Notes under the pieces: generated by a model
Told to the model about the DNA's origin: nothing
What the model saw: only the letters and a program-made list of their open reading frames with translations
Databases searched by the model: none
Part shown: piece after piece, positions 1 through 28,311 of the stretch
Layout of the letters: the number at the start of each line of letters is the position of its first letter
Numbering within the stretch: position 1 is the first letter of the stretch
Program-made: the position numbers and the translations under genes
Virus record (IMG/VR): IMGVR_UViG_3300009618_000028
Location: 1 to 28,311 of that record
From: a virus
DNA: 28,311 bases
Strand: one strand, 5' to 3'

Positions 1-153
1 GACCGGATCGGGCGAGTTCGTGGGCGCATCCCAGGTCAGGTTCACCTGGACCCGAGTAGCCGTCGGCAGCGCCGTCTGCGCGTGCGCGATGGCCCCGGCC
101 AGCAGCAGCCCGGTGATGATGCGAAGAACGCGCTTGAAGGTCAGCTTTTTCAT
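1..153 (-). CDS. Secreted protein, 5' part only (runs off window)
   Basis: The first 51 codons are visible. The ATG at 153 overlaps the stop of the upstream gene by one base (TGATG). The protein starts with a classic Sec signal peptide: MKK at the N-terminus, a Leu/Ile-rich core at about residues 10-22, and a likely AHAQ cleavage site near residue 26. The sequence VNLTWDAPTNS follows, which resembles the first strand of a fibronectin-III/Ig-like domain. Being last in the tail-fibre group and exported, it may be a surface-acting or host-modifying protein. The function is not known and the rest lies outside the window. Confidence 0.75.
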   Translation of the reverse strand, partial: MKKLTFKRVLRIITGLLLAGAIAHAQTALPTATRVQVNLTWDAPTNSPDPV

Positions 154-1184
154 CAGTTCGTCCCGTAGATCGCTACCGTGTCGTTCACTGAAAATTTCCC
201 TGCTCCCGGCAGCAAAGTAAAACTTGTGATAGCGGCCGTGCTGCGCCACGTTCCCCCCTCTGCAAAAGTACCCTGGTAGGTCGGGCTGCCAGACGCACCA
301 GAATCGACACTGTGTACTCCCTTGGACCAATTTGTGTTGGCGTATCCCGTGACCGTGATTTCGCATTCGCCGGTGTAGTAGCTGCCCGTTTGCCCAGCAG
401 CACAAATAGCCATGGAAGTTGTGGCTTGTGCTCCATAACTGAGAACGCCTGTCCCGGAGCCAGTGTTCGCGTAGGAATAAATCTGCCGGTAGTCGTAATT
501 GCTGCCAGCGTCCGAGTTGAATCGCAGCAACACGTTTTCTGCGGCTGTTTGGTCCGTGGTGCCTTCAAACCAAATTTTCAAATTCAGATAGGTTCCGGGG
601 ATCGAAGAGATGGTGATGCTCGATACAGAAGAGCCTGTTACGGTGCAGATATAGGGCGCCGAACCGCTCATGGAACAACCGGAGGCCGACACCGATGCGC
701 CAAGGTTCACATAATTGCCGCTGCCGCCTGCCGGCGTGGCGCAATTATTGCTGCCCGAGGAAAGCCCCTGCGAGAATTGGCTTCCAGTACAGAGCGACGG
801 ATAGGATGCCAAATTTGTCGCCGTTGTCGCAGTGTTGGCCGAATTGACAGCGAGTGTATTGGCATCAACGGCTGTTGGAGCCACCGCAGAGCCGCCAGGC
901 TGCCACGCATACACATAAGTGTGGCCGCTCGTTGTAGGAGCCGGGATGTATCCAGTTGTTGCTGACGCCGATTGATAAGGCGCATAATCGACGCCCGTTC
1001 CCGCCAGATTCGTTGCCGTCGGCACGTTCGTCACACAGGTATTCGTTCCCGGCGCGTAGACGCAAAGAGAGGCTCCCGTGGGCCAGTCAATCTGGTTCGG
1101 GTCGATCTGGGCGTTCGCCGCCGTGGCCGCAAGGGCGATCAAGAGGACCGCCAGCTTAATACACATAGACCGCAATGAAAACAT
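153..1184 (-). CDS. Tail-fibre/receptor-binding-like protein with signal peptide
   Basis: 343 aa from the ATG at 1184, which has a strong GGGAGGAAGCG ribosome site. A longer upstream reading would only translate the previous gene's DNA in another frame. Residues 1-25 form a signal peptide (hydrophobic LAVLLIALAATAANAQ). The middle is low-complexity Ala/Thr/Ser with a 'C..GSQFSQGL....NNC' segment that I know from phage fibre proteins. The C-terminal half carries YLNLKIWFEG, LLRFNSDAGSNYDY and a later GYANTNWSKG, a pattern seen in phage fibre tip domains. The gene overlaps the fibre gene upstream by 29 bp. Receptor-binding or accessory fibre function is inferred. A Sec signal on such a protein is odd. 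Confidence 0.72.
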   Translation of the reverse strand: MFSLRSMCIKLAVLLIALAATAANAQIDPNQIDWPTGASLCVYAPGTNTCVTNVPTATNLAGTGVDYAPYQSASATTGYIPAPTTSGHTYVYAWQPGGSAVAPTAVDANTLAVNSANTATTATNLASYPSLCTGSQFSQGLSSGSNNCATPAGGSGNYVNLGASVSASGCSMSGSAPYICTVTGSSVSSITISSIPGTYLNLKIWFEGTTDQTAAENVLLRFNSDAGSNYDYRQIYSYANTGSGTGVLSYGAQATTSMAICAAGQTGSYYTGECEITVTGYANTNWSKGVHSVDSGASGSPTYQGTFAEGGTWRSTAAITSFTLLPGAGKFSVNDTVAIYGTN

Positions 1185-2178
1185 CGCTTCCTCCCGCTGC
1201 TGTTGACAGTGTAATCGCCGTACCGATGGCGCTGAACTTTTGGATTGCCGGAGTGCCCGCAAGCGAAGACATCCGAACTCCGTTGCGGTAGAGACCATAG
1301 AGACGCACCGGCGCATGAGCGAAAGCTCCCGATGTCCCAGTGAAGGCGATAACCTCCTCAATGAATGTACCTGCGCCCGACCCATTCGCCGCCGCCGTCA
1401 CCCGGCCCTTGGCGTCCACGGTCAGGTTGGTGTTCGTGTAGCTGCCAGCCGTCACCCCGCTCGCGGCCAGTGTGGCCGCCTGGCTCCCGCTTCCCGGCCC
1501 AGCCGTCACATCGCCCGTCAGTTGATCGATACCGCTCGCGCCGCTCACCGCGCTGATCTCGCCCGATGCGATAGTGATCGTGGTCCCGTCCGGCTTCACC
1601 GCACCCAACGCAGATGTCGTAGCCACCGGCAGATCCGCCGGGGCCATGCTGCGAAACGTAGGAGCCGCGGCGGACCCCGACGATGGTCCGGCATACACCG
1701 TGTTGGCGCCCTCGTTGGCCTTCGTCACCGTCAGGGTTCCGCTGCCCGTCACCGGCGATCCAGCTACGGAAAATTCGGCGGGCATAGTCAGACCCACGCT
1801 GGTCACCGTCCCAACTCCGGCGCTGCCATTCGCCGCCGCCGTCACCAGGCCCTTGGCGTCCACGGTCAGGTTGGTGTTCGTGTAACTGCCTGCCGTCACC
1901 CCGCTCGGCGGCAAGGTTGCAGGCTGCGCCCCGCTCCCGGGTCCAGCCAGCACGTCGCCCGTGAGCTGCGTAATACCACTGCCCTGCGCTGCCGCTGCGG
2001 CGCCTTGGCTCGCCGAAGCCTTGGCGGAGGCGGCCGTTTCCGGCCCGTTGATCGCGCCGATGATCTGGTTGATCTTGCGCTCCGCCTCCTCCAGCGCAAG
2101 CGCGCTCCAGTTACCTCCGGGAATGCCCCGCAGGTTGGCCGCGTAGCGCGACAGCGAGATGGCAGGAATCTTGGGCAT
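1156..2178 (-). CDS. Tail fibre protein
   Basis: 340 aa. It contains two copies of a ~50-residue module, residues 69-118 and 217-267, each running from QLTGDV through GSYTNTNLTVDAKG to TAAANGS. This module is common in phage fibres. Between them, residues 135-185 hold another common fibre motif (FSVAGSPVTGSGTLTV, then GPSSGSAAAPTF, then APADLP). The N-terminus (residues 25-60) is helical and Ala-rich and probably attaches to the tail or trimerises. The C-terminal ~70 residues lack repeats and are the candidate tip. The ATG abuts a CAGTGTT repeat array and no Shine-Dalgarno sequence is visible, so the start is less certain than most. Confidence 0.85.
   Translation of the reverse strand: MPKIPAISLSRYAANLRGIPGGNWSALALEEAERKINQIIGAINGPETAASAKASASQGAAAAAQGSGITQLTGDVLAGPGSGAQPATLPPSGVTAGSYTNTNLTVDAKGLVTAAANGSAGVGTVTSVGLTMPAEFSVAGSPVTGSGTLTVTKANEGANTVYAGPSSGSAAAPTFRSMAPADLPVATTSALGAVKPDGTTITIASGEISAVSGASGIDQLTGDVTAGPGSGSQAATLAASGVTAGSYTNTNLTVDAKGRVTAAANGSGAGTFIEEVIAFTGTSGAFAHAPVRLYGLYRNGVRMSSLAGTPAIQKFSAIGTAITLSTAAGGSDVFIAVYVY
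1382..1910. repeat. 85-bp direct repeats in the tail fibre gene
   Basis: Bases 1382-1466 and 1826-1910 are nearly identical (a few mismatches), 444 bp apart, a multiple of three. They encode the QLTGDV...VDAKG...TAAANG module. Confidence 0.85.
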
Positions 2179-2179
2179 G

Positions 2180-2269
2180 GCAGTGTTCAGTGTTCAGTGT
2201 TCAATGTTCAGTGACCAGAGGCCCACACCGCGCACGTCTGACCACTGACCACTGATCACTGACCACTGT
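2180..2269. repeat. CAGTG-type heptamer island between fibre genes
   Basis: Two arrays in opposite orientation are separated by ~25 unique bases: CAGTGTT units at 2180-2213 and GACCACT/GATCACT units at 2239-2268. They can pair into one large hairpin. The right end touches the stop codon of the 233-aa gene (minus strand reads TGAAACAG). The left end touches the fibre start codon. Confidence 0.85.
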
Positions 2270-2270
2270 T

Positions 2271-2972
2271 TCAGTTGCTAGCGCACTCCGCCCGGAAGTA
2301 GATGGTGTCTGCCGCCACGCTGGCGCCGTTGCCCAACTCCACCAGCCCTTCCATGCCGCTTCCAGTGAAGGTCGGCGCTGAAATGCTGCCGGTCAAAGTG
2401 TGCGCCGTGCCGGTGAACGCCGGCGCGCTGTTGGTCCCGGTTAGCGTGTCCGCCGTGCCGGTGAACGCCGGCGCGGAGATCCCGCTGTTGATTGTTACCG
2501 CGTCGGTGGCCACCAGGTCCGTGTTCCCGCTCGTTGCGCCCGCACCAACCGGGTTCGTGGCCGGCGTCCCGGCCGCAACCGAAATCGTCGGCGCGGCCAC
2601 GCTTCCGGCGGGCGTATAGCTGTCCATGGTCAGCGTGGGCGCCGCATTCGTGCCTGCCGGCGTATAGCTGTCCATGGTCAGCGTGGGAGCTGAAATCGTT
2701 CCCGTGGCCGCGCCCGACTCGTAGATCCGCCAGGTCTGGTTCACCGGATCCCACTTGTAGGTGTAGCCGGTGGTCAGCGAATAAGCCTCCACCCAGTCCG
2801 GCAGGCTGTTGGTCAGCACCGCCGCCCCCGTCAGCTTCCAGGGGAGGCCGTTCGTCGCGTAGAGTCCCCCGGACCCGATCACGATCTTGCCCTTGTAAAT
2901 CTGCCATTTCTGCGTCTTGTCCCTGCCCGTCGGGTAAGGATTGATGGTCGTTGTTAGACTTGGAAGCGCCAT
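2271..2972 (-). CDS. Repeat-containing virion structural protein
   Basis: 233 aa, with a good GAGGAGG ribosome site. Residues 1-90 are non-repetitive and include aromatic segments (KWQIYKGKIVI, YKWDPVNQTWRIYES). Residues ~94-205 are built from a 16-residue repeat in two flavours, APTLTMDSYTPAGTNA and APAFTGTADTLTGTNS, mirrored by 48-bp repeats in the DNA. Repeats like these are common in phage fibre shafts or capsid decoration proteins. The position between ejection proteins and tail fibre favours a tail or fibre-associated role. No enzymatic motif is seen and the family was not recognised. Confidence 0.75.
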   Translation of the reverse strand: MALPSLTTTINPYPTGRDKTQKWQIYKGKIVIGSGGLYATNGLPWKLTGAAVLTNSLPDWVEAYSLTTGYTYKWDPVNQTWRIYESGAATGTISAPTLTMDSYTPAGTNAAPTLTMDSYTPAGSVAAPTISVAAGTPATNPVGAGATSGNTDLVATDAVTINSGISAPAFTGTADTLTGTNSAPAFTGTAHTLTGSISAPTFTGSGMEGLVELGNGASVAADTIYFRAECASN

Positions 2973-3067
2973 GGAAAAACCCTCCTCGGTAAACCTTTCG
3001 GTTGTGTCCGGCGAAGCCTAGCTTCTCGCGTCACCCGGCTTCGTCGGCAATTGCATCCTACCACACG
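2973..3067. other. 95-bp spacer with an inverted repeat
   Basis: No coding sequence is supported here. On the minus strand CGAAGCC and GGCTTCG form a 7-bp inverted repeat with an ~18-base loop just upstream of the next gene. No T-tract follows, so a terminator is doubtful. Confidence 0.4.
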
Positions 3068-4510
3068 CTACGGTTGGCTGCGATCCAACTGCAACACGCC
3101 GCCCGCCGCCGCCGGCAGCAGGAACCTGGGCGCGGCCCGATACAGCAGCCGCGCGCCCGTCATCTGTGCCGTCGGGCTCCAAAGCAGCTCCGGAGCAACC
3201 GCGCCCGCTCCGGCCCCAATCACGGCCCCCGGCAGGCCCCCTTTCTCGTAGCCCACCCCGCCGCCCAGGGTCAATGCGCCTGTCCTCGCGCCAAACCTTC
3301 CCATCACCCGCTGCGCCAGCGGCATACTCAGCGCGCGCCGTCCTGCGCCCTCTTCCACCGGGATCAGGTTGGCGATGCGGCGATTCAGTGGCACGCTCTC
3401 CGGGGCCGTGCGCTCCAGCTCCTCGGTCATCAGCCCGTAAGCCCGCCTCCCGGCGCCCATGGCCTCTTTATCCAGCGTGCGCACCGGGCTCCAGGAGAGG
3501 TTGTTCCTGCTGAATCCCTGTTGCAGCCGTCCATAGTCAGCCGGCGTCAGCTCCTCCGGGATCGCGCCGCCACCCATCTTCTTGGGCTGCTTCAGGAGCG
3601 ACTTGCGCATCTCGCCGATCTGGCCGTAAGGCTCCCGCGCCGCCATGCCGCCGCCTTCGAGCGGCCCAAAACGGCCCTGCGCCTCGCTCAGGAAATCGCG
3701 CGGTTTGGCAAGCGAAGCAGGCCGCTCGCTGGCGCTTTCCAGCAATCCCTGCCGCTCCTTGTAGAGCGATCCTATTTTTTCGCTCGCCGACTTCTCAACC
3801 GCCTCCGGCGTCAGCCCCCTGGTCTCCTCCAGCGCCGCCTTGCCGATCGCTCCGCCAGTCCGCCCGCCACCACGCTCCAGCAACCGCGTTCCCAGCGCGC
3901 TTTCGGCCAGATACGGCGCCGCAGCCTTTCCAATCTCTCCCAGCGCCCCGCCGCCAGCGCCCATGGCCGCGCCGGTCCCAAACCCGCCTCCCTGCGCCTT
4001 GTTCACCGCGCCCGTTGTCAGCGCCTGGTAGCCCAGCCTCGCCGCCGGCCGCGCCATGCGCAGCAGCAGCGGTGCATCCTCGGCAATCTTTGGCAGCAGC
4101 CGCAGCGCGTTCTCTTCCCCCAATCCGGGCGCAAGAAACTCCGCGGCCTGTTCCCCGCCCTTTCCCACCGCCTGGGTCGTGTTCTCCGGGGTCAGCAGTT
4201 GCTTGATCCTTTCGCCGCGCGCCTCGTATTGCTCCGGGCTGAGAAACGGCTTTGTCGCCAGGTGCAGCAATCCGGTGACGTCGTTTCCCACGCCGAGGGC
4301 AGCGCCGGTCAGCAAATCGCCCGCCCCGCCCATCAGGCTGCGCCCCGCGGTCTCCGCCCGATCCATCAGGCTCGGCGGCTTCACCTCCGGCGCGTTCACG
4401 GTCCAAATCTTCCAGTCGTCCCCGCCGCCCGTAGGCGCAGCCGCATCCGCAGCCGAGCCCCCGCCGCCCTGTTTGTATGCCGCAGCCGCCTGCTCCCACT
4501 TATCCGGCAT
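3068..4510 (-). CDS. Putative ejection (internal virion) protein
   Basis: 480 aa, ATG at 4510 with GAGG 6 bases upstream, 9 bp after the previous stop. The composition is Gly/Ala-rich. Glycine-zipper-like stretches at about residues 165-205 and 410-445 alternate with charged helical parts (residues 225-330). Long Gly/Ala-rich, weakly amphipathic proteins placed after the tail hub are typical of P22 gp7/gp16/gp20-type ejection proteins, which leave the virion with the DNA and form a channel through the cell envelope. No enzyme motif is visible. The role comes from composition and position, not from a recognised family. Confidence 0.65.
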   Translation of the reverse strand: MPDKWEQAAAAYKQGGGGSAADAAAPTGGGDDWKIWTVNAPEVKPPSLMDRAETAGRSLMGGAGDLLTGAALGVGNDVTGLLHLATKPFLSPEQYEARGERIKQLLTPENTTQAVGKGGEQAAEFLAPGLGEENALRLLPKIAEDAPLLLRMARPAARLGYQALTTGAVNKAQGGGFGTGAAMGAGGGALGEIGKAAAPYLAESALGTRLLERGGGRTGGAIGKAALEETRGLTPEAVEKSASEKIGSLYKERQGLLESASERPASLAKPRDFLSEAQGRFGPLEGGGMAAREPYGQIGEMRKSLLKQPKKMGGGAIPEELTPADYGRLQQGFSRNNLSWSPVRTLDKEAMGAGRRAYGLMTEELERTAPESVPLNRRIANLIPVEEGAGRRALSMPLAQRVMGRFGARTGALTLGGGVGYEKGGLPGAVIGAGAGAVAPELLWSPTAQMTGARLLYRAAPRFLLPAAAGGVLQLDRSQP

Positions 4511-4519
4511 CGCTCAACC

Positions 4520-5875
4520 TCACTGGATCGTCCATCCATCCGCCTGCGCCAGCGCCTTCGCCTTGGCAGGGTCACCGCCGGCCAGCGCCGTGTAATATCC
4601 AATCGTCGCCTCGCCGGGTTCCCGTTCGGGACCAGCGCCCTGCACACCAAGGTAATTCGCTTCACTGGTTGCCTTGCGCACATCCTCGCCGTATCGCTCT
4701 CGCGCCAGGTCCACCATCTGCCGCATCTGCTGCGGGCTCAGAGTGACCCCGGTCAGGTAGCCATCCTTGTCGAATTGCGCCTTGATCCCCTGCAACCATG
4801 GCCGCGACTGCTGTGCTTCCCGGATGATCGCCTGATTCAACCGCGCACCCTTTTGCAAGCTCATGGTCATGCCCAGATGATTCGCCAGCAGGCTCAGCAT
4901 GGCCTGCTGATCGTTTCCTTTCACCCCTTTGGTGTAGTTATCGGCCATCACATTAAACCGCTCGGCAGAATCCATCGCCGGCTCATATGCCTTATAGGCG
5001 GCCGCCCGCTGCGTATAAGTCCACTTCGGATTGTCCGCGCCGCCAGGGCGCGTTGTATCGCCCCTTCCGGCGCCCGCGCCGCCTCCGGCCGCCGGCTTCT
5101 CCCGCACCTTCTCCCATGCCTGCTCCGGCGTCATGCCGCCCTTCACATACGCATCAAAGGCCGCCTGCTCTGGCGTGTGCTCCCGCTGCGCCGTCGGCCC
5201 CATCAGCGGCTGCCCGTTAAAGGTCAACGGCTCCAGCTTGCCGCTCTTGGGGTCAAAGCGAAACATGCCCTGATCGGTCGCCAGGTGCTGCCACTGCGGC
5301 GCGTTCAGCCGCTCCTGCTCCTGCTGGCTCAGCGTGTCCTCGTCCGCCACCTGCTGCCGCCGCAGCCCCACCTCCTCCTCGCCTCGCGCCTGCGTCTGCG
5401 CCTGGCTCTCCAGCCCGCTCAGCTTTTCCAGCGCGCCCATGTCCTGTCCCAGCCGCGCCTGCCTATTGATCTCCGTTCCAGGAATCCGCGCCATCGCGCC
5501 CGGTACAATCATCCCCAAAATGCGCGACGCCTTGCCCCCGCGGGAAAGTTCGCTCCATGGCGCCTGCGGCGTCAAATCGCGCCCCACCAGCGCCTGCTGG
5601 CGCTCGATCTGCTGCTCTAGCGGGTTCGTTACCTGCGGCATCGCCGATCCTACATGCGGCAGCAGCGGTACCGTGTCCGTCGCGCCCATCGCCGCGTCGG
5701 GAGGGAGATACTGCGGCTCGGCGGTCACCATCCCTACTCGCGGCAGCACCGAGGGCGTCCGAGCGGCGGTCACAGCCGCCTCGGAAGGCAGTTGCGGCGG
5801 CGCGCTGTCCACAGCACCGACCTTTGGCAGCAGCCGCGGCTGATTCAGCCCCAACAATGCCAGCACGTTTGTCAT
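4520..5875 (-). CDS. Putative ejection (internal virion) protein
   Basis: 451 aa, ATG at 5875, 3 bp after the previous stop, with GAGGG upstream. Residues 1-90 are Pro/Leu-rich with repeated 'LLP.VG' elements (LLPKVGAV, VLPRVGMV, LLPHVGSA). Residues ~145-190 are Gln/Glu/Arg-rich and probably coiled coil. The second half is helical. The three 'LLP.VG' copies suggest a small internal repeat, perhaps a docking peptide. It is grouped with the two flanking proteins as an ejection-protein set. No catalytic signature was recognised. Confidence 0.65.
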   Translation of the reverse strand: MTNVLALLGLNQPRLLPKVGAVDSAPPQLPSEAAVTAARTPSVLPRVGMVTAEPQYLPPDAAMGATDTVPLLPHVGSAMPQVTNPLEQQIERQQALVGRDLTPQAPWSELSRGGKASRILGMIVPGAMARIPGTEINRQARLGQDMGALEKLSGLESQAQTQARGEEEVGLRRQQVADEDTLSQQEQERLNAPQWQHLATDQGMFRFDPKSGKLEPLTFNGQPLMGPTAQREHTPEQAAFDAYVKGGMTPEQAWEKVREKPAAGGGAGAGRGDTTRPGGADNPKWTYTQRAAAYKAYEPAMDSAERFNVMADNYTKGVKGNDQQAMLSLLANHLGMTMSLQKGARLNQAIIREAQQSRPWLQGIKAQFDKDGYLTGVTLSPQQMRQMVDLARERYGEDVRKATSEANYLGVQGAGPEREPGEATIGYYTALAGGDPAKAKALAQADGWTIQ

Positions 5876-5878
5876 CGC

Positions 5879-6541
5879 CTATTCCCTCGTCAAACCAATC
5901 CCCGGAACTCCCGTCAAAGTGGAGAGCAATGGACCTCCCCACTGTTGCAGCCATCCGCTCTGACCGGCCTTGAGCTGCGTGTTCAAATTGTTCGTCTGCC
6001 CCGTCACATCCGTCCCGTAGAGCGATCCCAGCATGTTCAGCGCTCCGGTCTGCTGCTGCGCCTTCAGTTGCGCATTCTGGCTCAGTATATCCTCCACCGC
6101 CTGCGTCTGGTTCTGGCCCGCGCCCACCGCCCCGGCCACGTCTCCGGCCGCCACGCCGGCCGCATTCCCGGTGCGCAGCGCCCGCAGCAGTCCGCCTTGC
6201 TGCGCAGCATTCGAAGCGCTTCCCGCCGCCGTCTGCGCAGCCGCCGTCATTTGGTTCACCGCGCCCTGCCCATAGCCGGGAGCGTTCCCGCCCGCCCAGC
6301 TCTCCAGCAGCGGCGTCATGTAGCTGCCGATCCCCGACGCCTGCGTGCCTTCCGTCGACGCAGCGGTGCTGGCGGCATTCTGCACGCTGCGGTCGCACAG
6401 CGCCACCGGCCCGCAATACTGGAGGCTTTCGCGCTCCAGCACTGCGCCGGTCTCCATGTCCACCACCACCCGCGTGCTGATCCGCCGCAGACCGTTCTCG
6501 TTCCCTTGTTCCCTCGGTCCCTTGGTCCCTGTCTTCGTCAT
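5879..6541 (-). CDS. Putative ejection/pilot protein; N-terminus made of heptamer repeat
   Basis: 220 aa. I chose the ATG at 6541 because it overlaps the stop of the GNAT-like gene as ATGA. An in-frame ATG 39 bp upstream lies inside that gene. Residues 2-17 (TKTGTKGPREQGNENG) are encoded by GGGACCA/GGGAACA heptamer repeats identical in type to the intergenic islands. The rest is Ala/Gln/Asn-rich (residues 65-190), as in small P22-type ejection proteins such as gp7. Residues 18-45 (LRRISTRVVVDMETGAVLE) may be the original start. The functional call is inference from composition and place. Confidence 0.62.
   Translation of the reverse strand: MTKTGTKGPREQGNENGLRRISTRVVVDMETGAVLERESLQYCGPVALCDRSVQNAASTAASTEGTQASGIGSYMTPLLESWAGGNAPGYGQGAVNQMTAAAQTAAGSASNAAQQGGLLRALRTGNAAGVAAGDVAGAVGAGQNQTQAVEDILSQNAQLKAQQQTGALNMLGSLYGTDVTGQTNNLNTQLKAGQSGWLQQWGGPLLSTLTGVPGIGLTRE
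6490..6535. repeat. TTCCCTN/GGTCCCT heptamer array at the start of a gene
   Basis: GTTCTCGTTCCCTTGTTCCCTCGGTCCCTTGGTCCCTG runs to CTGTCTT (6529-6535), one base-pair unit away from the start codon of the 220-aa gene. Confidence 0.88.
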
Positions 6542-6927
6542 ATCCTCACGCTCCAGCTCCGCCACGGGCTCATGGTCCATCCTGCCCGGCTAAGCGCCCA
6601 CCCAAAATTCGCCTGTATGTGCGGCGGAATCCATGCCGTCAACTCGTCGTATCCCGCCGCGCTCGCCTGAACGCGGGCCTCCCCCATCAACCGGCGAAAG
6701 GCCCGCGCGCGCAAGACCGGAGGCAGATCCTGCGCAACCCATAAAAAGCACTCCCCCACCGGCTTCACCGCCGCCGCCCCCACCACCTCGCCGCTGTCGC
6801 TCTCCACCACGCGCTTCAGCCGGAACAACGGCGCGTCCACATTCGGCAACCGGTAGCCGGTCTCCATCAGGTCATGGATCACCCGTACCGCCCCGTTGTC
6901 CTCCGGCTTCCATTCGCGTATCTTCAC
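6538..6927 (-). CDS. GNAT-like acetyltransferase-fold protein
   Basis: 129 aa, GTG start at 6927 preceded by AAGGG. Residues 1-10 (KIREWKPEDN) match the usual first strand of GNAT proteins, and residues 43-62 (SDSGEVVGAAAVKPVGECFL) look like the central beta hairpin. RARAFRRLMGEARVQASAAG (about 73-92) resembles the acetyl-CoA-binding helix region, and NFGWALSRAGW near residue 107 is the usual 'FY...GF' end. The pyrophosphate-loop consensus (Q/RxxGxG/A) is not clear, so catalysis is uncertain. Its target is unknown. Similar proteins occur in podovirus tail modules. Confidence 0.7.
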   Translation of the reverse strand: MKIREWKPEDNGAVRVIHDLMETGYRLPNVDAPLFRLKRVVESDSGEVVGAAAVKPVGECFLWVAQDLPPVLRARAFRRLMGEARVQASAAGYDELTAWIPPHIQANFGWALSRAGWTMSPWRSWSVRI

Positions 6928-6943
6928 GTTTCGCGCCCTTCTG

Positions 6944-6983
6944 ACTCCTGAAACCTGAAACCTGACCCCTGAAACCTGTCTTA
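6944..6983. repeat. CCTGAAA heptamer island
   Basis: Tandem CCTGAAA/CCTGACC units run from 6954 to 6977. The island ends in CTGTCTT at 6976-6982, the boundary shared with several other islands. The TAA of the 1176-aa gene lies in that boundary (minus strand GGTAAGACAGG). Confidence 0.85.
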
Positions 6984-9900
6984 CCCAAGCCTCCCCGTCA
7001 CCGGAATCCGCGGGTGCGGCTGCGCTCCCATCACAATCCGCCGCAGCGTAAAGCTCGAGCCCACGCCCTCCTCGCTCACCAGCCCATCCGTCTCGAACAG
7101 CAGAAACACCCGGTTCCCCGGCACGCTCACCGGCAAAAACGTGTCGCCCAGCGCCGGGCTTTCCCCGCCCAGCAGCGGCAGCACTACCGGGTTCGGATTC
7201 AACTGCGTCTCCGGGAAGATCGACAGCTTGAACTGCCCCATCACATCCATGAGCACCGAAATCGGCCCGTATATCTTGCGCGCGCTGCCCAGTTGCAGGT
7301 TCTGCTCGGTCTGCGTGTCACTGAAGTTGCTGGTCCCGTAAGCCTCTGCAATCGCCGCGCCGTCGTCGGTCGAATTCGCGGCATCCAGAAAGTAAATCTT
7401 CGCCGTCTTGCCCGATCCCAGCCACAGCGCCTCGCTGCCGTTCCCCTGCGGCATAAACTCCCCATACCACGCGGGAATCGACCATACCGCCCACTTCCTG
7501 CCACCCTCCCGGCTGATCACCTGCCCGGTGAACGCGCTCACCGTGACGCCCGGACTCATGGCGATCGTCGATCCCGGCGCCAGCGTCAGGTAGCTGCACA
7601 GCAGCGTCACGTTGTTCTGCGTAGGCGTAGCTGCGGGCAACCGCGTATAGTTTCCGGGCGTAGGCAACGCGCAGCCAAACAGCACGCGCTGCCGGTGCCG
7701 GTCGTTGACCAGCCAGAAGCCCGCGCTCAGCGCAAAATTCAGCGAATCCCACAGATCCTGCACCTCCTGGCTCAGCTTTACGTGGCTGCCGCCGTCGAAG
7801 ATCCACAACCCGCGCAGGTCCGCGGCCAATACAAACTCCTCGCCCACGTCCGCCGCCATCGGTCCCAGGCATCCCACCGCGTTCGATACCTCGCTCAGCG
7901 TCCAGTCATCCGGCTCCGTGGTGCCGTTGTCCTGCGTGGCAAACCAGCGCGTCGCCGTGCAGATGTAGAGCTGGTTCAGGAAGCGGAAGATGTTGGTGAT
8001 GGGGTCCGTGGTGTAGTTCAAGATGTCGATCAGCCCCGTCACCCCGTCGAAGGCCTCCGGCTGCGCGCCGTAGCTGGCCACCACCTGGTTCTGCAGCACC
8101 GGCTGGTCCCAATCGAAGATCTCAATGCGGTCGATCTCCAGGTCCGCCCCGGCCGGCCAGCCCACCGGAATCGCCACCAGCTTCAGATCGGGGGGGATGG
8201 TATTGAACCGCGTGACCGTCGGATTGTAAACCGGCGCGGTCGGCGAAGAGAAGGTCACCAGGTAGCCTACGGAAAAGATAGACAGACTGCCCGTGAAGTT
8301 TGCAAACTGGCTTGTATTCCCCATTTCGAACGTGATCAGCGCGCCGCTCAAAAACGATGTGTCGGTGGTGAAACTGGAGCTCGTCCAGGTTCCCGAAGAG
8401 GGCAGAGCGGGAAGGCCAATGTCGGCATCGTTCTGATTCGTAGCGGAGTATGCGGCGCCAGGATTATCGGTCGCAAACGTGCCCGTGTAGCTGACTTGGT
8501 ACTGGACTGCCGTCACGATGGCCCCTGCGGGAAGCGCCGGCATGACAAAATCATTGAAGGTCAACGTCGCCTTGCAGGTCGTACCGAGATTGAATGGCGG
8601 ATATGCGCCGGAGGCCTCCATGCTTCCCGTGCTATCGGAGGTCGTGGCAGCGCTGGCGACGTTTGTTCCTGCATAGATTTGCGTTGCCGCGCTTGCCCCA
8701 GGCCCCACCAGCCCTGCATAGACGCCAGGACTGATTTCTACGGGAAAGCTCAGCCATCCTCCGGTTGCCGGCGAACCCAGCGGCCCAATGAACTCCTGCG
8801 GCTCCGTCGTCAGGCGGCTCGCCGGGATCCGGTAAACATCCATCTCGTTCGTTATCGCGCTGGCGAACCCGATCCACACCTCGCCCGTGGCGTTGCCCCC
8901 CGGCGACCATACCGTCGCCCGCACCCCGTAGCGCCGTCCCTGTATCAGAATCGGCGTGCCAAAGGCCGTCTGCGCCGCGGGCTGCGCAATCATGTCCAGC
9001 GCCGCCAGGTTCCCGGCCTGCGGCGAGGGATTCACTGTCCCGGCCGAGCCGTTCTTGTAGTAGTAGCTGAACCCGAAGATGGGGCTTGTCACCAGTTCGT
9101 GGGTCTGGCTCCCGTCCGGCGACTGCGGCGTCCAGCCCGAGACGGGATTCGCCGCCGATCCTCCGCCATCGAAGGTGGTATTCAGGAACTGGTCCACCTT
9201 GTTGCGGCAGCCCATAAAAAAGGTGCGCCCCGCGTACTGCTCGCCCTTCACCGGCTCGCCCAGCTCCCGCACGGTGAACAGGTTGTTCCCCGTTACCGCA
9301 TTGCCGCCCTCGTCCACGCCGGAGACATTCACGCCCTCCAGCAGCACCTGGTCGCTGATGTTGATGGTGAAGCTGGTGGTCGTATTGTCGGGCACAATCG
9401 AGGCCTGAACCTGGTTCCCATTCTCGTCCGTCACCGTGCCTGGAACGTAGAAATAGGGGCCGCCGATGGCCGCGTTCGCCGGCGTCCACGCCACGATGCG
9501 CTGCAGCACATTGGCCGGCCCCGTGCACAAATTACTGAAGGTCAGCCCGATCGTCCCGGCGTCGGTCGAGAAGGCCACCGGCGGGCTGGCCGGCGTCAGG
9601 TAACCGGAGCGGGTCAGGTAGAACACAATCGCGTAGCGCGGACCCGCCGCCACCTGCGCCACCGGCGCGGCCACGCCCGTCGTCGTCAGCCCCGTCACCG
9701 GCTCCGTCCAGTTGGTGCCGATGGCGATGGCGCTGGTATTCTGCTGCGTCTCCGCCCCCGCCTCCTGCTCGCTCACATACACGTTCCAGCCGGTCACCCC
9801 GCTGGCCGAGGCAGGCGAATCCACCACTAGTTTTGTTCCAGCGCCCAGCAGAATGCTGGCCTCCGCCGAAGGCGCCAGCACTCCCCCTGAGATGTTCGCC

Positions 9901-10511
9901 ACCACCACCCACGCCGTGCGCACCGGCAGGTCGCCGCCGGTCACATACGAAAGCACCGGCGCGGCGGGAGTATTCGCGCTCTCCACCGTCGCCACCGCCG
10001 GCCCCACGCCCGGCCCCATCTGGCTCACCCGGTCCAGAAAGATTCCGTCGTAGTTGCGCGGCTGGTCCGTTCCCTGCAGCACGCCCGGCGTCGGCAGCAG
10101 CGGATAGCTGGCTACATTGTTTACGTTGCTCAGGCAGATGTACTCGCGCAGGTTCGCGCTCAGCCCCAGCGCCCGCGCGCCGTTCAAAATTCCGCTGTAT
10201 ATCGGGCTCAGCGGCCCCGTCGCCGCCAGCAGCCGGCTCCACAGACTGCCCAGCTTGTCCTGCGCCAGTAGGGTATTCAAGGCGCCCAGCAGGGCCGCCG
10301 TGAACCATTGCAGTTGTCCTGGGGTGGCGCTGAAGCTGATCTCGCCGGTCAGCCCCGGCCGGGGTCCGGCGCCAGCGATCGTGAAGTCCACATCCTGAGC
10401 CAGCCAGCTTGCGCCCTCGGGAAAGTCACGCGGATCGGCAAGCGTAAACAACCCCTCGAACCGGGTAACCGGAACCTGCCGCGCCGGCATGGCCAAGTTG
10501 AAGCGCCCCAC
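6981..10511 (-). CDS. Large tail hub/nozzle-like virion protein
   Basis: 1176 aa, GTG start at 10511 with AGGGGG 8 bases upstream; an in-frame ATG seven codons later is the alternative. Residues ~125-165 (CLSNVNN, then QPRNYDG) and ~840-1000 (LNQLYICTATRWFATQDNG, then LAADLRGLWIFDGG) look like blades of a beta-propeller, as in T7 gp12/P22 gp10-type tail proteins. Residues ~190-290 form an FN3/Ig-like domain (WNVYVSEQEAG). Following the connector and preceding the ejection proteins, it probably forms the tail tube end or hub. The call rests on position, size and strand-rich composition, and no family signature was proven. Confidence 0.7.
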   Translation of the reverse strand: MGRFNLAMPARQVPVTRFEGLFTLADPRDFPEGASWLAQDVDFTIAGAGPRPGLTGEISFSATPGQLQWFTAALLGALNTLLAQDKLGSLWSRLLAATGPLSPIYSGILNGARALGLSANLREYICLSNVNNVASYPLLPTPGVLQGTDQPRNYDGIFLDRVSQMGPGVGPAVATVESANTPAAPVLSYVTGGDLPVRTAWVVVANISGGVLAPSAEASILLGAGTKLVVDSPASASGVTGWNVYVSEQEAGAETQQNTSAIAIGTNWTEPVTGLTTTGVAAPVAQVAAGPRYAIVFYLTRSGYLTPASPPVAFSTDAGTIGLTFSNLCTGPANVLQRIVAWTPANAAIGGPYFYVPGTVTDENGNQVQASIVPDNTTTSFTINISDQVLLEGVNVSGVDEGGNAVTGNNLFTVRELGEPVKGEQYAGRTFFMGCRNKVDQFLNTTFDGGGSAANPVSGWTPQSPDGSQTHELVTSPIFGFSYYYKNGSAGTVNPSPQAGNLAALDMIAQPAAQTAFGTPILIQGRRYGVRATVWSPGGNATGEVWIGFASAITNEMDVYRIPASRLTTEPQEFIGPLGSPATGGWLSFPVEISPGVYAGLVGPGASAATQIYAGTNVASAATTSDSTGSMEASGAYPPFNLGTTCKATLTFNDFVMPALPAGAIVTAVQYQVSYTGTFATDNPGAAYSATNQNDADIGLPALPSSGTWTSSSFTTDTSFLSGALITFEMGNTSQFANFTGSLSIFSVGYLVTFSSPTAPVYNPTVTRFNTIPPDLKLVAIPVGWPAGADLEIDRIEIFDWDQPVLQNQVVASYGAQPEAFDGVTGLIDILNYTTDPITNIFRFLNQLYICTATRWFATQDNGTTEPDDWTLSEVSNAVGCLGPMAADVGEEFVLAADLRGLWIFDGGSHVKLSQEVQDLWDSLNFALSAGFWLVNDRHRQRVLFGCALPTPGNYTRLPAATPTQNNVTLLCSYLTLAPGSTIAMSPGVTVSAFTGQVISREGGRKWAVWSIPAWYGEFMPQGNGSEALWLGSGKTAKIYFLDAANSTDDGAAIAEAYGTSNFSDTQTEQNLQLGSARKIYGPISVLMDVMGQFKLSIFPETQLNPNPVVLPLLGGESPALGDTFLPVSVPGNRVFLLFETDGLVSEEGVGSSFTLRRIVMGAQPHPRIPVTGRLG

Positions 10512-10523
10512 CCCATGAACCCC

Positions 10524-10563
10524 CTAAAAACAGCCATTAGCTCCTAGCTTTTAGCTTCTAGCC
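10524..10563. repeat. TAGC-type heptamer island, single arm
   Basis: AAAAACAGCC is followed by ATTAGCT, CCTAGCT, TTTAGCT and TCTAGCC units. It fills the gap between the connector and tail hub genes. Only one arm of the usual two is present. Confidence 0.85.
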
Positions 10564-10571
10564 GAACCAAC

Positions 10572-11351
10572 CTAAGGTATCGCACTCGACCCGTATGGCT
10601 GGCGTTCGTACACCACATGCTGCATCCGCCGCACCTGCCGCTGCACCATCCCGTCAATCGAGCTCTGGTAGTTCGCCAGCAGGTCGTTCGCCCCGCCGCT
10701 CTGCACCCGCGCCGCGCAAAAATCGTAGGCCAGCCGGTAGGCCAGCGCCTGCACGCTGTCCCGGAAGGGCAGATACGTCGTCGGAAAATTGGCGGGCAGC
10801 GTGGTCGATGGATAATAGGCCACCGTTCCCAGATAGCGCAGCCGCATGTCGATCGCCTGTGTCGCCCCGTTCAGCGCAATCTGGTCCCCCTGCCACTCCC
10901 AGTCCCCCGGCGAGGGCCCCTGGTAAAACGAGGCCAGCCCATTCGCCGCCTCGTTCATCTCGCTAAAGGTCAAATTCGTCCCGCCGGCCCGGAACCACAC
11001 CTTGATCGGCGCCAGCAGGTCGGGCGGCAACACGATGCCCGTATGCACCACCGACCCATCGTTAAAACCAGTGTAGGTCAGCGCCTGATACACCGCCGGA
11101 TTCGGCGCGCCCACGCCCAGCGCGGAGTTGATGGGCGGCAGGCCCGTCAGCACCGTCTCCCGGATCATGGTGGGCACGGAGCGGTTCCACAGGTCGCGCT
11201 GCATCTGCGCAATCGAAGCGTTCAGCAGGGGCAAGGTCTCGGGCGCGGCATCGGTCAGCGTGATTCCGGCGCCCGCGGCCAGCGTGTCGTCCACGTAAAC
11301 CCGAGCCAGGTTCATCACGTCCTCGATGCTCGGGTACACCTGCGCCGTCAC
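10572..11351 (-). CDS. Head-tail connector/adaptor candidate
   Basis: 259 aa, GTG start at 11351 with TGGAG seven bases upstream. The N-terminus (YPSIEDVMNLARVYVDD) and the middle (RDLWNRSVPTMIRETVLTGL, then TYLPFRDSVQALAYRLAYDF) are helical with conserved-looking aromatic and Asp residues. This shape is typical of proteins that attach under the portal in short-tailed phages (the position of P22 gp4). It lies directly before the tail hub gene. I did not recognise the exact family, so the connector role is inferred from order and size. Confidence 0.6.
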   Translation of the reverse strand: MTAQVYPSIEDVMNLARVYVDDTLAAGAGITLTDAAPETLPLLNASIAQMQRDLWNRSVPTMIRETVLTGLPPINSALGVGAPNPAVYQALTYTGFNDGSVVHTGIVLPPDLLAPIKVWFRAGGTNLTFSEMNEAANGLASFYQGPSPGDWEWQGDQIALNGATQAIDMRLRYLGTVAYYPSTTLPANFPTTYLPFRDSVQALAYRLAYDFCAARVQSGGANDLLANYQSSIDGMVQRQVRRMQHVVYERQPYGSSAIP

Positions 11352-11399
11352 GTTTCACTCCATGTCCCGCCGTAGCTCGTAGAACGAAGGCGGACCCTT

Positions 11400-12338
11400 T
11401 TACCCTCCGCCTTGCCCGTCCCCTGGATCCTCGGTCAGCAAGGAACCTTCCAACCCTGCGGCCCGCACCGCCGCAGTGTCGGCCATCGGCTCCTTCGGGC
11501 CGCGCTTTTTCTGACCCCTGACCCCTGACCCCTGACCACTGTCTTTCCACCACTCTCCCCGCTCCGCCACCGGCACGTCTTCCATCTTCTTCACGCCGGC
11601 CGCCACCGCGCGCCTCCAATCCAGCACGCACATCATGTTGGCGTTGTTCATGTGGTAGGCCAGACCCGGCCGCACCAACTCGCCGCAGTACGGGCACGGC
11701 GTGGGAGCGGTCTGGGTATAGTGCCAGTTCGCCTTGTAGGCAAAGTAGTCTGCCGCCAGGTGGTGCTCCGGCCCAATCTCGCGCCGGCGGTTGGCGCGGT
11801 CCAGCTCGTCGGCCGTCTTCAGGCACCAGCGGTAGTGCGTCTCCATCCGCGTCCGGCAGGCCCGCACTTCCCCCGGCTTCGGCGGCTGGCTCATACTCAT
11901 AAACAGTCCGCGCCGCGTCAAATCGGTGGAAGCCGCCGCCCACTCCATCTCGCCGCCCGCGCCGATCTCGCCCCAGGCCCCGCTCGGGTTCAGCACCCCG
12001 CGGGTAAAGAACACGCCGTCCACGCCCACGCTGAAGGTGCGGTCCTCCATCCAGATCATCTCGTTCACCGGCGAAGGGAACGCTCCCACCAGCTTGTAAT
12101 CCTCGTCCTCCGGGCAGGGCTCGAATACGATGATCGGGAAGCTCGGCGGCCGGTGTACTTCAAAGCGCCGGTTCACGATCGAGTAGACATACACCATGAA
12201 GTCCGGGCGGCGGTTCAGGTTGGCGTCGCGCGAATAGTCGGTCAGCATCACGCCGGCCGAGTTCGCCTCCTGCATCAGGCGCCGCTCTTCCGCGCGCCCG
12301 CGCTCCGTTTTCTCGCTGATTGTTGCATCGATTGCCAT
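11400..12338 (-). CDS. Zinc-ribbon phage protein of unknown role, with repeat insert
   Basis: 312 aa, with GGAGG upstream of the ATG at 12338. The N-terminal 200 residues are well-ordered mixed alpha/beta sequence. A zinc-binding motif follows: C215, C218, H229 and C237 (CPYCGE...H...C). After it, residues 266-278 (DSGQGSGVRGQKK) are encoded by four tandem TCAGGGG/TCAGTGG heptamers, i.e. an intergenic-type repeat inside the gene. The C-terminus is Ala/Gly-rich. Located between capsid and connector genes, it may be a capsid-associated or host-interaction protein. The function is unknown. Confidence 0.75.
   Translation of the reverse strand: MAIDATISEKTERGRAEERRLMQEANSAGVMLTDYSRDANLNRRPDFMVYVYSIVNRRFEVHRPPSFPIIVFEPCPEDEDYKLVGAFPSPVNEMIWMEDRTFSVGVDGVFFTRGVLNPSGAWGEIGAGGEMEWAAASTDLTRRGLFMSMSQPPKPGEVRACRTRMETHYRWCLKTADELDRANRRREIGPEHHLAADYFAYKANWHYTQTAPTPCPYCGELVRPGLAYHMNNANMMCVLDWRRAVAAGVKKMEDVPVAERGEWWKDSGQGSGVRGQKKRGPKEPMADTAAVRAAGLEGSLLTEDPGDGQGGG
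11508..11545. repeat. CTGACCC heptamer array inside a coding region
   Basis: TTTTTCTGACCCC, two further CTGACCCC/CTGACCA units and the terminal CTGTCTT (11539-11545) form a complete island with both boundaries, lying in frame in the 312-aa gene. Confidence 0.85.
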
Positions 12339-12351
12339 GTGCCTCCGCCTC

Positions 12352-12403
12352 TCGAAAGCAGCTCCCGGCCTCTGGCTTCTAGCCTTCAGCCTTGAGCTGC
12401 CTG
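12352..12403. repeat. TAGC-type heptamer island (degenerate)
   Basis: AAAGCAGCTCC begins a series of diverged units (TCTGGCT, TCTAGCC, TTCAGCC, TTGAGCT). The left part is intergenic. The right part encodes the last residues and the TAG stop of the 195-aa protein. Confidence 0.7.
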
Positions 12404-12966
12404 ATTGCCGGGCCCCGCGGCATCTGCCGCGCCCGACGGGTAATGGTTGCGAGATTTCTCTCTATCTGCTCCACCTTCCGTTCCACCACGGTCGGCAAAG
12501 CGCCTGCGCTTGCCCCAAAACTGGTCGGCCCCGTAAACTGCGGCATCGCGTCCTGCAGCACGTCGGCAATCTGGCTGCTCAGGGCCCCGTTCACCCGCTG
12601 CCGCTCCCGTTCCAGTTGCGCGTGCCGGATCCGCGCAAAGTCCCGGCGATGCTTCTCCGCCTCGCCGGCCATCATCACCACCACGCGCTGGTTCAGGCCC
12701 ACGGTATCCAGCATGGTGGGCACAAACACGCCGCAATCCTGGGTGTAGAAAGCCTGCAGCAATGCGTAGCCGCCGCCGCTGCCGGGAGCCTCGCTGTCGT
12801 TGTCCACCCACCAGATCAGCGCCCAGCAGTCGCACGGGCAGGCAAATTTGTGCTCGGGAAAGTCCGGCATGGGGTCGCCGATCCAGTGCAGCCGGTAGCG
12901 CGGCTTGTCCTCCGCCACGCTGCCGAACCGCGCCAACTCCTTCTGGTAAAGCCCCGGAGCCTCCAC
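12379..12966 (-). CDS. Conserved-looking phage protein, unknown role
   Basis: 195 aa from the GTG at 12966, six bases after AGGAGG. An ATG at 13002 is in frame, but the bases between are repeat sequence and the ribosome site lies downstream of it. Residues ~30-110 are compact and aromatic with CPCDCWALIWWVDND. Residues 110-190 are strongly charged and probably helical/coiled coil (EAEKHRRDFARIRHAQLERERQ). The last residues (LKAEG) and the stop codon come from a heptamer island. Located between the capsid and zinc-ribbon genes. No function can be assigned. Confidence 0.7.
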   Translation of the reverse strand: MEAPGLYQKELARFGSVAEDKPRYRLHWIGDPMPDFPEHKFACPCDCWALIWWVDNDSEAPGSGGGYALLQAFYTQDCGVFVPTMLDTVGLNQRVVVMMAGEAEKHRRDFARIRHAQLERERQRVNGALSSQIADVLQDAMPQFTGPTSFGASAGALPTVVERKVEQIERNLATITRRARQMPRGPAIRQLKAEG

Positions 12967-12983
12967 CACGGCCCTCCTCTCGT

Positions 12984-13081
12984 AAAAACAGCCATTAGCC
13001 ATTAGCTATTAGCTTCTAGCCAGAAGCCCCGGTTCCAACTTCGGAGCTAAAAGCTAGAAGCTAACAGCTAAAAGCTGTCTT
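12984..13081. repeat. TAGC-type heptamer island, two arms (hairpin)
   Basis: The first arm (AAAAACAGCC, then ATTAGCC, ATTAGCT, ATTAGCT, TCTAGCC; 12985-13021) and the second arm in reverse orientation (AGCTAAAAGCTAGAAGCTAA..., 13045-13074) can pair across ~22 bases. It ends in CTGTCTT at 13075-13081, next to the capsid gene stop. Confidence 0.88.
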
Positions 13082-14404
13082 TTAGATCGTCGGCTGCGCC
13101 GCGTCGTCCACCCGCACCGCCGCGCGCACGTTGCTGAACGCCAAGTTCAGCGCGCTCACGTAGGCAAACATGGTCGAGGTCAGATAGCCGCCGTTCACAA
13201 TATCCGGCACGGGAGCGCTGGTGATGCCTCCGCCAAAGTCGTAGAGCTCAAGGGGCAGAAGCTCCCCGAGGTACGCGACATCGGCGGTAAACAGCTTCAA
13301 CTCGCCCGGCGTGGCGTTCATGCCCACGAGCGCCGGCCGCCCGGCATACTGTTTCGGCCACTCGCGCTTCGCCACGTCCGGCGTCACGTCCCCGGCGTTG
13401 CGGCTGGTCTCGCTGTAAATGGAGTTCAGATACAGCTCGGCCATCTGCATCGCCTGGTCCGGCCCGCAGTACCACACCGCCTTCTTCACGGCCTGGTTCT
13501 GCGGCCCCAACGCCCGCAACAGCAGCGTCAGCGCGCGCAGCCCGGTGCTCAGCGTAATGCTGGCGCCACCCAGGTTGATCGCCGGGGTCGAAAGCCGTCC
13601 GCCAAAGTTCTGCCGCAGCAGTCCGCCGATCGAGCCGGTCGGCGAGTTCACCAGCCACGCATCCAGGCCCAGAATCGACGCGCCTACTCCGGCGCTCGAT
13701 CCATTCACCACCAGGTAGTTGCCGGCCACCGGAGCCGCCGCGCTCCATCCGGCGGCGTTGGTTGTGATCGTCTGGGTCACGGGCTCGACGTAGGCGACGG
13801 TAAAGCTGCCGATCAGCGTCGGCGTCGAGCCTACGGCGCTGAAATACTGCACCGTCTGCTGGTCCTGGAACCGGAAGGCGTTGTTCAGGCCCACGATGGT
13901 GCACACGTTTCCGGTCGTACCCGTGATGGTCGCCGACGACGGGATCTGGTCCAATGTTCCGGTGCCGTCGCCCTGCAGCAGCGCCTCCAGGCCCTGCGTC
14001 GCCTGGGTAAAGGTGTTCTTCAGCTCCTGCGCCTGCACGTTGAAGAGGCCGCGCTTCGCGCCCTCGGTCGAAATGCGCGCCAGAAAGCTGATTTCGCAGG
14101 TCGAGTAGTAGAAGACCGGAGACAGCGCGAAGGCTGCCCATGTCGAGCCGGTGCCGCGTCCCAGCGAATCGGCATTGCCGGTTCCCTGCGAGATGGCTCC
14201 GCCCGCCTGCGCCCGGAAGGGCACGCGGAACGAAGGCCGGGGCACGCCGCCCGCAGCGGTCACATTGCTGATGGGGATGGTGGTTGCGTTGCTCTTCAGG
14301 TAGCCGTAGAGCGTTTCGTCATGCGGCACCAGATCGGGGATGCGCTTGGAGAACGCATCCAATTCAATTGCTTCTACGGCCGATTCCACGAGGGGACTCG
14401 CCAT
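13082..14404 (-). CDS. Major capsid protein (HK97-fold)
   Basis: 440 aa. The N-terminal arm is followed by residues 100-140 (TCEISFLARISTEGAKRGLFNVQAQELKNTF), which fits the long spine helix. Residues ~165-235 form a strand-rich segment (FRFQDQQTVQYFSAVGS, then FTVAYVEPVTQTITT) as in phage coat proteins of this fold. The C-terminal domain has LDAWL, a predicted helix QAVKKAVWYCGPDQAMQMAEL and a final strand region. Length and position after scaffold and portal support the call. The AGGAG ribosome site lies in the 3' arm of a hairpin (14413-14430). It has its own candidate promoter 320 bp upstream, fitting its high-copy need. Confidence 0.85.
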   Translation of the reverse strand: MASPLVESAVEAIELDAFSKRIPDLVPHDETLYGYLKSNATTIPISNVTAAGGVPRPSFRVPFRAQAGGAISQGTGNADSLGRGTGSTWAAFALSPVFYYSTCEISFLARISTEGAKRGLFNVQAQELKNTFTQATQGLEALLQGDGTGTLDQIPSSATITGTTGNVCTIVGLNNAFRFQDQQTVQYFSAVGSTPTLIGSFTVAYVEPVTQTITTNAAGWSAAAPVAGNYLVVNGSSAGVGASILGLDAWLVNSPTGSIGGLLRQNFGGRLSTPAINLGGASITLSTGLRALTLLLRALGPQNQAVKKAVWYCGPDQAMQMAELYLNSIYSETSRNAGDVTPDVAKREWPKQYAGRPALVGMNATPGELKLFTADVAYLGELLPLELYDFGGGITSAPVPDIVNGGYLTSTMFAYVSALNLAFSNVRAAVRVDDAAQPTI

Positions 14405-14726
14405 GACAATCTCCTGAACTTGGATTCAGGCACGCGGCCTTTGGCCGTGTGCGATTGTCCGTGCCCCTGCGTTGGGTAAGGCAACAGGTTGCCTTGGTCG
14501 TTGGCCGGATTGTCAGCCGCGAGGAGCCGTGTAGTTTAAGGGCGGTCCCGGCCCGCACATCCCGGTGGCTGTAAAACAGTGCCCGTCTTTCCGGGCTGCC
14601 ATTCCCAGTCCTTATTATCGCGGAGGGAATTGCCACGTTTCAGCCCAACGCCCCGGTTTCCCGGTCGTACTGAAAGTCGATCAAACCTCACGGCGCGCCA
14701 CTCCCGCTGAAACGGCGCTCGCAAGC
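14405..14726 (-). promoter_or_regulatory. Structured leader of the capsid gene
   Basis: About 320 bases without a supportable gene. On the minus strand it holds several hairpins: CCUGAA/UUCAGG (14413-14430) overlapping the ribosome site, CGGCC-AAA-GGCCG with a further GCAC/GTGC stem (14430-14452), GGCAAC-CT-GTTGCC (14480-14493) and GCCCG/CGGGC (14581-14596). A weaker internal promoter (CTGAAA, 18 bases, GATAAT; 14614-14643) may also act. A tRNA was looked for and not found. A regulatory 5' UTR is inferred. Confidence 0.5.
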
Positions 14727-14756
14727 ACCCTACTCCTGAAATTTCCCACCTGTCAA
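14727..14756 (-). promoter_or_regulatory. Candidate sigma-70 promoter for the capsid gene
   Basis: On the minus strand a perfect -35 TTGACA (14751-14756) is followed after 18 bases by TAGGGT (14727-14732), which keeps the T, A and final T of the -10 consensus. It lies at the start of the longest gene-free stretch and points at the capsid gene. Confidence 0.5.
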
Positions 14757-14769
14757 GAGGGGGTGTGGA

Positions 14770-14839
14770 AAAGCAGCCTCTAGCCTCCAGCTTTTAGCTC
14801 CTAGCTAGAGGCTAGAAGCTAGCAGCTAGCGGCTGTCTT
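14770..14839. repeat. TAGC-type heptamer island, two arms; copy A of a 50-bp direct repeat
   Basis: AAAAGCAGCC at the left, two opposed arms of CTAGCTN-type units, and CTGTCTT at 14833-14839. Bases 14789-14838 are identical to 15831-15880. The last codons and TAG of the DUF5131 gene lie within it. Confidence 0.9.
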
Positions 14840-15790
14840 TGGAAACTCCTTCCACTCGCGCCCATCCAGCAGCGCCTCGGCGGCTTTCTTGCCGACACGG
14901 AGAAGGCCTTCGGTGGGCGTTTCTCCATTAGCATCAAGACGTTGCGCTGTATCTTCTGGCAGTTGGTCCCAGTCGCACCACTCGCCCCATTGCTTGAAGA
15001 AGAACGGCACGCCCGCAGCCACGCACTGGTCCCGCAGGCTCCGCGCCCAATCCGTGTGCATCGGCCGCGCGCCAGGGCCGCTCTCACCTCCGCAGATCAC
15101 CCAATCGATGTGTTCGAGATTGACTTTTCCAAGATCGAAAATCAGCGGCTCAAAGGATACAAATCGCTTCGCTGCAGGAGTCTGCTGGAGCAAATCTAAG
15201 CGTTGGTGCTGATTGCCTTCGTCACTCACGCCCAGCCACAGGTTGCGCATCGGCCAGCCCACGTTGTGCCCGTCGCCCAGCACCCCATTGATGGCGTTGG
15301 CAATGGCGCACTCGGCATTCTCGCCAAACAGCGGAATATCGTCTTCATCCCGCAGTGTGCTCAAGGATTCAGCCCATTCCTCCGCCGAATAGAACTGTTG
15401 GAAAAACTCCAGCATCAACTCGGGGCGCTTTGTCAGAACCTGAAATCTGTGGCGGGGAGCCAGCGCGACCACAGCCAAAACCCTAGAAATCCAACCAGCC
15501 AAGCGGGCCTTCGGGTGGAACAAATCACTCATCGAGTTAACGAAGATATTGCGTGGCTTTTTCCAGTGGAACGGCGCATCCCAGGTGTCTCCGGACCCCT
15601 CTTTCAGATCCCCGCTCCACACCGCCGCGCCATTCACAATCTGCGTGAGGCCCGCGTAGTTCGGCTTACTCTCCAGTCGCCGCGCGAACCGCTCCGCATA
15701 ACAATGCCGGCAACCCTCGCTCACCCGCGAACAGCCCATAAACGGATTCCACGTCGAATCCGTCCATTCAATCCCCGTCTTCGCCCCCAT
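14819..15790 (-). CDS. DUF5131 (phage Gp37/Gp68 family) protein, radical-SAM-like
   Basis: 323 aa, ATG at 15790 with GGGAG upstream. The N-terminus has the family signature: KTGIEWTDSTWNPFMGC, then three cysteines C20, C27 and C30 in CX6CX2C (GCRHCYAER), the pattern expected to hold an iron-sulphur cluster. Later parts also fit: MSDLFHP (about residue 86), FQVLTKRPE, LWLGVS, FVSFEPL, WVICGGESGPGARPM and FFFKQWGEW. The family occurs in phages and plasmids, often with a three-Cys-motif partner. Its reaction is not established to my knowledge. No partner gene is adjacent. The gene sits between scaffold and capsid genes, bracketed by identical 50-bp repeats, so it looks like an inserted cassette. 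Its final residues (KTAASC) and stop are repeat-derived. Confidence 0.88.
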   Translation of the reverse strand: MGAKTGIEWTDSTWNPFMGCSRVSEGCRHCYAERFARRLESKPNYAGLTQIVNGAAVWSGDLKEGSGDTWDAPFHWKKPRNIFVNSMSDLFHPKARLAGWISRVLAVVALAPRHRFQVLTKRPELMLEFFQQFYSAEEWAESLSTLRDEDDIPLFGENAECAIANAINGVLGDGHNVGWPMRNLWLGVSDEGNQHQRLDLLQQTPAAKRFVSFEPLIFDLGKVNLEHIDWVICGGESGPGARPMHTDWARSLRDQCVAAGVPFFFKQWGEWCDWDQLPEDTAQRLDANGETPTEGLLRVGKKAAEALLDGREWKEFPKTAASC

Positions 15791-15809
15791 CAGTGCTCCC
15801 TTCGGTCGC

Positions 15810-15881
15810 AGCTTCCAGCTTCCAGCTTCTAGCTTTTAGCTCCTAGCTAGAGGCTAGAAGCTAGCAGCTAGCGGCTGTCTC
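15810..15881. repeat. TAGC-type heptamer island, two arms; copy B of the 50-bp direct repeat
   Basis: Units CAGCTTC, CAGCTTC, TAGCTTT, TAGCTCC, then the opposed arm and CTGTCTC at 15875-15881. Bases 15831-15880 match 14789-14838 exactly. It starts just upstream of the DUF5131 gene and ends next to the stop of the 87-aa gene. Confidence 0.9.
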
Positions 15882-16145
15882 TCAGTCCGCCCACTTCCTT
15901 GGGCTGTACTCCCGCATCCGCAGCGCCCGTTCGAAGGCATCCCGCAGCTTCTCCGGCGGCGCCGTCTCAAAGTTCTCGCCAATCCAGTACAGGATCGTGC
16001 GCGGCGCGCTCCGGTCCTGCGCCACCAGGGTAAAGGTCTCCTGCCCGCGCCGATGGGCGCGTAGAAAAACCTGCTCGTCTTCATTGAACTCGCCGCTCTC
16101 GGTCTCCCGATCCTCAGCGTCCACGCCCACCATGTCCTCTTCCAT
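15882..16145 (-). CDS. Small conserved-looking phage protein, unknown role
   Basis: 87 aa with AGGAGG seven bases before the ATG. Residues 1-25 are acidic. Residues 33-80 (ETFTLVAQDRSAPRTILYWI, then PPEKLRDAFERALRMR) look like a folded alpha/beta unit with an amphipathic C-terminal helix. It lies between scaffold-side genes and DUF5131, in the head module. No known family was recognised. Confidence 0.7.
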   Translation of the reverse strand: MEEDMVGVDAEDRETESGEFNEDEQVFLRAHRRGQETFTLVAQDRSAPRTILYWIGENFETAPPEKLRDAFERALRMREYSPRKWAD

Positions 16146-16292
16146 GCTGCCTCCTCTTTGTCAGGTTTCAGGTTTCAGGGATCGGTGCGCGACCGCCGCT
16201 AATGCAGGCCATCGGATCTGCATCTTCTGGCGCCGGAGTATTGACCGCCGCGCCATTTGTCCCCCGATAGCGGCCGCGCCCTCACCGTTTGC
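16146..16292. other. 147-bp spacer with CAGGTTT repeat
   Basis: Contains the short heptamer stretch GTCAGGTTTCAGGTTTCAGGGA (16161-16182, same family as the island at 6944). Nothing else is supportable. Confidence 0.5.
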
Positions 16293-16640
16293 TCAGAGTT
16301 TGATCCCAAGGTATACCGCGAAACCCTCCACGGTCTCGTTGGCAGCCTCAAGGATACGAACCACACGCTCCAGCCGCTTGTTCAGGCCTGTGGGCACAGA
16401 CGTTCCTTGCCCATTCCCGGGCTCATCACAGACAATCTGGTCCGCAAGGGCGCTGATCTGGCATTGCAACACTTCCGCCAAGCTTTCCAGCCTCTCCATA
16501 AGGCTGGCTGTGTTTACTGCCTCGCACTGATCCGGCTCTGGCGGCAGCGTCCTGCTTGGTCCTGTTGCGGCTGGCCGTGTTGCGGCGTTGTTCCGTTGGC
16601 TGCGTCCCGTCACCAATTTTCCCTGCGCTTGTCTTTCCAT
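16293..16640 (-). CDS. Small protein, unknown role
   Basis: 115 aa from the ATG at 16640, which has GGAGG six bases upstream. In-frame ATGs further upstream lack such a site. The N-terminal half is disordered and Arg/Pro/Thr-rich. The C-terminal half has two helical segments (TASLMERLESLAEVLQCQIS and LNKRLERVVRILEAANETVE) suitable for coiled-coil pairing. It sits just after the scaffold gene and its terminator-like hairpin. It could be a head accessory or regulator. The role is unknown. Confidence 0.6.
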   Translation of the reverse strand: MERQAQGKLVTGRSQRNNAATRPAATGPSRTLPPEPDQCEAVNTASLMERLESLAEVLQCQISALADQIVCDEPGNGQGTSVPTGLNKRLERVVRILEAANETVEGFAVYLGIKL

Positions 16641-16780
16641 GTTTGCCTCCGCGACCGCTCCGTCGCCGGTTGTGCTATTCTTACTGCAAAGGTCACCCCA
16701 GCCAAACCTCTTCGCAACGCAAATCCCGCCTGTTTCGTGCCTCATTGCAAATCGGTAATCCTATTTTCAGGTGACCGGAA

Positions 16781-16802
16781 AAGCCGGGAGGAATCCCGGC
16801 TT
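16781..16802 (-). terminator. Terminator-like hairpin after the scaffold gene
   Basis: On the minus strand AAGCCGGGA-TTCC-TCCCGGCTT forms a 9-bp perfect stem, followed by TTCC. The scaffold stop codon TAA overlaps its first bases. The T-run is short, so it may attenuate rather than fully stop transcription. Confidence 0.55.
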
Positions 16803-18213
16803 ACTTCCACCGCACCAGCTTGCGCCCGTTCCCGTCCTTGATGTACCCCTGCTGCTTGATCATCGCGTCGATCATGTCCTGCCCCGGCGCAAAGTCCCCG
16901 TCCGCCGGCTTCCGGCTCACCAGCACCGCCGTCTTGTTCACCGTCTGCGTGCGATTCCCTGTTCCCTGTTCCCTGTTCCCTGTTCCCTGCCTCTGTGTTG
17001 TCCTGGTCCCTTGGTCCCTTGATCCCTTGGTCCCATGCCGTTCCCACACCGCCCGCGCGCTCGCCGCCAGCACGCCCGAGATGCCGCTCTGCGACTGTTT
17101 CAGGATCCGATCCGCCTTACCTGTCTTCTGCCATGCCTTCAGGTTGGTTTGGAAGCTCTGGTCCGCCGCCAACCTACGGTCCACCTCCGCCGCAATCAGG
17201 CTCACCATGTCCGCCTGCTTCGCCGCGTCCAGCTTCGTCGCGCCCAGCAGAGGCTTCAGCGCCTTCTCGATCTCCGTCTTGGCCCACGGCACAAGCTGGC
17301 TCTGCACCTGCGCCACCACGCCCGCATCTCCGCCGGCGCCTGCACCCGCGCCGCCGCCAGCCCCCACACCAGATCCGGCGGCAACTCTGCCGGTTCCGGC
17401 GGCGCCATCTGATCCCGCTCCGGCGCCCTGCCTCTCGGCGGCTTGCGATTTCACGGCGCCAAGCCAATTCGATGCCCCCTTGATTTCGGCGAACGCCTGC
17501 TCTATATAGAACTTCACGTGCTCAGCATCGGTCGCCTGATACGCTTTCTTCAGCAGGCCATCGGCATTCCGTATCCATTCCGGCATCGGACTGCTGTCGA
17601 GCGCCTGCGCAAGGTGTGGAATCAGCGTTTCGGCGTAAGCGTTAACATCCAGGGTACGCAGATTGTCGAGAGCCACCGGAACCAGCTTTTTCATGCCCTC
17701 CGGGCTCTCCGCAAACATGTCTTGTATCACCTGCGGGTCGCCCGTGTCCACCATCTTGTCGATCGATTCCACGCTGGTTTCCAGGTCCCGCAGCCGCCCA
17801 ATCGACTCCGGGCCTCCCAGAATGTCGATCTGCTCCTTCAAGCTGCGCAGGTCCTTGATGTCGCCCAGCGCCGCATACTCCTGGTCGCGGTACCATGCTT
17901 TGCTTAGCGCGTCAATCAGCGGCTTCCGCTCCGGATCGTTCCGGCCCTCGCGCAAAAACTTCACCACCTCCGCGCGCGTCTTGTCCGCTCGCTGAGCAGC
18001 CTGCGCGGCCGCATCCCCGCCAGCGCCGGCGTCTCCCTGGTCTCCCTGATCGCCTTGGTCCCCAGCATCCCCTTGTTGATCGCCCTGGTCGCCTTGATCC
18101 CCAGCGTCCCCCTGGTCGCCCTGGTCGCCTTGATCCCCGCCGCCCAAATCGCCCAGCAAGCTCACATCCTGCTCGCTGCCCGCATCCACCACCATCGTCC
18201 CGTCGCCGTCCAT
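16801..18213 (-). CDS. Scaffolding-like head assembly protein
   Basis: 470 aa from the ATG at 18213, with a perfect AAGGAGG site; an upstream in-frame ATG would add repeat-coded residues and lacks one. Residues 26-62 are collagen-like Gly-Asp-Gln/Ala triplets. Residues 75-240 are charged and helical. Residues 255-295 are a Gly/Ala-rich linker, 300-390 helical again. Residues 394-424 (GTKGSRDQG..., GTGNREQGTGNR) are coded by heptamer repeats, and the C-terminus is basic (GNGRKLVRWK), as in P22-type scaffolds whose basic tail binds coat protein. The place between portal and capsid supports scaffolding. No protease was seen. Confidence 0.72.
   Translation of the reverse strand: MDGDGTMVVDAGSEQDVSLLGDLGGGDQGDQGDQGDAGDQGDQGDQQGDAGDQGDQGDQGDAGAGGDAAAQAAQRADKTRAEVVKFLREGRNDPERKPLIDALSKAWYRDQEYAALGDIKDLRSLKEQIDILGGPESIGRLRDLETSVESIDKMVDTGDPQVIQDMFAESPEGMKKLVPVALDNLRTLDVNAYAETLIPHLAQALDSSPMPEWIRNADGLLKKAYQATDAEHVKFYIEQAFAEIKGASNWLGAVKSQAAERQGAGAGSDGAAGTGRVAAGSGVGAGGGAGAGAGGDAGVVAQVQSQLVPWAKTEIEKALKPLLGATKLDAAKQADMVSLIAAEVDRRLAADQSFQTNLKAWQKTGKADRILKQSQSGISGVLAASARAVWERHGTKGSRDQGTRTTQRQGTGNREQGTGNRTQTVNKTAVLVSRKPADGDFAPGQDMIDAMIKQQGYIKDGNGRKLVRWK
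16950..17035. repeat. TTCCCTG/GGTCCCT heptamer arrays inside the scaffold gene
   Basis: Five TTCCCTG units at about 16953-16989 and GGTCCCTT/GATCCCTT units at 17005-17034, separated by 15 bases. Both unit types also occur in islands at 6500-6535 and 24380-24416. Confidence 0.9.
18028..18138 (-). repeat. Collagen-like GDQ/GDA codon repeat in the scaffold gene
   Basis: A 9-base codon repeat encodes about twelve Gly-Asp-Gln or Gly-Asp-Ala triplets, interrupted once by an extra Gln. Codons vary (GGC/GGG/GGA, GAC/GAT, CAG/CAA), so it is not a very recent expansion. Confidence 0.85.
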
Positions 18214-18224
18214 TGGTACCTCCT

Positions 18225-18258
18225 TGTAACTTTTGTTACATTTGTAACTTTTGTTACA
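18225..18258. promoter_or_regulatory. Two tandem perfect palindromes before the scaffold gene
   Basis: TGTAACTTTTGTTACA occurs twice, at 18225-18240 and 18243-18258, 18 bp apart start to start. Each is TGTAAC and GTTACA around four T (A on the other strand). The nearer copy directly precedes the AAGGAGG site of the scaffold gene. It could be a double operator or two mRNA hairpins. Confidence 0.6.
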
Positions 18259-18260
18259 TC

Positions 18261-18494
18261 TCAGTTTCTGAGCGTCGCTACCCGCTCGATTCCAACAATC
18301 ACCGCACCGAAAATCCGTGTGCTCTCGCTCGTTTGCAGCAGATCCTCCGCCAGCAGCGAAGCCTCTGAAAATTCTTCGCCGCAACGGAAGAGAAAATCGT
18401 GTTTCGCTGTCCCCACCCTTAAATTCGCTTTCCAAAGCGTGCGCGGTTCCCTAATCGCCGACCCGCTTGTGGCCGCAGTCTTCTTAGCTCGCAT
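18261..18494 (-). CDS. Small head-module protein, unknown role
   Basis: 77 aa. The ATG at 18494 lies inside the end of the portal gene (11-bp overlap), indicating coupled translation. The N-terminus is basic (MRAKKTAATSG). Residues 45-72 (ASLLAEDLLQTSESTRIFGAVIVGIERVATL) look like a helix plus strand. Nothing in it identifies a family. Its place between portal and scaffold is shared by small accessory proteins in other podoviruses. Confidence 0.6.
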   Translation of the reverse strand: MRAKKTAATSGSAIREPRTLWKANLRVGTAKHDFLFRCGEEFSEASLLAEDLLQTSESTRIFGAVIVGIERVATLRN

Positions 18495-21400
18495 TCTGGG
18501 CCTCCGTCCCCATTCCCTGTTTTTCCGGCGCCAACCCCATCTCCGCCGGGTGCCGCAGCGCCTCTTTCGCCACCCGGTCCTGCGCCACGCTCTGCGGCGC
18601 GCCCGGCAGCTTGTACTCGTTCAGCAGCGCCGCCGCGGCCTCCGGCGGCAGGTCCTTGAAGTTCGCCGTCACCGTCACCGGCTTCATGGGCGGCGTCGGC
18701 GGCGGCACATTGGCCTTGTGCGCCAGCATGTGCAGCTCCACGTTCAGCCACCCCGCCCGCTCTTCAGGGCTGCCGCTCTTCATCGCCCGCCCCGCCGGCG
18801 AGTTCAGCCACCACAGGCAGGTCTGCATCTCCGTCGCGTGATCGTCACAATCCGCGTCCACCGGCAGCGAACTCACCATCGGCGGCATCGCCTGCGCCGC
18901 CCGCTTCGCCTGTTCCGCCGCAGCGGCTCCCTGCCGCGCCGCATTAGCCTGCTCCGGGGTCGCCGCGCCCTGCGCCATCCCCTGCGCCTGCGCGCCAAGC
19001 TGCTCAGCCGCTGCCAGCGCCTGCTGCTGCGCCGGGTTGGGCGCCGGCTCCGCCCGCATCAGGATCTCGATCTCGCCTACCTGCTTCTCCCATGCATCCG
19101 CCTGCGGCATCTCCAGCTCTTCAATCCCCGCCATGCGCACCGCCGTCCGCATGTTTAGCGGCGTCGCGCTCAGGAACTGCGCCACCAGCGGATTTCCGGC
19201 GTCCGTCAGCAGTGTCTGGTAGCGGCTCTGCTTTTGCACCCAGCTCTCGGGGAAGTTCGCACCGTTCTCCGGAAACTCCAGCACCTGGCCCTTCAATTCG
19301 CTGATCTCCAACCGCACCGCCGTGTCCCCGTCCATGCCGCAGATCGGCTCCGTGCGCATCCTTGCCGCCAGCCGCGCCGCCTGCGCAAAATAGCTGGCCG
19401 TTCCCACTTGCATGGCGTGCCACGGCGTCCCCAGCCGCCCCAGCGCCTGGTCTCTCTGGATCCCCACCGCCACCCCGCTCGAGGCGTCCGTGTTCGACGG
19501 CGCGCCAAACAAACTCGGCAATGCTCCGCTCACCAGTTGCGCCAGTCCGTTGATAAACTGCATGATCGCGTCCCACATCGCCGGATTCTGCTGCGGCGCC
19601 GGTTCCACCCAGACCGGTGTAATCCCTGTCGCGGCCTGATTCTGCAAACTGCTGGCATCATAGGGAATCATCGGCCCCGGCGTGCTGGCGGATTCCTTGA
19701 TCTGATTAGGGTCGCCCAGCGCCACGTTGAACCATCGCGCAGGCACGCAGCGGATGAAGTAATCGTTCAAGAGGTCGATCCAGTTGTTCACCCGCTTCTG
19801 CACGCTCAACAGCTTCGAGCACAGGCTGGGCCGGTTCATGCCCGAGCCCGGAAAGGCCTGAATCAGCGTACAGTGGTCGTCGATCGACTCCTGCCGCGCA
19901 AAAATGAAGGCCTCGCCCGCAATCACCACTAGGCAGCCGTCCGGGAACTCGTTCAGCAGCTCCGCGCGCACGTTCAGGTCTTCCACTTCCATAAACATCG
20001 ACGGCCGGAACCACGTCCTCTGCACCGTGCAGTCGCGCACCATGGAATCGCCCGTCACGTAGCTCGCTTCCAGAGCCAGCGCCACGTTGATCCGGGCAAT
20101 CCGGTCCAGCTCGTTCTCGCCCGCGCCCGCCGATCCCGGCTTGATCTTGTCCGCCTTGTCCGGGAACATGCCCTTCACGTAGGCGAAGTCGTACTCTTTG
20201 CTCACCTGCACAAATGGGCAGTCGCTCAGCGTCATGGCGTTGATAGGGACCTTGTGTTCCAGCTTTCCGTAGACCTCGGCAATCTCGCGCCCGCGCGGCA
20301 GGCCCCGCGTCCGGCTGCGCGCCGGCTCGGGAGCGATGGCCGGAAAGGCAGTATGCGCCGCCCAGCTTCCATCGGGATTCGCCTCCACCGCCGCCACGCC
20401 GCCCGGCGGCACCTGCCCGCCTACTGGAATATCATCGCCCATCAGCAGCCGGAAGATCTCCGTGATCACCGAATCGTGCGTCACAATCGCCACCGGCGCA
20501 TCGGGCGTTGCCGAATCGAGCAACTCTGTCAGCGCATCCTCGATCCGCGCCTTGAACTCGTTGAACGATTCTCCGCCCGGCATCGACGTGTCCGGCTCTT
20601 CCTCGTAGCGCTCGATCTCGCCCTGCGCCGCCTGCCCATCCTCGCCGGCCAGGTCGCCGATGTTCAGGCTGGCCAGCCGGTCGTCCATCTCCACCGGTGC
20701 GCCCGTGGCCTGCGCCACCGCCCGCGCCGTCTCCAGGCTGCGCTCCACCGGACTGCTCACGATCCGCGCCACGCGCCTCTGCTTCAGCCAGTCCGCCGCG
20801 CGATCCGCCTGCCGCTCGCCGCGCTCATCCAATGGGATTTCAAGTCGCCCCCGCGCCTTGCCGTCGGCATTCGCCTCCGTCTCGCCGTGCCGCACCAGCC
20901 AGATGGCCGGGTGCTCGCTCTCCGCCGAAGCGTTCTCGGGAACCACCGGCTCCTGCAACTTCTGCCGCCCAAACCGCTGCGCATCGAGTATGTGATCCAC
21001 CACCACCAGCGCTCGCCCATCGTTTCTCAGGTAGTACACAAGCTGGTGCTGCAAGTCCAGCAGGTCATTGGCCCGCGCAAACAACCGGGAATACTTCGTC
21101 GCCGCCCGCGCCGCCGTAATGTCGCCATCGCTGGTGGGATCCTGCGGCTCAAAGCGCACCGCGGGAATGTCCCGCGTCAGCGCCGCTGAGATGATCTCTC
21201 CGTAGCTCGAATAAATATTGGTCTCGTAGCCGTACCACTTCCTGCTGCCCTGGTTCGAGCCGGCGCGGTTGTAGTTGGTTGCGAAGGGCGGCATCACCCA
21301 GCCGCCCCCCTTGCGTGGCAGTAGATACTGGTAACCATGGTCGTAGAGCCGTGCCTCCCAGCTCTGCTCCACCTCCCAGCGCCGCGCCGCCACGTCCTTG

Positions 21401-21609
21401 TTGCCCACCAGATCGCAGAGCCGCCGCAGTTGTTTTTCCGCATCCTCCGAGAGCTGCGCCGGTTCGTGCGGCGAGGCCCAGAACGGCGCCAGCTCGCCGG
21501 GATCGAACTGCGGCATCTTCGGCTCTTGCTCCTCCTCGTCCTGCGCCTGCCCCGTCCCGTCACCAGACGGAAACGGGCTCTGCGTGTAGCTCACTGCCTG
21601 GGTTGCCAT
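18484..21609 (-). CDS. Portal protein with inserted histidine-phosphatase domain
   Basis: 1041 aa, far longer than P22 portal (725 aa). Residues 50-215 and ~440-860 read as a P22-like portal (LLDLQHQLVYYLRNDGRALVVVD, then GREIAEVYGKLEHKVPINAM, then SVQKRVNNWIDLLNDYFIRC and SSGVAVGIQRDQALGRLGTP). Residues ~235-424 are a complete histidine-phosphatase (phosphoglycerate-mutase-like) domain: R240-H241-G-E, R290 in SSPVERSLETA, E347 in PGGESF, H378 in VTHDS. All catalytic residues of that superfamily are present, so it may be active. It interrupts the wing region between two strands. The C-terminus (870-930) is Ala/Gln-rich helix. The ribosome site AGGAG is part of the heptamer island upstream. 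Substrate unknown. Confidence 0.88.
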   Translation of the reverse strand: MATQAVSYTQSPFPSGDGTGQAQDEEEQEPKMPQFDPGELAPFWASPHEPAQLSEDAEKQLRRLCDLVGNKDVAARRWEVEQSWEARLYDHGYQYLLPRKGGGWVMPPFATNYNRAGSNQGSRKWYGYETNIYSSYGEIISAALTRDIPAVRFEPQDPTSDGDITAARAATKYSRLFARANDLLDLQHQLVYYLRNDGRALVVVDHILDAQRFGRQKLQEPVVPENASAESEHPAIWLVRHGETEANADGKARGRLEIPLDERGERQADRAADWLKQRRVARIVSSPVERSLETARAVAQATGAPVEMDDRLASLNIGDLAGEDGQAAQGEIERYEEEPDTSMPGGESFNEFKARIEDALTELLDSATPDAPVAIVTHDSVITEIFRLLMGDDIPVGGQVPPGGVAAVEANPDGSWAAHTAFPAIAPEPARSRTRGLPRGREIAEVYGKLEHKVPINAMTLSDCPFVQVSKEYDFAYVKGMFPDKADKIKPGSAGAGENELDRIARINVALALEASYVTGDSMVRDCTVQRTWFRPSMFMEVEDLNVRAELLNEFPDGCLVVIAGEAFIFARQESIDDHCTLIQAFPGSGMNRPSLCSKLLSVQKRVNNWIDLLNDYFIRCVPARWFNVALGDPNQIKESASTPGPMIPYDASSLQNQAATGITPVWVEPAPQQNPAMWDAIMQFINGLAQLVSGALPSLFGAPSNTDASSGVAVGIQRDQALGRLGTPWHAMQVGTASYFAQAARLAARMRTEPICGMDGDTAVRLEISELKGQVLEFPENGANFPESWVQKQSRYQTLLTDAGNPLVAQFLSATPLNMRTAVRMAGIEELEMPQADAWEKQVGEIEILMRAEPAPNPAQQQALAAAEQLGAQAQGMAQGAATPEQANAARQGAAAAEQAKRAAQAMPPMVSSLPVDADCDDHATEMQTCLWWLNSPAGRAMKSGSPEERAGWLNVELHMLAHKANVPPPTPPMKPVTVTANFKDLPPEAAAALLNEYKLPGAPQSVAQDRVAKEALRHPAEMGLAPEKQGMGTEAQNAS

Positions 21610-21611
21610 GG

Positions 21612-21646
21612 TTCAAGCTCCTAGCTTCTAGCTTTTAGCTTTTAGC
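21612..21646. repeat. TAGC-type heptamer island providing the portal's ribosome site
   Basis: Units GCTCCTA, GCTTCTA, GCTTTTA, GCTTTTA, GCCC. On the minus strand the last unit gives AGGAGCTTGAACC before the portal ATG. The first unit contributes the TAA stop of the upstream gene. Confidence 0.85.
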
Positions 21647-21872
21647 CCATCCCGGTAAGGTAAACTTCGCCGGGCTCTTCAACGCTGCCACCTTTTGCCA
21701 CGCTCCCGGCCCTCAAGGCCCCATATTCGGCCACCAACATCACCAAACTCTGAAAACTCATCGAAAGCTGAGCCCCATCGCTCAGATCCGGGCCACCATC
21801 GGCGACTCGCCGAAGCAAAATGTACTCCTTCGCAGCTTTAAGCTGCTTCTCGGTTAGATCAGATCCTCGCAA
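21642..21872 (-). CDS. Small protein, unknown role
   Basis: 76 aa from a TTG at 21872 with TAGGG just upstream; no in-frame ATG lies near. Residues 5-35 are helical (LTEKQLKAAKEYILLRRVA), and residues 40-60 helical/hydrophobic (FQSLVMLVAEYGALRAG). The stop codon is the first unit of the island before the portal. No family recognised. Confidence 0.55.
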   Translation of the reverse strand: MRGSDLTEKQLKAAKEYILLRRVADGGPDLSDGAQLSMSFQSLVMLVAEYGALRAGSVAKGGSVEEPGEVYLTGMG

Positions 21873-21903
21873 AGCGCCCTACCTTTCCATTCCCTTACCA
21901 AAG

Positions 21904-21919
21904 CGTTCCACGTGAAACA
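21904..21919. promoter_or_regulatory. parS-like centromere site candidate
   Basis: CGTTCCACGTGAAACA matches the bacterial parS consensus TGTTTCACGTGAAACA at 14 of 16 bases, and at 15 if the fifth base is taken as free. It is in the 56-bp gap between two small genes, not in a coding region. No parA/parB gene is in the window. Confidence 0.4.
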
Positions 21920-21928
21920 CTTTAGTAC

Positions 21929-22120
21929 TCACCCGGCCACGTTTTTGGCCCAATTCGCTTTTTTGACCGTCGAAGCCTGGTACTCATCCTTGTTGGCCAT
22001 GATCCTGCGTGCCGCCGCGCCGGTGCTCATGCCCATCCGGCGTGCGATTCGAGTAAAACTGCCCTCGGTACCTTTTTCCTTCATCCGCTCGGTCGAATTC
22101 TGGATCCATTTGCCCGCCAT
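21929..22120 (-). CDS. Small basic protein, possible DNA-binding
   Basis: 63 aa, ATG with GGAGGGAG upstream. It is rich in Lys/Arg/Met. Residues 21-41 (SFTRIARRMGMSTGAAARRI) resemble a helix-turn-helix core, with GMSTGAA as the turn and second helix. It could be a small regulator. The resemblance is weak and no family is claimed. Confidence 0.55.
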   Translation of the reverse strand: MAGKWIQNSTERMKEKGTEGSFTRIARRMGMSTGAAARRIMANKDEYQASTVKKANWAKNVAG

Positions 22121-22138
22121 GTCGCTCCCTCCGGTCGC

Positions 22139-22220
22139 AGTTCACAGTTTTCAGTGAACAGTGGTCAGTAAAAAGCGCCTCCCCTAACTCCGCTAGCCCC
22201 GCTAGCTCCGCTAACCCCGC
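22139..22220. repeat. Two short repeat islands (CAGTG type and CGCTAGC type)
   Basis: CAGTTCACAGTTTTCAGTGAACAGTGGTCAGTAAAAAGC (22139-22176) is followed by (C/T)CCGCTA(A/G) units, CTCCGCTAGCCCCGCTAGC..., at 22188-22220. They fill the gap between two small genes. Confidence 0.75.
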
Positions 22221-22448
22221 TTACTTCTGCCGAAACTCATTACAGCACCCTCCCGGCTCGACCCGCGCCATGCCGGCCTTATTCAAACTCAGCCCCGGCT
22301 CGCCGTTTTCCGCGTCCTCGATCACCTCGGAGTGGTCGCAGTGCCCGGTCCAGCTAAAATGCCCGCAGTTGGCGCAGGCAAATGGCCCGTTCTCCGGCCC
22401 CGCGTAGCCGCTCTTCTCCGTCCCGATGCTCTTTTCGGATGCGCTCAT
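22221..22448 (-). CDS. Small Cys-rich, probable metal-binding protein
   Basis: 75 aa, with GAGGG before the ATG. Cysteines C25, C28 (CANC), C37 and the C68-C69 pair, with H30 and H39, suggest a metal-binding knuckle (GPFACANCGHFSWTGHCDH ... GGCCNEF). Small proteins with this 'CxNCxHF...C...CCNxF' layout are common in phage genomes, with unknown function. It lies in the small-gene block between terminase and portal. Confidence 0.7.
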   Translation of the reverse strand: MSASEKSIGTEKSGYAGPENGPFACANCGHFSWTGHCDHSEVIEDAENGEPGLSLNKAGMARVEPGGCCNEFRQK

Positions 22449-22454
22449 ATTCCC

Positions 22455-22673
22455 TCACACGGCAACAATGTCCGCTGACGTCACTCCAGCGGGCAGTTCA
22501 TCGATCTCACATTCAACCAAGTACTCGCCTCGTACAATCGAGAAGATCCTGGCTGTCCCGGAAAGTTTACCGGCATCCAGATCGGCCATGGAGTGCGCGA
22601 ACCGCACTATATCGCCGATCTCAGGATTTTTAGAGCCCCTCAATAAGCTGACAACGGTTTTCGGCCTCTCCAT
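22455..22673 (-). CDS. Small protein, unknown role
   Basis: 72 aa from the ATG at 22673, six bases after the previous stop, with AGGAAG upstream; earlier ATGs in frame lie inside that gene. Residues 8-60 (VVSLLRGSKNPEIGDIVRFA, then SGTARIFSIVRGEYLVECEI) have the alternating strands of a small beta-barrel such as SH3/OB. Next gene follows after 6 bp. Confidence 0.6.
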   Translation of the reverse strand: MERPKTVVSLLRGSKNPEIGDIVRFAHSMADLDAGKLSGTARIFSIVRGEYLVECEIDELPAGVTSADIVAV

Positions 22674-22678
22674 CGGAC

Positions 22679-22882
22679 CTACTTCCTGCTCGGAAACCTC
22701 AGCAGCAGCCCTGCCGGCAGCACCTCCGCCATGTCCGCGCGCCACCAGGCCTGTTCCCCAGCCTCATCCTGAATCATCACCATCGGCGCATCGCAAAATC
22801 CAACTGCCTGCCCCACTCCCTGCGTCGACCCGTCCGAGAAAGCCAACCGCACCTTCTTACCCAAACAATCCGCAGTCACCAT
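22679..22882 (-). CDS. Small protein, unknown role
   Basis: 67 aa, ATG with GGAGG five bases upstream. A strand-rich sequence (KKVRLAFSDGSTQGVGQAVG, then APMVMIQDEAGEQAWWRAD) suggests a small beta-barrel. It is coupled to the 72-aa gene downstream. No family recognised. Confidence 0.6.
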   Translation of the reverse strand: MVTADCLGKKVRLAFSDGSTQGVGQAVGFCDAPMVMIQDEAGEQAWWRADMAEVLPAGLLLRFPSRK

Positions 22883-22897
22883 CGCCGCCTCCGGGCT

Positions 22898-22950
22898 GAT
22901 CCCTGTTCCCTGAAACCTGACACCTGAATCGCGGCTAAAAGCCGCGATCC
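22898..22950. repeat. CCTGAAA-type island plus strong inverted repeat
   Basis: ATCCCTGTTCCCTGAAACCTGACACCTGA (22899-22927) is followed by ATCGCGGCT-AAA-AGCCGCGAT (22928-22948), a 9-bp perfect stem with a 3-base loop. The TAG of the 82-aa gene lies in the loop region. No T-tract follows. Confidence 0.75.
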
Positions 22951-23183
22951 CGCAGCCCCGGTTCCCTCAGCAGCCGCGCCCCCATCCGCGCAATCGGACC
23001 CATCTTCCAACCCTCCGGCTGCTCCACGTCCTCGGGCTTCTTCGCGCCCAGCCGCCCGCTGTAACCCCTCACGAAGCCCCGACCTCGCGGTACAGCATCG
23101 CCTGTCTCGCCCGGCGTATCCAGTTGCACCGCCTCCACCGCCCGCTCCTTCACCGGGCCGCCCTTCATCATGCGCTCGAACAT
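22935..23183 (-). CDS. Small basic protein, unknown role
   Basis: 82 aa, ATG with GGAGG upstream. It is Arg/Gly-rich, with a likely disordered N-terminal half and MGPIARMGARLLREPGLRDR at the C-terminus. The final codons and stop are part of the hairpin at 22928-22948. Role unknown. Confidence 0.55.
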   Translation of the reverse strand: MFERMMKGGPVKERAVEAVQLDTPGETGDAVPRGRGFVRGYSGRLGAKKPEDVEQPEGWKMGPIARMGARLLREPGLRDRGF

Positions 23184-23190
23184 AGTCCCT

Positions 23191-23255
23191 CCAAAAGCAG
23201 CTTTTAGCCGTTAGCTTATAGCTAATAGCTAAAGGCTAAGAGCTACGTGCTGTCT
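23191..23255. repeat. TAGC-type heptamer island, two arms
   Basis: CAAAAGCAGC at the left, then TTTTAGC, CGTTAGC, TTATAGC, TAATAGC, TAAAGGC units and CTGTCTC at 23250-23256. The last codons and TAG of the 131-aa gene lie in the right end. Confidence 0.85.
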
Positions 23256-23631
23256 CCTCCACCTTCTCCCCGTCCTCTTCCCGAATCCGCTTCACTTCCT
23301 TCTCGCCCACCGGGTGTACCCTGGCCCGCGCGTGCGTTTGGATCGCCTCCGGCGGCGGCGGCACATACGTCTCCCGCGCCACGTCCATCGCCCGGTAGGC
23401 CTCCGGGTGTACGCTCGTGCTCTTCTCCCCGTCCGCGTGGATCATCGTCACCCGGTGACGCCCTCCACCCTCGTTGTCGATGATCACCCGCCGCGGCAGC
23501 CCGTGATCCTTCACGCCCTGCTCGTGATTCCGGCCCGTGGGAGCCTTCGATTCCGTGTCCAGCCAGTCCTGGTACTTGCGGAACTGTCCCCCGTGCTGGA
23601 AAACCTTTCCGTCCGTGGCTTTGTAGCTCAT
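23236..23631 (-). CDS. Phage protein, unknown role
   Basis: 131 aa. The AGGAG ribosome site eight bases before the ATG belongs to the heptamer island at 23636. The N-terminus (KATDGKVFQHGGQFRKYQDWLDT) and the charged middle (RVIIDNEGGGRHRVTMIHAD) look folded; the C-terminal 40 residues are Glu/Lys/Arg-rich. The terminal ARSS and stop are coded by repeat sequence. No family recognised. Confidence 0.65.
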   Translation of the reverse strand: MSYKATDGKVFQHGGQFRKYQDWLDTESKAPTGRNHEQGVKDHGLPRRVIIDNEGGGRHRVTMIHADGEKSTSVHPEAYRAMDVARETYVPPPPEAIQTHARARVHPVGEKEVKRIREEDGEKVEETARSS

Positions 23632-23633
23632 CA

Positions 23634-23703
23634 GTACAGCTCCTAGCTTCTAGCCTTTAGCCTCCAGCTAGGAGCTAGAAGCTAGCAGCTAGAGGCTGTC
23701 TTA
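23634..23703. repeat. TAGC-type heptamer island, two arms
   Basis: Left arm CTCCTAGCTTCTAGCCTTTAGC..., right arm GGAGCTAGAAGCTAGCAGCTAG, ending in CTGTCTT at 23696-23702 that includes the TAA of the 105-aa gene. It supplies the Shine-Dalgarno sequence of the 131-aa gene. Confidence 0.9.
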
Positions 23704-24018
23704 CGTCTGCGGCGCCCCTTCGACGCGCGACCAGTCCACATCCCGCGCCCACGCTGGCATCTGCGGCGGCAGCGTTCGATTCCTCTTGAGGGTTTCATTC
23801 TCTGCCTTGAGCGTGGAGTTCTCCAGCCCCCAAGTCTCACGCAGCTTCAGTTCGCCGGCCAGCCGCTCGATCTCCCGCGCGTCCTGCGCCCGCGCATCCT
23901 CCTGCTTCCGGTGGTGCTTCTCCAGTTCGTCGAGCTTCGCGCCAAGGCTGAGATTCACCGCTCGCTGATGTTTCAGCTCATCCTTCAACAGTTCCCAGGC
24001 TTCCCTGTCAACCCACAT
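23701..24018 (-). CDS. Coiled-coil protein, unknown role
   Basis: 105 aa, with AGGGGAG upstream of the ATG. Residues 5-80 are strongly charged with heptad spacing of Leu (LLKDELKHQ..., LGAKLDELEKHH, EIERLAGELKL, ENSTLKAENETLKR), a clear coiled coil. The C-terminus is Trp/Pro-rich (MPAWARDVDWSRVEG). It probably forms oligomers. No known family was recognised. Confidence 0.65.
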   Translation of the reverse strand: MWVDREAWELLKDELKHQRAVNLSLGAKLDELEKHHRKQEDARAQDAREIERLAGELKLRETWGLENSTLKAENETLKRNRTLPPQMPAWARDVDWSRVEGAPQT

Positions 24019-24035
24019 GCCGCATCTCCCCTGCT

Positions 24036-24078
24036 AAGAGCAGCTTCTAGCCGCTAACTTCTAGCAGCCGCCGTTCCG
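24036..24078. repeat. Degenerate TAGC-type island
   Basis: AAGAGCAGC, then TTCTAGC, CGCTAAC, TTCTAGC and AGCC, between the 31-aa and 105-aa genes. Confidence 0.7.
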
Positions 24079-24174
24079 TTACGGTTTTTGTGCCAATTCC
24101 CGGAAAAATGCCATCAGTCCCTGCGAAAATTCACAGATTGCGTTGACCAACTTGATCTCATTGTTGATTTCCAC
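24079..24174 (-). CDS. 31-aa small protein
   Basis: GTG at 24174 is six bases after a perfect AGGAGG, overlapping the preceding gene by 17 bp. The product is a single helix-like peptide (IKLVNAICEFSQGLMAFF in the middle, RELAQKP at the end), amphipathic to hydrophobic. It could be a small membrane-associated or partner-binding peptide. The only evidence is the ribosome site and the plausible sequence. Confidence 0.5.
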   Translation of the reverse strand: MEINNEIKLVNAICEFSQGLMAFFRELAQKP

Positions 24175-24361
24175 GCCTTGCCTCCTTCTGTCGTTTTTTC
24201 CACTGCCGCGCGCTCACCGTCCGGTCGCGCTTCGGTTCATGCCGCCGCACCGTGCCGCTGCTCACTGCATAAGTCAGCGGATCGAGCAGGTGCATCACCT
24301 GCCGCACCACCCGTATCTTCCTTCGCCGCGCTCCCGGCACAAACCGCAAAGTCGGACCCAT
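24158..24361 (-). CDS. Small basic protein, unknown role
   Basis: 67 aa, ATG at 24361 with AGGAG eight bases upstream. It is very basic throughout (RRRKIRVVRQVMHLLDPLTY, then RRHEPKRDRTVSARQWKKRQKEARR), which suggests nucleic-acid or acidic-surface binding. It follows TerL after a heptamer island. No family recognised. Confidence 0.6.
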   Translation of the reverse strand: MGPTLRFVPGARRRKIRVVRQVMHLLDPLTYAVSSGTVRRHEPKRDRTVSARQWKKRQKEARRGNQQ

Positions 24362-24374
24362 TGTACGCTCCTGC

Positions 24375-24417
24375 TTTCTTGTTCCCTCGTTCCCTTGTTC
24401 CCTCGGTCCCTGTCTTT
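24375..24417. repeat. TTCCCTN heptamer island after terminase
   Basis: CTTGTTCCCTCGTTCCCTTGTTCCCTCGGTCCCTG leads to CTGTCTT at 24410-24416. The TGA of terL is four bases further. Confidence 0.88.
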
Positions 24418-24418
24418 C

Positions 24419-26050
24419 TCACAATTCCTTCATCCACACCGGCTTGTACTCCGGCACGATCACCCGCGTTGCCGCCTGCTGCCTTTGCCGCTGCGCCACC
24501 AGAAACCAGCGCTTGAACGGGTCCGGCTGCGCCGCTGCCATCTCGCGGGTCTTCTCTTCGTAGGTTTCCGGCCTGCCCGAAAGCATACCATACAGCCCGT
24601 GCCGGAACCCGTCCCAGCAGTCGTCCGCCTTCTGCGTGGTGTCGCTGTCCTCCCGCTTCACCACATCTTCCGGGTCCGCCTCGTCCCGCATCAGGCTCGG
24701 CAGCGCCCGGATCAGCTCCTCGCACTCGGCCAGAATCACAATCCCATGCCGGTTGAAAAGGTTGTAGGCCATCGACGCCGACGCCTTCCGGTCCCGCGTT
24801 CCCCGGCTCACCGCCGGCAGCCCCCGCTTCACCAAGAGCGCCGTGTACTCCTCGGCCGGCGAGTGCGCCTCCATCCGCAGCGCAAACTGCTCATGGCTGT
24901 ACCAGATGGCTTCTATCTTCTCCTTCGCGCCCTTTTTCACGGGATTGTTGTCCCGGTCGTACCCCTCCCATCGGTTCACGCTCAACCGCGCCAGCTCGTC
25001 CGCCCACCAGGCCTGGTCCTTTCCTTTTTCCACGCGCTCCCGATAGACCACGATTTTTTCCCGCCACTCGCCGCCCAGCTTCGGCCGCACCTTGGCCCAC
25101 GTAAACCAGAAACAGCTTCCGAAGTGCGCCCGCCCCGCGTCCTGCCCGCACCACTTCGCCTGCTTCGCGTCCCACCGGATCGCGCTGGGATCGGTCCTGA
25201 GATCCACCACGTGCACATCCGGGTCCCAGCAGTCGAAGTACTGCCCGCTCTGCGCGTCCATGTTGCCGTAGAGCAGCCGCTCCCGGTCCGCCGCGTTCAA
25301 CGTCGACATCAGCCTCTGGTAGAGCGCGGGATCGCGCTTGATCAGGTGGGGATTGTCCAGGAGCGTCGAGTGCACATAATCCCAGTCGGCCGGATCGTAC
25401 ACGCACACCGGTTTCCCGTCACGCTCCAGCCAGTAGCGCCCCCTGTCGTCCACCGTCGCGCCCTCGGGAGCCTCCCAGGGCCGCTTCTCCACAAACTGTG
25501 TCTTGTACCACGGCCAGTGCGGGCCCACCGGGTTGGTCGCCGCCAGCATGGCGGGCCGCGGCAGCGTGCCGTGCACGCTCAGCTTGCAGCCGGGATTCAG
25601 CCGGTTGCGGCTGCTCATCCAGGCGTAGGCCTCGCCGGCAATCTGCCCGCACTCGTTGAAGATGATCAGCGGAAACGCCGCCGACAGGTACTGGCTCAGG
25701 TCGCTCAGCGAGTTGTTGTCCATGTGGCCGAAGGTCAACGTGCTCTTGTTGTAAAAGGTGGCCACGTGGTCGCTTTTGTTGTATTTGAAGAGCTCGTTGG
25801 GGATGAACTCGTGCAGGTCCTTGATCTCCGAGTCCTTCATGTCGCCGTAGTTGCGCCGAATCCACAGCGCCGTCAGTCCATCCCAGTAGAGCAGGTAGCT
25901 CTGAATCGCCTCCATCATCATGTCCGAGCTTTTGCTCGATCCGGTGCCGCCCACGCGCAGCCGGTTCGGCGCCCTGCTCATGCGGATACGCTTGTTCTTG
26001 GGCGTCGGCTCCCAGTTCCGCAGATCGAATTGGCCGGAAAGGTCGGACAT
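24419..26050 (-). CDS. terL: Terminase large subunit
   Basis: 543 aa. It is the DNA-packaging motor ATPase and nuclease. Walker A is G34GTGSSKS41. A Walker-B-like FPLIIFNEC (126-134) carries the catalytic Glu at 133, with Asn where Asp is usual. The coupling motif ATNP is at 171-174. The nuclease part shows D304 (CGQDAGRAH, equivalent to the common 'DWG.AHP') and a C-terminal acidic motif D476/D477...D480 with GFRHGLYGM. Length is normal. It follows TerS and two small genes. The ribosome site is weak and lies in a heptamer island upstream. Confidence 0.93.
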   Translation of the reverse strand: MSDLSGQFDLRNWEPTPKNKRIRMSRAPNRLRVGGTGSSKSSDMMMEAIQSYLLYWDGLTALWIRRNYGDMKDSEIKDLHEFIPNELFKYNKSDHVATFYNKSTLTFGHMDNNSLSDLSQYLSAAFPLIIFNECGQIAGEAYAWMSSRNRLNPGCKLSVHGTLPRPAMLAATNPVGPHWPWYKTQFVEKRPWEAPEGATVDDRGRYWLERDGKPVCVYDPADWDYVHSTLLDNPHLIKRDPALYQRLMSTLNAADRERLLYGNMDAQSGQYFDCWDPDVHVVDLRTDPSAIRWDAKQAKWCGQDAGRAHFGSCFWFTWAKVRPKLGGEWREKIVVYRERVEKGKDQAWWADELARLSVNRWEGYDRDNNPVKKGAKEKIEAIWYSHEQFALRMEAHSPAEEYTALLVKRGLPAVSRGTRDRKASASMAYNLFNRHGIVILAECEELIRALPSLMRDEADPEDVVKREDSDTTQKADDCWDGFRHGLYGMLSGRPETYEEKTREMAAAQPDPFKRWFLVAQRQRQQAATRVIVPEYKPVWMKEL

Positions 26051-26087
26051 AAAAGCAGCTTCTAGCTCCTAGCTTCTAGCTTTTCGC
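26051..26087. repeat. TAGC-type heptamer island upstream of terL
   Basis: AAAAGCAGC, then TTCTAGC, TCCTAGC, TTCTAGC, TTTTCGC. The stop codon of the preceding gene lies in it. Confidence 0.82.
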
Positions 26088-26326
26088 TCTTCGTCTTCGT
26101 GCCCAGGGCAGCCCTTTTTATAATCGAAGCCTTCGCATGATTCGCCCATCGGGATAACTTCGTGCCCACGCACGAGTTCGTCCATAAGTTCAGCACGGAA
26201 TTCGGCAACGCTGGCGAATCGAGTCCCATCGGATTTCGTGATCGAGCGGAGATTACGCTTCGTCTCAGCGGGGGACCAGTGAAGCATTCCACGCACCGAC
26301 ACGCACATGTGAACCGTCCTCGACAT
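26069..26326 (-). CDS. Small protein, unknown role
   Basis: 85 aa from an ATG at 26326 (or 26329), coupled to the previous stop, with GGAG upstream. An N-terminal strand-like part (SRTVHMCVSVRGMLHW) precedes residues 60-80 with ESCEGFDYKKGCPGHE. The final KARS and TAG are repeat-derived. A competing reading frame is less protein-like. No family recognised. Confidence 0.6.
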   Translation of the reverse strand: MSRTVHMCVSVRGMLHWSPAETKRNLRSITKSDGTRFASVAEFRAELMDELVRGHEVIPMGESCEGFDYKKGCPGHEDEERKARS

Positions 26327-26526
26327 CATCTCTCCGTCGTCCCCCAACCTTTAGCTCTCGCCGGCTCCGGCGGCGCCTTAAGTTGTTCCACCAGCGCCTC
26401 CGCGTCGGAATAGATTTTGTACAGCCGTTGAGCCTCTTGCTCGGCAGTCAAGTATGCGCGCCGGGCGGCGGCGGCGCTCCATTCGGCTCTCGAAATCTGC
26501 TCCGGCGTCCCCGCTTTGTTCGCCAT
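26326..26526 (-). CDS. Small coiled-coil protein
   Basis: 66 aa, ATG at 26526 overlapping the TerS stop by one base (TGATG), with GGAGG before it. It is Ala/Glu-rich and helical (ISRAEWSAAAARRAYLTAEQEAQRLYKI ...). It is probably a short coiled coil. Encoded between the two terminase subunits. Function unknown. Confidence 0.6.
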   Translation of the reverse strand: MANKAGTPEQISRAEWSAAAARRAYLTAEQEAQRLYKIYSDAEALVEQLKAPPEPARAKGWGTTER

Positions 26527-27116
26527 CACCCCTCCGTCGTCGGCCGGGCCGTCCCCGGCAAAATCGTGCTCGCCTCAATCAGCCCCTGGATCGTCGGCTG
26601 CGTCAACTCCGGCAGATCCTGCGGGTTGGGCGGCAAAATCACCCGCTCCACCTTGTGCTCGATCTCCAGCTTGTCCCCATAGATCATTGGCAAAATCTTG
26701 CTCACATACCATTGCAAGTGCTGCACCTTCACCTGCGCCGCGTAGGCCTCATTCCGGTCCTTGGCCGCCAGCAGCTCCGCCTGGATCAGCTCCAGCAGCC
26801 CCTGCGCGTGCTCCTGCCGCGCAATCACGCACTCCCGCGCAAAGCCCGTGTCCTCCATCATCCACCGGGCGATCATGCGCCGCCCCGGCAAATCGAGATT
26901 CTCACCCAGGATGCGGTCCAGCGTCTTGTGCACCAGCCCGTCCACGATGCGCCGCTTCATCTGCGCCATTTGCAGCGCGTCAAGAGGTTTTCCGGGTTGC
27001 CGCGCCACATGCGGAATCCGCGGCTCCTTTGGCCCCTTGAAGTGCCGTCCCCGCGGCCGTCCCCGCCGCTTCGGCGCCGGCGGAACCTCCTCCGGACTAA
27101 AAAGCTCGTCGGTCAT
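26526..27116 (-). CDS. terS: Terminase small subunit
   Basis: 196 aa. It recognises the packaging site and hands DNA to TerL. Residues 18-45 are a basic tail. The helical core (residues ~60-145) reads as in Sf6-type small subunits: ARWMMEDTGFARECVIARQEHAQGL, then VKVQHLQWYVSKILPMIYGDK, which matches the usual '...W...K..P..YGDK'. Its ATG overlaps the stop of the chimeric upstream gene as ATGA, with GGAG at good distance. Confidence 0.88.
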   Translation of the reverse strand: MTDELFSPEEVPPAPKRRGRPRGRHFKGPKEPRIPHVARQPGKPLDALQMAQMKRRIVDGLVHKTLDRILGENLDLPGRRMIARWMMEDTGFARECVIARQEHAQGLLELIQAELLAAKDRNEAYAAQVKVQHLQWYVSKILPMIYGDKLEIEHKVERVILPPNPQDLPELTQPTIQGLIEASTILPGTARPTTEG

Positions 27117-27352
27117 GCGCTCAGCTCCGCCTCGCAGGGATCAGGGGTCAGGGAACAGGGATCAGAAAACGCAAAAACCTCCTGCTGCAGCCGCCGCTTG
27201 CCGATTTCGATGTACTCGGCGTTCAGTTCGATGGCGATGCCCCGGCAGTTCAGCTTCTGCGCCACCAGCATGGTCGTCATGGCGCCGAGGATGGCTTTCT
27301 CGGCATCCACATTGCAGGGAACGAGATCGTCAAGGGTTGGATTACGCTTCAT
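27113..27352 (-). pseudogene. Chimera: DnaB-like start joined to DNA-methylase C-terminus
   Basis: 79 aa from the ATG at 27352 (AAAGG six bases before; an in-frame GTG at 27370 is the alternative). Residues 10-24 (LVPCNVDAEKAILGAM) match the start of replicative helicase DnaB ('P.n.eAE.avLG'). Residues 24-61 (TTMLVAQKLNCRGIAIELNAEYIEIGKRRLQQ) match the C-terminal end of N4/N6 DNA methylases ('GSGTT..AA..LGR..IGIELN.EY..IA..RL'). Residues 63-73 (SDPCSLTPDPC) are repeat-coded. Neither parent has its catalytic parts, so it is probably a remnant, though still open and coupled to terS. Confidence 0.65.
27130..27168. repeat. CAGGGATC/CAGGGGT heptamer array inside a coding region
   Basis: GCAGGGATCAGGGGTCAGGGAACAGGGATCAGAAAAC: four units of the CAGGG(N)N type lie in frame near the end of the chimeric gene. 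Confidence 0.82.
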
Positions 27353-27803
27353 GTTTGCCTTTGCCGACACGCTTAGCCCGGAAGAGCTTGACTATCTGCT
27401 GAGTGGTCATACTCCCCTCGAAAACTACCACCATCGACGGAAATGGAGCATTGTGCTTCGCTCCCTTAAAGACCAAACGGCCTTTGATGAATCGGATCTC
27501 TTTGGCGCACGGAAGCACAAGTTCATGGAACCAGCGAGTATCAGTTTTCGCGGGGAGGAGAAAAACGGCAACATCAGCTTCGCGTGCACGCTCAAGGAAT
27601 GGCCGAATACCTCGACCATATGGAGGATTGCAGAACACTCTCCGCCCCCTCCAATTCACGAAAAGTGGCGCTGTTCCGTCTATGTTGCCTCCGAGTGGAC
27701 ATGGATCAAGGTCGAAGTGGAATTCGGCATCAAGAGCCGCGTAGACGCGCTCGGGCGTCCCCCATTCAACACAAGTGCTCAGGTGATATGGCTTCACGCC
27801 CAT
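27342..27803 (-). CDS. Phage DNA N6-adenine methyltransferase (Dam-like, PF05869-type)
   Basis: 153 aa, ATG at 27803 immediately after TAA of the methylase fragment, with AGGAG upstream. Residues 14-36 (WGTPERVYAALDAEFHFDLDPC) and N59-PPYGR fit this family. NPPY is the catalytic motif that holds the target adenine. Then FLLPAKTDTRWFHE and IRFIKGRLVFKG continue the fold. It would methylate adenine in phage DNA, perhaps against host restriction. Length is typical of the short phage form. It is inserted between the N- and C-terminal remains of another methylase. Confidence 0.85.
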   Translation of the reverse strand: MGVKPYHLSTCVEWGTPERVYAALDAEFHFDLDPCPLGGNIDGTAPLFVNWRGRRVFCNPPYGRGIRPFLERAREADVAVFLLPAKTDTRWFHELVLPCAKEIRFIKGRLVFKGAKHNAPFPSMVVVFEGSMTTQQIVKLFRAKRVGKGKHEA

Positions 27804-27923
27804 TTACTCCTCATCGCCCCCCCCCCAAGAGAGAAAGCTGTTTTGGCCGTTGCGCCCGCGCAGCGTCTCCAGCGTGTCCCCGTGCCAGATCGTGATCCCC
27901 GCGTGCTCGTAGTACGGCCTCAC
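27804..27923 (-). pseudogene. Truncated N-terminus of a DNA methylase
   Basis: A 39-codon frame with a GTG overlapping the HTH gene stop as GTGA. Residues 1-22 (RPYYEHAGITIWHGDTLETL) closely resemble the first residues of N4/N6 DNA methylases ('M.PYY.......I..GD....L') that lead to the TDPPY motif. That motif never comes: the reading goes on as RGRNGQNSFLSWGGGDEE and stops. A ten-G run (27818-27827) codes SWGGG. The matching C-terminus lies at 27170-27283. Confidence 0.65.
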
Positions 27924-28186
27924 CGTATCCTCTCATTCCCATCCAGCAAATACACCGGCACCGGCACGCCCGCCGTGGTGAACGTGATCTCGTGCTTCTT
28001 CGCCAGCTCCAGCAGCGCCTGCGCCATGGCCGGCGAGGGCCGCGTGCGCCCGCTCAGCCAATGCGCCACTGCCCCCGGTGTCATGCCCAGCGTCTGCGCC
28101 AACTGTCCCGGCCGCAGGTCCAGCCACGCCATCAGCAGCCGCAGCGTCGTGGCGTCGTCGATCCGGTCTCCCATCGGCGCCTGCAT
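27920..28186 (-). CDS. Cro/C1-type helix-turn-helix regulator
   Basis: 88 aa from the ATG at 28186, which overlaps the upstream stop (TGATG) and has GGAGG seven bases before; an earlier ATG would lie in the upstream gene's frame-shifted DNA. Residues 13-66 form the five-helix HTH fold. The HTH core PGQLAQTLGMTPGAVAHWLSGR is at about 26-47. The remaining C-terminus (TTAGVPVPVYLLDG) is short. It could repress or activate phage promoters; binding sites were not identified. Confidence 0.8.
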   Translation of the reverse strand: MQAPMGDRIDDATTLRLLMAWLDLRPGQLAQTLGMTPGAVAHWLSGRTRPSPAMAQALLELAKKHEITFTTAGVPVPVYLLDGNERIR

Positions 28187-28311
28187 CAAGCCGCCCTCCA
28201 CTTCCTCGGCAATTTTACATCCAGCTCCAGCGCGCATACGCACCGGCATTCTCCGCCATCGCACGCCAGATGGTTCCCCGAGCGGCACGCCGCGCACAGC
28301 ACATTGTCCTC
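28186..28311 (-). CDS. Cys-rich protein, 3' part only
   Basis: The last 41 codons are visible, ending at the TGA that overlaps the HTH start. Six Cys in a short span (VLCAACRSGNHLACDGG, then ECRCVCALE) with a His suggest metal binding. The gene begins outside the window. The other frame here gives a longer nominal start for the HTH protein, which I rejected in favour of this one. Confidence 0.6.
   Translation of the reverse strand, partial: EDNVLCAACRSGNHLACDGGECRCVCALELDVKLPRKWRAA

Follow-up and report, generated by a model that had tools for sequence, protein, structure and literature searches.

Head genes of the phage and identity of the portal

The DNA analysed here, called the window throughout, is a 28,311-nucleotide stretch of an uncultured, soil-type phage (IMG/VR record IMGVR_UViG_3300009618_000028). 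The following head and packaging genes were assigned on it:

26526..27116, minus strand: terminase small subunit, Sf6-like (PF20901, E 6e-10)
24419..26050, minus strand: terminase large subunit (phrog_979, E 4e-20; PF04466)
18484..21609, minus strand: portal protein with an inserted histidine-phosphatase domain, 1041 amino acids (uninterrupted single open reading frame, AlphaFold2 model, Foldseek)
13082..14404, minus strand: putative major capsid protein (by position and conservation only)

The gene order, an Sf6-like small terminase subunit followed by the large subunit, the 1041-residue protein and then the putative capsid gene, fits a portal. No family match was found for the putative capsid gene in profile searches, and it is 39–65% conserved in the head modules of L015, L188 and L196, which are described below. 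Between it and the gene after the portal lies a DUF5131 gene (14819-15790, minus strand; PF07505, E 1e-89). The gene directly after the portal (16801-18435, minus strand) encodes a low-complexity protein rich in GDQGDQGDAG, with tail-fibre profile matches that are weak and probably compositional; by its position it is a scaffold candidate.

An AlphaFold2 model of the full-length protein, built on 47 relatives, reached a pLDDT of 78.5. When the model was compared to the PDB with Foldseek, the best matches were the portals of N4, Pa223, SU10 and DEV (best E 2e-11), with N4, Pa223 and SU10 at E 2e-11 to 5e-10, and the named matches among the predicted viral structures of BFVD were mostly portal proteins (E 1.6e-15). 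Sequence profiles gave far less: the PHROGs portal family phrog_156 matches residues 633–728 weakly (E 2e-6) and is found in three of the 47 family members, while the Pfam P22_portal profile has weak matches in two of the 47 (best E 0.0035). A profile of the portal family found no match among PDB sequences, and a tblastn search with the C-terminal part of the portal found none in annotated phages. Because sequence profiles recognise the family poorly and PDB sequences go unmatched, the identification as a portal rests mainly on fold. The flanks of this protein had been read as a portal in the original prediction, and the structural matches uphold that reading, the sequence evidence (phrog_156) being weak.

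Portal relatives were also found in bacterial genome contigs. All 20 of these are Acidobacteriota, at 29–36% identity, and judging from relatives at this distance the host phylum of the phage is probably Acidobacteriota.

A histidine-phosphatase domain on a portal hairpin

The inserted domain and its surroundings are arranged as follows:

20986..21015, minus strand: portal hairpin strand A, residues 199–208, before the insert (AlphaFold2 model)
20917..20952, minus strand: linker, residues 220–231, pLDDT below 50 (AlphaFold2 model)
20338..20907, minus strand: histidine-phosphatase (HP1) domain, residues 235–424 (PF00300, domain model, Foldseek)
20308..20337, minus strand: linker, residues 425–434, pLDDT below 50 (AlphaFold2 model)
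20269..20292, minus strand: portal hairpin strand B, residues 440–447, after the insert (AlphaFold2 model)

The Pfam family of branch-1 histidine phosphatases, PF00300, matches residues 236–395 at E 2.1e-39, scoring 135.6 bits where the cut-off is 21.7. The domain also matches phrog_12933 (E 5e-28), a family for which PHROGs gives neither a function nor a note of portal fusion. A separate AlphaFold2 model of residues 211–446 has a core pLDDT above 90. Among the matches listed for this model by Foldseek in the PDB, all have the HP1/phosphoglycerate-mutase fold, with GpgP-type hydrolases first (E 3e-16) and TM scores of up to 0.8 by target length; the phosphatase fold proposed at the outset is the one recovered.

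The window portal shares its overall fold with the portals of N4 (9LBZ), Pa223 (9NWM) and SU10 (7Z44) and with P22-like portals, as judged by Foldseek. It differs from them in that its hairpin contains, between residues 208 and 440, an enzyme insert of about 225 residues. In the full-length model the phosphatase domain is placed on flexible linkers where a beta-hairpin seems to have its tip. The original proposal, a histidine-phosphatase domain set between two strands of the wing in a P22-like portal, is supported by Pfam, by AlphaFold2 and Foldseek, by relatives that have and that lack the insert, and by independent contigs.

Recurrence of the fusion at a variable loop

Nothing was found in favour of an assembly artefact in which two genes had been joined. 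The window gene is a single open reading frame with both flanks from the same portal, and the same fusion is present in three other IMG/VR contigs at 98–99.8% protein identity. A comparison by codon of the near-identical contigs gave zero differences within the phosphatase domain. Two diverged portals carry the domain at the same insertion point, namely L015 (54% identity over the whole protein and 42% in the domain) and L188 (55% in the portal core and 48% in the domain); the portal-core identity of both to the window is about 55–60%. A false join is ruled out by the three other contigs together with L015 and L188, and we regard it as practically impossible. Such a join had been named beforehand as one finding that would overturn the fusion, and a search for the same fusion in other phage portals had been suggested; the independent contigs and the diverged homologues carry it.

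One portal, L016, is 44% identical and has no phosphatase domain. In about 90 relatives the same site holds either linkers of 6–75 amino acids, many of them acidic, or segments of 60–150 amino acids with paired CxxC, some of which are recognised as zinc ribbons by Pfam. Since relatives hold linkers or CxxC segments there, the loop is a site of variable insertions, of which the phosphatase is one. In L063 and L067–L116 the hairpin loop runs between QRFG and PxGQEV motifs, and most Acidobacteriota-type portals of this family have an insert of 60–150 amino acids with paired CxxC zinc-ribbon motifs in it.

A loop this variable in length and content might tolerate a domain that does nothing at all, a neutral passenger. 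Against this, the domain is intact in three portals at 42–48% domain identity with its catalytic residues invariant, and its family is found again and again in unrelated phages, in their head modules. We consider a functionless passenger very unlikely.

Catalytic residues and the missing proton donor

Alignment to solved enzymes places the residues of the active site as follows:

20887..20892, minus strand: R240-H241, phosphate-binding arginine and nucleophilic histidine of the RHG motif (alignments to GpgP and PhoE)
20740..20742, minus strand: R290, second phosphate-binding arginine (aligned with GpgP R60)
20668..20670, minus strand: S314, in place of the proton-donor glutamate of PhoE and GpgP (alignments to solved enzymes)
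20569..20571, minus strand: E347, the GGES glutamate, distinct from the usual proton donor (alignments)
20473..20478, minus strand: H378-D379, second catalytic histidine and the aspartate that follows it (alignment; HD as in the branch-2 phytase AppA)

The domain had been credited with the full catalytic set of the superfamily. R240-H241-G-E, R290, E347 and H378 are indeed found where they were predicted, but the set is one residue short: the proton-donor glutamate (GpgP E84, PhoE E83) is replaced by S314 in every alignment to solved enzymes, whether pairwise (with GpgP, phosphoserine phosphatase and PhoE) or by profile (with PhoE). The position is occupied by A in L015 and by S in L188. E347 was considered as the donor and ruled out, as it aligns with the GGES glutamate and not with PhoE E83 or GpgP E84; the GGES glutamate is also present in enzymes that have the donor glutamate (E83). 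PhoE (1H2E), GpgP (4PZ9) and phosphoserine phosphatase (4IJ5) share with the window domain the fold, the RHG motif, the second arginine, the second histidine and GGES. The window domain differs from them in having S314 for the donor glutamate and an aspartate after the second histidine, and in being embedded in a portal.

With the donor glutamate absent, phosphatase activity could be low or lost. Nor is SixA known to have the donor glutamate. It is a phosphohistidine phosphatase of the histidine phosphatase superfamily (PMC7948535). The proton donor of these enzymes is this glutamate, and the residue used is reported to differ across histidine-phosphatase families (PMC12051542), so that the glutamate is not strictly defining for branch 1. 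In the branch-2 phytase AppA the aspartate after the second histidine, D304, is the proton donor (PMC9181005). An aspartate follows the second histidine, as HDS, in all three portal-hairpin domains, and by analogy with AppA D379 may be a substitute proton donor.

Conservation within the phage family bears on the same question. Across 17 diverged phage homologues the first arginine, the histidine and glycine of the motif, the second arginine and the second histidine are invariant, while the donor position holds S, A, P or T in members that were retrieved with queries lacking the glutamate and with search patterns that excluded its column. The invariant core favours retained phosphate chemistry in the phage family. 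An active enzyme is plausible because both arginines and both histidines are kept across homologues this diverged.

The missing donor would also suit a reading of the domain as a binding module with little or no catalysis left, whose phosphate pocket senses or binds a phosphorylated ligand, a nucleotide or a protein during portal assembly or packaging; the site also tolerates inserts that are not enzymes, such as zinc ribbons and acidic linkers. A module of this kind would have no need to keep the nucleophilic histidine, and yet this residue is invariant over a divergent family together with the second histidine and both arginines. Such a binding role seems to us rather unlikely.

A phage phosphatase family without the donor glutamate

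In a maximum-likelihood tree of 60 sequences, 23 sequences without the glutamate (Glu-less) group together (support 100/97), and within them the three portal-hairpin domains form one clade (support 100/99). All but one of the 23 are viral. The exception, L154, is cellular, and its neighbours are host genes with no prophage head module. An origin from ordinary Acidobacteriota phosphatases was considered and is unsupported, as the sampled cellular groups fall outside the phage clade, L154 excepted. One cellular Acidobacteriota clade (L134–L143, L146 and L149) has Asn at the donor position and HR after the second histidine.

Degeneration does happen in the Glu-less clade, because the domain of L122 has lost its RHG motif. 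This domain is part of a polyvalent protein of 2303 amino acids (L122:3495-10403), where it is followed by a 2H/Acb1-like domain. Two further domains lie within large proteins and also match phrog_12933: that of L183, which adjoins an internal virion protein, and that of L194, which keeps the glutamate at the donor position and is outside the Glu-less clade.

Other members are genes of their own. L196 and L198 are relatives of the window phage by terminase, portal and capsid, and in both the phosphatase is a separate gene of 206 residues with an ATG that overlaps the portal stop codon as ATGA. In a sample of phages that was not random, free phosphatase genes were further found near SU10-type portal and capsid genes (L165, L170), near terminase and portal (L175, L180, L184, L187), near terminase (L179, L182) and near a capsid gene (L186, L190), and the association with head modules is drawn from this sample. 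For comparison, phage phosphatases that keep the glutamate (L124, L128, L130) have as neighbours ABC-ATPase-like, RNA/DNA ligase and NAD synthetase-like genes, with a baseplate gene also near that of L130.

Two features of these loci were seen in passing. Four of the free-standing phosphatases (L175, L184, L187, L196) end in Gly-Ser. Just upstream of two others are genes (L181:1021-1821 and L182:2724-3500) whose products have a signal-peptide-like start and share a CST(T)V motif; these possibly encode a secreted protease, a guess made from sequence.

The portal family of the window is not the only one with such a fusion. A lambda-type portal (L121:3027-5693; PF05136 at residues 88–494) has a C-terminal PF00300 domain of the Glu-less clade at residues 665–830, and this is a second, independent fusion, to a portal family unrelated to that of the window. 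We judge it an even question whether the phage-specific Glu-less phosphatases recur as a standard component of tailed-phage head modules, as free genes next to terminase, portal or capsid, and have on two or more occasions become part of a portal, in two portal families unrelated to each other, as a working enzyme of the virion or of assembly.

Relation to enzymes fused to other head proteins

An active enzyme in twelve copies at the DNA gate had been called unexpected. In general, the fusion of an enzyme to a portal has precedents. Fusions to portal, MuF or other head proteins have been described for 2H, PBECR and InPase (PMC5512222) and for Nudix and ART domains (PMC9503650), all proposed to be packaged and injected. 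The window portal fits this polyvalent-protein theme in that an enzyme and a head protein share one polypeptide. It departs from it in that the portal fold itself contains the domain, at a hairpin tip, and in that the family of the domain also occurs as a free gene beside the portal. What does seem new is the phosphatase: the word "phosphatase" is absent from the text of PMC5512222, a search of open papers for a portal together with histidine phosphatase or phosphoglycerate mutase found nothing relevant, and the phosphatase version of a portal-fused enzyme appears to be undescribed so far.

Portals are not known to be ejected. Because of this, delivery is less likely for a portal hairpin fusion than for polyvalent proteins. 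On the model of the portal- and MuF-fused enzymes in the literature (2H, InPase, Nudix, ART), the domain could be an effector that enters the host when infection begins and probably counters a defence signal based on a nucleotide or on phosphate (PMC5512222, PMC9503650). Two relatives of the domain point the same way, that of L122, which shares its polyvalent protein with a 2H domain resembling Acb1, and that of L183, which lies beside an internal virion protein. Besides the matter of ejection, the linkers showed no identifiable cleavage site, and the free-standing relatives are found among assembly genes and not in a known injected set. Delivery as an effector is, in our view, unlikely.

Proposed origin and role of the domain

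The explanation we prefer, with a probability of roughly 55%, is that a phosphohydrolase of the head module was captured by a portal loop and most likely works by phospho-His241 chemistry without the usual glutamate. The protein would be a podovirus-like phage portal with a branch-1 domain tethered by two flexible linkers at a beta-hairpin tip. The insertion site would be a permissive loop, in which relatives hold other inserts. The source would be the phage phosphatase family, normally a gene of its own in the head-packaging module, and in the lineage of the window the portal gene would have captured the phosphatase domain.

In the expected course of hydrolysis the phosphate is passed to His241, and R240, R290 and H378 hold this phospho-His241 intermediate. 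For want of a donor glutamate, either D379 would substitute or the substrate would have a good leaving group. Portals stay in the capsid, and therefore access to cytoplasmic substrates would be limited after ejection. The place of action would presumably be the infected cell, where portals are made and assembled, or the inside of the virion.

The phosphatase domain looks like a real, recurrent part of phage heads. A folded domain of about 190 residues is accommodated by the portal loop, and an unannotated phage gene family, phrog_12933, is linked to head assembly. The question can be tested through two kinds of relatives, those with a separate enzyme gene right after the portal and those with a portal loop without the enzyme. 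If the preferred explanation is true, the DNA gate of these viruses would carry an enzyme that removes phosphate.
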